A DNA stretch of 64,000 nt, taken from Nothopassalora personata. Taxonomy: Eukaryota > Ascomycota > Dothideomycetes > Mycosphaerellales > Mycosphaerellaceae. The stretch lies in contig CM066291.1 of NCBI GenBank assembly GCA_033816765.1, positions 4,712,001 through 4,776,000 of the forward strand, written 5' to 3'. Positions 1 through 64,000 of the stretch are shown piece after piece. How positions within the stretch are numbered: the stretch's first letter is position 1; every line of letters begins with the position of its first letter. Under the pieces are notes generated by a model. It had not been told where the DNA came from. It saw nothing but the letters and a program-made list of their open reading frames with translations, and searched no databases. The translations under genes were made by a program, and so were the position numbers.

Positions 1-587
1 CCGCGGTCGTCCGATGACTATACAGCAGGCTTACTGGACAGTATGCGGCAGACCAGCATTGGGTTCGCCACGAGATCTTGGCAGTTTTTGGACGAGCGTG
101 CAGGCTGCCATATAGCGTCCTCCTCATGCTCCATGTTTAGAGCACAGCCTGCCCTCTCGGCCTAAGCAACGCTCCCATACGCCTTACCATGTACTCGTCC
201 TTCCATTCCGGACTTGGCAGAATAGACCTGCACGCCCACCTGATGGGACTCGGCGTGCCCTCGGACATGTGCGAGATTCGCCGTCATTGCCCGACAAAAG
301 AGGTGATAAGACTCATCACCCTGCCCCTCCTGGAATGACTGTTTGGTTCGGTAGGTTGATTGCACATATTGCACATACTTCTTCTTTGCCGTTGTCGTTG
401 CTCCTCGCTCTGCTCCGTTGCTTGCTCCTTGCTGTCGACCCTTCTCTTTTGCTACGGTCTTCGAGCAATTGTCGTTTGGTGAGGTATCCTTGAGTATACA
501 CGCCAGCAACAAAGCATTGGCAAGCACTGTTTCATCCCACGGCAAGACGAGCACCACCACCAACTTCCGACCATACACCCGACCACC
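1..587. other. Upstream region of the aminotransferase gene
   Basis: No coding region is supported here. Overlapping short reading frames on both strands look like chance frames. From about 396 to 455 the plus strand is pyrimidine rich (runs of CTCC, TTGCTCC, CTTCTCTTTTGC), a layout common just upstream of the transcription start in filamentous fungi, so it is the probable core promoter of the gene starting at 588. No TATA box was convincingly seen. Confidence 0.4.
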
Positions 588-1892
588 ATGGCTCCCGCAG
601 CCATCACACCAGAGACGTCTGGCACCAACACGCCCACAACAGCCTCCGCCTCCAGACTCACAGAAGCCGGCATCAAACATGCCTTCACGGAGCACGCGCC
701 CCTCGACACTTCCAAGATGACCTACACCTACACCACAAAACCGCGCGCCGTGCCCGCACCAGACAGTGACGAGACCAAGTCCCAAAAGATCTGTACCGAC
801 CACATGGTTTCCGCCCGATGGACTGCCGAGCACGGCTGGGATGCCCCAGAACTCAAGCCTTACGGTCCTCTCCTCATCATGCCCTCAGCCAGCGTCCTGC
901 ACTACGCGACAGAGTGCTTCGAGGGTCTGAAACTCTACCGCGGCCACGATGGAAAGCTGCGTATCTTCCGTGTGAGCAGGAACTGTAACAGGATGTTGAA
1001 CTCGGCGAGGAGGATCGCGCTGCCGGATTTCGACCCGAAAGAGTTGGAGAAGATGATTATTACACTTTGTGCGACGGATGGAGACAAGTGGCTGCCAAAG
1101 GAAAGAGCTGGAAACTTTCTCTACATCCGCCCGACTCTCATTGGCACGGATGAAGCGCTGGGCGTGCAGAGACCGAGGGAGGCACTTCTCTACGTTATCA
1201 TTGCGTGCTTCCCGGATATGACGAAGTCTATTCCACCAGCCCTCAGCGGCAGCGCCCATGGTAATGGGAACGGCCACGCAGCACCAGCGAAGCAAGGCCT
1301 CAAACTCCTCGCAAGCAACGAAGACACAATCCGCGCATGGCCTGGAGGATTCGGTTATGCCAAGCTGGGCGCAAATTACGGACCTTCCCTCGTCGCACAG
1401 GGCGAAGCACGATCACGAGGTTTTGATCAAGTCCTCTGGCTCTTCGGACAAGAATGCTACGTGACCGAAGCCGGTGCCTCAAACTTCTTTGTAGTGTGGA
1501 AGACAAAGGGAGGAAGGACAGAGCTCGTCACCGCACCACTGGAAGAGCGCATCATCCTCGAGGGCGTCACACGAGCCTCTGTTCTGGATCTTGCGAAGGA
1601 TCGCCTCAGCAAGAGTGTCGGTGATGTGGAAGCTGTTGAGGTGGTGGAGAAGAGGTTCACGATGCATGATTTGATTGAGGCACAGGCTGAGGGAAGGCTG
1701 ATTGAGGCTTTCGCGGCGGGCACTGCGTTCTTCATTGCGCCCATCGGCCTCATTCACCACAGAGGGAAGGACCTAGATGTTCCCACTGCCGAGGGGGACA
1801 GTGGGAAGTATGCGAAGCTAATTAAGAGCTGGTTGGTGAACATCATGTATGGGAAGGAGCAGCATGAGTGGGGTGTTATCGTTAAGGAATAG
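588..1892 (+). CDS. Branched-chain amino acid aminotransferase (PLP fold type IV)
   Basis: This 434-residue protein should transfer the amino group between Leu/Ile/Val and 2-oxoglutarate, the last step of branched-chain amino acid synthesis and the first of their breakdown. The family signature is clear: a segment reading SVLHYATECFEGLKLYRG, then FRVSRNCNRMLNSARRIALP, and the PLP lysine in GYAKLGANYGPS at about residue 259. EAGASNFF and the LEGVTRASVLDLA segment follow, as in eukaryotic BCATs. The start ATG has a good context (CCACCATGG) and the length fits the family. There is no intron. The first 60 residues are Thr/Pro/Ala rich and do not look like a strong mitochondrial presequence, so a cytosolic or secondary-metabolism isoform is possible. 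Fungi usually have several BCAT paralogues; which one this is cannot be told from sequence alone. Confidence 0.95.
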   Translation: MAPAAITPETSGTNTPTTASASRLTEAGIKHAFTEHAPLDTSKMTYTYTTKPRAVPAPDSDETKSQKICTDHMVSARWTAEHGWDAPELKPYGPLLIMPSASVLHYATECFEGLKLYRGHDGKLRIFRVSRNCNRMLNSARRIALPDFDPKELEKMIITLCATDGDKWLPKERAGNFLYIRPTLIGTDEALGVQRPREALLYVIIACFPDMTKSIPPALSGSAHGNGNGHAAPAKQGLKLLASNEDTIRAWPGGFGYAKLGANYGPSLVAQGEARSRGFDQVLWLFGQECYVTEAGASNFFVVWKTKGGRTELVTAPLEERIILEGVTRASVLDLAKDRLSKSVGDVEAVEVVEKRFTMHDLIEAQAEGRLIEAFAAGTAFFIAPIGLIHHRGKDLDVPTAEGDSGKYAKLIKSWLVNIMYGKEQHEWGVIVKE

Positions 1893-4302
1893 TTAGGATT
1901 GCATCGAGGTATCAGTGCGGTATGGCGCTGATGGAGATGATCGGTGCTTTTGGCAATCTGGCGCATCTTGATGCAACAAGCTGCAGCCAAGCTACACATG
2001 GCTCTCATTCTCGCCACCAGCAGTAAAGCGATTCCTGCTAGGACAGTTTCCACAATGAGAATCTACGAAAAGCCCCTTGAATTACCACTCGAGGCTGTAC
2101 TAATACATAACAGAGGGAAACAGTCATTTACCGCGCAGAAGCTGTTGCGAAGCAGGTTCATGGGACAAGGAACTGACTGTAAACAGTAGAAGCCCACAGA
2201 CACGCCGTTGCACAACATCGCCAACGTTGCGCAATCCATATTTGCAAGAATAAGCGAGAGAGAACCAGTCCTCGAAATGTCTGGTTGCTCGAACAGTCAT
2301 CGCTCCCCAAATCGCCATTCCTTGACCATCGAACGCGGAAACCGGACGCTACAAGTTGCTTGAGAGATGACCACACCATAGGTCCCACGCCGGACGACTC
2401 TATATACCCTCAAACCAGCTCACCCCGGACAACGACCCACCACATCATCCAGGAGCAATGATCGGTCCGGAAAGTTCCAACGAGATCGGCTTCTTACTTG
2501 ATGGAACCACTGGCGCCAGGCACCAGCCACGGAGGCTCTGACTACGTTGCTCGATCATCTGATCAGTCTGAAGCGTTCGGATCAATGGCCGTATCTCTTC
2601 AGCCGCTGCTCTTCAACTTGAATTGTACAAAATCTTGCCAGCCCTCCCTCCTTCTGGGCATTCTCCCACCCTCTTCAACTCTCCCTCTCCAATCGTCCGC
2701 CCGCTGTTGAAGCTGCCACTAAAGCAGTCGGGCTGAAGAATAAAGGCCACGAAGCGTTTACGAACAGGGACTGACCTACTGCTGTTGAGCTTCTACACTA
2801 AAGGTATCGAAGCGGACGACTAAGAACTATCTATCTTTCTGCACCAAATCGCGGGAGGCGAAAATGAAGCTCGAAGCACACGGACGTGCCGTCGACGGTA
2901 AGGCAACTAGCGTGAGTGAGATGGATTCATATTTCGTCAAAGCATACTACAGACGAGTGGTTCCAGTCACGTCCGCACTACCACAGCGTTCAAGAGTTGC
3001 CCCTTGCTCGTCACTTTGTTGAACAAAGCACCGGCCTCGCCCGTAGCACGTGCCACGTGCCAATGGAGAATTTGTATTCTCGTTCGAACCTACCCTCGCA
3101 GCTTTGAACAACACCATCACCGACTGTGACCGTTGTCTTCGATTGACACGTGATACGACGTGCTCCCGGCAAGGAGAGTACCATTGCACGAGCAAACAAG
3201 GAAGGCAGGTGCTCCTCTTCGAGGTGTGATGGTGATGGTGAGGAAAGATCTTTTCTGCATCGTTACAGCCGCGTGGATGCGGCGGGCGGCAGGAACGAAC
3301 GTACAGCGGGTGTCTGTCAATCTGTGAGCAATGTCGTTGATTAATATATGTACATGTATATCACATCACCTTTCATTTGATGCTCGTGCCCATGCAGGGC
3401 TCAGGCAGACTCGGCGGCTGCGTCACTTTGTCTCAGCGATACAACCAGGTGGACGCGAAGTCTGCTTTTTGCCGAACAGGCTGAAATGCGTGTCAGCAAC
3501 ACCTCGAGTCTGACACTTGAGAGATGTCAATGTTACACATAATGATCAGATGGGATATGAGAAAGTCAGCGACATCAGCGATATGTGTGATATCGGCTGA
3601 TCAGCGAGGCGAGGCCTGCAGCGGCGGTGGGACTGCATCGTGAGCCTGCATCCTTCACGCGAATTTGCCTACTAGTCAGAGGGTGGAGATTAATGCAGGA
3701 GTGCATGGACCGCGACGGTGCGTAGAAGGGAGGCACGTCAGAGTGGAAAGCTGGATGATTTTGAGGCAGAGGGCGAGAGGGAACGGATGTGTTTGAGGTC
3801 CACGACGCGAAGGTGAAGGGATGCCCGAGGATGATGGGGACGAGAAACAGTGTGCAGCGTGAAGTGAACTGTTCGAGATTGGCACGGTGGACGATCATGT
3901 GGTGCCTGCTGTGCCTGGAGATGTTGGTGCGAGCGGTAAAGCTTAATCTGGCTAGCTCGGCTCGGCAACGGCCGCGGCGGCCTGGCCTGAGCTCTCGACT
4001 CTGCTGAATCCCTTCCTGCTGCCTTTCGACCTCGACTGCCCTGCTGCTGTTGCTGCCGCTGCCGCATGGGACGTTGTTTCCTCCGACGCGCGCTCGACCA
4101 CAATTGATCTCTTCACAGTGCCGACTCGACTACTCCCCGACGGACCGGTTGGTCAAAGGCCCAGCGCCCCCAGCGCCCGAACGACTGCCGACTTCAACAC
4201 AGCCCCGACGCCGCCCCTTGGTGGTTGTCGCATGCTGTCTCTCACCTTGAACTGCTGACCCACCCCCCCAAATGTGACTTCCCCACCGAGCCATCACCTA
4301 CC
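1893..4302. other. Intergenic region between aminotransferase and casein kinase genes
   Basis: About 2.4 kb without a supported gene. The many small frames on both strands lack recognisable motifs or family resemblance. The last 400-500 bases before 4303 are rich in CTGCC/CCGAC runs and CT tracts and probably hold the promoter and 5' leader of the casein kinase gene. E-box-like CACGTG/GCACGTGCC motifs occur around 3045-3060. I see no RNA gene and no transposon remnant. Confidence 0.4.
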
Positions 4303-5705
4303 ATGGCAGCAAGCACCTCGTCGAGCAGCAACGTCGTCGGTGTGCATTATCGCGTCGGCAAGAAGATCGGGTCCGTGATCTTCACCTCACACGCGGCTGG
4401 AGACATCAGCTAACACTCACGGTAGCGAGGGCTCGTTCGGCGTCATTTTCGAAGGCACCAACCTCCTCAACAACACTCAAGTCGCGATTAAGTTCGAACC
4501 CCGGAAGAGTGACGCTCCACAGCTGCGTGACGAGTACCGGACATATAAGATACTGGTTGGCTGCCGTGGGTACCTTCCATCTCCACGTGACTGTCTTCCG
4601 CCATGCTAACAGGTGAAACGCAGCCGGTATCCCCAATGTCTACTACTTTGGACAAGAGGGCCTCCACAACATCCTCGTCATAGACCTACTTGGCCCGTCG
4701 CTGGAAGACCTCTTTGACCACTGCGGCCGCCGCTTCTCCATCAAGACAGTCGTCATGGTCGCCAAACAGATGCTGTCAAGAGTCCAGACCATACACGAGA
4801 AGAACCTCATCTACAGAGACATCAAGCCGGACAACTTCCTCATCGGCCGTCCGAACACCAAGGCGCAGAATGTCATTCACGTTGTCGACTTTGGCATGGC
4901 GAAACAGTACCGCGACCCGAAGACGAAGCAACACATCCCCTACAGGGAACGCAAATCTCTCTCCGGCACCGCACGATACATGAGCATCAACACGCACCTC
5001 GGCCGCGAACAGTCAAGACGTGACGACCTCGAAGCACTCGGTCATGTCTTCATGTACTTCCTACGAGGCGGACTCCCGTGGCAAGGCCTTAAGGCGGCAA
5101 CAAACAAGCAGAAGTATGAGAAGATTGGCGAGAAGAAGCAGACCACAGCCATAAAGGATCTGTGTGATGGATTTCCCGAAGAGTTCAACAAGTACCTGTC
5201 GTACGTCCGCAATCTGGGCTTCGAGGACACACCCGACTACGACTACCTCCGCGACCTCTTCACGAAGGCACTGCAGAACAATGGCGAAGTGGAGGACGGC
5301 GAATATGATTGGATGCGATTAAATAACGGGAAAGGCTGGGACGTGCCAGCGCGGCCATCGGCGCGTGAGCAGGGTAATCCGTCAAATGCAGATATCAACC
5401 GCGTCGCGCAACGCGCCTCGAACACACCACAACTCGACCGCGAGAAGCCACTCCCTAGCAAGCCAGGAGCTGTGCGGCAACCTCAGCAGCGCCTGCAGCC
5501 ACAACAGCAACCAGCGCGTCGTGCACAAGGTGCCCTAGAAGCCAGTGGCGACCGCCGTAGCACGGCGGCCCAGTTTCAGAACAGCAGGGCTGATTTGACC
5601 CCTGCCGCGGCAGCGCCTGCTGCTGCACCACCGGTGAGACAGGCTCACCAAGACTCCAAGGAGAGCGCAGTCGTCAAGCTACGAAAGATGCTATGCTGCG
5701 GATGA
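4303..5705 (+). CDS. Casein kinase I, membrane-anchored Yck-type (3 exons)
   Basis: Ser/Thr kinase of the CK1 family, with exons 4303-4370, 4426-4565 and 4624-5705. Both introns (55 and 58 bp) are GT-AG with GCTAAC branch sites. Splicing restores the glycine loop (GEGSFG) at the first junction and [12 protein letters not shown] at the second. Visible marks are [18 protein letters not shown], the catalytic [22 protein letters not shown], and the CK1 hallmark [15 protein letters not shown]. After the kinase domain comes a Gln/Pro/Ala-rich tail ending in KMLCCG. A C-terminal Cys pair is how yeast Yck1/2 are palmitoylated and held at the plasma membrane, so this is probably the Yck1/2 orthologue rather than the Hrr25 type; the trailing Gly is unusual. 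Expected roles in that family are endocytosis, septin and morphogenesis control, and nutrient-sensor signalling. The start ATG is in context ACCATGG. Confidence 0.93.
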
Positions 5706-6225
5706 GTTGCGCCGCATGAAAAGTACCACCACTTCAATGGGGATCGCTAGCATATTACATATCATTACCCTACTCTATGTATGTATGTAATATGCAAAAG
5801 CGCATCGTGCACAATCTTCCAACCCGCTGCTTCACCCTTGCGGCTCCGAATTCAGGTCTCATCGTCCGTATAACGACCTTTTCCGCCTGGCTCTCAAACC
5901 AATTTTCGAAAATCTTGCAATGGCTTTCGACGGACGCGTCCCAGTCACTCCACGAAACAAGCTACTAGCAAGGTACTGGGCGGCCTATGCGGCTAAAAAC
6001 ATCGGCCGTCCTCGATATATCTGGCCTGACACATCGAAACCACAATCTTCGAGAAAATCAGCCTCAACCACGTTCCTGAAACCCATTTTTAAGCATCTTC
6101 TTACGATGGCTTTTCGCCGGCGTGCGAGCGTCGCTCTACGAATCAAGCTGGTGTTAGGGTGCTACAGGGCCCACGTGGCTCGAACCATTGGTAATCGTAT
6201 CGATATGCGGCCTTTATACACCCGC

Positions 6226-6242
6226 CCCCCCCCCCCCCCCCC
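6226..6242 (+). repeat. Poly-C run (17 nt)
   Basis: An uninterrupted run of C (G on the other strand) inside the diverged repeat field. It is the longest mononucleotide run seen in the window; the exact length may be affected by sequencing error. Confidence 0.85.
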
Positions 6243-7148
6243 GGCCCTAATACCCCGGCCCTCGAGCCGCATCGAAATTCAACCTCAGCTACATCTTGGA
6301 ACTCATTTTCAGCATTTTGTAAGGATGTTTGTTGGTTAGCTACGGTTTCTTTACGGTACAGGCGGCGGCTACGGTGCCGCAGGGCGCATGCGCATTGTCG
6401 GAGCGATGCCTGTTGTCGTTGTCCGGAACCTCGGCTTGAAATCGACATGAATTTCAGTCCCGACCACGTCCCTGGAGCCTCTGCAATGAATCCTCAGCCG
6501 TGCGTCATGGTCACTTCACGGAGTGAGATGTTGGCAAGCTGCTGGACGGCGACTGCGGCTGAAAGAACATTGACCTCGCTGTCGGGGGAGCGGTGCCTAT
6601 CATCGTTTGAAACACTGCACTGAAGACGACACGGAAATCAGTCTCGGCCACGTTCTTGAAGCCCTTGTTCGGTATGGTGAAGTACAGATTGGCTGTCGCG
6701 TCACGAATCTTCCACGAAGTAAGATGTTGAAAGGGTAGTGGAGGGTGCATGTGGCTGTCATATTTGTCTCTCTGTCAGCATTTCGAGCGATTCCTTGCCA
6801 CACGGGAAATGGCAGAATCGGCCTGATACAGCGCCACAATCTCATACATCGACATCCAGTTGCCAGACGGCCGAGCGAGATCGAATTTGGCATCTGAACA
6901 GGCTAGAATGAGACCACAGCCTAGACTTGGGCGAAATTTATCGTCTCTCCTCCGATGTCTGAAGGCGGTCCGGTTGATTAGCAGGACTTCGATACGCTAA
7001 GAGACATTTCGTGCTGCTACACTCCGCAATTCCCTCATACGCCCATAGGGGGACGGTGAAGACGAATGGATGATGTAAGGCCGCTTATTCACCAAGATCA
7101 ACGACGAAAGTGAAGAGGGTCATCTATTGCTTTAATATTTTCATCAAC

Positions 7149-7309
7149 ACAGGCGTCATCACTCTTCTCCTTCTCGAACATACGGACCTCCCATCTACAC
7201 AGGCGCTTGGAGGTCACAGGTGCCATCACTGTTCTCCTCCTCGAACGGACGCACCTCGTCCCTCACCGACACAGACGCCATCACTCTTCCCCGCCTCGAA
7301 CATACGGAC
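7149..7309 (+). repeat. Three-copy 39-bp repeat
   Basis: Copies at 7149-7187, 7215-7253 and 7271-7309 share ACAGGCGTCATCACTCTTCT at the start and CTCGAACATACGGAC at the end, with a few substitutions. Spacing is 66 and 56 bp. It reads as a decaying minisatellite; no coding function is evident. Confidence 0.8.
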
Positions 7310-7509
7310 GTAGAGCGCCTGTGTTGATGAGTTTGCGAGGTGCTTGGGAGTGAGTGGATTCGTGCGCATCGGATAGGTACTCTAAGGGCGTACCGACTTC
7401 CGAGGGCTCCTTTCCTCCACTTGGTCACACACATCTGCGAGACTGTCAAATCGTCCTACCGGACAGTTGCAGCTACGACAGCTGCGGTGCAGCCAGCAGC
7501 CGATGAGAG

Positions 7510-8040
7510 GTGTGTTCGGTTGTGGTGCGAATTGCCAGAGTTGAAAAAAAAATGCGACCTGTCAAGCTGCTGAGCGGCATGCGCGGCTCAAAACATCGGT
7601 CATTGTCTCGATATCTTGCCTGGCACGACAGCTTATTCGGCTCGATCACAGCTCTCAAGCTAACTCCGTTATGTATGCTTCAACTGGCGATTCTGCAGGA
7701 TCTCCACTCGACGATGGATGTGTCATGCTGCTGGGCAGCGTGCGCGGCTCAATACATCGATCTCACTTTCAATATGCTGCCTGTCCGACAAAATTTCTGC
7801 GTCAGAAGAAAGAGACCGCCGTCGAAAAAGAAGCACGAGAAGAAGGCAGCGATCGTCGAAAAGAGAGATGCCCCCATGGAGAAGGCGACTACCGCCCCGG
7901 ACAAGCCAGCTTGAGCAGACAATTCCACTGCCGAGTTCGCCCAACCCGCCACGAAATCGACCGACCACCCTCCACACAGCTCTCATGCCAGTGTCGTGGG
8001 CGGTGTTTCGACTGGCGTTTCACGAGATCGCCACATAGCG
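7510..8040 (+). pseudogene. Broken reading frame, inverted relative of the 9681-10205 frame
   Basis: The frame from 7510 ends at a TGA at 7912-7914. Just before the stop it reads KKAAIVEKRDAPMEKATTAPDKPA-type sequence. Past the stop, in the same frame, it continues ADNSTAEFAQPATKS. The minus-strand frame at 9681-10205 contains the matching order KAAVVEKQDA ... TTMPDKPA-V-ADRSTAELTKTRAAETKA, where a Val codon stands in place of this stop. The two are therefore diverged inverted copies and this one is interrupted. Product unknown; the segment is Lys/Glu/Ala rich and low complexity. Whether the other copy is a real gene is also uncertain. Confidence 0.45.
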
Positions 8041-8908
8041 ATCGACTTGCCAAGGCCTGGGTGATGCATGCTCCAAAGATCGGTCATACTTTCAGTGTAC
8101 GACCTACACGACAGCCTTCTCAGGCTCTGGCGCCCATGCATGAAGACGGCATGTGGAAGACCGGTCCTCTAGGAAATCGATTCCACGTTCACGCACAGGT
8201 CCAGTGAACTCCACGCACCCGCAGACCCTCTTCATCCCACGCGCCTTCAACCCTCTTCTCCTCCTCGACACCTCCGACCTTTCCTCGTGCCTCCGTCAAC
8301 ATGGATCGCAACCAGTCAAATATCGCAACACTCACCTACAAGACGTATCCTGTGCCCTACTGGACTGAGAGCTTGGACGACTACCGCAAACACTTTCGAC
8401 AGATTCACAATCTTCACCTACACGTTAGATGCTATGCCCGCCAACATCTAAAGGCACGCACATCAACAAACTTCTCAAGGTCGCCAGCTCCTTGGTCCGA
8501 AATTGCTTGGCGACAACACCTCCTCAATCGCTCTCGTTGGCGAAGAACTCGCGCATAGACTCGAGAGCACATCCTCCGCCGATGGAGCTCATACTACGGT
8601 TCCGATGCGCTGCGCAATGATCCAGAACCTGCTGTAAGGACATCATACAGTCAAGAATTCGGATCTTGCCTGTGAGACTGGCCTAGGCTGGAAGTGCTGG
8701 AGAATTAGAGTACGGCAGATTCATCCCAACCGAGCAAATCAATGCATTTCTTTGCTGTATCAACCCAAGCGTGTCGCGCATTGCCCTAGCACTTATCAGT
8801 GAGCACACTCTGTGCTCTTCAGTCCAAGATCTCACTCTTCAAACGCCACCACGCCCAAACGCCGTCACCCATTGCACCACGCGCCACCAGTACCCGTCAA
8901 AAACAACG

Positions 8909-9427
8909 CTAATGCATGCTCTGCTCTGCCTGCTCTGCCTGCTCTGCCTGCTCTGCCTGTGCCACCGTGCCTTGCCACTCCAACTCCACCTCCACCAAGC
9001 TTACCTCCTTCTCCGTTGCATCCCTCTCGCACCTCAGCAAAGTATCTTCCTTGGGACCCAAGCTGGGCGAATTGCCGACGATGAAGACGCACTTGCGTGG
9101 ATTATCGATGGCATCGATTGTACCTGCACGTCCGGTCAACACGCGACGATATGGTGGAGATGTTGAAAGCGCACCTTGCAAATCTGCCAAGTGAGCGAGG
9201 AGGAACTTGTGATAGAGCTTAAGAGCTTCTGAGCGAATGAGGCGGCTGGTGAGGAGCAGGCCTGGTGCGGTGTAGTCGCGGTATGGGCGATCCCACCACT
9301 TGTTTGTTCTGGTGGCGATGATGGGCGGCTTGATTTCGAGCTTGGTTGTGGAAGTGAGGGTGTAAGCATAGATTTGCAGACGGAGTTCACAGGGGAGGGT
9401 GAAGAGAGGGGATTGTTTGGTAGACAT
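8909..9427 (-). CDS. Small F-box-like fungal protein
   Basis: A 172-residue protein if translation starts at the ATG at 9425-9427; an in-frame extension upstream to 9565 exists but is Thr/Ser/His rich and looks like leader. Right after the start comes LFTLPCELRLQIYAYTL, the LPxELRxxIYxYxL pattern that opens many short fungal F-box-like proteins. It is followed by PGLLLTSRLIRSEALKLYHK, which matches the usual second block (LLxTSRxIRxEAxxLYYxx). The last residues are a run of Ala-Glu-Gln units encoded by a 9-bp minisatellite (four exact TGCTCTGCC units at 8922-8957), so the C-terminus may vary in length between strains. Related proteins are often substrate adaptors or orphans of unknown role, so no substrate is proposed. 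Confidence 0.6.
   Translation of the reverse strand: MSTKQSPLFTLPCELRLQIYAYTLTSTTKLEIKPPIIATRTNKWWDRPYRDYTAPGLLLTSRLIRSEALKLYHKFLLAHLADLQGALSTSPPYRRVLTGRAGTIDAIDNPRKCVFIVGNSPSLGPKEDTLLRCERDATEKEVSLVEVELEWQGTVAQAEQAEQAEQAEQSMH
8922..8957 (+). repeat. Coding 9-bp minisatellite (4 units)
   Basis: Four perfect TGCTCTGCC units lie inside the 3' end of the F-box-like gene and encode the Ala-Glu-Gln repeat on the minus strand. A 9-bp unit keeps the frame, so copy-number change would lengthen or shorten the protein tail without breaking it. Confidence 0.9.
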
Positions 9428-9680
9428 GGTCCTTTCGTGCTTGTGTGTGGTTGAATGTCTTGTTTTGGAAGTCTGCGGTTTTATGTCTTGTGTTTCGTGT
9501 TCCGAGGTGGGACGGGAAAGTTGTTGTTTGGTGCAGGTGAAGTGAAGCAGAGAATGATATCTCAACGTTGGCGTTGAGTCGGCGCTAGCGTTTCAGGAGA
9601 TGGCGAATGCCGCAGCAACGGCCCCGTGCAACGGCTTTTCAATCTTTACGACAGCGATAGCACCACTCAGAGAGTGCTTC

Positions 9681-10205
9681 TCAAGTAAAAGTGTTAGGTG
9701 CAGGAGAGAGCGTGCGAGATATGGAGCCAGCTATCGCCTTCGTCTCAGCTGCTCTGGTCTTGGTAAGCTCAGCAGTAGACCTGTCTGCTACTGCAGGCTT
9801 GTCTGGCATAGTGGTCGACATTTCAGGCACAGCGCCCTTCCTGACGACGACGGCGGCGTCCTGCTTTTCGACAACGGCAGCCTTTGTCACGTTGTTCTTA
9901 ACGGCACGATCCGTGGCAGTGTCTCTCTTGTAGCGGCGATCCTTTTTATCTTCATTATCCTCCGACGCGACAGCGAAAAGCAACGGTGATCGTGTGGTCC
10001 CGGGCGGCGCTTCCTTTGCACCTTTGTCGGCACGGAGACCCGATCGACTGTCTAAGCGTTGTATGACTGCGTAAAGTGTTCGACTGGCCCGGTCTGTCGG
10101 TGTCTGGCCTGCACAGGCAGTCTTGCGAAGTCTGTCCTTGTCAAAGCCCTGCAGCACAAGCCAATTTAAACGCTCCTGTGCTGTTGTCCCCCATGATCCC
10201 AGCAT
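9681..10205 (-). CDS. Hypothetical low-complexity protein (weak)
   Basis: An open frame of 174 codons with an ATG at 10203-10205. The middle is charged and repetitive (EDNEDKKDRRYKRDTATDRA) and the C-terminal half is Ala/Thr/Lys rich. No known domain, signal peptide or membrane segment is visible. Its main support is that a related sequence in inverted orientation exists at 7510-8040, where a stop codon interrupts it. It could be a young or dying gene, or the remains of a duplicated non-coding segment that happens to be open. Confidence 0.3.
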   Translation of the reverse strand: MLGSWGTTAQERLNWLVLQGFDKDRLRKTACAGQTPTDRASRTLYAVIQRLDSRSGLRADKGAKEAPPGTTRSPLLFAVASEDNEDKKDRRYKRDTATDRAVKNNVTKAAVVEKQDAAVVVRKGAVPEMSTTMPDKPAVADRSTAELTKTRAAETKAIAGSISRTLSPAPNTFT

Positions 10206-11009
10206 TCGAGGTAAGGCCTACATTCGGAGACTGATCCCAGAGTTCAGCAACAGCACAACGCCTCTTAAGGGGCTGGTGAATCAACGGTCCCGAGGTTTGC
10301 GATAAGGACTTTCACGATTATGGCAGCGTGTAGATCGGGCTGTGTCGACCCAATCCGAACAGGGACGAATTTCTATCGACGCGCGACATACCGAGTACGC
10401 TGCGACAGCGACCAAGTTGCAATGAGAGCCGCTGCAGAATGGAAGTCAGTTAATGCATCATTCTTCATCGCCATTGATCGCCACCCGCATACTGACGACG
10501 GTCTATTCGTCGATCTCAGAAGGATATATTACAGAAACGAGAATATGTTGGCTCCAACATACCGGATGGAGTACATTTACATCTACACGAAAAGTCCAAA
10601 CTAGATGTCCAGATTTTTTCGTGGCAAGTGCGGCGTATCGAGCTCGCACTCTGCGTGTCCAGCTCAGCAAGACGCTTCTCCCTCTGACAGCATGCGCGCC
10701 ATGATCAACTCGGAGCTATCCTCAGGTGAATAGGACGTTTTGCCCAAGCTCTCTTTCCCTCAAGACATCCGCAGAGACCGGTGAACATCACCAGGCCTTG
10801 GTCACCTCGCGACTCCACAATCTCCACCTCTGCACGCCGCCTCTTCGCACTCAGAGTCGTCGCAAAGGTCAGAGGGTGTGCCAATCGTGGCAGCTAGCGT
10901 GGATGCTGATGAGTCCCTTGCTGGTCTTGCCCCGGGTGTGGCGCTTTTGAGAGGAGGAAGGATATCATAGAGGCTACTCGCGTCCAGAAGCTCTGGCTGT
11001 CGGCGACAG

Positions 11010-11770
11010 AAGTCCTTATTTCATGCCCCTGTGTTCCCAAAAGTCCTTCGCCGTCCATTCGCTCGTCTGAAGCATCTTGCTGTCCGTAACGGAGGTCCTC
11101 GTCCCGTGCATCCTTGTTCCAAGATGTCCTTCGACGAAGGTGCTTGTCTCATGCATTATTATTCCAAAAGGTTTTGCTCTTTCGAGCAAACACTGTCGAC
11201 TGCCGAACTCTTGTGAACACAGGCATCGATGTTCCAACAAGCTGCTATGTGGCGAAGTCCTAGTATGCTGCAACGGAATCCTTTGGAAGCAAAAAGAACC
11301 CCGATAATCTCTGGTATGATGGCCTCCAGACACATGTTCGACACCTCTAGCGAACCTGGGCCTATCGAATGTAGCCCAGTGATGCGACAGAAGCACCGCT
11401 CCCAACTCTACAATCGCGCCGACGACAATGATCAACATCAAGCCAGAGTTGTACTATATGTGTAGCTTGCCGTAGCCAAGACCAGCATGTGATAGACCTC
11501 CAAAGCTGACAAATCAGATCCTGCAGCAAAAACAGTACACGAGAGCAAAACAATACTCTGCAGCGTGATGACCTCAGACACCCATTACAGTAAGTCTGAA
11601 ATGATCAAAGTAGCCAATGTTAGTGACAGAAGCATTGCTTCCAACTCCGCCGTCGCGCCGAAGATGATCTTTGAGTCTAGGCCAGATAAGACTTGTGTAC
11701 ATTCCTTGAGATGTCGAAGGCCAGCATGTGACAATCACCTAAGAGTGGAAATATCTTCAATAACCAGGAG
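11010..11770 (+). repeat. Diverged tandem duplications
   Basis: First, a 39-bp unit (GTCCTyrTyyCaTGCaTcctTgTTCCaaaA-type) occurs three times between 11010 and 11178. Second, a unit of about 240 bp is tandemly repeated: 11370-11520 aligns with 11612-11760, sharing the blocks GACAGAAGCA, GCTcCCAACTC, CGCGCCGA and GCCAGCATGTGA in the same order. Both are old and imperfect. Confidence 0.6.
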
Positions 11771-12164
11771 GACTCAGCTCTCCCCAGGGCTCCCAGCCCA
11801 AAGAGGATCAGAAAGCATTCCCAGCGTCCATCCTGCAAAAAGACAAAAATCCAATCGCCTCCGTCAGAATGGCTGACGTGGCACAGCGGCTCAGTCCCAT
11901 GCTGTACGCCACTGTGCCTCGAACCTGGTGAATCTAGGGGTTTTTAGCCAACTAGGCCATCGTGCCGAAGCAAATTGTCGAGAATGACCGGCTACTGGTG
12001 GTATATAAACCTCCTTCCTGGTAAGCACGTGCACATGGCACATGATCTACAGCATCGGTGATATAGTGCCCCGGGCCATGAAGGTAAGGTCATATCTTTA
12101 ATCACATCTCTTACTCTCCAGCACTGACAACGTCGGGAGCCTGAAAGTGGAAGGAGAGGGAGTA

Positions 12165-14173
12165 CTACTTCCCACTTGCACTACTCTCCGGTCTGACATG
12201 CCCACTCGCCTGACTCGTCTGACTCTCTTTCCTCGTCAAATCCGGTCTCGAGCTTATAGGACCTCCTCTCTCACTCGTAGAGCCCATAACTCCGATGCTC
12301 GGACTTCTATTGCTTTGGATACTCTGCCTCCGACTGCTGCCGCCGCCTTGCTCTGCTTCTCGTTCGAGAAACTCGGACCACAGCTCTGCTAAGCTTTCTC
12401 GCCCGTGTGCGCCTGTCGGCGAGAGCGGGCTGAAGTCACTGCTGAGCGAGGGCGTGCTGGGTGTTCGTCTGAAATGTGACACGGGCATGCGGAGGCTGCC
12501 GCCTGCTGTGGCAAAGACAGATCCTTGGCGGAGGAGACCTGCTTGTTCGCGTTGTTGCTCGTCCCAGCCGAGCAGGGCGGCGATGAGCTGAAGGATTTGA
12601 AACTTCTTGGGATCTGAGCGGTCTAGGGCTAGGAATTGGAGGAAGTGATTCGTGACAATCTGGCGGTCAACATTATCCTCGGGTTTGCCTCGTTTCAAGA
12701 AGCGGAGGGCCTTCGTCAAATGGTCGTTCAGAATCACTGCTTCGTGTCTGAGCTTGCCAATGAGTAAATTCTTCTCCTTAACTTCCTTTTCAAAGGGCGC
12801 TGCTCGCTCGAGCTCTTTCTGAGTGCTCTCGAGCTGTGTTTTGAGCTCTGCTGCAGTTTCTTCGGCAGTCCTCGTCTGCGCTCGTAATGCATCGAGCTGT
12901 GCTTGTGACTGCTCGACCATTTCCCGAAGCTCTCGTTTTCGCTCTTCTTGTAGGTCTCGTAGTGCCCGCTGTAGTCCATCGACTGTACTACTTTGTGTAT
13001 TGACCTCTCCTTGTGCACGCTCGAAAGCCTCCCGTTGTGCATTGAGCTGTTCTTCCAGCTCTTGCATTCGTTCTTCGAGGGCTTCTCTCCTTGAACGTTC
13101 ATCGGTGGCCAAAATCTCCCAGTCTTGCATGGCCTGCTTTGCAATCTCATACTCTTCCCTAAGATACGCCTCTTTATGTACCATGTCATCCCGCTCCTTC
13201 GCCCAGTTACTGGTGGACAAATTCGTCCGACTTCGTAGGCTCTCGATCTCCGTCGCTTGGGACTCCATGTCCGTGTTCAGCTTCGAGATGTTCTCCTGCA
13301 ATCGCTCGTTCTCTTCTCGTGCCGTCTTATTCAACGTCTCCAGCTCTTCTATCCTCTCGCGGCATTGCTCCAGCTCTGCAGCATCTGACTTCAACCGCTC
13401 CCCCAACTGCGATCGGATGGTGTTGACCTTTCCAAGCAAGTTCTTGTACTGCGTCTCGGCATGTTCCTTGCCTTCTTGTGTCTGCTGCAGCTCGTCCTTG
13501 ACGCCTGACAGCTCTTCGTCATGTTTCTCCCGTAAGATTTGCAACGACTTCCTCAGCTGCGTCACCTCAGCTCGTAGGCTGTCCCTCTCCTGCTGCATGG
13601 CGTCGAGTCGTGCTGTTGTATCTCCAGATCTTGAAGGGTGCCGCGATGGCTCTGTCGATTCGTCCTCCCCTTCTTCGTCGTCCTCTTCTGGTTCGGGTTT
13701 CGCTCCGTTCGACGTCTTCGGCCATTGGGCCCCTATGCGGACAGGCAGTGGTTGTTCTGTCGCGGAGGCTGGTTCTGATGGCGAGGGAGGCCTTGCACTT
13801 TTCTGCAACGTGTCTTAGCCGTGACCCTTTCCCAGATCTATGATCATTTCTTACTGCATGTGAGGTAGAGTCCTCCTCGTCCTCGTCCTCCTCTCCCACC
13901 TCCTTGACGCCATTCTGCTGCCCCGGCCATGTGGTTTCTGCTGATGGCTGGCCATTGGCCTTCTTCTTGCTCTTCCTTTTCCTCTTGGACGCTGCAATGT
14001 CACAACATTAGCTTTCTTCTTGCAGACTAACAGTCATTTCCTGCACTAACGACCGAGGCCATGCATTCGCGGCCGTCCCCACCACCACGTGCCAAGCGCG
14101 ATCCGTCTGAAGGAAGTAGTTGAAGAAACATACCTGATTTGCTGGCATCTGCCTGTGCGTTGACAGCAGACAT
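12165..14173 (-). CDS. RUD3: Rud3-type golgin with GRAB domain (3 exons)
   Basis: A coiled-coil tether of the Golgi face. Exons on the minus strand: 14173-14134, 13991-13855 and 13802-12165, giving 604 residues. Intron 1 begins GTATGT and ends CAG; intron 2 begins GTAAG and ends GCAG. The N-terminus is basic (KRKRKSKKKANG), then acidic. Exon 3 encodes a long heptad-rich coiled coil (about residues 115-430). Next comes a segment rich in GRAB-domain features (DNVDRQIVTNHFLQFLALDR then FQILQLIAALLGWDEQQREQAGL), the GRIP-related Arf-binding domain that binds Arf1-GTP in yeast Rud3 and animal GMAP-210. A Ser-rich tail closes the protein. The expected role is ER-to-Golgi vesicle capture at cis-Golgi membranes. 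Intron positions are inferred from frame continuity and splice consensus. Confidence 0.88.
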
Positions 14174-14990
14174 GGCCTCTACCAGACTCGAGCTCTGTAA
14201 TCTTTCTGTGGTTGGAGGACTGAGTGATCAATGTCTATGCTCCACCGTCCAGGTGGCCTTCTCACAGCGCTGTGGTTTAAAGGGTGGATATTGGATACAA
14301 GCTATCTAACTAGGAGGAGAAGGTGCCCCCCCCCCCCCGCGGATTAATGAGTCACTAGAAGCTAGCTACAACTACGCTTAAGTTAGTATCAACTAAAATT
14401 TTAGTTCTTAGTATAGATCTAAGTATAAGATTCTAAACTTATACCTTAGACTATAGGCTTTCAAGTAATGTACCCAACTCTTGCTAGGTACTAATATAGT
14501 CATTGATTAAAATCTTAGTACACACCACTCTTGTTAGACCACAGATTATAGAGTCATACTTGGCCCTCCTCAACTCTTTCACAGATGGAGTAGTGTCTGA
14601 TATATGTCGAACTCGCGCTGCAGCTCTATGCTCGCCAAACCCGGATCAGGACAGTCATGATACTGAACTTTCACGACATGCTCATCATTCCCAAGCTCCT
14701 TCTCCAATCTGGCTGTACTTGAACCCTCGCGGGGGCCATGCTATACTATAACGAAACACACCACAGCGACAAGTCAATACGCGAGCGACAGACGCGGGAA
14801 CCCTTTCGCCCTCCACAGCTCCCATCAGGGCAGCAGTCTTTCAGCTCTCCACCACACAATCATCCTCTGAGATATTCGTCATGATACAATGAGGAGTATT
14901 CAGGGTCCTGCTCCCAGCAGTATGTATAGGTAAGGAATAACCGCGTAGGCGTGCGCAGCCTCGTCGTCGTCATACCGCATCTTTCCGACT
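14174..14990. other. Intergenic region with a short RIP-like AT-rich island
   Basis: Shared upstream region of the divergently transcribed golgin and catalase-like genes. A run of C lies at about 14326-14337, then an AT-rich patch at 14340-14540 rich in CTTAG, TAGTA and CTAAG words and poor in CpA/TpG, resembling the mutated transposon block. It contains a perfect 16-bp palindrome AACTAAAATTTTAGTT at 14391-14406. Likely a small transposon relic; no coding content is visible. Confidence 0.5.
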
Positions 14991-16175
14991 ATGGTCAATC
15001 ATACCACAAAGAGCATTTTCGCGTCCTATGATACACAGCCTAAACGCAAGATGACCAGCTCACGGTCGGGCCAGAATGATCTTTCGAACAGAAAGTACCT
15101 CCGTTGGGACACGCCCGGTGTCGAGAACCCCTCCGCCGGCGAAGAGGACGATATCAATGCGGTTGTGGAGCAGATCAACAAGCAACAAGAGCAGCAGTTC
15201 GACAACCACAGACACGTCTTCACAGGCACCCATGTCCGCACGCATGGCATAGTAAAGGGCACATTCACGGTACTAGACAATTTACCACCGCACCTCAAGC
15301 AAGGCGACATCTTCGGCAAAGGAGGATCGTACCCGGCCGCCTGCCGCTACAGTACCGAACCCGGGGATGCTGGCTTTCCAGACAACTACCCGGCACCTCG
15401 AGGCTTCTCTATCAAGCTGTTCAACGTTACGGGAGATTTCTACGAGGCAGGCAGAGACAAGGACGGGAAAGATGTCCCTACGCAGGACCTTGAGTTCAAC
15501 AGCACACCAGCAATCGAGCTGGCAGATGCCAAAACGACTCGTGAGATCTTCGACATTCGCATGAAACTTGGGACGCTGCAGGAGACGAAAGAGATGGACC
15601 AAGAGCTCGAGAAGCGTGAAGACATAGACCTCCAGAAGGCACGGTTCAAGGTCGAGAACCACCACCTCGAGTCCATCCGCCAGTACTCCCAGAGCGCATA
15701 CCGTTACGGCGACTACGTCTTCAAGTACTGCCTCGTCCCAAATACCTCAACACAAACCAAACTGTACGATGAACAAGTCAAGCCCGAAAAGCACGAGTCC
15801 GACATCCTCCACAAGTGGCTGCACAACTTCCACAACGCCCACGACGCAGAGTATCTCTTCCAAGTGCAGCTTCTCGAGAACCTGGACGAGCAGCCTGTCG
15901 AGTACTCTGGCACACCTTGGGATGAAGAAAAGTACCCATGGCAGACGGTTGCAAAACTCACAATCCCAAAGCAAGAGGCATGGGACATGCAGAGGAAGAG
16001 GTTCTGGGAAGATCACATGAGACTGGACCCCTGGCATGGGCTCAAGTGCTACCAGCCGCTGGGAAGTGCGAACAGATTGAGGAGGGTGGTGTACCCTGCC
16101 AGCTCGAAGAAGAGACGAGCCATGAATGGGGCGGGGGAGATTTGGGTCAGGAGTATTGACGAGATACCGAATTAG
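14991..16175 (+). CDS. Catalase-like haem protein (catalase-related peroxidase family)
   Basis: This 394-residue protein has the catalase core fold order but lacks long catalase extensions. HVRTHGIVKGTFTV (about residues 81-94) corresponds to the distal-histidine region of catalases (R-x-x-H-x-x-G). Then come YPAACRYSTEPGD and APRGFSIKLFNVTG, matching the catalase substrate-channel block, and SAYRYGDYVFKYCLVP (about residues 235-250), which is near where the proximal haem-ligating Tyr is expected. It resembles small catalase-like proteins (SrpA-like and the fungal catalase-related group) that may act as peroxidases or on organic or fatty-acid hydroperoxides rather than as true catalases. The start ATG at 14991 could be replaced by a downstream Met at residue 21. 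No signal peptide or intron is seen. Confidence 0.85.
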   Translation: MVNHTTKSIFASYDTQPKRKMTSSRSGQNDLSNRKYLRWDTPGVENPSAGEEDDINAVVEQINKQQEQQFDNHRHVFTGTHVRTHGIVKGTFTVLDNLPPHLKQGDIFGKGGSYPAACRYSTEPGDAGFPDNYPAPRGFSIKLFNVTGDFYEAGRDKDGKDVPTQDLEFNSTPAIELADAKTTREIFDIRMKLGTLQETKEMDQELEKREDIDLQKARFKVENHHLESIRQYSQSAYRYGDYVFKYCLVPNTSTQTKLYDEQVKPEKHESDILHKWLHNFHNAHDAEYLFQVQLLENLDEQPVEYSGTPWDEEKYPWQTVAKLTIPKQEAWDMQRKRFWEDHMRLDPWHGLKCYQPLGSANRLRRVVYPASSKKRRAMNGAGEIWVRSIDEIPN

Positions 16176-17750
16176 GATATGGTATCGATGACAATTGATG
16201 CAAGGCTTAGACTCCTGTGACACTACCAGTGCTTTCTGCCTCAGATCCTGACTCGGCCAAAACGAAGGATCCGCTCAGCAAGGGCAGTATCTCTTGACAA
16301 TACTTATATCCCATCACATCTCATGACTTCACGCGATCACCCTTGGCCTAATGCTCGAGTGGTCATTATGCAATCATGGAATAGCTGCACTCGTACGCAG
16401 CCGTCACGCCGTTCTGATCCAGGTGGACCTCTCCTGCTGCGGAAGGTGCGCATAAGGGATGCGACATTTTATCTGGGCTGAGGTGATCGATTGTGCATTT
16501 TGCATTTCTTTTTGCCTTATATCATCATACACTGCGTGACACAGCAGATACGACAGAGCCCGGCACGCGCCAACGCTTTCCCCTAACGAGCAGCCTCTAC
16601 GCCACAGTGCAGCTGACGTAGCGATCAAGAGGTAGTTGCGTGCATGTACAGGTAGTCAGCTGATATTTCGAAAGGCATTCTAAAGGCGAAGCGGTTCTCA
16701 GCTTGCTATATCTTCCAAACAGAAGCTCGGTGGAGATTGTCATCCTCTACCAGCTAGCTCCTCGACATATAGATGTGGGAGATATAGCAGCAGGCCTGTC
16801 TCGCCTGGAGACCTACCATCTTGGACTGCGTGTGGCGTTGTGATACCTGGGAGGCAAGCACGTCCCTTCATTCCTCATTCACCTCGACTCTGGTGCTCAC
16901 TCACTTCGATACAGTTCCAAAGATTATCGCTGGGACCAGCTGGGCTGGACAAATCCACAAACGGCGCAAATGACCTCTTCGATCTGGGTGATTGGCTCTC
17001 CAAATTCTGAAGAACCACCTGTGTTGTACGCTCTCCATGAGTTCTTTGTAGATTGGAATGCGTCTGAATTGTATCGTTGCGTCTCTCGTTCTTTCAGTGT
17101 ATCCGTGCTTACCTTCACTGCTTCTTGTGACGATGCCTCGCCTCGCCTCGTCGTCGGTGTCTTGTCGGTACAGCCCATAGTCAAAGTCCTCCAGAACTGT
17201 CACCGCCAAGCCGCCATTGTGCGCCATCTAATAAGCATCCAAGGTATTGTGGCGTGCCCCTTCACTATGAGCGTGCCTGTCGTGTCTCTGTGCAAGGAAC
17301 TCTGCTGTGTATGCATAAACAGGCGCAACACCTTTATAGACCGCACGGCTTTCATTGGGCGGTGGTCAGGAGGGGATTCAGTGGGACTAAGCTAATAGGT
17401 CATCGTCGTCGTTAGAATATTGACAAAAATCAGGCAATGCTCGATTCTTACGCCGGAGAGCGAGGTGATAGCCACCGGTGTAAAATGCTCCAAGTGACTG
17501 GGAAACGGGAGATATCAGGAGCGCGTCGACGCTTCCCCTCGATAAGCAGTCTCTACGCTGCAGTACGGCCCTCGTAGCGGTTACGAGGTAGTTGTGTTCT
17601 TGTACAAGAGTCTCCATGCATTACTACGTTCACGCGGTGCTGTGCTGTGCGCCCTCTGTCATCAGTCCTCCGAACCAACCCCTCATCAGATCAAGTCGCG
17701 ATAACACTATGCTACTGGTATGCTACCGTACACAAAAGATGCCATACACC
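16176..17750. other. Intergenic region with a diverged 90-bp direct repeat
   Basis: No gene is supported between the two convergent neighbours. The segment 16571-16660 aligns with 17526-17613: shared blocks include GCAGyCTCTACGC, GTAGCG and GAGGTAGTTG, followed by a TGTAC word. Otherwise nothing recognisable is seen. Confidence 0.45.
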
Positions 17751-20700
17751 TCAAATGCCGGTCTTATACACCGTGCGAATGCGACTGTTGCAATGTCGGT
17801 ACACTAATTCTTTCTCGAGGATGTGTGGCTCCAGATCATCCGGAACATCGAGGAAGTCCTCGAGTGCCTTGCAGCGCTTTGATTTCGTGCCATCCTCCTC
17901 TTCGTCATTCTGCGCGCCTGGGAAAGGATCGTGGCCTAAGACCGGGAATGGTTCTGGCGTGTGAGATTGCCGGTTATTGAGGTCCTTCCCAGTGCGACCA
18001 TTTGGTGCCCTCCCGAACATGGCTTTCTTACGCGGCCGAGCTTTGATCTCCGCTAGCTTGGCTTTCTTGTCCATTTGAAAGTCAGGGTGGAGCTCAGGCC
18101 ACTCGTCCTCAAGAGTTTTAGCACAGTAATTCTGATTCTCGAGCTCATCTCGGATCAGAGCACGAAGCAATAGCTGGTCAGGCAGCTGGAGGCCCCTAGT
18201 TACGCCATGATGGTACAATGATCCATCCGGTGTTGGGTTGGTGGCAGTATCTTGGCGCAAGGATGACTTGAAAGTGGCCATAGGTGCAGTAGAAGCAACA
18301 AAGAATCTACTCTGCTGAGTCGCCAGTGGCTCATCTTTGGAGCTATCATACACCCCAGTGACACCGTTCTCATCAACAGTCGGTGACATTTTGTCGGCAT
18401 TGTCAACCTCCACTTCGCCGTCTGCAATTGGGCGGCCGCCTCGGGATGGTACAGGAAGAGAAATTGCTTTTGTCTCCTTTACTGGCGCCGAGCTCTGTGG
18501 CGGTCCTGCCAGAGCCGCATCTTCAAGATCGCTATCATAATCGTCCATATCGTCCTCTACGCCAATATCCAGAGGTCGATGCACGCCCTCAGGTACCACA
18601 GGCTGCTGCAGCTCATGATTCCAGCGCTCGTGGGTGTCGACCATGTGGGGAAGCAGTTGGTACAGTTTTCGACCTCCTTCGATGACTTGCGTGACGCGTG
18701 GTGTACCACTTTTGCCCTGAGAGTTCAGTATCATGGTGGCCTTCAGTCCCTTGCTCCAAGTCCCCTGCGATTTGTCATACCCAGGAATGTTTTGATCTAC
18801 CCAGGTAACGACACCTGCGGGATCTGACCGATTGCCTGGGGCATCACAAAGCGCCATGCCTATCAGCCGAGGGAAAGTGCCTTGAGGTCTAGCATGTGAA
18901 TCTCCAAGGTCGTCCTCATTCACGGCTGCGCGACGTTGACTCTTCCGCTTCAGTCCAGTCCGCTCAGGCTGCGAAGAAGGACGAGGCGCGTCGACTATGT
19001 CGTTCACCTGCGATAGAGCTTGATTGATTGGTGGCTGAAGCTCACGCTCAACACCTTTGCGGTTCTCGAGCTGCGTACTGGCCAATGCTTGACTTGGATC
19101 GGTCCCCTTGGACCATAATCCGTTATCCTGCGACCTTGCTATCACCGCGAAGAGTTCATCCGACGCCGACAAAGCCTCTGCAGCGGGGAAGCTCTGAACA
19201 GGACATTGCATCGGATCGTGGGTACCGCCGCATTGCTCACATGTCGAAGGAAGCTTATTTGACCAGAAGTCCAGATCGTCTTCCTCATCGTTCGCGGGGC
19301 CATGCTCACATCGAATGCGACGTCTGCGACAGGCCTGGCATGGCATGGTGGACGGCCTGCTGCGGCTGCGGTGTTTACATTTCCTGTGGCGTCTTCGACA
19401 GTCTCTACAGGCTGGTTCAGATGCCACTTGACCGTCCTCGCCGACATCGGTCAGCAGAGGAATTGAAAGACCCGCGTGATCCACTGGTACCTTCGCCGAC
19501 ACAATCGCTGGCACAGTAGTGTTTTCTGGCACCTGTTGTAGTTCCGGTCTCGAGCTTGGCTGCACAGGTAGCCTGGTCGATGATCCTGCCTGCACGGCAG
19601 GCGCAACAACAGCAGCATCGCGCGTGCTTAAAGCGCCATCCTTTCGTTTGCATTGTACACACAACATCCTGCCTGAAGGGGCTCGTGGCACTTTGATTTT
19701 CCCGCATCCGGCACAATCGACACGGATGTGCTTGATGTGCTGAGCTTTCACGCGCCTGGAAGAGTCAGGGGCCGACGGTAATGAGGCACTGCTATCACGC
19801 TTGGTAGGATTCTGATTAGCAGCTTTGACCTCCTGGGTCGTCGTCGTCGTCGTTCCATTATCGACCTGCTCGTCGGCTGATGTTATGAAGTCATGACGTT
19901 GCCATTCTGTGTCGACTGTAGGCATTTCGACCGGTGACTGAGCCGCTTTGTTCCCCTCTTCCTCGACAGGACCGTTTGTCGTGGAATCTTGCACTTGACG
20001 CGGGTCTGGTAGTTCATGGCTCATGAGAGGCAAGTCGTTTCGGGCAGGTCCGACTTTGGCCTTTCTTCGTGCTAGAGTGAGCTGAACTGGTTTCTTCGGG
20101 GCGTTGTCTGGGCCGTTACTGGAGTTGAAAGCCTGTTCCACCAAATCATCGGCTTCAGTAGGCAGCGCGCTGGCAGGTGTTTCGAGAGGTACTGGGACAG
20201 TCGATTCGAGAACCGTCCTGTCCGGTGCAGAGACAATCACATGGGAGAGCCGTTGTTGCAGCGATGTGTCCATACCGGTGCTCGTCTCGACGGGGCATCC
20301 ATGGTTCAAGGCAGTGACATCCCCAGCGGTGGCACGGGCATGGTCATGGTCCTTTGCAGAGGAGTCGACAGCTGCGTTGTTTAACTTAGTCTTCTTGGCG
20401 GCCGGAGGACCGAGACTGTCGAAGATATCTGCAGCATCTCCATCGAAGGAATCGTTCAGAGTCCGCTTTGATGGGACCTTCTTCTCAAGGCACCTCTGAC
20501 ACTGCCAAGCAGGACCCAGAGTTGCAGGGAGAGGCATTCTTGTGTGGCAGTATCGGTGATATCGCCGAGCACAAGTAGAGCATCTCGCCAGATTATCAAG
20601 TTCAATCCTCTGTTTGCAGACGTGGCATGATCTCCCTGACGTTGAGACTTCCGATGTACGACTGCTCGCGGAGGAAGCAGCATCATCGTGGAAGTTTCTT

Positions 20701-21821
20701 GTGTTTCCTCGAGGCGGCGATGATCGCGACGCAGACAGAAATGCATCGTCTTCGAGGACCGCGAAAGATGGTTCTGATTGAGCAGGATCCGATATGGAGG
20801 TTTGGCTGGCACGATCACGAAGCCGGGGATCAGAGGTCTTTGCGGATATGTGCGTGGTGGCAGCGTGGTTCGGTGCAGGGTCTTCCGATCTTGCCACCTG
20901 AGTATGGGCCTGCAATTCCCGGCTAATTGGAGGTATAGTTCTTGGCTTCTGGTTCTCCTGAGTGCCGACACACGCTACCGCGCTGGTAAAGGCGGGCGCA
21001 TTGTTGCCAAGTGTCAGTTTTTGACCCGGCTGACCGTCTACAAAAGCCTGCATGACCAGCGTATACATCGAGAGAAGCAGTTCCCCATCGTGCTCTTCCT
21101 TGCACTGACGAAGCGTCAGTCGGCCAATGGCAGAGTTTGGGTAACGAAGGTAATAGCCGGAGTCGTCTATGAGAATATCAATGGGTTGATGTTGCATCAC
21201 GTGGATTCTCAGATGCGTGACTGTCTTGATCGATACAGGTAGATGCTGCGAGGAGATGAAGATGTGCGGGCCGCGCTTCACGTGCTCTGGAACGGGTGTA
21301 TGGCCAGCGGGCTGGCGACCAGACTTTGCAGGGCCCCTGGGGACATTTTTGAATACACTATACTCGATGTTAGCGGGTGCGTCGGTTGGCGAAGATGCAG
21401 CGGGTTTGTCCAATGTTGGATTCCGGTACATGGCATTTCGCGTGCGCGGGTCCTTGTCCTCTACATTGGGCGACTTCGGACTCATGACCGACGAGGATTG
21501 TCCTTTGGTGGAGGCGGAGGCGGAGGATCGCCGCGTTGGAGACGGGCGTCGAGCATCTCGTCTCCTCGGTCCAGGCTTAGTTCTGTAGCTGTCGTGGGTT
21601 GGACTTGCCGGCCGTCTTTCCGGTATGAAAGAGTGCCGCATGTTTGCAGGCGAGCGTGCTTGTCTAGGCGATCTGGGCGATGGTCTGTAGGTGTCACCAG
21701 AGAACCGGACCCGCTCGCGTTCAGATCTGGGACTGGCTTCACGCCTGCCACGATGCATGTCTGTTTGATGCCGTGAAGCAGATCGCGGCGAGCTGTCTCG
21801 GCGAGGCCGGTAACGGTCCAT
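17751..21821 (-). CDS. Large PHD-finger protein with paired CxxCx6C motifs
   Basis: An uninterrupted 1356-residue frame with a good ATG at 21821. It opens with an Arg/Ser-rich segment (about residues 1-100). A PHD-type zinc finger lies at about 396-446: CHVCKQRIELDNLARCSTCARRYHRYCH and then WQCQRC give the Cys4-His-Cys3 spacing. A small zinc ribbon, CAGCGKIKVP...MLCVQC, is near residue 700. At about 803-836 two motifs follow each other, CRDCRRRHRKC and CQACRRRRIRC, each like the first half of a fungal Zn2Cys6 cluster, and a CEQCGGTHDPMQC knuckle follows. The rest is acidic and low complexity. A nuclear chromatin or transcription role is inferred from the PHD finger and basic zinc motifs; no enzyme domain is visible and I do not recognise the family. 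Confidence 0.8.
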   Translation of the reverse strand: MDRYRPRRDSSPRSASRHQTDMHRGRREASPRSERERVRFSGDTYRPSPRSPRQARSPANMRHSFIPERRPASPTHDSYRTKPGPRRRDARRPSPTRRSSASASTKGQSSSVMSPKSPNVEDKDPRTRNAMYRNPTLDKPAASSPTDAPANIEYSVFKNVPRGPAKSGRQPAGHTPVPEHVKRGPHIFISSQHLPVSIKTVTHLRIHVMQHQPIDILIDDSGYYLRYPNSAIGRLTLRQCKEEHDGELLLSMYTLVMQAFVDGQPGQKLTLGNNAPAFTSAVACVGTQENQKPRTIPPISRELQAHTQVARSEDPAPNHAATTHISAKTSDPRLRDRASQTSISDPAQSEPSFAVLEDDAFLSASRSSPPRGNTRNFHDDAASSASSRTSEVSTSGRSCHVCKQRIELDNLARCSTCARRYHRYCHTRMPLPATLGPAWQCQRCLEKKVPSKRTLNDSFDGDAADIFDSLGPPAAKKTKLNNAAVDSSAKDHDHARATAGDVTALNHGCPVETSTGMDTSLQQRLSHVIVSAPDRTVLESTVPVPLETPASALPTEADDLVEQAFNSSNGPDNAPKKPVQLTLARRKAKVGPARNDLPLMSHELPDPRQVQDSTTNGPVEEEGNKAAQSPVEMPTVDTEWQRHDFITSADEQVDNGTTTTTTQEVKAANQNPTKRDSSASLPSAPDSSRRVKAQHIKHIRVDCAGCGKIKVPRAPSGRMLCVQCKRKDGALSTRDAAVVAPAVQAGSSTRLPVQPSSRPELQQVPENTTVPAIVSAKVPVDHAGLSIPLLTDVGEDGQVASEPACRDCRRRHRKCKHRSRSRPSTMPCQACRRRRIRCEHGPANDEEDDLDFWSNKLPSTCEQCGGTHDPMQCPVQSFPAAEALSASDELFAVIARSQDNGLWSKGTDPSQALASTQLENRKGVERELQPPINQALSQVNDIVDAPRPSSQPERTGLKRKSQRRAAVNEDDLGDSHARPQGTFPRLIGMALCDAPGNRSDPAGVVTWVDQNIPGYDKSQGTWSKGLKATMILNSQGKSGTPRVTQVIEGGRKLYQLLPHMVDTHERWNHELQQPVVPEGVHRPLDIGVEDDMDDYDSDLEDAALAGPPQSSAPVKETKAISLPVPSRGGRPIADGEVEVDNADKMSPTVDENGVTGVYDSSKDEPLATQQSRFFVASTAPMATFKSSLRQDTATNPTPDGSLYHHGVTRGLQLPDQLLLRALIRDELENQNYCAKTLEDEWPELHPDFQMDKKAKLAEIKARPRKKAMFGRAPNGRTGKDLNNRQSHTPEPFPVLGHDPFPGAQNDEEEDGTKSKRCKALEDFLDVPDDLEPHILEKELVYRHCNSRIRTVYKTGI

Positions 21822-22442
21822 CGTATAGTCACGGTCGTGCCTCGGTTATCTGTGACTCTGTGTGGTGTTAGCGCCAAGCCTCAGACTGTTGTGAGGTAGC
21901 GAGTTGGCAAGAGCCGCAAATTGATATCAGATCTTTTCAGTTCTAGAGATACGACCCCAGATATCTCTGAGGCTAGGTGCATCTATGCCGCAACCATCGA
22001 GAGACGTGTCGGACCTTTTACCGTTTGATCATCATTCGAAGACGCGTGGATGCTGAAGAAGCAAAGAGGACTCACCATGTCAACACTGCTTCGCTCCACC
22101 CTGTTGAAGTGCTGCGGTGGGCGACTCGTGTTGATGGAGCTCTCCTCTGTCATCGACATAAATGAGGTGGTGGGGGGGGGGGAGGCGGAGGTGTATTACC
22201 GTTGGTTGGAAGAGGCAATATCGTCTCATTGTCGGGCAGATTGCGACTTCAAGTGCAAGGACAAATGCAATGCAATAATCACATTCTCCCTGTTTGGCGC
22301 CGTGGCTGGCTGGCCTCAAATGCAGCAGGCAGGGACGTGCCGGAACTGCCACCGCGCTAGAACTAATTGATGCCGAGGGGAGGGTCTGGAATAAGTTGAA
22401 CAACATGTCGTCTATTTCCTTCTGTTCCTACATCTGGCGACC
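21822..22442. other. Divergent promoter region
   Basis: About 620 bp between the divergently transcribed PHD gene and the SCY1-like gene, presumably holding both promoters. It contains a G-rich stretch at about 22166-22191 (GGTGGTGGGGGGGGGGAGGCGGAGG), which could form a G-quadruplex on the plus strand. No coding frame is supported. Confidence 0.45.
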
Positions 22443-24950
22443 ATGGACTTCCTCAAGTCTGCTGTGGCTTCTATCGCCAAAGGCCCAGCATTCGGATACT
22501 CCTTTGGCGATCGTGTAGATGTCGACCAGTCTATCTGGACACTGCACAATGGCACAAAACGGGTAGGCGACTCTCAACACGTACCGGCGCGCAAGGACAG
22601 TTCGTTGACTAGGCCAAGGAAGACGGCTCAAAATGCAGCATCTTCTCCTTCGACATCAATGCGAACCGATCACGACTACCTCTAGCGAGAAATGCCCTGA
22701 GAAAGTTCAAGACATTACGGCACCCGGGTATTGTCAAAGTGCTGGACACGATCGAGGTGCGTCACGTTGTGGTCATACGGAGAATGAGCAAAGGCTTACC
22801 GAACACCAAGGTAGACAGACACACTAATCTACATTGCCACGGAACGAATCACGCCCTTGAACTGGTCAACGAGACGGAAAGCATTAGCAGAGGAGAGCTT
22901 GAAATGGGGTCTACACAACGTCGCGAAGACACTGAAGTTCATCAACGACGAGGCAGCATCTGTGCATGGCAACATCCGCGCATCTTCCATCTTCACGAGC
23001 GAGAGCGGAGAGTGGAAAATAGGCGGTCTGGACATACTAAGTTCGATGAAGGAGGATGATGCGGTCATCTTCACACAAGGCAGTCTGCTGCCTGACATTG
23101 GACGATACTCTCCCCCTGAAATCGCAAAGAATGGGTGGGGCGGCGTGCGAGGTGGTCCAATACATGCTGTCGATGCATACAATTACGGTATTTTGGTGTC
23201 TGAAGTGTTCAATGGCGCTTTCTCTGGATCTGAGCAAATCGGATCCACGAAGAGTATTCCTTTGAACATGCAGAACAGCTACAAGCGTCTGACACACGCA
23301 GCGCCCAAGATGCGACTGAGTGTGGGACATTTCCTGGAGCAAGGCACTCGAAGTGGCAGCTTCTTCGATACGCCGCTCATCGGGCTGGCCGACGGCATTG
23401 AAAATCTTGGGCTGAAATCTCCGGATCAGAAAGAGGCATTCTTGAGGTAAGGCATTCGATACACGAAATTATCGCTCCTACTGACCGTACCATCCAGCGA
23501 GCTTGAGGCAGTCATTGAGTCAAATGAGTTCCCGGAAGACTTCTTCAAGGTCAAAGTGTTGCCGGAGTTACTTAAGGCAGTCGAGTTCGGTGGCGCTGGA
23601 CCGAAGGCATTCTCGCTGGTCATGCGAATAGCACAGACGCTGCCCGAGGACGAATACGATACACAGATCACGCCGGTTGTGGTCCGCCTGTTCATGAGTC
23701 CTGACCGAGCAATGAGAATATGCTTACTCGACAACCTACCACTCATGATTGATCACTTGAGCCAGAAGCTCGTGACCGACAAGATCTTCCCTCAAATGGT
23801 GACGGGATTTGGCGATCTGGCTCCTGTGATCAGAGAACAGACTGTCAAGGCCGTCCTCGTCGTGGTGTCGAAGCTGTCTGACCGTGTGATCAACGGAGAG
23901 TTGCTGCGCCATCTTGCGAAGACGGCGAATGACGAGCAACCTGGTATTCGGACAAATACGACCATCTGCCTTGGCAAGATTGCGCGCAATTTGGGAGCCA
24001 GCTCTCGAGGCAAGGTCCTCGGTGCAGCGTTCTCACGCGCGCTGCGTGATCCATTCGTTCATGCAAGGAACGCCGCTTTGATGGCTCTGGCGGCAACAGC
24101 AGACGTCTTCAGTGAAGAGGACTGTGCTACGAAAATGCTGCCGGCTCTTTGTCCGTTGCTAGTGGACAAGGAGAAGATGATACGAGATCAAGCGAACAAG
24201 ACTCTCAACATCTACCTGGATAGAGTGCGGAAGTATAGCACGACGCTCCCTGATACGGTATTACCTCCGCCAGAAACAGCAGCCGCAGGCGGTACCCGAG
24301 CCAGCACACCGCAACCTCAACCTAGCAGTCAGTGGATGGGTTGGGCAATCTCTTCCTTCACGAACAAACTCGGCTCCGCCACAGGCGAGATACAGGCTAA
24401 CGGTACTGGTGGGCTGTCAGTCACCTCAACGCCGCCTACCGGAGTATCCATGAGACCGAGTCCCGGCCCGCACTCGGCTTCGGTGTCATCAGTACCCAAG
24501 ATATCCTCGGGATTACGTACCGCCGCCGTGACTCCTGTGCAGCCCATCGAGCGAGATGTTCAAGACGAGGACTTCGGTGACGGATGGGGCGACCTTGACG
24601 AAGACCCCGAACTGGCGGCCACTTGGGGCGCCGAGCCCACGTCGTCATCGGAACATTCAGCCAAGCCTAGCACGCCCAGCGTTTCGTATGACGACGGCGG
24701 TGAGCCAGATTTTGAAGGCTGGCTCAACGCTCAAGCACAAGCGAAAGCTGGCAGTAAGAAGCCGCTACCGAAGGGCCTCGCAAAGAAGACGAGCACTCCA
24801 CCCGCGAGACAAGCTGCACAACGCGCAACATCAACGAAGTCAGCACCTCTCACGACTACAGCGAAAATAACACCAAAGCCCGTAGCGCCGAAGCCAGCAG
24901 CAGCTCCCGCGGAAGACGAAGACGAGGACTGGGGATCGGCATGGGACTGA
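22443..24950 (+). CDS. SCY1/Cex1-like pseudokinase with HEAT repeats (4 exons)
   Basis: Exons are 22443-22562, 22613-22756, 22815-23446 and 23498-24950, giving 782 residues; every junction keeps frame with GT-AG borders. The N-terminal 300 residues follow the kinase fold but lack catalysis. The glycine loop is degenerate (FGYSFGDR), the HRD position reads HGNIRASSIF, and the DFG position reads GLDIL, so it is a pseudokinase. Residues about 310-570 are HEAT-like helices (ICLLDNLPLMIDHLSQKLV, IRTNTTICLGKIARNL, HARNAALMALAATADVF). The tail has acidic Trp-containing motifs (DGWGDLDED, EDEDWGSAWD). Family members (SCYL1, yeast Cex1) bind COPI coat and tRNA-export factors, linking Golgi retrograde traffic with tRNA export. 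The exon 3 start was chosen because it alone gives an open frame through IYIATERITPL. Confidence 0.9.
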
Positions 24951-25132
24951 GCGCGTTTTATGTACTTGCGGCATTAATACCTTCTCAAAGGAAGAAGATA
25001 TGAAAGACCAGAAACGAAAAGCTTCGTGAGTCGAATGGGCCCCACCATGATATTAGAGTTTTTTGCTCAACCGGGCTTGACTTTGCTTGCTGCCTAGCAG
25101 CCGGAGCGGAGTAGACCGACGAACAAGTGGAC
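24951..25132. other. 3' flank of the SCY1-like gene up to the transposon insertion
   Basis: Normal-composition sequence without a gene, ending at the 5-bp target site TGTTC (25133-25137) where the transposon block begins. The composition change at about 25138 is abrupt. Confidence 0.6.
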
Positions 25133-25137
25133 TGTTC
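25133..25137 (+). other. Target-site duplication, left copy (TGTTC)
   Basis: Five bases matching 44504-44508 exactly, immediately outside the left LTR. Five bp is the usual duplication length for Ty1/copia integrases. Confidence 0.8.
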
Positions 25138-25385
25138 TGTGAAACTAGTGGAGATGGAAGTTTGGAACTAGGGTATTAAGTCTAGAAATCAGGGTATAAA
25201 AAACCATGTTATTATAAGTAGTGGCACCCTTAAGGTACTTATATAAGTCTTCTTTTAATAAGAAGCCCTTAATCCCTATAATTTAGGTGCCTAATCTTAT
25301 TTCCTAAAGATAAGTAATTACTATACTTAATTAGGTTATATTACCCTTAAAACCTACTATCTATATATTATTCTAGCGCTTTATA
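25138..25385 (-). repeat. Copia LTR, left copy (3' LTR in element orientation)
   Basis: 248 bp, starting TGTGAAACTAG and ending GCGCTTTATA (CA mutated to TA). It matches 44299-44503 throughout, apart from a 43-bp segment (about 25202-25244) present only here. That length difference fully explains 248 versus 205 bp. Confidence 0.85.
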
Positions 25386-25395
25386 TACCCCCTTA

Positions 25396-25990
25396 CTCTA
25401 TATAGAAATTAAGTAGAGTAATCTTAGCGCTAAGGACCTTTATATCCTTTATAACCTTATTTATATTACCCTTAACTTTATAGATAAGGTCCTCGATAAC
25501 TCCCTCCTAACTAGTAATAGTACCCTTTATTTTCTTCTTTAGGGTTTCCTCTTTATTAGTCTCTTCGTCTTAGGGTACCTCTCTCTTCTTAGAGGCTATT
25601 CCCTTCTTTAGAATATACTTAATTATACTCTATTAAATACCCTAAAGTAGCTTAGTAAGGTTATTAATATTGTAGGTAGGTATATAGTTCTTATTTCCTA
25701 GAGTAGTACTCTTATACTAATCTAGGGACTACTTATTAATTTCTACCTTAGAATTGTTACTAAGGTCGCTACGGATACCTAAGAATTGCTTAATAAGTCT
25801 AAGGATAGGCTTAAAAGCTTTATTTTTCTCTCTAAGGTTAAATTTAGGGAGGCGAGGTCTTTATCCTTTAGCGAGGGCCCTAAGTAACCTATAGACGTAG
25901 TTTTAGAGTTAGCTCTTCTACTTAGAGTCCTTATACGCCTTACTCTAAGCTTTTTGCTTCTTCTCTAATACCTCTTTTATAGGGGTCTTC
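25396..25990 (-). pseudogene. RIP-degraded Lys/Glu-rich frame in the copia element
   Basis: On the minus strand this stretch reads as one long frame broken mainly by TAG codons, with Lys/Leu/Ile/Asn-rich sequence such as PRLPKFNLREKNKAFKPILR. It lies downstream of RNase H in the copia orientation, where most copia elements have little coding sequence, so it may be an extra ORF or part of a different insertion. No domain is recognised. Confidence 0.35.
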
Positions 25991-26759
25991 TTTACCCCGT
26001 ACTTCTTTCTTAGGCTACTAATCGGCTTAGTATTAGATTCGTAGCCTATCTCCTAGCTTACCTTAAGGAGTTATTAGAACTCTTCGATAGATATAGTAAA
26101 CTTGTTTCTAGGGTTTAAGGATACCTCTTCTAGTATAGTTAGTAGAGGTAGCGCGTTCTTAGGCTCGGCTAGACCTAAATCGAGTAGTATAGGTATCTAA
26201 ACTTCTAAAATAGGCTCTATTTTAAGAGTTCTAATACTTTTATTCTAGTATTCTAGGATATAGTCGTACCCTAGTATAATAGTTAAAGGGTAATTAACTA
26301 AGCTAAGGGGGCTACCTAGTAAGGAGATTAACGGCGGTACGAAGTAGATTATAAAAGAGAGGGTTACTAGAAGGATTAAGAAGTTAGATATAGGCTATAT
26401 TCGCGCTAAGTATATAAGGTTATTATATTATAAGTACGTATAACCGTTAAGTAAGCTTTGCTACGAGTTATAGGCCTTATCTTATTCTTAAAAGTCCTTT
26501 AGTCCTCTCTAATTATAAAGGTAGGGTGTCCTTAGCCCCTAACTAAATAAACTACGAGTATTTATTTTAGAAGTAAAGTAAAGATAGTACTCCCTAGCTA
26601 TTAAAGCGAGGGTATGCCTATTTACTAATCTCTTAAATTAAGGTAATTAATAAACCGCTAGTGCTATTAAGGAGTTAGGATCTTAGTTAGACCGTCCGCG
26701 GCTATCTCCTATATCCTTATCTAGCTAATTTTAAGGCGTCCTACTTAGTACTATTCCCT

Positions 26760-26990
26760 AAGCTAGTATTATTAGACGTCTATATATCTTATCTTAGTAT
26801 CGATTCTACTATTTAGGGCCTTAACAATCCTTATAGTCTACTAGTTATTATAGTATAGTAGTATCCGATTCTCTAATTTAAGGGTAACTATACTAAAAAG
26901 CCTCTCCTACTATAGGACCTCTAAGGCGGCGTAACTAAGAGTATATAGCTCTAGTTTAGTGCTTAATTTTATAACTATTCCCTACTTAAT
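26760..26990 (-). pseudogene. Copia RNase H remnant
   Basis: On the minus strand the sequence reads KLSTKLELYTLSYAALEVL followed, after two TAG codons, by ERLF and then LLYYNN. This is the copia RNase H signature (LSSTEAEL-A-S-AAxExLWL ... LxxDNQ), with Glu/Trp/Cys/Asp codons altered at CpA/TpG sites. The upstream RT part of pol is missing because other elements begin at about 27.3 kb. Confidence 0.7.
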
Positions 26991-27060
26991 ATTACGGAAT
27001 AATTCCTATAGACCCTAGAATTATAATAACGAGACAAGCACGTAACTTATCCTACCTAAG

Positions 27061-27138
27061 CGCTTAGACTTAGGGCGATTAGACTACTTATGCTTAGACT
27101 AATTAGACTGCTTATACTTAGACTAATTAGACTAATTA
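27061..27138 (+). repeat. Short 24-bp tandem repeat
   Basis: Three imperfect units of the type GCTTAGACTAATTAGACTGCTTAT, within the RIP-mutated copia remnant. Probably a local expansion; no function is inferred. Confidence 0.6.
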
Positions 27139-27439
27139 CCGAGATCTACGAATCTCCTTTATATTTAGGAACGCTAAGAATCCCTTATAGTTTCGATACG
27201 TTTAACTTACTATTTAATATTACTGTTTAGAATATACCGTAACCTAGCCTCTACCTTACTACTGCTTAGTCTTTATAAGATAAGACAGCTACTACTTTAT
27301 TACTTTTCCTCGACTTCCTATAGGCCCGAGAACAAACCTAATTAAGCTCGTCTTCTTAACTTGTAATATTATTAGGTTATACTAAACCTAATAGCTTTAA
27401 ACGCCCTCTACGATAGGAGACCGATAGAGTAAACGGGGA

Positions 27440-28211
27440 ACACCCGCCCCTAGTAAAGTAAGTAGAGCCCGACGACCTTAGACCGCGAACGATGCTATTA
27501 ATACCTTAGCTACTTATATAGGTAACGATACCCTTAAGGTTAGTAAGCTAGAATACTACTATAGCGACCGAGACAAGTTTAATACTTAGGTCTCTTAGAT
27601 AGATATATACTTCTTATTTAACTCTATGCCTAAGAACCTTAAGTCTATCTTTACTACTACCTTCTTAATAGGGCGAGCATAGCATTAGGTTAAACTATTC
27701 CTTAGGAAATACCTAGATAGTAACGGAGAAGACAATACCGACGGAATTTTTAGGTTATATAACTATCTTAAGCATACTATAAAGAGCGTCTTTAGTGTCT
27801 CTAATAAGATTGCTACTACCGTTCGTGTTATTTAATATTTAACCTAGAAGACATCTACTACTAAATATACTACTAAATTCTAGGAATACGCGTAACTTAC
27901 CGATTAGGACGACGAAGCACTTTAAGTTATATACCGAAGAGGACTAAAGGAGCATATTAAGGACGAGTTAATAAGGGACGGTCGGAAAATCGATAGCTTA
28001 GGCAACCTCGTTAGAGTTACGATTAATCTTAACGATAAGCTCTACGAGAGAGCTATAGAACGACGATACGACTCTAAGGTATCCGGAAAGGCTAGATATA
28101 CACTAGGCTACGATAACCGTAATAGAGGCTTCTACGACAACTATAATAATAAGCCTAGGGACAAACCGTACTACGGACTATAGCTATATAAGGGTAGCCT
28201 ATAGCTAACCC
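27440..28211 (+). pseudogene. Ty3/gypsy gag fragment (first gypsy remnant)
   Basis: The plus-strand frame reads, between TAG stops, segments such as LEYYYSDRDKFNT, IDIYFLFNSMPKNLKSIF, VKLFLRKYLDSNGEDN and GLKEHIKDELIRDGRKIDSL. This is the order and style of the retrotransposon gag domain of fungal gypsy elements. The fragment is cut at 28216 by the LTR of another element. Its own LTRs and pol were not found in the window. Confidence 0.65.
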
Positions 28212-28216
28212 TTACA

Positions 28217-28408
28217 TGTAATACAGCTACGCCCGGCTTAGTATACCGTACGTAACGCGTATACGTACACTAGGAGACGCGTATAGCGTCGATAGAAGAA
28301 AGTAAGCTTTAGTTTATCTACGATTAGAAGATCGTAGGCGTACTATATATTGCGATATCCCCTTATAGCCTTACGGCCCTTATAGTTCTAAAGCTTCCCT
28401 TCGTTACA
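28217..28408 (+). repeat. 5' LTR of the second gypsy remnant
   Basis: 192 bp with TGTAAT at the start and GTTACA at the end, so the termini are inverted (TGTAA / TTACA). The start TGTAATACAG-TACGCCCGGCT resembles fungal gypsy LTRs. TTACA just before it (28212-28216) is a possible target duplication, but it does not recur right after 28408, so this is not a solo LTR; internal element sequence follows. Confidence 0.65.
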
Positions 28409-30160
28409 ATCTATATACGCTATAGAGCCCGATCGCGACGTATACGACGGCGAGTCGCCTACGCCGCTCCTAAGCCCTAGAGTATAGTAGTAGGCGCGTC
28501 GTGTAGCCTTAGTTACGAGAAGAGAGGCCTTACGGGCTAAGATTAAAGAGTAAGAGATATAGCGGGAGATCGAGCGGCTAGAGATCTTACGCGCTATAAG
28601 CGTACCGTATCTAGAGCGTATAGGAGGGAGGAGAGAAGATTACCTCCCTACTATAACCCCTACCTCTATCTCTATAACTACTAACGATAATATTATAGTA
28701 CGAGGCGCGGCCGTAGCGTATACGACGCGACCGCGTCTAAAAGAGCCGACGCCTTTTAGAGGGGATTCGATAAGGAAGGTAAGGGTATTCCTTTAGGAGC
28801 TCTTACTTATCTTCGCCCTCTTAGGTACTATATACGCGATAGACGAATTAAAGGTCCTATATAGGGTTATATACCTTAGCGGAGAGGTAAGCGAGTAATA
28901 GTATACTAACTATAGCGCCGTTAACCTTATAGAGTATATATACTAGGACTTTAAGGAGTTCTACCGAGACGTATACGGCGATCCTATAAATCGCGTACTT
29001 AATGTTATATTAGAGTACGAGGTTACGAGATAGAAGGATAACTAGATAGCGCGACAGTTTGCGACTAAGCTAGATATTATAGAGGACTAGTTAGGTAACT
29101 ACTCGGAAGCGTAACGTATACGGCACCTACTAGCGAAGCTTACGCCTCGCTTACGGTCCGCTATCGTTAGCTACTATAATATCCCTACGACTAGAGAAGA
29201 CCTAGTAGTCCTAGCCTCGCGTATCGAAAGTACCGAGCGCCGAGGTAGTAGCGGAGGGCACGACCGCGGGTAGTATATACGTCGTAAGCGTAAAGCTAAG
29301 GGCGTATATAAGCGGGTCGATCGCCTAAAGTAATAAAAGTAGATTTAAGTACCGGGCGCCTCGGGTGCGAGTTAGTAGCGAGACGCCGGTAGCTCGTCTT
29401 TAACTAGCTAGAAGTCGAAAGTAGAGTACTACGGCTACGGTAGGAAGGGTTACTATAAGACGGAGTACTAGAATAGATACCTATAGAAAGACCGCGACGC
29501 GTAAGCGGTTCGTAGGTTAGAAACTATCGAGGCTTTAACTGAGAAGGGCGAATAGGGAAAAGGTAGAGGACTAGGTAAGGGTCGCTCCTAAGTCCGAGTT
29601 TCTATATAGACCCCTTAAGGTAAGTCGATACGAGTCTAGCGCGTTACTTACGAGGCGCCGTCGAGACGCGTAAGGGCTTTCGCGAGGCTACGTTTCTTCT
29701 AGATAACGGTATAGATTTAAGCTTAGTGTCGTACAAGTATATACTCCGACACTAGATATAGCCTATTAGTAGTATAAAGCTTCTAAATCTAGAGTCGTAC
29801 GCGTAGGACTAGGAGCATTACTACAGCGCCTATACGGTTCGCGTACGACTAGCTAACGACGTAGGAGTAGAGCGCGTAAGCGACGCTATCTACTATATAG
29901 CGCCTATAGGTAGGCCGTTAGTTATTTTAGGTAGACCCTAGCGGTATCGTAATCGGATAGTAAAGGCTAATAAGGATAACTAGTAGTACTACGGTATAGA
30001 GACACCTACGATTTAGTAGCGTAATGTACGTAAGTTTCTTAAGGGTCTCGAGAGCTTAAAGTAGTTTTATACGATAAGTGTTCGGGTTATTACTATAGTA
30101 GTACCCGAAGGAGAGGGCCCCTCGTAGCCTAAAGAATTAATAGACTTCCGAGATGTATAC
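28409..30160 (+). pseudogene. gag-protease of the second gypsy element, truncated before RT
   Basis: A RIP-degraded plus-strand frame. A zinc knuckle is recognisable at 29427-29468 as Tyr-x2-Tyr-x4-Tyr-x4-Tyr with GRKG in the middle; each Tyr codon (TAC) differs from Cys (TGC) or His (CAC) by exactly one RIP-type change. An aspartic protease motif, LLDNGIDLSLVS, begins near 29696. The frame ends with PKELIDFRDVY near 30150, the linker that normally precedes RT, and is cut there by the 5' LTR of the third element. The downstream half was not found on the far side. Confidence 0.7.
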
Positions 30161-30528
30161 TATTAACGACTAATGGGTTGTGTTAACCTTAGGTTTAGAG
30201 GGGGTCCCTTAGGTCTAACTTACCCTAATTTCATTTAGGTTTAATTAGACATTTAGGCAAGCTAGTAGGACCTAGTATAGCTATTAAGATATATACTACG
30301 TAGTTAAGCATTGTAATCATAGTATTAAGGCAACAATTTAATTCATACCTCTCGAGTAGAGAGTATAGGGGTTTAGGTCTACTAATCCTCTTGTTTTATC
30401 TAGCTACTACGCTACTCGTCACGTGACCTAATTTCCCGGTCCCGGGACCGGTAAATACCCCTACTTACGTAAGTACCGCTCTATACTACCATAACTCGGA
30501 TAGGCCTACATAGGGTAGTTAGTAGACA
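30161..30528 (+). repeat. Gypsy-3 5' LTR (copy A)
   Basis: 368 bp, from TATTAACGAC (TGTTAACGAC before RIP) to GTAGACA. It contains GTCACGTGAC, one of the few CpA/TpG-bearing words left intact, next to the GC-rich palindrome at 30431-30456. Copies C and D are also exactly 368 bp. Confidence 0.85.
30431..30456 (+). promoter_or_regulatory. GC-rich palindrome, LTR copy A
   Basis: 26-bp near-perfect palindrome (one mismatched pair) around CGGTCCCGGGACCG, about 100 bp before the LTR end. The core has the CGG-N8-CCG layout that dimeric Zn2Cys6 regulators bind in other promoters; binding here is only a suggestion. Confidence 0.6.
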
Positions 30529-30589
30529 TTATTTTAGTAGTTAATAAGGGGGGTTGTTAAGTGTATACCCGGTAGCGTATTAGTATCTA

Positions 30590-30720
30590 GTTTATAAGGT
30601 TAAAATCACGGTTTAAGGTCTAAGGTTTACGGTTAAGGTTATTACTTAAGGTTAAGGTTTAAGGTTAAGGTTTACGGTTAAGGTCGACTAAGGTTAAAAA
30701 CACTTAAGGTCTAAGGTATT
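30590..30720 (+). repeat. GGTTAAGG/GGTTTA-type degenerate leader repeat
   Basis: A run of 6-9-bp units built from AAGGTTAAGG, GGTTTACGG and TCTAAGG between LTR A and gag. The inverted partial copy carries the matching CCTTAACC array at 42480-42595, so it belongs to the element. It looks superficially like telomeric repeat but the unit differs from TTAGGG. Confidence 0.7.
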
Positions 30721-30830
30721 TAGTAACAATTACGGTTATAAGGTCCTATTAAGTAACAACTAGTATTAGTACATTCTAAAGCAAGTACTACGTAACAATA
30801 GATACGGCTATATTACTAGAAAAACTTAGC

Positions 30831-33660
30831 ACCTTTGCCGACATAGGTAGAGGCTACGAACAGCCTATAAACCCTACGAAAATAGAAGGGGTCTATAGGG
30901 ATTCTATCCCTTATAAGGAGATAGAGGAATCGGAGGAAGGGGAAACACCTAAATCTAGTAAAGAAGGGAGAAGCGGAACTAGCGCCGCTAAATTAGGTAT
31001 AGGTGTAGGAACGAACAGCACAATTAGAATAGATACTATAACTATCCTCTTTAGACGATTAGTAGTAGTAATAGAAAACGCTAGCCCTCGCTTTCTACCT
31101 CTAGGAGGTACTAAGAATCCGTTCTTTAATAGCACTAATGCTACTAAGTTCTAGGAGCGGTTTAGCGACCTAATAGACTAGTATCCGCCTCGGGCATCTA
31201 TTAAGAAGGATAATTTCTAGGGTAGGTTTAAGCGCAATTGCGAAACTACTATCCGGCGCGTAGTTATAAGGCTACCTAGGTAGCTTACTAACAAGGCACG
31301 TTTTAGGAGGGCGTTCTTATTAGAGTTCTTAAGGTTTAACGCCTACTCGATATTAGGGAGTCGGGAATATCTTAAGGAGATTGTTAGGGCGTAGTAAGGC
31401 AAGAGGCCTAAAGAATAAGATATAAAGGAATTTATCCGCCTATTTATATCCTTAAGTAACCTAATTGAACCTAAGGATTTAGATAATAGCTCCCGGAGTC
31501 GCCTTCTCCTTTAGGGATTACTAGAGGTAGTCGCAAAAGCGGTCTACAAGGCTTACGGGCTTTACCTAAAGTAACCTAAGAAGTTTAGGGACTTTTAGAG
31601 GATTCTCGATAAAGCTACTAGCATCGTAGATAGTAAGGAGGGATAGAAAGCTATATATATAGATTTCCCTCTTACTTTACCTTAGCTATACCGCTTAGTC
31701 GTAAAGCAAATACCGCGCCTTAAGCCTAAGATTAATACGCTTAAGAAGGCTACCTCTAGGACTATTATTAATAATAACCTAATCTAGAAGGTAGCTAAAA
31801 TAAGTATACGTATATACTAGCGCGGTCGCGTCGCGGACGCGGGTACCTTCTACCCGAGCGAGAATTAACGCTCTATATAACCGGAGAGGCACGACTTAGA
31901 TACTAAACTGTAGGTTTACGTAATGTAGCGTCCCCTATCGTAGAATCGTAAACAGTCTAAAGCGATAGATGGTTGTTACTATAACTATAGTAGTTCGAAG
32001 CACTAGGCTAGCAATTATAGGGCGATAAGGTCCTTAATATCCCGGGGCTACGTATACCTCGCCCTAAACAACTAGTAGTATCTAGGGAAAGAAGGCGATC
32101 TACGTCCTACTAAGTTTAACTTTCGGAGGGACTATAGTAAACTAAAACTGCTCTATATACTCCCTCTACTCGAAGAACATTATAGACCGATCGAGTTTAA
32201 TAATTAGTATAAGATTCTCGCACTACGTAAGTAATAGATAGGTAGGGACTATACTAGGGTAATAAAGGTTACGCCTCCTAATTATTCTAAGCCCCCTCCT
32301 AACTTTAGGCATTTAATAGAGTATAGCCCTTAGGATGTACGGTCTAGCTAAACGGAGAAGGCTACTAGTATATATTAGGTCTTATTCGGAGAAAGTGAAG
32401 TAGAGTAGGCGGTCGACTTAGGCGAGCTTAACGAGGTATCTACCTATCCTATGCAGTCTAATAAAGTGAAAGGGAAGGTACCCGTAGGCATTCTAAAGAA
32501 TCCGCACCCGAGGACCCGGTCCTTAGCCTAGGATCTACGAGCCCGAGCTAAGGCTACTAAGAAAGTTCGCCTACAATTAGAACAGGAGATCCGGTAAGCT
32601 AAGATTAACTAGTAGGAGATTAAAATGATTAACGAAGGTAGTGCTTAAATAAGCGAAACTTAATTATTAGCTAAATCCGGGGTAACCCTAGGAAGGGGAA
32701 ATAATGCCTAAGTAAATAGACTAGGGAACGATGCTAATAAAGGACTGCCTAAGGATATGCCTATTAGTCCCGTAAACGCCCCCTTCGCATAAAGGAAGCG
32801 TATATAGAATACTAAGACTATAAGGATTAATAACTACGTCCGATAATATAGTTTAGCTAGTAATGGCCCGGTTATAAAGGAAGAGGGTATTATCTACTAG
32901 ATTAATTAGATCCTCTAGATAACGTTTCCTAATGTGAACGCCTAAGATTAGTTTCGATATAGTTGCTAGTTCGAGGCTACCCTCTTCGGTCGCGTTACTA
33001 ACACCCCCGCTCTTTAGGAGAAGCTCGCTATAGTGCGACGCCTTATAGGAAAGGACCCTAAGGTTCGGACTAGATAAGTGGTTACCTATAAAGATGAACC
33101 TAAGTATAATAAGGAGGTCTTCCGCGAAGATAGTTAGGCCTAGTATATCGGAGTGTATTTAACTATACTTTACTCTAAAGGAGCGGTCCCTACTACTAAG
33201 CTCTATAAGGACGTTAAGAAAATCGGGCTCTCTAGTATCCTTAACAACTTTACTATAGTCCCTAGTCCTTAGGTAGTAGCGGAGTTCGGGATGAATAAGA
33301 ACTAGATTAGGTACCTAATTAACGAGGGTTCCGAGGTGAATATTATCGGCTAGAGGAACGCTTATAGATTTAGGTTACCGGTAATGTCGAGTGCTTAGCT
33401 TACCTTTCAAGGTGCTAGAGGGCGGGCCTAGTTTAAAGGTATTGTAGGCAATTTAGATGTTTAGGTATTTAGGGTTTACTACTAAATAGACATGTTCATC
33501 TCCTCGGATCTAAACTTACTAACAATCCTAGGACGTCCGTAGGCCCGTAAGGTACGACTCACTGCCCGTATCTACGATAATGGTTTATAGGAGGGGACTA
33601 TTACTAGCCGTAAAGGTGAAAGTGTTATGTTTACTACCCTAGTTAGCTCGGATAGGTGTA
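30831..33660 (+). pseudogene. Gypsy-3 ORF1: gag, CCHC knuckle and aspartic protease
   Basis: All parts lie in one frame. The gag region includes NPFFNSTNATKF, then RFSDLID, GRFKRNCETTIRRV and KARFRRAFLLEFLRFNAYS. The zinc knuckle at 31977-32018 reads Tyr-x2-Tyr-x4-His-x4-Tyr, each Tyr one RIP change from Cys. The protease at about 33306-33600 has LINEGSEVNIIG, where the Asp expected in this protease family reads Asn (GAC to AAC after T, a TpG-to-TpA change), then LTILGRP. A GC-rich 90-bp patch near 31800-31890 breaks the frame style and may be an insertion. Non-functional. Confidence 0.7.
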
Positions 33661-33700
33661 AGACCCTTTAAGAACTATTGAAAGCGTCGGGAAATAGAAG

Positions 33701-33730
33701 GGTAGGTTAAGTTAAGGCGCTTAACCTACC
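33701..33730 (+). terminator. Possible hairpin at the ORF1-ORF2 junction
   Basis: GGTAGGTTAAG (33701-33711) and CTTAACCTACC (33720-33730) are exact inverted repeats with an 8-nt loop, 70 bp before the junction palindrome. It could be an RNA structure acting in termination or translation restart; function unproven. Confidence 0.4.
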
Positions 33731-33800
33731 GATTTGCTAAAGCCGGATTTAACAAAATCAGTAAGGTTCTCGCACTATCTCGGAGAAACCTCGGACTTTA

Positions 33801-33826
33801 ATTTACCGGTCCCGGGACCGGTAAAT
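33801..33826 (+). promoter_or_regulatory. GC-rich palindrome at the ORF1-ORF2 junction
   Basis: A perfect 26-bp palindrome with the same CGGTCCCGGGACCG core as the LTR copies, lying between the end of gag-protease and the start of the RT frame. Its outer ATTTA/TAAAT arms differ from the LTR version mostly at CpA/TpG positions. Confidence 0.65.
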
Positions 33827-33839
33827 AGCTATAGTAAGG

Positions 33840-36800
33840 AAAATGGATACGACTACGGCACGACGTAGCTATAGGAAGGCACGACGCATCTATAGGAACC
33901 CGGTAAGGCTCTAACGCCTAGTAACTATTTAGCTTACTTATTAGGATTACTTAGGACTGCTAGAGCAAAGGAACGAGTTGTAGAAATTAGAATAGGCGCG
34001 TTTAAGGGAGATTCTATTACTAACGTTTATTTAGTTTAAGGGGATTAGCCTTCTAAGATCCTAAGGCAATCTACATTAAATGCTTAGGCACGAAAGTAAT
34101 AAGTAGGCTAACATATAGCTAATATTAGGATGCCGTAGGTCTTCACGATGTATAAGCGTAAGGCGGATAAGAAGAAGCTAGTAGACGCGAGCGTTTACGA
34201 ACGCCTAGAATCACGAGTTAAGGGAGATATAGAATAGAAGCGTAGGGCACTGTACCTAGAATCTAAGATGCCTAAAGGATAAGGACCGTTTAATAGGAAG
34301 TACTTAACTAAGAAATTCTTAAGTATTAAGCGAGGTAGCTAAATCACTCTAGAACGACTTACCTTAATTAAGGTTAGCATTAAGCTATTACTAATAGAAA
34401 GGGCCTTATTCGATAAGATGCTCTACAGCCGGGAGGCAGTCCTCGCTTAGGATTTCAGTCACATAAGGCAAATTAGGCACGACGTCGTGCCACCTTAGAA
34501 GATTAACACGGTCCCTTATAGGCCATGGTAGGCACGCCCTATCCGGTTGCACCTAAGTCTTAGGGTAATCGTTAAGCACATAATTAGAGCCCGGATTAAG
34601 AACAACATCCTAGGATACTTATAAGGGGCATACTCTAATATCTAGTTCCTAGTCGTAAAGAAGGTTAATGCCTCTAGAAGCAATGTGCTATATCAGTTAA
34701 TTAACTTAGCTATACTCCTAAATAAGATTACTATGCGCGATGCTAACATTCCACCGGACACGGATAGCTTCTTAGAGGATTTTACCGGTTACCGAGTCGC
34801 TTTACTTATAGACCTGTTTTTAGGTTATAATTAGATCACTTTAGATAAGTCCTACCGGGACTTAATAGCCTTTATGACCCCTCTTAGCCTAGTACGTAAC
34901 ACGACTCTACCTTAAGGGGCTACTAATTTAGTTACTTAGTTCGTACGTGCGGTAACAAAAATTCTACTTAATTATATCTCGTATCGAGTAAAGCCGTTTC
35001 TCGATAACATCGGTATTAAGGGACTAACTAAGGACTATAGGAATGCCGAAGTAGAGCCTAGGCTAAGGAGATAGGTCGTTAAGCACATCGTCTCCCTAGA
35101 TCTAGTTCTTACTAACCTAGAGAGAGCTAGTACGGTGGTTGCTAGAGGCAAATCCTAATGGTTATATAAAAAGCTTAAGATTGTTAGGTACGTTACTAGC
35201 CCGGATGGTCGCTATCCTAACCTAAAGGTTATAGCTAAGATCCTAGACTAGCCTACGCCTACCTGTATTAAGGAGGTCCGCACCTATGTAGGGCTATGTA
35301 TGTACTTCCGGATATAGATCCCCTAGTTCGTTATTATCGCTCGACTAATGTATAAGCTACTAAAGAAGGACGCCGAGTTCACCTAGATAGAAAATAAGCA
35401 GTTCTTAAAAGAAGAGCTTACTAGATACCTTATATAGGCTCTAGCCTTAGTTACCCTCTACTACTTACCTAGTGCTAGGTCTATCTTTATCTTAGTTAAT
35501 ACTAGCGGCACTAGATGGGGGTGTATCGTTTCTTAAGAATTAATAGACAGTACTCGACGGCGTTACCCGGTGCGGTATAAGAGTAGAATCTAGAACGCGT
35601 TAGAATCTAGATATAATGCTAGTAAGCGGGAATGCCTTAGGGTCCTTAAGGGGCTTAAGAAGATCTAAAGATATATCACTAGCGTTAATTTTGTCCTTAA
35701 AGTTAATGCTAAGACACTTATATAGCAACTTAACCGGCCGGCTTCGGACCTGCCTAACTCGGCAATAGCCCGGTGGGTCGTATAGATTAGGCTATTTACA
35801 TTCGAAGTAAAGCACGTTACGGGAGCTAGGTATACTAGCCTAGATACCCTATCTCGTAGGCCCTCTACACCTTAGGAACCTAGGGAAGCTAACGAAGACG
35901 AAGTCGACTAGATGATTAATAATAAGCTGTTCGGGTACCCGGAGCCGGTCGACACCTATCTAGTTAAAATCTAGAAAACACGACATCTCGGGGACTAATA
36001 TTCTAAAAGCTCTTAGCAACTTACTTAGGTTATAGAAACTAGGACCCGGCCCGATAGTATTACCCGTACTAAGTACCGGCGACTAGTAAAGAAGAGCGTT
36101 AATTTCTTTATCCGGGACTAATTGCTATTCTTCTAGAAGCGCCGAGGAGTACCGTTACAACTTGTAATTAACGATAACGAGGCTTAGAAGGAGATCGTTA
36201 TAGAATGCTATAAAAGACACGGTCATCGCAGCGCTAAGGTCGTATATAACCTTATTTCCGATCGGTATTACTAGGACGGGTACTTCGCCGATGTCTCTAC
36301 GTAGGTTCGAAGTTATGCTCCTTATAGGTTTCGCGAAGGCAACTAGCGCGCTAGTAAGCTTTACTTATCGAGCCCTTAGGTCATTAGTAAGAAGTAGTAC
36401 TCGGACCCCGTCTAGGTGCATAAAAATGGATACCTCCTAGTTACGCGCGAAGCACTTAGTAACTAGATCGAGGCTAGAGTAACGAGGGCACCTCCTAGCT
36501 CTAAGACGGTTACTAAGTTTCTATACGAAGATGTCTTCTATAGGTACGGCTACTATACTAAAATTGTGCTTAATAACGCTACGGTTCATGCGGCTAAGGT
36601 TAAGCGGTTACTCGTGGGGCTTCGTGTTCGAAGGATCCAAATATTACAGTACTATCCGTAGTCTAATGCTCCGGTCGAGGCTAGACACCGTCCGATTCTT
36701 ATAGCGTTAGCAAAGCTTATAAGGAACATATACCGCGGATAGGAGTAATAGGTACCCGCTATGTTATAGGCTAATAGGACTACGACCTGTCGTACTACTA

Positions 36801-37510
36801 GAATAACGCTAGCTTAGGTCCTATATAGCTATCGCACGATTCTACCAATTAAGGTTAAGTACCCGACGTAGGCGAATTACTAATAGGGATCGGTAAGAAC
36901 GACTAAGGACCTACTTGCTATACGTGCGCGTTAACTCTAGGCTCGAGACCTTAGTTTAGAAGAGCTATATACTCGAAGAAAGCGACTAAGAGAACTTAGT
37001 AAGGACTACTTTAATTCTTACCGGAATGTTAACTCTATTAGTTTCTAGAAGGGCGACCTTATTATGAGATTCGACAAGCTATATAAGGATGACTTCTCAC
37101 GTAAGATCGGTTACCGATAGTAAGGTTCATATCGGGTGTCTAGTGTCTCTAGGGAGTTTAGTACCTATATTCTTAAGGAACTTAATAGTACGCTAATGAA
37201 GGGTGTTTAGGCACGAGAAAACCTTAAGCTAGTTCTAGAGCTTCGCCCGGATGACATAGGAGTACTAGGCCTAGATAATGGGATCGATCTCGTAATAGGG
37301 GAGGGAGAAGTCGCTAATAGCGTCGCTAATAGCGAAGATAGTAGTAATTCGAACGAGATCGAGCCTATCGCCGACGAAGACATACTACCTGTAGGAGTTA
37401 ATAAAAAGGGATCGTATCCTAGACCGGAATCTAAGAAGCTATAGATTAGGCCTTATAACCTTCCTATAGCCGAAATTTCACAGTTTAGTAGGATTGAGGC
37501 TAAGAACTAA
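33840..37510 (+). pseudogene. Gypsy-3 ORF2: reverse transcriptase, RNase H, integrase
   Basis: A single frame. RT: VLYQLINLAILLNKITMRDA, GYRVALLIDLFLGYN, DLIAFMTPLSL, and the catalytic motif FLDNIGIKG (34997-35023), where the second Asp of the active-site pair is Asn (GAC to AAC after T). RNase H: PASDLPNSAIARWVV and FEVKHVTGARYTSLDTLSRRP, typical of gypsy RNase H. Integrase: HGHRSAKVVYNLISDRYY (36218-36271), part of the zinc-binding H2C2 module, and the catalytic core with PQSNAPVEARHRP-like sequence near 36655. A basic and acidic C-terminal tail runs to about 37510. Interruptions are mainly TAG. Confidence 0.75.
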
Positions 37511-37651
37511 TTAGTTAGTAATGGCGTATAGAGTTCACTTTCCTTAGGCATGTGTTGCATATGCCCTTTAGTTTATTAAGCCGATTCGGTTATCTAGACT
37601 TCACTTTATAGGGTGTTCTTACCTTAGTTGGACCTTAGTTAGTAGAATCAC

Positions 37652-37677
37652 ATTTACCGGTCCCGGGACCGGTAAAT
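37652..37677 (+). promoter_or_regulatory. GC-rich palindrome at the ORF2-ORF3 junction
   Basis: A perfect 26-bp palindrome, identical in all 26 positions to the one at 33801-33826, placed between the integrase end and the third frame. Flanking sequences of the two junction copies are unrelated. Confidence 0.65.
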
Positions 37678-38159
37678 CGGATTACGTAATAGCGTAGCAT
37701 GCCCCTACTAAATGCTTACCTAGGTAGTTACTAGCACTGGTTTTCGGTTACATGTAGGGTTATCGGACCTTTAGTATAACCTTAATAGTACTGCTCTTAC
37801 TACTTATAAGACCGGTCTCGGCGCTACTACCTTATCACGGTTATAGGGATATACGCTAAGAGGTATACTTAAGCGCAGCTCTCTACCTACTACTTCCTCT
37901 CTTTTTCTTTAAATACTAATACTATCACTAGAGCTACTAACACATTAGACGGTTCTTTAGCCTCTCTCTCTTTACGACCTTAGCCTTCTTTAAAGCCCTA
38001 CCCTAACACTAAGCTTTTAAAGCTTACTAATACTCCGGAGTGGCACTACGAGATAGCTAGCTCTTACGATCTCACTAATAGCGAATCCTAGTTATTATAG
38101 CTTCGGCTAGTCTATCGTTACGCCCGGCTAGCTCGAGCATAGCGCTTACTAGTACTATT

Positions 38160-41100
38160 ACTAGGCTTACCCGCCTACCTTAGACCTTATTCGAGTCCCT
38201 TCGCCTACCGGATAACGTTAAGCATGTCCTTGCTAACACGAATACGCCGAAGTCCGCCGCTAATGTTATATTCCGAGAGCTTAGTCCTTAGAAGCGGGTC
38301 GAGGTATTAAAGAACTTCTATAAGGGCTTCGAGAAGGTATTCAAAGACTACTCCGTCTATGTTAACCTATTTTTTAAGGAAGTTAAGAGCGGTATAGGTA
38401 AGAGCTACTAGGATGAATTCCTTAGTAATAAGAAGCTCGATATCTTATTTCCTATCGTCGGTAAGATTCGTAAGACCGGTTTAGAGATTTGTAACCGAGA
38501 GAAGACTCTTCGAGCTACGCTTACCCGCTACTAGCTACAGTAGATAGATAATAAGATTCTTAATCGACGCGTTATCTCCGAGCTTTGTAGTACTAACAGC
38601 GGGCGCCGCTAGTTTACGGCCTTCATTAACAAGTACCTAGATTACAGTAGGGCTATTAGTAGAATTTAGAGGGCACTAATCTAGCGTATAAGGATCGGCC
38701 GTAAGGGTATAGATCGTAAGCAAATTCTAGAGCCTAGTGATCTTACCCGGTGCAATAGGGAGGCTAAAGTACGTAGTATTAATCCGTAGTCGGCTAAGAG
38801 TAGGGAGATTATTAGAAGACACCGCCTAGCCGTCTATAAGGATAGCCTTCTATACTTTATAGAGGGTACTATTACTAAGAAGTCCGCGTCCCCGGAGGAT
38901 AGTATAGCTTAACCTAGACCATCTAGCTAACAATAGCCTTAGCTACGTTAGCTACCGGGTAGTAAAGGTAAAGAACGTGTAAAGAGTACTACGCTAACTC
39001 TACTAGCCTCTACCTAGCCTATAGTCCTATCGAGAGGCGGTCGTAAGTCGAGTCGACTTAAGTAGCTCCGTATAGGCAAGAGCATAGGTAAGGGCATAAC
39101 TACGCCTACTCGATCCTCGCCTAACCGAACGCTAGATAGCGCACCTATACGCGAGGGTAGTCCGCTAGGTACACCGTTTAGTACTCTACGATCTACTCCG
39201 GCCCTAACTAAGAATAGTAATCCGATACTTACTATGTTACCTTCGGCTATAATTAGGGATGTATTAGTCTTTAAGGATTAGATCCTATAAGAAGACGAGG
39301 CCCTCCGGATTAAGCGCGCTAACTGCACCTATAATAAGCGGTACTATAGCGTTAAGTTTAGAAACTCGATTAACGTAGATAGTATTAACTAGCTACCTAA
39401 GTGCCGGATAGCGGGCCTTAAGATGCTCAAATATGCTGTCTCGGACGTTCTTAAGAGGGATGGTAAGGTTAGCGCTATAATATGCGATTAGTATGTTCGA
39501 GATTTCTACTATAAGGCCCTCTACTTTGTTACAAATCCCGGTATTACCGCTAATACCCTATGTAAGCGCGCGCTTAAGGTCTAAGACTAGCTCTTTAAAG
39601 GCAAGAGTTTTTTAGCTATTAAGGTAAAGAATGAGTCGTGGTTTCGCCCTAATAAGCGTAGTTAGAAGACTATTAACCCGCTTAGCTACCTCCGTGTTCG
39701 AGGCAAAGTCGGCACTACGAGTAGCATCGTTACGTATGCTAACTACAACTAGATCCTCGATAAATTCGGCATTAATAAAGCTAACTAAGCCGATCTTAAT
39801 AGTACCGGTACCTACATTAATAGTAATATGCTATACTAGTATAATAACGCTAAACTAGCACCGCGGGTTAAATTAGTTAGAGAAATGATAAGTCGAGAAT
39901 TCGACGTGTACCGATAGCACCTACGAGAATTGAATAAGGTTAGTAACGGCGGCGTCTACTAGAACATGTAGTATTCTCTAAGCTAATAGATTATGCGATA
40001 AGACCCCGGGGTACAGCTCTTATAAGTAGCGCTACACCCTTAACACTACACTCGGTTTATCTCCTTCCCTAGGCCTACGATTTTTAGCTTTAATAGGGCT
40101 TATTAGGGGGGTGACGCGAACACTATAGTGCAGTATGCTAGGGTCGACTTAAACCTCGAAATTGAAAACTACTAGACTAGTAACCGGCTTAACATGCTGT
40201 ACTCTCTTAACTTAGAGGGCACTAGTAGGCCGGAGTTTTTACACGGTTTTTATAAGAAAGGGAATGCTAGAGAGTTTATCTAGTAGTACTAGATTAACGA
40301 CTACATAGAAGACGGCCGATTTAAGCGTTTCTTCTCGGTTAGAGTCTAGAATTACCTAAGCAAGAATAGCATTAGCTAGTTTAGAGAGGACCTAAGCGCT
40401 AGGTAAATGCGGGTAACTACTGTAGGCGTTCTAATAAGGTAGGCCGTACATAAGAGGACACTACGTTAGATTAACCCTTACTTTATCGAGATCCGCGACG
40501 ATAACTATCTTAAACTCTAGAGAAGCTAGAGTATGCACTAGGTGATGGACCTCTATCGTAACTTTAAGACGCTAAGTAAGAGCGCTATAGGATTTAAGTA
40601 TCGACGCCTAGTACCTAGCTATCCTTTTCCTACGGCCGTATACCTTAGTAGCATTAGCCCTCTGTCCGATGCCCTAGCGGGTTTGAAGTCTTAGAACGAT
40701 AACGAAGTTATCCTTAATGCTAGAAGGTAGCTTAATGCTACGGTCCGCCTAGACTCGGAGCTCTTCTATAAGAAGATGCATAATTAGCGCGTCCGAGCTG
40801 TGAAATTAATGGACAAGTAGCTTAGCTTAGTCACTACTCTCGAGTAGATGTGCTTTATAAGCGAAGGGCGTAATAAGAGCTTCTTCCGTAACTACTATAG
40901 GAACTTCACTAACTAGCTACTTAGGGACGCGTCTAGTAAGACTAGTGTTAGCTACGACAACGAGTAGGTCTAGATAAAGGACTTGTGTAAGACTAAGTGA
41001 AACTAAGTAGTTAGTATAGGTCTATAGGCTCCTAGTTTCTAGTTAATTTCCGGCTATAGCTATAGCCTATAGGATTCTAGTCCTAATTCTAGTCCTGATT

Positions 41101-41160
41101 CTAGTTCTAATTCTAGTTCTAATTCTAGTTCTAATGCTTCGGGTATAGGTGCTTCTAGTC
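38160..41160 (+). pseudogene. Gypsy-3 ORF3: long reading frame of unknown function
   Basis: About 1000 codons in one frame, interrupted mainly by TAG, lie between integrase and the 3' LTR. The sequence is protein-like, not low complexity: for example PDNVKHVLANTNTPKSAANV, VNLFFKEVKSGIGKSY, SYLRVRGKVGTTSSIVTYAN, GFKYRRLVPSYPFPTAVYLS. A Ser/Asn-rich tail repeats SSPNSS-type units at 41070-41130. I do not recognise a domain. No membrane segment typical of an envelope protein is apparent, but RIP complicates that judgement. It could be a captured host gene, a second replication-associated ORF, or a different element inserted in the same orientation. Confidence 0.55.
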
Positions 41161-41623
41161 CTTAGATCTTACTTGTTTCTTATAGTTACTTATCTTCCCT
41201 TAACTTACCTTCTAGCTACGCGGTAGATTCGTCTTTAGATTTATTAGGTTGCTAGTACTAACGCTCACTTGTCTTATAAGTGACGTTTACGTTATTCGAC
41301 TATCTAGCCCGCTCGATTAATGCTAACATGGCTGTCTATTCCCTCGCTAGTTTTGTAGTATACGTTAGTATAGTGCGACGGATGCGAGTCGCGGTTATTA
41401 ACGTTATTATTACGGTCTCTATTAGAAGGATTCTTTCGATCTTCATAAACTGTCGCTAGTAGGCCCTAGGACTGCCTAACATCTTATATATTAAGCTGAA
41501 TAGTAGGGTGAGCTACTATACTACTACAAGACCACCTTAGCTTACAGCAACTAATTAAGCTACCTATAATGCCCGGGCTTACTACTTTAGAACCTAAGGA
41601 TAGGTTCGTAATAGGGGAGGATA

Positions 41624-42013
41624 TATTAACGACTAATTGGTTATGTTAACCTTAGATTTGGTTATGTCGACCTTAGGTTTAGAAGGGGGGTTCCTTAGGT
41701 CTAACTTGCCCCTATTTCATTTAGGTTTAATTAGACATTTAGGTGAGCTAGCGGGACTAGTATAGCTGTTAAGATATATACTACGCAGTTAAGCATTGTA
41801 AGCGTAGTATTAAGGTAACAATTCAATTTATACCTCTCGAGTAGAGGGTATAGGGGTTTAGGTCTACTAATCCTCTTGTTTTATCTAGCTACTGCGCTAC
41901 TCGTCACGTGACCTGATTTCACGGTCCCGGGACCGGTAAATACCTCTGCTTACATAAGCGCCGCTCCATACCACCACAACTTAGACAGGCCTACATAGGG
42001 TGGTTAGTAGACA
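41624..42013 (+). repeat. Gypsy-3 3' LTR (copy B)
   Basis: 390 bp, directly after the polypurine tract. It is 22 bp longer than copies A, C and D because of a short tandem duplication of a GGTTATGTTAACCTTAGATTT-like word at its start. It carries the palindrome at 41916-41941. Confidence 0.85.
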
Positions 42014-42014
42014 T

Positions 42015-43028
42015 TACTAGTCTATTAGGTCGCTAAACCGCTCCTAGAACTTAGTAGCATTAGTGCTATTAAAGAACGGATTCTTAGTACCTCCTAGAGG
42101 TAGAAAGCGAGGGCTAGCGTTTTCTATTACTACTGCTAATCGTCTAAAGAGGGTAGTTATAGCATCTATTCTAATTGTGCTATTCGTTCCTACACCTATA
42201 CCTAATTTAGCGGCGTTAGTTCCGCTTCTCCCTTCTTTACTAGATTTAGGTGTTTCCCCTTCCTCCGATTCCTCTATCCCCTTATAAGGGATAGAGTCCC
42301 TATAGACCCCTTCTATTTTCGTAGGGTTTATAGGCTATTCGTAGCCTCTACCTATGTCGGTAAAGGTACTAAGTTTTTCTAGTAATGTAGCCGTATCTAT
42401 TATTACGTAGTGCTTACTTTAGAATGCGCTAATACTAGTTATTATTACTTAATAGGACCTTATAACCGTAATTGTTACTAAATACCTTAGACCTTAAGTA
42501 TTTTCGACCTTAGTCGACCTTAACCGTAAACCTTAACCGTAAGTAATAACCTTAACCGTAAACCTTAAACCTTAAACCGTAAGTTTAACCTTATAAACTA
42601 GATGCTAATACGCTACCGGGTGTACACTTAATAACCCCCCCTTATTAACTACTAAAATAATGTCTACTAACTACCCTATATAGGCCTATACGAGTTGTAG
42701 TAGTATAGAGCGGTGCTTATGTAAGTAGGGGTATTTGCCGGTCCCGGGACCGGGAAATTAGGTTACGTAACGAGTAGCGTAGTAGTTAGAAAAACAAGAG
42801 AATTAGCGGACCTAAACCCATATACCCTCTACTCGAGAGGTATAAATTAAATTGTTGCCTTAATGCTACGCTTACAATACTTAACTACGTAGTATATATC
42901 TTAATAGCTATACTAGGTCCTACTAGCTTACCTAAATGTCTAATTAAACCTAAATAAAATTCGGGCAAGTTAGACCTAAGGGACCCCCCTCTAAACCTAA
43001 GGTTAACACAACCTATTAGTTGTTAATA
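42015..43028 (-). mobile_element. Inverted truncated copy of the gypsy-3 5' end
   Basis: Reverse complement of 30161-31183: LTR C (42661-43028, 368 bp), leader with the CCTTAACC repeats, and about 350 bp of gag. It starts 1 bp after LTR B and is truncated inside gag. Its palindrome is at 42733-42758. It shows about the same level of RIP as the main copy. Confidence 0.8.
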
Positions 43029-43768
43029 CTAGTACTAACACTTACTTGTTTTATAAATGGCGTTCGCATTATTCAACTATCTAGCCCGTTCGATTAATGC
43101 TAATATAGCTACCTATTCCCTCGCTAGTTTCGTAGTATACGTTAACGTAGTACGACGGGCGCGAGTCGCGGTTATTAACGTTACTATTACGGTCTCTATT
43201 AGAAGGATCCTTTCAATCTTCATAAACTGTCGCTAGTAGGCCCTAGGATTACCTAACATCTTATATATTAAGCTAAATAATAGGGTGAGCTATTGTACTA
43301 CTATAAGACTACCTTAGCTTATAGCGACTAACTACGCTACCTATAATGCCCGGACTTACTACTTTAGAACCTAAGGACAGGTTTGTAATAGGGGAGGATA
43401 TATTAACGACTAATAGGTTATGTTAACCTTAGGTTTAGAGGGGGTCCCTTAGGTCTAACTTGCCCTAATTTTATTTAGGTTTAATTAGACATTTAGGTAA
43501 GCTAGTAGGACCTAGTATAGCTATTAAGATATATACTACGCAGTTAAGTATTATAAGCGTAGTATTAAAGAAAAGAATTCAATTTATACCTCTCGAGTAG
43601 AGGGTATAGGGGACTAAGTCCGCTAATCCTCTTATTTATCTAGCTACTACGCTACTTGTTATGTAACCTAATTTCACGGTCCCGGGACCGGCAAATACCC
43701 CTGCTTACATAAGCGCCGCTCTATACTATTACAACTCGGACAGGCCTACATAGGGTGGTTAGTAGACA
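43029..43768 (+). mobile_element. Truncated direct copy of the gypsy-3 3' end
   Basis: 43029-43400 repeats 41245-41623, ending in the same polypurine tract, and is followed by LTR D (43401-43768, 368 bp) with a palindrome at 43671-43696. The remainder of this second element is absent. Confidence 0.8.
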
Positions 43769-44298
43769 TTACTACTAAGTATAGAGGGTATCTAGTCGGC
43801 TAAGAAGGTCGTTAATATATATTTAGGGAATAGTCCTCTTAAAGTAGGATTTTAGGGAACGTTTACGAGTTATAAAGTCCTCGTATTCTTTCTTCTAATC
43901 CCTATATATCGTATACCGGAGGTTGTACGATATACTAATTCTACTAAACAAGGTCTATATAGCTATATTATCGTCTTTAGTAGGAGGGTTAGGTAGAGGG
44001 CCTATAACCGGTTCCTAAGGTTTAGGTAATAGATCGAGATCTATTTCCTAGGTTGTCGTACCGTCCTATAACTTCCCTTCTATATACTTCTATAAGTCTA
44101 TTCTAACTACTTTAGCCTAAGTCTAAAGGTAGAAGTTATTAAATATAGAGGAATTATAGTAGTTTAGTTCCTTTATTATCGTAGCGGACGGGTAGTCCTA
44201 AAGGTATTGCCTAAGATCTATTATATACCTCGATTAGGTCTAATAGATATATATAATTCCGAATAGAGACCCTAAGTTACTTAACTTAGGCTTATAAC
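43769..44298 (-). pseudogene. Copia gag remnant
   Basis: On the minus strand, from near the right LTR inward, segments such as YRDQKKEYEDFITRKRSLKS and YINDLLS-LDTLYT resemble copia gag (UBN2-type) sequence, with TAG interruptions. It is cut at the border with LTR D. It supports the minus-strand orientation of the outer element. Confidence 0.55.
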
Positions 44299-44503
44299 TA
44301 TATAACTAGTAGAGATAGAAGTTTAGAACTAGGGTATTAAGTCTAGAAATTAGGGTATAAAAAAGTCTTCTTTTAATAAGAAGCCCTTAATCCCTATAAT
44401 TTAGGTACCTAATCTTATTTCCTAAAGACAAGTAATTACTATACTTAATTAGGTTATTTTACCCTTAAAACCTACTATCTATGCATTATCCTAGCGCTTT
44501 ACA
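44299..44503 (-). repeat. Copia LTR, right copy (5' LTR in element orientation)
   Basis: 205 bp, from TATATAACTAG (TGTGAAACTAG in the left copy) to GCTTTACA, followed by the target duplication TGTTC at 44504-44508. It lacks the 43-bp segment found in the left copy. Confidence 0.85.
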
Positions 44504-45041
44504 TGTTCTCTTACCTAACGACACATATCTTATCGCAAGATCAGATAGTGCCTTGTGCCTAGGTTGATAGCCGAGGAAAGCTCCGAGATCGGAGCACCGG
44601 GAGCCAAGTCCAGTCTCAACGGTGCGTGTGCGATCGGTTGAAGCCGTACACCTGAAAATCTCTTCCCCTACGCGTTGCAACAGATGTGTTGGTGGAAGAG
44701 AAGGTTTCACGTTTGAATTTTTCTCGAATGGGGGGATGGTCGCTCGGGTCGTAGGCAATTTTGTTCGTGCAACTTTGCAGTAGCGGGATAATGTTTATGT
44801 GGATCTGCGTAACCCCGGCATGTTTCTGCACAAGAATGCTTGGCTAGAGGACAGAACGTTCAACGAACATTCCAAGGATTTTCCCTCACAGGATCTTTCT
44901 TTTGCTGGTTCTAGTGTGCTAGCGCTGTGGAAGTTCTTCGTGGTGTCTTGACTAATGCCGAAACGGGAAGGCTTCGAGAAGAATGCTTCGCGCGCTTATG
45001 TTTGGCCAACGCGGGCTATGGAGCACCTTATGGAGCCCACT

Positions 45042-45141
45042 ACGAAATTCGCGCGTTGGTGATGTAAGCAGATGAGATCTTGCGAGATGGGACGAAATTC
45101 GCGCGTCGGTGATGTAAGCAGATGAGATCTTGTGAGATGGG
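45042..45141 (+). repeat. 50-bp tandem duplication
   Basis: 45042-45091 and 45092-45141 match at all but two positions (both T/C changes). The unit starts ACGAAATTCGCGCG. Recent by its high identity. Confidence 0.9.
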
Positions 45142-45372
45142 AACCCACTTTGTGTGCGTTGTATGTACGTGGCGGGCGTGCTAAGTTGACGGGCACCTGT
45201 TCGCTTGGTTTCGATTAGGGTGCGGACTCTTCTCTTACGGCACAAGATGACCTGCCCAAAAAAGTATAGCGCTGACCGTCATTTGTGATAGCAGCTTATA
45301 CTCTACAGTAACCTACAGGGCCCTGTGCTGCTTAATTAGGCAAGCCGATAGCTCAGAGGGGTCCCCAGAGAA

Positions 45373-45412
45373 CACGTGCGATATTCTCTGCGATTATTTA
45401 TGATCGCACGTG
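45373..45412 (+). promoter_or_regulatory. Inverted repeat with CACGTG at both ends
   Basis: CACGTGCGAT (45373-45382) and ATCGCACGTG (45403-45412) form a perfect 10-bp inverted repeat with a 20-bp centre; both outer ends are E-boxes (CACGTG). Could be a bHLH-factor site or simply a hairpin; no adjacent gene makes the target clear. Confidence 0.4.
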
Positions 45413-47176
45413 AGGCTTTTGTGACTGTCATCAACAATTTATGTCGTCATTGAAGCTGCTCTCGTTTCGAGGACTGGATGCCTGGATTTGTTTGTTGTCA
45501 TCGCATGCAATGCACGTGCTTTGGAACATTCCTCTGAGACGCTCCCGGTCCAGTGGAACGGTTGCTTTGTTGTCAATAATTGTGACATGTGGCGATACGC
45601 CAGGGGGGGCTCGTACACTACGAGGATGCTTCCAAAGCTTCTGAGATTATTCGGTGCTAGAGCAGCTCAAGCAGCACTGCAGCAGCCTTGCGCAACAGAA
45701 TCCAAGCTTGTACTGGTTCTAATGCGCGCTAGCGGGGAGGCGGCGGGAAGCTCGCTGCGTCTCTGGTCTCTGTCCCCTCTTCTCACGCGACCTTGCTGTC
45801 GACGTTCGACCGCACCCGATGACCGGCGATCGACGATGCGATCCGTCAGGCGGGGCATGTAATCGACTCGCTGGCGTGCCCGACAAAGAAGGCCGTGCCG
45901 GTCAAAGGCGGAGGTGTGCCCGGGGTATGATGCGTGGCTGCCGATTGCGGCTGGGGCTCCTCGTTCATGGGCAAGGTGAGACGTAGCGGGAAGGCAGAGT
46001 ACAGGAAGTGATGAGTTCGAGAAGGAATGTGGAAGGGTCGCAGCTTGCGAACCGCCAGGGGGGCAGCTTGAGCTGTGTTGCAGCCAGTAGCAGGCTGACA
46101 GGTGGGGTGTGGTGGCTTGGGTGGAAAGCGGCAAGCAACCACTAACCGGACGATGCTCTTGCTGGCGTGCATATGCCTGGTCTTTCAAACTGCTTGTGGC
46201 CTGGCTTTGTTCTTAGCGTCTTCGATGAGAGCTAGTGCGACGCCTAACGAGCAGTGCTCACGGCGTGGAAGGTGAGGTGATTGGCTAAGGAATACTGCTC
46301 GAAGGGGCGCTGAGTGATGTCCATCTGTCCTTCGACCTTCGCCGTGTCTGTGCCTGTAGAGGATGTGCCCATAGAGCTACGAACAGTACGTACGATTAGT
46401 CTTGGAGCCGATAAGAGCAATCTACCTACCAGCATGAACCTCAGCATTGCGGAAGATCCTTGAGTTGCACACGGTCGTCACGGCAGTGACTGCTCCAAGT
46501 AGTCTGACACACCATTGCCGCTCACTCAGATTCCCTGCAACGGGGTGGCTCTAGTGTCCCCGAAGAAGAACCTCCGCGCGCAGAAGCACGCCGACCACAC
46601 GCGCGCTTTGCACAGAGCCGCAGCCCGCAGCATACCACTGCCATTTCGAACGTCTTTTCGACAATCTCACACAGCGACGATCCAGCACGAGGACGTACCA
46701 GTTCGATCAAGCCGGGCCTCGCGAAGCCTCTCTCCCACTAAACAACTCGGGGATACCTGGATCCACCGACGACAGAACTAGGGCCCTGTCGCAGCCCTTC
46801 GTTTCGAAGTGCTCGGTCACTGAACGTTTTGCAGCCAAGGTGCACATAACGCAAACACAACATCCGTTGGCGGCGCACGACCACTGTACCACATAGCGAA
46901 GCAGCGTTCCAACCTTCGTGTAACCTATCAACAACGCTGTGTGAGACAGAGCCCGGACCTGCATCCCAATCAGACAAGCTGCCCACCAACAACGCCAGAG
47001 ATCGCTGCACACGACGACGAGAACCTCCCACCACCACACACCAGCGAAACATACAGCAACAACCCCGAGACTGCAGAGTCTCACGCTGCAAACTGGCGTC
47101 GATACAGCTGCCGCCAAGGCAAGATCTGTGTTCGGCCTACACTGGAACCAAGAGTAGGGCCTTCTTTCGCAGAGTT

Positions 47177-48394
47177 ATGGTGGTGCGGAAAAGGGCTTCT
47201 TCAGATTTCACCAACTCCTCCACCTCTTCCGGCAGCACGGCATCGTCCCTCAAACCACCTTCCGCCTTTGGAGACGAGCCATACAGCGCCGACGACGAGG
47301 AGGACGCCATGTCCACCGACGACGTCGTGCCCCCACGGCCATTGTCCGTCGCAATACCGTCCGTGGGGGCACATGGGCCCTACTGCCCGCGGCGGCCAAA
47401 TCTACGAGAAATACTTGCCAACACATCACCACCGCCTTGGACATTAGCAGCGTTCATGGCATACTTGTCGAATAATCACTGCTTGGAAACACTGGAATTC
47501 ACTATGGATGCCGGCCGATACAAGAAACACTACGCAAAGATGCTGTCACGGGCACAAGAAGGAGACATGCCGCCGCTCAAGGACAGGGAATACGTTCAGG
47601 CACTGTGGCAGCGGTTGGTGGAGGCTTACATACAGCCCAACAGCTCAAGAGAAGTCAATCTACCCTCTGACGTTCGAGATCCGATCATCAACCTCAGGCC
47701 TGGCGAACTTCCTCCTGCGCCTGAGAAGCTCGATCCTGCTGTCGCCAAGATCTACGAGCTCATGGAAGAGTCCGTCTTGGTCCCCTTTTTGAACAGCGTC
47801 TATCCACAAACCGCCCACCCAACGACGACGGCTGCCTTCCCGATGGGTGCATACGATACTTCCGACGACGGCCTACAAGCCGTATCGCGGACCCACGATA
47901 GCATGTATGCCCGACGATCGAGACATGGGCGCAGCTCGCCGCCACCGCAATCAGCGGTTCATGCTCACGCATATTCTTATTCATCACCTTCTTCGCGACA
48001 CCGGCGATCAGCCCCTCTGCCTCTCACAGCTCCGCCACAAAAGTCGCGCTTCAGCGGGAGGCTGACGCAGTCGACATCTTCACCTGGGGCACCCCTGTCC
48101 AGCTCAACTATTGATGAGACAGTTGCGACAGGATCGGACGCCACGTTGTCCGCGTCCGGATCTGGTGGTGCTGGGATGACGACCGACGATAGCGGCAGCA
48201 CTAGCAGCCCTACGAACGAAGGCCCAATGACGCCGCCAATGAGTCCGCCTGGCAGTGACGTGACAAGTCCCAAGCGTGATTCCGGCATGTGGAAGAAGCT
48301 CGGGAGGCTAAGCGGGGTGAAAGTCGGCAAGAAGAAGAGCCAAGGCGCTCTCTCGAGCGACGTGTCCAGCCATTCGACTCAGCGAAGCGTGTGA
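47177..48394 (+). CDS. RGS-domain protein (regulator of G-protein signalling)
   Basis: A 405-residue, intronless protein. After a Ser/Thr/Asp-rich N-terminus, PNLREILANTSPPPWTLAAF and MAYLSNNHCLETLEFTMDAG (about residues 73-112) give the opening helices of an RGS domain, which continues to about residue 215 with LVEAYIQPNSSREVNLPSDV and YELMEESVLVPFLNSVYP. RGS proteins speed GTP hydrolysis by G-alpha subunits and so dampen signalling. The long Ser/Pro-rich tail ends in a basic KKLGRLSGVKVGKKKSQGA segment that could bind membrane. This layout (RGS near the N-terminus, no DEP domain) differs from FlbA/Sst2 and fits the smaller fungal RGS group. A start at 47177 is favoured; a downstream Met at residue 45 lies before the domain too. 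Confidence 0.82.
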   Translation: MVVRKRASSDFTNSSTSSGSTASSLKPPSAFGDEPYSADDEEDAMSTDDVVPPRPLSVAIPSVGAHGPYCPRRPNLREILANTSPPPWTLAAFMAYLSNNHCLETLEFTMDAGRYKKHYAKMLSRAQEGDMPPLKDREYVQALWQRLVEAYIQPNSSREVNLPSDVRDPIINLRPGELPPAPEKLDPAVAKIYELMEESVLVPFLNSVYPQTAHPTTTAAFPMGAYDTSDDGLQAVSRTHDSMYARRSRHGRSSPPPQSAVHAHAYSYSSPSSRHRRSAPLPLTAPPQKSRFSGRLTQSTSSPGAPLSSSTIDETVATGSDATLSASGSGGAGMTTDDSGSTSSPTNEGPMTPPMSPPGSDVTSPKRDSGMWKKLGRLSGVKVGKKKSQGALSSDVSSHSTQRSV

Positions 48395-50243
48395 CGGTCG
48401 TAACGATGAGGAATGGTATTCTTCCCGCGGCTCAACAGTAGCATCTTCACAAAGTTTCCCACCCAACTTTGTGGTGTGCGATTCACGACATAGTTTTCTA
48501 CATCGAACTTACATTTGCTCGGCGCACGCCGATCGTTCGGCCTCACAACCCGAATTTCAGCAGCAGCAGCTCTGGGGAGCTGCGCTTGAGTTGCGTCCAC
48601 AATTAGCGTTTTTTTCTGCTTCTGGCTACCTTGTGGCAGAATAGACCTGTGGCGTGTTCATGGAGCAACAACAAACATTTTGGGACGGGTGGAGTGGATG
48701 GAACGGCGTGCGTCGCCATTGTGACGGCTAACGACGTGAGAGCCTCAAACTGAAATGAGGATGATGAACGGAACGTATGATTTGAAGGCTTCATATTTCT
48801 GATTCTGAGAGATGTGTACATATAGCATGGAAGACGGAAGCGACCGTCCAAGCCAACCCAACGAAGAACGAGATACCCTCCTCAACCTGCGGACTTGAAC
48901 ATTTCTTTCTTCGTTTGTCGGCCAGTCTTCGGCTCGCTCTGCTGTCAATTCACTACAAGCATATGCATTAGCACGGTAATGTTTTCCGATGGTGCTGGTG
49001 CTCTCTTCCGAGGGCCTATCTTAATTCTTCCAACACCATTGGGTGTTCCGTCCAGATTGAGTTTAGACATCTGGCCTGACCATCAGATTAAATACATCAT
49101 GCCATGTGGAAGATGCTCAGAAACCGCCTTATGCCGAAGTATGGACGCATTTGGTAGTAATGTGGGTAGGGAAGTTACAACCCTAGGCATAGTTTATATA
49201 TCCACTGTCTTCTGTCGATTCCTAATTAAGCAGGATGTATCTACTAATAAGCGTGTACTACCTCGTGTAGCCTGCCTTGTTTATAAAGTACTTCCGTCGC
49301 TCCCTTCTTAAAGTTCGTTAAACTACGTCCGTCCCCTACGTATTTAGACGCGTGTATATAAGATCCTTAAAAAGATATAGAGGCGAACAACACCTCTAAT
49401 TTTGAATAAAAAGCTAAAGCGTAGGTACAGGTAATGTATAAACTATGCCTAGGGTTGTACGACGAGTAAACTCGGCGATTGGAAGTCGTCTGATCGCGTT
49501 GCTTGATAATGCGACGGCGCTTGGCATGCTCAAGTACATACCCTTTCGGCGCGTTACTCCGCTATGGCTTGGCAGTGAAGGGGCCAGGAGACCTCAACTT
49601 CCTGGACATGGCTGCGAAGTGATGCCTGCGGAATTGCGAACGATCCTGACGAAGGTGGAGCATACAGACTCTTTAAGTCGAGAAGCTTTGCAGCCAGCTA
49701 TCGGATCATGCACACTTCATTATCTGGCGTGATGTATGCAATTGCAAGACGCGGCTCCGAGAGTGACTTATAGATTTCGCAGGCATCGGGTAATGCGTTC
49801 CTTACCGGCCGTAGCAGCAGGAGCGTCAGGAGGTGAGGCGGTGGAAGTGCCGTAAGGTCAAATCGACGATGGAAATGACTTACGACGTCGAAACATATCC
49901 CTCCAGACCGGAGGTCGCACGTGTTGTTGCTGGAATGGAAGCGTCATTAAGGTTCGCTACCGGTAGAGGCAGAGATGATCATTCGGCCGCTTAGAATATA
50001 TGACGGAGATGGGAGATCTGCAGGATCGTCCAATGGCTGAGAGCTTGCAGGACATGGGCGTGCTATCGTACCTGACCGGGACGTGGTGCGAGGAGTGCCG
50101 ACTTCAGGTATTGCTGTGGGTATGATGCTATGCTGCGAGAGATCGTAGCTGCACATGAGGATTGATGCTGGCATTGATGTTGTATCGAGGTCTGGAACCT
50201 GGTTAAAAGACGAATCTGGAGCATACGAGGTGGACTGACAGCA
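48395..50243. other. Intergenic region with a small RIP-like remnant
   Basis: No gene is supported. From about 49180 to 49460 the sequence turns AT rich with CTTAATTAAG, ACTACG and TAAGCG words and few CpA/TpG, like the RIP block, so a small transposon relic is likely. The rest is ordinary composition; the last few hundred bases should contain the promoter of the gene at 50244. Confidence 0.45.
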
Positions 50244-51363
50244 ATGGCAACGATAGCGCCTCGAAGGCAGCAAGACGCTGGGGCGAAGAAGCCGGTGGTG
50301 AACTTCTCCCGGTTGAGAAGGGCCACTGGAGGTAGTCGCAAGGATGAGAAAGAAGTGATTGTTCAAGAGGACAGGGAAGATGGATCGGATTTGGAAGAAC
50401 TCATCAAGGCGTCCTACAACGACGACCGGAATGTGCATTGCATACAGGCGTTTTACAAGTCGAACGACGAAGCTCTACCAGACGAACCGCGATTCTCCAC
50501 GGCTTCCCTCAGCACGATCGCCTCAGTGGCAGAGCTACAAGACACCTCCCGCCGCGACAGCCAGACCCTCCCAGACGAGCCCGTCTTCTTCGAAGAAGAC
50601 TGCCCCCCATCAACCCTCATAGGTGCGTAACTGAAGTTCGCAAGCCGTCGAACAGTAACCTGGACCCTAGACGGGCGTTCGAGAGACATGCATTGCACGA
50701 CGCGCCTCTCTCCCTGTGCACACCACTTTCTGAGACACTACCACGTGCTTGGCGAGTATAATGCTAATACCCTTCTGTTCGGCAGCAGAGCTCTCCGACA
50801 CTTCCAACGACTCACGCATCGAAACCGGCTCCATCAGCGAGCTCCCAGACACTCCAAGCACAGCAAGTTCCACTTCAACGCATTTCCGCTGGCAAGACCG
50901 ACAAGAAACACCAAATACCAAACCCACCAAACCCGCCCCAAGCCCGACCCCGCCTCTCAAATCGATTCTCCGCAAACCTCCCACCCACAACCGCACCAAC
51001 ACCTCTGCCTCATCGGACACGATCTCCCCGCCCTCGAGCTCTTCCTCAACCACCACCACCCCCCTCAAATCGATCCTCAAGCAAACCACAGTAGAACAGT
51101 ACAGCGAAGCCGGCGAAGACGAGGGGAGCCATCACACCGTTTCTGAGGGCAGCACGTCCCGGAACGGGAGCGTTCACAGTAGCGGGAAGTGGAGCAGTAG
51201 CGATTTCGACACGAGTCAGCTGTCGGAGAAAGAGCTGAAGAAGCTGGAGAAAAAGGGGATCAATCCTGCCCTGTACCTGGAGATGAAGGCGGCCAAGGGC
51301 GGCAAGAAGTCGGGACCTTTTAGAGGTCTGGGCAGTCTGACGGGAAACGCGTATGTGAGTTGA
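50244..51363 (+). CDS. Low-complexity protein with two SILK-like motifs (2 exons)
   Basis: Exons 50244-50622 and 50786-51363 give 318 residues. The 163-bp intron starts GTGCGT, has a GCTAAT branch word and ends GGCAG; splicing joins STLI to AELSDTSNDS without a frame change. The protein is rich in Ser/Thr/Pro with repeated LPDEPxF and LPDTP words. Two copies of a motif, PPLKSILRKPP and TPLKSILKQTT (about residues 215 and 250), match the SILK pattern ([GS]IL[RK]) used by several protein phosphatase 1 regulators. A Lys/Glu helix (SEKELKKLEKKGINPALYLEMK) is near the C-terminus. No family is recognised; a PP1-linked role is an inference from the motif only. Confidence 0.65.
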
Positions 51364-51900
51364 GGAGGGATGGGGAAACGAGGTAGTGAGGGACGTGGGA
51401 GACGGGGACCCAATGACACGAAAGAGGTTGCCCGTTGGCGCTCCAAACAGAAAAGAGACACGACGGAGATCTTGGTCTGCTGTGAATGTTTTTCCGAGCA
51501 CCTGCGACGCAGTGAATGTAGTAGTTACAGAGTCGCCCAATGGCTGCAAGAGGCATCTCCTACGTCAGTAGAGGCCATGGGGGCTTACTTGCCTATCTAG
51601 CGCGATCTTGGAGAGAAGGATGAGATTAGGACCCCAGTAAAAGCGAATCCGACAGCATATTGACGCTCCTCCATCTACGGGCGACCTTCCTCGCGATGCG
51701 AAAGTGGCAAAGACGGTTGACGGAACATTTGGCTTGGATGACACCACGAATTGGGAAAAGGGATCTTGAGATTTTCATGTCAACAATAACAACAACAACA
51801 TGCAAATAGTGAGGAAATATGCATCATGATCCATGACTTATGCTTAGTTCTATGAAGCCGAAGCTGGGCCGTGCTAGTCATACAAGTGGCTATTATTGCC

Positions 51901-51978
<78 letters not shown>

Positions 51979-52092
51979 GACCTCTGCCCGAAGAGCCAAG
52001 ATGCCCGCCCGTATCTACTAACCGTACAAGTCGTCATGTCGTAAAGATGCTTCTTCGCAACGCAAGCATGCGATGCTCGCAACTCGCAGACC
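51364..52092. other. Convergent intergenic region with a long TCA microsatellite
   Basis: Between the convergent ends of the previous gene and the dynamin-like gene. It contains (TCA)26 at 51901-51978. No RNA gene or coding frame is supported. Confidence 0.6.
51901..51978 (+). repeat. (TCA)26 microsatellite
   Basis: Twenty-six perfect TCA units. It lies about 115 bp past the dynamin-like stop codon, so it is probably in a 3' UTR or between genes. A minus-strand frame reading poly-Asp runs through it but is an artefact of the repeat. Confidence 0.95.
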
Positions 52093-54464
52093 TCAGCCCA
52101 AAACCGGTGAGACGGTCGAAAAGTCGCTTCGCTTGGCAAAGACAGGACGCTTGGCGTCCGGAATGACGATGTCGTCGAACCCGGCCATCTCCTCGACACG
52201 ACGCTTCTGAGGGCTGACGATCCTCTCGATGGCTTCCTTGCTCTTCTGGAGGATCCCCTTGTAGTGCTCGAGCTCCTGACGCTTCTTGCTGATGCGCTTC
52301 GACTCGACGGTGAGCTCCGCGACGGCATCGTCCTTCATGTTCTGGACTTTCTTGGGCGAGAAGGTCTCGTCTGCGAGGGACCTCAGCAGGTTACGCTCGA
52401 TGACTTGCTGGGTGACGTTCTCGACGAAGGTGGTGACTTTGCCCTGGAGGTTGTTAGCGTACATACGGATGGGGCAAGACCTGGTTCTATTACCTGGTAA
52501 AGTGCGAGCATGTGATCGAGAGCTTTCTCGGCGGAGCTGGTATCGCTGTCCTTGTTGGCGGCCGACTCCTTGTGGAACACGTTGTAAATTGGGGAAGGCT
52601 GTCTGGGATCGATGTTGTTGGCGCACAACTCTGCAGCCCTAAGCCGGTTGTTGAGTTGGTGGTCCAGTCGCTGCTGAACGTCGGCAGCATAGTGGGGATC
52701 ATAGATTGCGACAGGATCGTTCCTGTCCTGCACGATGTGCTGCAGCTCACGGTGGGCCTTCTTGAAACGCGTCTCCAAGACCACTTCGACGTGCCCGAAG
52801 ATGTTCTTCGCCAGGCCTGGAGAAGTGACATGCTGCAATGCCTCCTGGACGAGGCTGTAGCAGAGTGCGTGGATGTTCTTGATATGTTCTTGCGCATGAT
52901 CCTCCCAAAGCCGCGACTGTTGGTGAAAGAGTGTACTCACGAGCGGCGAGTTGAAGGTTCCAGGTAGATCGCGTCCCTTACTCTTGGTGTGCAGGTCTTT
53001 CACCCACTCCACTGCCTTTTCACGGCTCGTGCGGACCTGCTTCTTGCGAGCCGCGTCATAGCCGTAGCCCAGAGGCTTTTCTTGCACATCAGCCAAATGA
53101 GTACCAGAACCATCAGCTGTCTCGGGGAAGGTGTAAATGCAGCCGTGCTGGTGCATCTGCGAGGCGAACTGCATCTGCAGCTCTTGAACTGCGGAACGCA
53201 GGTTTCTGGGGTTCTGGCCAGGATCTGCCAGGCTCTCCATGAAGAAGTCCTGGTGGACACCATAAGTGCCTTCCACGGCGCTCTTGACGATGTTGTGATA
53301 GTCGATGCTGACACTGAGCAAGGCATCTCTCTGTTCTTCCGCGGTAGACCGCTGACTACCAAGCTGCTTCAAGCTGTTAACGGTCGCCTCGTACCTTTCT
53401 CCAGCGTCTTGCAGAAGCCTAGGAAGCCCCCGCTTGATTTGCTCGTGCACAAGATCTCCGAGCTCTTCTTGCAGAGCCTCGATGCCCTTTGCACTCTTCG
53501 CGATGGTAGTGTAGGGGCCGGCGTTGAAGAAAGCCTTCTCCGTTGCGTTGCGCTTCTTGAAGCTGTCTTTACGTTCCGCGGGGGATCTGTCGCCCGTTAG
53601 TCAACAACGAATGAGGTAAGGGCTGAGCTATGCCTACCTGTTCCTCAGCAGATGCCAGCCGAGCTCCAGAGTGATGTTGTTGTTCCGTGCAACCTCGAGC
53701 CAGTAGTCAAGGTCAGAGTCCTCCTTGAGTTTGTCCAATTTGGTGAGAACACCTTTGGTTCGTCCGCCATCGGGATCGACGCCCTTGATGGTGTCAAGGA
53801 TAGACTGATTGGCAAGGCCAACGTCTGCCGTAATCACGGCAAGGATGATGGTTCGGTCCTGCTTGATGTAGTCCTGCACGATTTCCCGCACCATCTTCTT
53901 GTCGGCCTCCGTGTGATGCAAGGTCGTGGAATTGATCCAGCCGGGCAAGTCGACCAATGTCAATGCCTGCCGATCGGGACCTGAGATCTCAATGTTGAGT
54001 TTATGTCTCGTAAATGCATTTTGGTTGTCCTTGCTAGAGGGTTCCTTCAAGCCCATGTGTTTAGTGGCCTCGTCAATGAGCTTGGTGAGATCCTCGAACT
54101 TCGAAATACTCTTCTTGAACTTATTGAGCCTGGTCTTCTCTGTCTCGGAAGCCTTCGTATCTGGAATGATCGTGGTCTTGATCGAGTCACTGGAAGCACG
54201 ACGAATGACGATCTGAGTGGCGAATCTGGTGCAGAGACCTTCTTTGGTAGGGAACGGAACCTGAGTAATTGCTTCAAGCACCGAGCTCTTGCCTGAACTT
54301 TCGTCGCCGCAGACAACGATATGTGGCAGCTCGAAGATTGTGTCCAGGCCTTCATTGCGGAGTTCGTCCACCAGATCCAGAAGAGAGGTGCAGTCGTCGT
54401 TGAACAGTGCCTCCAGAGAAGAGGTGTCAGGCGCTAGTGTGACCTCTGCTGCGAGAGTCTCCAT
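52093..54464 (-). CDS. Dynamin-family GTPase, filamentous-fungal type (3 exons)
   Basis: Minus-strand exons 54464-53638, 53586-52494 and 52443-52093 give 756 residues. The introns are 51 and 50 bp, GT-AG. The G domain shows the P-loop GDESSGKSS (53-61), the switch region with FPTKEG, DLPG (172-175) and TKLD (241-244). A middle/stalk region follows (HEQIKRGLPRLLQDAGERYE onward) and the last exon encodes a GTPase effector-like helical end. No PH domain, membrane segment or mitochondrial presequence is seen, which separates it from Dnm1, Vps1 and Mgm1. It belongs to the Mx/dynamin-like group expanded in filamentous fungi, whose roles are mostly unknown. The ATG at 54464 is the first Met before the G domain. 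Confidence 0.88.
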
Positions 54465-56989
54465 ACGAGCGGTCTTGGTCCGGCCCAACGGACTGTCTTG
54501 GTAGTCAGTAGGACAGTACTCGACAAAGAGAGTGCTGAGGCCGCCTTCTGAGTCGGAGAAGAAGCAGACCAGTTGTGTACTGTGTGGTGGCTCGCCTGCT
54601 GCTGTGTGTCAGGTTGTTGCTGTTGAAGTTGTTGCGGATGTTCTTGTTGTCGGTGGGTTGAAGATAATATTGATGGAAAGATATGAGGTTGAGTAGTGGG
54701 GAAGATTGGGTAGACAACAGCTGCAGATTAGCATGTGCTTGCAGGAAAAGAGCGGATGAACTCATTCTGATAGCTTAGTGAAGCACACCTGAGGAATAGC
54801 GAGCTCATGCAAGAGACGTGACTGGCTGTGTGGCGCCCATTGAAAACCAATTCTTAAGCATGTGATCACGCTGCTCACGTGTACAAGCTCACTGCGGCGA
54901 CACCATGGTGCTTCATCGCTGTCTGTCACTCATCCAAGATCTGGGTAACTGTGTTCGAGATGCAGTGGATGAAGGCTGACATTCTCCGCTTACGGAGGCA
55001 TCCGCAGATGATGCGATTCCAGGCCATCATCAATCATTGGGCAGTCCTGATGGCTTCTGATCGCATCTCGAAAGTCATGTAGAGTTTGTAGCTCAATGAT
55101 GCGCGCCGGAGCCTGACTATTGGCAAAAATTGACGAGTTATACCGTTTTCCGTGAGCTGTGCTTGAAAGGGATGCTCTTCGGTGTATCATGCGGGCGAAG
55201 CATGGAAGACATGTGTAAAGTGCATCGTCAGAATGCCGCACTTATTGCATAGCCCTTCTTAGTACCAAGATTTGTGCTGCTGTGTGTAGTGATGGAAAGG
55301 AGGACATGGTCAGCCGACAGCCACTTAGTCACTCCTACGTTCGCCGTGGCAGCAAGAGTTGCCCCGGAACCGCAGCGAAAACGCTTCTTGGCATAAAACA
55401 GCAGTCGGTCTATGTGACAGACTGCAACGCCTTGCGGATGAATCATTCTCTCGTATCTCTGTCGCCGTGGATAAAGCAGTAGGTTTGATCATGCGACGCC
55501 GGTGCCCTCATAGCAATCCATGGATCCTGGAGAGCGGATATCGCGTGTTTGGCGCACCGTACGAGTTCTGTCGCCTTTTCGACATCAAGAGGTGAAGGGA
55601 TGCGAAACCTCGGCCATCAACCATGTTGGCTGAGGAAAGAGGCTGCGCCACTTCGAAGAAAGTCCGCATTGCATGTCGAGGCTGCCGAACCGCAATACCC
55701 GCTCCACAGAATCGCCATCGGGATGTCTTTGTTGTGCCATTCGCAAGGCCGGGACGCATGCCAACATGATCCATAGCTTCGATCAGTCATCCGGAGTACG
55801 CTTCTCCTTTGTTCAGAGCCATAGCAAACGATGGCGTATGCTGATTGCCTGCATCCTTCGAAGCAGTACAGTATATGCAAGAGATTCCGTGGTCTTGTCG
55901 TACCTGATTCGCCAGATGCTCTACCACTCACTCACCTGCAGGCCAAGCTCTGGTTGAGTCGAACGGCCATGGTAGAAACATGGTCGCGTGCTGCTCCATG
56001 GTGCAGAATATCTCTCATGACAGCAGTTTCGCAGTGTGTGGCCGCTTCGAATTCGAAAACGAGAACGACGGCGACGCGGGGAGCACGGACGCGGGGACGT
56101 GCTTGTTAGATCGGTCGGGTCTCGGACAAAGATAGCATGGCCATATTGTGTGCTGTGGCTGCTGCTGCCGCTGTTGACGTCTGCAGGCTGCGGACTCCGA
56201 AGTGAGTGCATCATCATCATCATCATCATCATCATCAGCAGCAGCGATAGATTAGTTCTACTACTACTATGTAGCTGTGATGAAGGCCAATATGGTGTCA
56301 CGAGGTCATTTATTCATGTTGGACGATCGCATCGCAGTGGAAAGCCGTCGATCGTGGTGGAAGATTGCGGGGGAAAGGGAAGAGCTTCAACCTCAGCCGC
56401 CCAACAAGCTTTGCTCGCTTGGTCCAATCTTATCGGCTTACGATAAGATAAAGATACTGTACAGTACATGATGAGACACGCGTGATGCCACTCCTTCTGG
56501 GTCATGCCATCGGGGAACGAGCGGTTCGCCAATGTCGAGCCACACCGGCGCGGCAGCCGAGTGGTGGTGTCGGTGGTGTTGGTGGTGTCGTACGAGATGA
56601 TGCACAGGACAGGGTGGGTGCATTGAGCCGTCCAACGGTGCATTGAGGGTTCGCTGTACTGTATGTACCACGTCGGGCCAGATAGGGAATGATGATGATG
56701 ATGCATCAGCCTCACCCGTACTGTATGTAGCACTGTAGCTTGATTACCGGACCGCTCACATAAAGTATTGCAGCTGTCATCTCCTCACTGTTTCCCTTGG
56801 TCCTTCCTTCCGCTGCACTCAACCTCACCTCGCTGCCATACTACTGACTACCATCGCCGCAAGTGACACGTCGCTGCCTGTTCCCAAGCTCGTCCACTTC
56901 CCACCACTCCCACAAGAACACCCCAAAGCACACGAGTACTGCCACCTATTGCCTTGGTCCGGCCATCTCAAGAAACATCCTACCAAAGA
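54465..56989. other. Intergenic region
   Basis: About 2.5 kb in which I cannot support a gene; open frames here are short and unrelated to known motifs. It contains (TCA)9 at 56211-56237. The part before 56990 has CT/CA-rich sequence (for example ACCATCGCCGC and CCACTCCCACAAG) typical of a fungal 5' leader. Confidence 0.4.
56211..56237 (+). repeat. (TCA)9 microsatellite
   Basis: Nine perfect TCA units followed by GCAGCAG. Non-coding context. Confidence 0.9.
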
Positions 56990-57660
56990 ATGGCAGCACC
57001 TCGAGCAGCTCAACTCTTCGCCCTCCGAAACCTGGCCCGTGGCAGCCGCCAGGTGCGCAACCTCTCCATGACGGGTCCGGCCACCTATGCCTCACCAATC
57101 TTGAGCCGGGAGCTCCCTCGCGACATCGCCAGCCTTCGCACAGAGACCGCGGAAAAGCGTCCTATCGTCGACCAGCAGAAGGAAACTCACAAGGCCAGAC
57201 ACTTCAACACCTCACGTGAGTTAAAGGCCAACCACGACACGAGCACGATCGATTTTGCCTACCTCCCGGACATCATGGGTCCGGACAATGTCGACATCTC
57301 CTCGCACATCCGCGTACCAATCCTCCCCACCTTGGACGCGCCGACTGTCAGCTACGCGGAGCCAGAGGAGACGGTGAGTACTCCCACATCAATTCACTGA
57401 CCACTCCGTTCCTAACGTCCGTACAGGTTGTAATGAAACCCGAAATCAGCGTCATGTCTGCCGACGCAGTCTATCTCCCCATGGCCGAGAGCCACGACGG
57501 CCACGCCATCAACATCGACTTCCACGCAATGGCCGATAAGGTCGCCGCCAACCTGCGCAGAATGTCGATCCCGGTGGAGCAACAGGCCAGCATGATGAAG
57601 CAGATTTGGGGAGACATGGTTGATGATATGATGGGTCTGCAGAAGGTCGGCTCGGCCTAA
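56990..57660 (+). CDS. Small conserved-looking mitochondrial-type protein (2 exons)
   Basis: Exons 56990-57373 and 57427-57660 encode 205 residues; the 53-bp intron starts GTGAGT and ends TACAG, and phase 0 is kept. The first 30 residues (MAAPRAAQLFALRNLARGSR...) are rich in Arg/Ala/Leu with no acidic residues, which suggests a cleavable mitochondrial presequence with a likely cut near RNLS. The middle contains THKARHFNTSRELKANHD and an acidic FAYLPDIMGPDNVDISSHIR. The C-terminal exon is Met rich and helical (AANLRRMSIPVEQQASMMKQ, then IWGDMVDDMMG). No known domain is recognised. Codon use and intron structure make it a credible gene; the function is unknown. Confidence 0.7.
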
Positions 57661-60652
57661 GCTCACTGGCACTGGCGCCGGTGAGTTGAATATTCCTAGA
57701 CATTATGGATACACCTCGCGCTGTGCGCTACGTTGTGACGATACTGCAGTATGAGACTTGCACTGGGGCAAGCGGCGTTTGGGGTGGGGAGGATGAGGGT
57801 CTGAAGTGCTCAGGCTCATCCTGATGGTGTGAAAGGCGATGGCAATCCACGGCCTTTAATGAGAGCGTGTGCGATTCGAACGTACAAGCACAGTTTTCGA
57901 AGAAAGGAAAATTTTCATCTTGCACCTCTCTCTGCTTTAGTCATATACTTGTAATGTTGTGACATTGCTACCGTTCGCCAAATCGGCAGACTAATACAAT
58001 CTCCTGCTGTAGATAATACCAACCACGATCACAATCTCCTGCTGTAGATGATACCAACCACGATCACAAAGGCAAACTGATCGCCTAATATAGGGCAGTG
58101 TACCCTGGAGGGACGTGTTACGAGGCAATGGCATCGACCTCGACCCTGCATCCTTCACCTGTACACCCTCACCAGGTCTCAACTTTTGATCATGCCAAAA
58201 AACCAAGACAAAGAACACAGCCCAGAAAGGATCGATGGCAGTGTTGACAACCCGACGTCCTTGGACGCTCTCGCTCTCGCCGCCAAATTCCCAATCTCAT
58301 TGACTCCAGCGACTGTCGGCACGGCTGCGGCGCTTGCGAGCACTGCAGAGATATAAGAATTGCGTGGACAGCGCAGAGAATCCACGGGCAATTTGGATTG
58401 GGAATTCTTTATCGATTGGTTGTTTCACCGTCCCGGAATAGCGGGATCTCTTTCGCTCGTGCAATGCTCATTTTGTTTTACGGATACTGCAGTTCATCCG
58501 AGCTGACTTGGGGTGGTGGTGGTCGCTTTTAGGAGTCCATTGTTGCCGTCCTTCAGTCCATTGCTAAACGTTGGTTCAGCGCCGGGCGGCAACAACGATA
58601 AGATATTATGAGCCCATGCGACTACACCATTATGCCTTGGACAATCGCAGGAAGAATGGGAGATTTGTGTTGTACATATACCTCGGAGTACTCTTGGCAA
58701 GCACATGCTCAGCTAGATACAAGTTTCATATGGCGAAGGTCAAAAAAAAGCAAAAAGAGCGAACTGTCCAAAGCACAACAGCCCCGCGTCGAGCGACAGC
58801 TGCCACGCTATGAATAGCGAGGTAGTCTGAAGACTACTTCAACCGTGCGATGAACAATTGCTGGAGGGAGGAGAATTTACAAATCGGTACAGATGCCTTT
58901 AGACAGCCTTGGCAAGCCAATCCTACGCTCGTGAGACAAGTCCTATTCCAAAGATAGACGAAACAGCAAAACGGAAGCGATCATCTCCAAGCCAAGAAGC
59001 CAGGCAAAAAGAACGACCCGACCAGATCTCGACGCTCGAGGTCTGCGCGCCTCTGTTGATGATATAATCAGAGTCTGAATGCCCGGATGCTGTGCCGTGC
59101 TCGAAAATCAGAGGATCCAAGATGACTGCATGGTCGAACCATGCGCGTCGTAAGCAGCCTTCTAGACTATGGCGTGCATTGCAGTGGCTCAGCGAGCCGC
59201 ACGCCGGACAGCTTTCTGGCGCGCTTCATGCAATGTCCATACCAGGCGAGCAACCGTCACTTCTTCTTGCTGAGCACCTAGAATTTGAGCGCGACCTTAT
59301 AGTCTGCCGTCTTTTCTTGCCAAAAGCCTTGGCAGTCTTAATCTTTTGCTTAAACAAGAGCGTGGTCTTTATAGACCTAGCTGCCGCCTTCGCCTCGGCT
59401 ACTGTAGTTTTAGATGAGTTCGTAGCGCCTTAGATGAGCCCGGTGGTAGACTCATCTACGATAGCTACTAAGGGTTGTCGCCTTATAAAAGGCACACGAA
59501 GTCTGTAAACAATGAAACAGATCTGCTAATACCAATCTAGGTCGTCGTACATAGTCAATCTTCACCGGAATCTCCGACCATGGCATCGCCATCGGAGGTG
59601 AACTTGCCAGTCACAAGCGACTTAACCGCTTCGAGACTGCCACTCTCTTGCTAGAGTGTCGTTCTGGGTGAAAGTGCTTTGAGTCGAAAGGCTGAGCTCA
59701 AGTAAGTCAGTGGTGGACAACCAGAACGACCGCGAGCTTTGTCAGAATTTGAAGAGTGGCATTCGCACTGCAGGACTGAAATAGCCAACCACACGCGATG
59801 CCAGTGAAACGACTGGACCCACCAGCTGTTTCTCCTCGCAGAGTCTAACGACCATGCGGGTGAAAGCTGTGAAGCGTAGCTCGACTGTCCAAGAGGCATT
59901 TGCATCTCTCCGGTATGAGGTTACACAAGCATTATTACTTAGGTGTCGTTAGCGTCATTTCGGAAGGAAAGTGAAAGGTCCGCGGCGGTACAGATTCCAC
60001 GTCCAGTGGTGTCACATTTCTCCAAAGTACGGTCCAAGCATTCTAGGAGGAGTTATCCTGGATCGCAGTGAAATCGGTCGACATAGCCGAAGCAGAAGGT
60101 AAACGCACTCATGACTTTGCTGCCGGAGGGCACTATACAGCATCTTTCTACTCCAGCATGTCGTCTCTACCTGCCGTAACAGGTCGAAGCACCGAGCGCA
60201 GCGCATCGCGCGCCAAACACCCTTGTGCCTTCAAGCACTTGCCAAAAGAAAAATGTTCCGTCATGGACGACAGGAGCCGAGGTCAAAGTGTGTGGTGATA
60301 TTCACTATCTGTCTAGAACTAGACTCAGCGCCCTGCATCATCGGTACAGTCACATCTTTTCCCGAATCTCGATTTCTACCACCGCCCGTGCATATCATGT
60401 CGATGATGAAGGCCTTTGAAATTTCTACGCCTGATGAACCATGCTCCAAGCTTCGCAGCAGGCCTTTTTGTTCTCAACGCGACGCCTGCTCACAAGTATA
60501 TCGTCTCGCTCGGCATGTCGTCCTGCTGTATGGGTATCCTCATACTTACCTTTGACGATCATGCCAAGCACCCCTCACAACCCCAGCGCTTCTGCGTCCT
60601 CTTCCGTAAACGCCCGTCCACTTCCCCTAGCAAGCTCAACCTCTTGGTCGAG
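57661..60652. other. Intergenic region with a 35-bp tandem duplication
   Basis: About 3 kb without a supported gene, ahead of the convergent 3' end of the exportin gene. It holds a 35-bp tandem duplication at 57996-58065. A patch at 59280-59480 is richer in CTTAG/TAGACC/GATGAG words with reduced CpA/TpG and may be a partly mutated transposon relic; a minus-strand reading there is Lys/Arg/Ala rich but broken. Confidence 0.4.
57996..58065 (+). repeat. 35-bp tandem duplication
   Basis: 57996-58030 and 58031-58065 differ at a single position. The unit contains CTCCTGCTGTAGAT and ACCAACCACGATC. Confidence 0.9.
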
Positions 60653-63600
60653 TCACAGCTCGTCATCTTCAAGCTCAGAAGGCTTAAGCAGACCGCCGAC
60701 CTTGGCCATGCGCTCGCGCTCCTGGTCCTTGGCGTCTTGTGCGGCCTTGTCGCGATCCTCCTGGAAGAGCTCGGCGTTGTCGCCGGCGAACTCCTTAAGC
60801 TGAATCAGGAAGTCACGCAGGATGAGCTTGAATTTAGTATGGTCCTCGGTGTTGGCGAAGAGGTCCTTGATGAAGTTCGTGATCTGCAATGCCTGCAGGT
60901 TGGGGAAGGCGTTGCTGAGGAGGCTGGCAACGAAATTCTGCAGGAAATCCTTGTTCGAGGTGCCTACTGGCGCCTGGTCGGCGGAGTAGATTGGGTTCTG
61001 AATCTTGTTCGCACCCACCAGCCAGAAGAGGCGAGCCAGAAGCATTGACTGGTACTTGAAGCCAGCTTTGTGATCAGAGTCAGAGAGCACGAAGAAGACG
61101 TCTTGAAGGATGGTGGTGTAGAAGTTCTGGAAGAAGGCGTCGCAAGTGGCCTGGTCGGTCTGATTCGCCATGTTTTCGACAAGCTCAATGCACATGTTGA
61201 GACCCTCGCCTTCGACGGCTCGATTGTCGTGCTTTGATGCCCACATGCACGAGTCGATGACGAGCTTGAAGTGAGCTTGGTCGAGCTGCAGAAGAGCTGG
61301 GAAGCAGCGCTGGTTCATGGCTCGCAGCATCTTGAAGAACTCGACCCGGTGCTCGGGATACTCGGAGAAGTCCTTGTTGATCATGTCGAGAGTGCATTCG
61401 AAGACGGCATCGAGGATCGCGGGGACTTGTTCGGTCATGATGCCCTGAGGCGCCAAGTCAGCACTGTTGATCTTACGTGTGGTGGCGAGAGCGCGTACAA
61501 TCATGTACTTGCTTGTTTGTGGGGTCCAACGTACCTGTAGCTTCGTGATGAGCACAGTGATGACCGCCAAGACCTCTGCCTCTCGTGCATCTGGCACATT
61601 GTTCTTGTAATCCAGGAGGACAGCTTCAAGCAGCTGCGGCACGAGGTTCTGGTGGATCATCTCGAGATCATCAGCCTTCTCGACGTAGGTGGTGATGAGC
61701 TTAAGAATCTCCTTCTTGATCGTCCGCAGACCTCGAACCTTGGGCATCTTGGTCGCAATATTGCCATCGCGCTGCACGGCCTCATCAATGAGCTGCGATG
61801 ATGCACGATACATCGTAAGCATGTCCAGGTAGATGCGGCCAATCTGTGGGTAGAAGTATGAGCCAATACTGCTGCATGCTGCCACGTTGGTCTTCATGAT
61901 GTTGCCAACGACCTTGATCGTTTCGGCGTTCTGAAGAATGCTTGGGTCCTGGTGCGCTGACTGAATGATCTGATCCCAAGCTTGGTTGGGTAGGCTCATC
62001 AGCTCGTTGATCAATCGCTCTTGTGTGTTCTTGTGTCCCTGGGCGCTGATCATGTAACCGCAAGCCTCGTAGAAAGTGTGAACCTGCTGAGGTGAGAGAT
62101 CGCAAGTGATCTTGCGCATGGTCTTGACAATCTCGTCGATGAATGGTTCCGTCTCACCAGGCTGCTGGATGACAAAGTGACGCTTGCACTTGTTGGCGAT
62201 CTTGATGAATGTATCGCAAGCCATGTCCTGAACACCCTCGTGGGTCTCGTGCATGAATTCGAACAGCTTGTTGACGACCGTCTTAAGGAACTTCCAGTGT
62301 GCTTTGAGGAAACGCGGGTATTGGCCGACAATGTACATGATGTTTGACGCCACGACCGCCTTGTTGTCCTTACCACGCTTCATCTCGGTGAGGCCCAGGA
62401 GGTCCTTGATGACCGTGACCAGGAAGCGCTTCTCGGTCTCTTCGTTCATGGCGCCGGAAATGGATCCGATCGCCCAGCAGAGTGTGTTGCAGTTTGCCCA
62501 GCTCCATTCTGTGCCATCAACCTGCCGCGCGAGCTTCTCAGACATGATCTGTTCAGTATCCACGACGTCCAAATGTGTAAGGAACACCAAGCATTCTCTC
62601 GTGGTCTTGTAGAGCTGAATTGTGTCGGACTCCTTGACGAATTCTCGCACAATCTCTCCCTCGTCGTTCTCGACAATGAGCACCTCTTCTGGTCGTACCA
62701 TCTTCTCAATCATGACTTGTCGCAGATTGGACAGCACATCGGTGTACTTGTGTTTCCGAAGTGGGTAGTTAGCCATGATCGACGGATTCATAGCACCACC
62801 GTTCTGCATGCCGCTCATGTTGATGAGTGGATTCATCTCGGTGATGGGTATCTGCTGCATCTCGTCGTACAGCTCGCAAACGAGCTTCGTCCAGTACTCC
62901 AAGCAGATCTTGAAGATCTCACGGTCCTCGATTTGGCTGATTCGGATGAGGTAGAAGTGGCCGTGGATGAGGTAGTCGCGGTTCGGAAGGTTCTCGATGA
63001 GGGTGAGGTGGTTGCTGAAGAAGGTAGTGAGGAAGAGCGCCAAGTTCTGCACGAACTCTTGATCTCTGCCGTTTGACGACGCGTATGTGCTTTTGAGGTC
63101 GAGCGCGAGCGGGATGATCTTCGAGATGGTGGTCAGCGTCTCTGTGAACATCTGCACCAGCTTTTCGCTCCAGTTTTGCTCTGTCTGCAAGCTGCCAATC
63201 TCCGTCAAGCACTTCAAGGTGATATTCCTGAACTCGGGCACTTCAAGGAAGCGACTGCGCAGTGTATCGATAAGCGACTGACCCGAGCCGGGTGTCTCGA
63301 AGATGTAGCCCAGAGGGATCCAGTTGAGAAAGCGGAGGAGCGTCTCCAGTGTGGCCTTGATCAGACTGGGTTGATCGGCTGTTCGCAGGATCTCGGCGCA
63401 TAGCTGGTAGATGGCTGCAAACTCGTCGCACATGCTCTGCTTGAGCTGGCGGGTCTTGGTGCTGGTCATGGCGTCGGCCGAGAAGTCGAAGACCTCCTCA
63501 GACAGCAGACGGAGGATGGCCATGTTATTCTCGCAGATGGGGAGCGAACTCCGGCAAGAAGACACGATCTCGTTAATGAAGGTGGGCCAGTTGTGCGGCC

Positions 63601-63964
63601 ACTCCTGCTTGAGGATGCTCACCAAGACGAGGTTGAGCTTGTTGAGCAGTGCTCGCTCCTTGCGCAGGCTCTCCTCGGTGCTGCTCTGTTGAATGATGAA
63701 GTTGACGACGAAGTTCCTGATGCCGTGACACTGGTCGCGCGGCAGGACCTTCCACCTCGTCATGATCACATTGTCGAGCACTTGCAGTCCGAGGTACTTT
63801 GTCTGCGGGTATTGCGCCTCTTGTAGGATCTTGTCCACCAACAGCCAGGCGTCTGGATTCTCTTTGAACTGGTTGAGGGAAGCCTGTGCGGCCTTTTGCT
63901 GGTCCCCACGGCCCTCGTAGAAGGCGCGCACGGTGGAGTCGAGCTCCTCGATGGTCATCGACAT
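60653..63964 (-). CDS. CRM1: Exportin-1 / Crm1 nuclear export receptor
   Basis: Karyopherin that carries leucine-rich NES cargo out of the nucleus with Ran-GTP. The continuous frame is 1103 codons, but 61445-61534 looks like an intron: GTACGT at its start, a TGCTGAC branch word, GCCTCAG at its end, and 90 bp so it stays in frame. Removing it joins VLITKLQ to GIMTEQVPAIL, as in known Crm1, and gives 1073 residues, the family size. Hallmarks are the importin-beta N-terminal domain (QYPQTKYLGLQVLDNVI), the CRIME-like QEWPHNWPTFINEIV, and the NES groove segment RGKDNKAVVASNIMYIVGQY. The residue before that, in DLLGLTEMK, is Thr at about 526 where leptomycin-B-sensitive Crm1 proteins have Cys. Start ATG at 63964; the promoter is at the window's right edge. 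Confidence 0.97.
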   Translation of the reverse strand: MSMTIEELDSTVRAFYEGRGDQQKAAQASLNQFKENPDAWLLVDKILQEAQYPQTKYLGLQVLDNVIMTRWKVLPRDQCHGIRNFVVNFIIQQSSTEESLRKERALLNKLNLVLVSILKQEWPHNWPTFINEIVSSCRSSLPICENNMAILRLLSEEVFDFSADAMTSTKTRQLKQSMCDEFAAIYQLCAEILRTADQPSLIKATLETLLRFLNWIPLGYIFETPGSGQSLIDTLRSRFLEVPEFRNITLKCLTEIGSLQTEQNWSEKLVQMFTETLTTISKIIPLALDLKSTYASSNGRDQEFVQNLALFLTTFFSNHLTLIENLPNRDYLIHGHFYLIRISQIEDREIFKICLEYWTKLVCELYDEMQQIPITEMNPLINMSGMQNGGAMNPSIMANYPLRKHKYTDVLSNLRQVMIEKMVRPEEVLIVENDEGEIVREFVKESDTIQLYKTTRECLVFLTHLDVVDTEQIMSEKLARQVDGTEWSWANCNTLCWAIGSISGAMNEETEKRFLVTVIKDLLGLTEMKRGKDNKAVVASNIMYIVGQYPRFLKAHWKFLKTVVNKLFEFMHETHEGVQDMACDTFIKIANKCKRHFVIQQPGETEPFIDEIVKTMRKITCDLSPQQVHTFYEACGYMISAQGHKNTQERLINELMSLPNQAWDQIIQSAHQDPSILQNAETIKVVGNIMKTNVAACSSIGSYFYPQIGRIYLDMLTMYRASSQLIDEAVQRDGNIATKMPKVRGLRTIKKEILKLITTYVEKADDLEMIHQNLVPQLLEAVLLDYKNNVPDAREAEVLAVITVLITKLQVRWTPQTSKYMIVRALATTRKINSADLAPQGIMTEQVPAILDAVFECTLDMINKDFSEYPEHRVEFFKMLRAMNQRCFPALLQLDQAHFKLVIDSCMWASKHDNRAVEGEGLNMCIELVENMANQTDQATCDAFFQNFYTTILQDVFFVLSDSDHKAGFKYQSMLLARLFWLVGANKIQNPIYSADQAPVGTSNKDFLQNFVASLLSNAFPNLQALQITNFIKDLFANTEDHTKFKLILRDFLIQLKEFAGDNAELFQEDRDKAAQDAKDQERERMAKVGGLLKPSELEDDEL

Positions 63965-64000
63965 GATGGCGGCGTGTGGGGGGTGAGATGTCGGGTGTGG

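What the first reader, a model, noticed from the sequence alone, without database searches (positions are those of the whole stretch)
30161..42013. Gypsy element whose coding units are punctuated by copies of one GC-rich palindrome
The palindrome around CGGTCCCGGGACCG occurs six times: in LTR copies A, B, C and D (30431-30456, 41916-41941, 42733-42758, 43671-43696) and, as perfect 26-bp versions identical to each other, exactly between ORF1 and ORF2 (33801-33826) and between ORF2 and ORF3 (37652-37677). Every frame of the element is therefore preceded by one. The 14-bp core is identical in all six even though the surrounding DNA is heavily mutated, though it has no CpA/TpG for RIP to hit. This suggests a multi-ORF retroelement in which a promoter or factor site (CGG-N8-CCG layout fits a Zn2Cys6 dimer) was copied to each ORF, giving separate transcripts instead of one gag-pol mRNA. 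An alternative is that the palindrome is a recombination or integration hotspot.
Basis: partly seen in the sequence, partly recalled or inferred. Interest (0 to 1): 0.8.

Follow-up and report, generated by a model that had tools for sequence, protein, structure and literature searches.

The report
Shared palindrome in a dead retrotransposon
A mutated fungal retrotransposon carries one short DNA palindrome in its end repeats and at two fixed internal places; its two main genes look joined by an ordinary ribosomal frameshift rather than separate messages, but the palindrome before its unusual third gene may mark a second promoter.

Summary
The palindromes are real: six exact 14-mers in the window (0.11 expected), 1,208 in the 54.5-Mb genome, reversed control 0. 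Patterns with flanks assign 1,164 of the 1,208 to three fixed sites of one Gypsy family: J1 293, J2 286, LTR 585. The junction palindromes are family traits.

Special conservation is not shown: the core varies no less than RIP-immune bases of the same class at a significant level.

Separate gag and pol transcripts are contradicted. Upstream of J1 stands a textbook -1 frameshift layout: G GGA AAT in 48 of 48 rows, the strongest local hairpin of the element 5 nt later, and a gag stop in 48 of 48. J1 starts 105 nt further, inside the pol frame.

J2 differs. It lies in a spacer of at least 0.5 kb, noncoding in part by length variation, before a third ORF of about 1,000 codons without detected homologue. 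There the palindrome with an E-box-like motif resembles an inverted LTR segment and a pyrimidine tract follows in 26 of 26 rows. Best reading: an LTR-type regulatory site, J2 being an internal promoter for ORF3 as in foamy viruses. That step is inferred.

The parts
30158..30533 (+). 5' LTR (bounds approximate); palindrome at 30431-30456, TCACGTGA at 30419-30426
   Evidence: repeat and BLAST matches to 41660-42016 and 43398-43771; bounds approximate
30431..30456 (.). LTR palindrome, imperfect outer arm
30780..33710 (+). gag-protease frame (mod 3 = 0), start approximate, stop codon 33708-33710, riddled with RIP-type stops
   Evidence: codon model, third-position variation, stop in 48 of 48 rows; no Pfam match; protease assignment is my reading
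33689..33695 (+). slippery heptamer G GGA AAT in gag register
   Evidence: 48 of 48 rows; 1 of 2 such heptamers at 977 in-frame positions
33701..33730 (+). 12-bp stem-loop starting 5 nt after the heptamer
   Evidence: at least 10 pairs in the stretch in 47 of 48 copies
33695..37510 (+). pol frame (mod 3 = 2): RT, RNase H, integrase; likely stop at 37508-37510
   Evidence: Pfam matches in RT-RNaseH-IN order; 76 protein relatives; frame tallies
33801..33826 (.). J1 palindrome, inside the pol frame
37511..38040 (+). spacer between pol and ORF3; 37890-38040 is hypervariable in length
   Evidence: length differs by a non-multiple of 3 in 18 of 25 rows; no codon-position bias from 37510 to 37900
37652..37677 (.). 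J2 palindrome in the spacer
37682..37689 (.). RIP-decayed TCACGTGA at the same offset from the palindrome as in the LTR, inverted
37893..37910 (+). longest pyrimidine run of the element (18 nt)
   Evidence: run of 16-19 nt at the same place in 26 of 26 rows
38190..41100 (+). ORF3 frame (mod 3 = 0), bounds approximate (start between about 38040 and 38190), no homologue found
   Evidence: codon model, third-position variation to 39390, copies; no match
41624..42016 (+). 3' LTR with palindrome 41916-41941
42015..43035 (-). inverted 5' end of another copy, with LTR palindrome 42733-42758
43029..43771 (+). 3' end of a further copy, with LTR palindrome 43671-43696

Best explanation
The palindrome is a fixed cis-element of one abundant, RIP-inactivated Ty3/Gypsy family. 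Gag-protease and Pol were made from one LTR-driven mRNA by -1 ribosomal frameshifting at GGGAAAT (anatomy shown, activity inferred), so J1 is a site inside the pol frame and not a promoter between genes. The palindrome is most likely a sequence-specific DNA-binding site of the LTR promoter (inferred). With a neighbouring TCACGTGA it also stands, inverted, in the spacer after pol (sequence shown), where together with a pyrimidine-rich core promoter it drives ORF3 as an internal promoter (inferred). It would work like the two-promoter layout of foamy viruses; it is no member of that group.
For: Family-wide fixed sites. Frameshift layout: heptamer and gag stop in 48 of 48 rows, strongest of 11,060 local 35-nt folds, z -3.28. 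Pol frame: 0 of 22 stop positions fixed across J1 against 4 of 30 and 8 of 25 in the other frames. LTR-J2 similarity of 50 bp at 80%, inverted, e 1.5e-7, with TCACGTGA or its RIP-type derivatives at the same offset in 28 of 30 J2 loci and 20 of 20 LTRs. Length variation of the spacer rules out a frame through 37890-38040. Pyrimidine run of 16-19 nt in 26 of 26 rows.
Against: No transcript data. J1 carries the palindrome without the TCACGTGA motif and inside a frame, which a pure promoter role does not explain. No codon-position bias from 33723 to 33990, so translation across J1 is open but not shown. Fixed stops are a weak guide: the RT frame itself has 14 of 49 stop positions fixed in 30 rows and the gag frame 15 of 36. 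Two pairs of the frameshift stem are A-C in 6 and 11 of 48 rows, which RIP on one strand can explain. The LTR-J2 likeness ends after 19 outward bases (16 of 19 identical, 17 of 30). Core conservation is not above expectation. ORF3 could be spliced instead.
Confidence: 0.5

Rival explanations
1. One reading: each ORF has its own promoter marked by the palindrome and is transcribed separately.
For: A palindrome lies near the 5' part of each frame in the family.
Against: Frameshift layout between gag and pol; J1 inside the pol frame; the ATG after J1 is in 5 of 48 rows; J1 lacks the flank shared by LTR and J2.
Confidence: 0.08
2. ORF3 is expressed by splicing from the LTR transcript, and the palindromes act on RNA: hairpins with a self-complementary CCGG loop that serve dimerisation or packaging.
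For: J2 and J1 are the second and third strongest distinct 35-nt folds of the element; z -2.99 and -2.13. Rotifer LTR elements are described as expressing ORF3 from spliced messages (PMC5408684, passages).
Against: The LTR copy folds no better than shuffles (z -0.32). The three sites share one sequence, which a mere hairpin does not need. No Rfam family.
Confidence: 0.2
3. The palindrome is a small selfish or recombinogenic insertion without function, copied into three places of an ancestral element and then spread with it.
For: Perfect symmetry at J1 and J2; stability explained by RIP immunity alone.
Against: At most 44 of 1,208 copies are unassigned to the family; no palindrome-to-palindrome deletions among 48 neighbours on C1; LTR-J2 likeness goes beyond the palindrome.
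Confidence: 0.17

Closest known systems
Fungal Ty3/Gypsy LTR retrotransposons (Pol relatives P0004 from a metagenome; P0022 Penicillium argentinense; P0026 Penicillium atrosanguineum)
   Same: LTRs, Pol with RT, RNase H and integrase in that order; 76 relatives at E <= 0.001, best 38% identity over 86% of the query
   Different: shared LTR/internal palindrome and a third ORF of about 1,000 codons; whether the relatives have these could not be seen, their DNA is not held
-1 programmed ribosomal frameshift signals of retroviruses (recalled)
   Same: X XXY YYZ heptamer in register, 5-nt spacer, stem-loop, zero-frame stop close by
   Different: activity untested; last base of the heptamer is T in 48 of 48 rows
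Foamy virus internal promoter and Tas (PMC3798896, passages)
   Same: a site type shared by the LTR and an internal place upstream of a 3' gene
   Different: internal site after pol, no env; no transactivator known; foamy virus Pol is translated independently of Gag, here a frameshift is likely
LTR elements with an extra ORF3, e.g. bdelloid rotifer families (PMC5408684, abstract and passages)
   Same: third ORF after pol of non-obvious function
   Different: ORF3 here matches nothing searched; no shared palindrome is mentioned there (term count 0)

Membership tests
Ty3/Gypsy LTR retrotransposon | long terminal repeats | tested here: met
Ty3/Gypsy LTR retrotransposon | Pol order RT-RNase H-integrase | tested here: met
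   RVT_1 312-395 (E 0.018), RT_RNaseH 551-654 (5e-10), Integrase_H2C2 784-829 (0.016); homologues
Ty3/Gypsy LTR retrotransposon | gag and protease domains | tested here: inconclusive
   no Pfam match in stop-masked frames
-1 ribosomal frameshift signal | slippery heptamer in register, spacer, stem-loop | tested here: met
-1 ribosomal frameshift signal | shifts ribosomes | not testable with these tools
   needs a reporter
Foamy-type internal promoter | cis-site shared by LTR and internal promoter | tested here: met
Foamy-type internal promoter | transcription start in the internal region | not testable with these tools
   no RNA data
Foamy-type internal promoter | downstream gene encodes a transactivator binding both sites | tested here: inconclusive
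   ORF3 has no match
Spumaretrovirus | env gene and Gag-independent Pol | tested here: inconclusive
   Pol appears to be a frameshift product; no env recognised, but ORF3 is unidentified
Zn2Cys6 factor site | CGG-N8-CCG bound by a Zn2Cys6 dimer | not testable with these tools
   the layout is present; at most 44 of 1,208 14-mers could lie outside the family

The most novel reading that the evidence does not exclude
A fungal Gypsy element evolved a foamy-virus-like two-promoter circuit: ORF3 encodes an element-specific DNA-binding activator or anti-silencing factor that recognises the 26-bp palindrome in the LTR and in its own internal promoter at J2, with J1 a further binding site inside pol.
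Probability: 0.15. Interest if true: 0.75.

Novelty: new variant of a known kind. Interest (0 to 1): 0.45.

Why it matters
If J2 is an internal promoter, a palindrome present about 1,200 times in one genome and practically confined to one element would give a clean handle on how a fungal retroelement controls a third gene of unknown function, and perhaps itself. The frameshift layout corrects the ORF map, and the comparison of many RIP-mutated copies shows how frames, spacers and cis-sites of a dead element can still be read.

Tried and rejected
Palindrome held constant by selection: not supported. Minority cells in the 16-bp core against the mean of class-matched sites: J1 2 against 10.4 (P 0.10, 30 rows), J2 4 against 5.8 (P 0.48, 29 rows), LTR 5 against 12.7 (P 0.19, 21 rows). 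All three lie below expectation, so weak constraint is not excluded.

A shorter variant suggested by 4,151-bp spacings: rejected, it is a copy with about 311 bp inserted near window 35490. ATG after J1 as pol start: rejected (5 of 48 rows). Fixed stops as proof of true stops: given up, known coding frames have them too. A first count of indel types in the spacer (17 of 19 not multiples of three) may split single indels; I replaced it by net lengths.

Relatives' DNA: the 26-mer has 0 matches in viral contigs and a Pol alignment finds no relative there. ORF3: no match; its query is stop-masked and RIP-mutated. Rfam: none. The sigma-70-type scan of the spacer says nothing about a fungus. Papers: the 14-mer is in none held; the listings showed no titles on such a site in fungal LTR elements, one search listed none, and one search gave nothing used. 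'Not in print' is not claimed beyond these.
Full report
Observation. The 14-mer is at all six stated places, 0.11 expected by chance. The junction copies are identical perfect 26-mers. The window lies in a genome of 54.5 Mb in 40 contigs with 1,208 exact 14-mers; the reversed pattern has 0. The 26-mer with RIP-tolerant arms occurs 584 times. Patterns with flanking bases assign 293 sites to J1, 286 to J2 and 585 to the LTR, 1,164 of 1,208; the other 44 were not looked at and may have mutated flanks. First-look candidates number 375 for J1, 342 for J2 and 792 for the LTR, 40 scored each. On contig C1, where 27 J1, 27 J2 and 57 LTR sites are listed, 46 of 48 same-strand neighbours within 6 kb follow the order LTR-J1-J2-LTR and 2 are LTR-LTR (copies without the exact pattern are not seen). 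The layout is a trait of the family.

Sampling. Thirty J1 loci and 30 J2 loci were the best matches to window queries and include the window's own copy. The exact 14-mer is in 28 of 30 at J1 and 27 of 30 at J2. Twenty more stretches were chosen because they hold the palindrome; 18 were J1 and 2 J2, so these say nothing about its frequency. Of 40 listed LTR places 20 were fetched; with the window 17 of 21 have the exact 16-bp core.

Conservation. RIP-type contexts vary at 0.089 and 0.049 per cell against 0.0175 elsewhere. The core has no CpA, TpG or TpA. Matched by base and CpG class its variation is not significantly low at any of the three sites. The arms vary as RIP would make them.

Frames. 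A codon model trained on the RT region and the position of non-RIP variation (gag 21, 11, 33; pol 21, 60, 34 variable sites at positions mod 0, 1, 2) put gag-protease in frame 0 and pol in frame 2. In 33600-34200 the pol frame has 22 stop positions, none fixed in 48 rows, against 4 of 30 and 8 of 25 in the other frames. Fixed stops alone prove little: the RT frame has 14 of 49 fixed in 30 rows. The gag stop at 33708 is TAA in 44 and TGA in 4 rows; TGA is not what RIP makes at CpA or TpG from a sense codon, so this stop is likely genuine.

Frameshift. Four codons before that stop lies G GGA AAT in gag register, identical in 48 of 48 rows; it is one of 2 such heptamers at 977 in-frame positions. 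Five nucleotides later begins a 12-bp hairpin; windows over it have the lowest energy of 11,060 in the element (window copy only). In 47 of 48 copies the stretch forms at least 10 pairs, energies -23.0 to -9.7; two stem pairs are A-C in 6 and 11 of 48 rows, as one-strand RIP would give. J1 begins 105 nt after the heptamer. Recurrent indels here are 21 nt (11 rows) and 3 nt (3 rows); one row has a 1-nt deletion. Codon-position bias is clear from 33991 to 34150 (10 against 0 and 2) and absent from 33723 to 33990, so the stretch with J1 is open but weakly constrained, like the poorly conserved leaders of related Pol proteins.

J2 and ORF3. The likely pol stop at 37508 is in 29 of 29 rows. In 37890-38040 the length differs from the window by a non-multiple of three in 18 of 25 rows, so no frame runs through; from 37678 to 37890 and from 38040 to 38600 no net change was seen. 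From 38190 to 39390 third positions of frame 0 vary most (50 of 258 against 34 of 270 and 24 of 327); recurrent indels are 3 or 6 nt, and 4 frame-breaking and 2 in-frame ones are single-row (26 of 30 rows kept, 4 dropped for low identity). In the 36 scored copies one frame carries the ORF3 match over most of the query, with a break near residue 1155 in 3, and each copy holds dozens of stops. ORF3 has no match in Pfam, PDB or two protein searches.

Shared module. The LTR-J2 similarity is 50 bp at 80%, inverted, including the palindrome. Read outward in one J2 copy and one LTR copy, 16 of the first 19 bases agree, ending in TCACGTGAC; then the likeness stops (17 of 30). TCACGTGA is intact in 10 of 20 LTRs and 0 of 30 J2 loci, where 28 show RIP-type derivatives; other J2 copies keep it, e.g. 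at C1:108026. J1 shares only the palindrome. The only pyrimidine runs of 12 nt or more on the + strand of the element are 37893-37910 and 37961-37973 (51 of 5,000 mononucleotide shuffles of the spacer reach 18 nt), and a run of 16-19 nt is at this place in 26 of 26 rows. Pyrimidine tracts are common in fungal core promoters (recalled; one search gave nothing usable). This makes J2 a candidate internal promoter.

Comparison. Foamy virus Tas binds the internal promoter and, at higher level, the LTR (PMC3798896, passages). Rotifer ORF3s are described as expressed from spliced messages (PMC5408684, passages), the main rival here. Verdict: palindromes real and family-wide; separate gag and pol messages contradicted; J2 as internal promoter plausible and unproven.

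Noticed in passing
L035 and L036 (G000:C1:1367501-1387000): Two copies stand head to head; the 8.9-kb arms are 99.4% identical, while the 29 other J1 copies compared match the window at about 94-95%, which suggests an inverted duplication after RIP.
   Followed up: partly
G000:C3:3981028, 3986484, 3991940: Three J2 sites on one strand at a spacing of 5,456 bp twice, as in a tandem duplication.
   Followed up: no
window 42015-43771: Remains of two further copies, one inverted, directly behind the 3' LTR.
   Followed up: partly
window 33857: A 21-nt in-frame deletion marks 11 of 48 J1 rows and may define a subfamily.
   Followed up: no
window 32696-32702: A second in-frame GGGAAAT in the gag frame, about 1 kb before the likely shift site.
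   Followed up: no
window 41073-41132: Short tandem repeat of a 12-nt unit near the end of ORF3.
   Followed up: no
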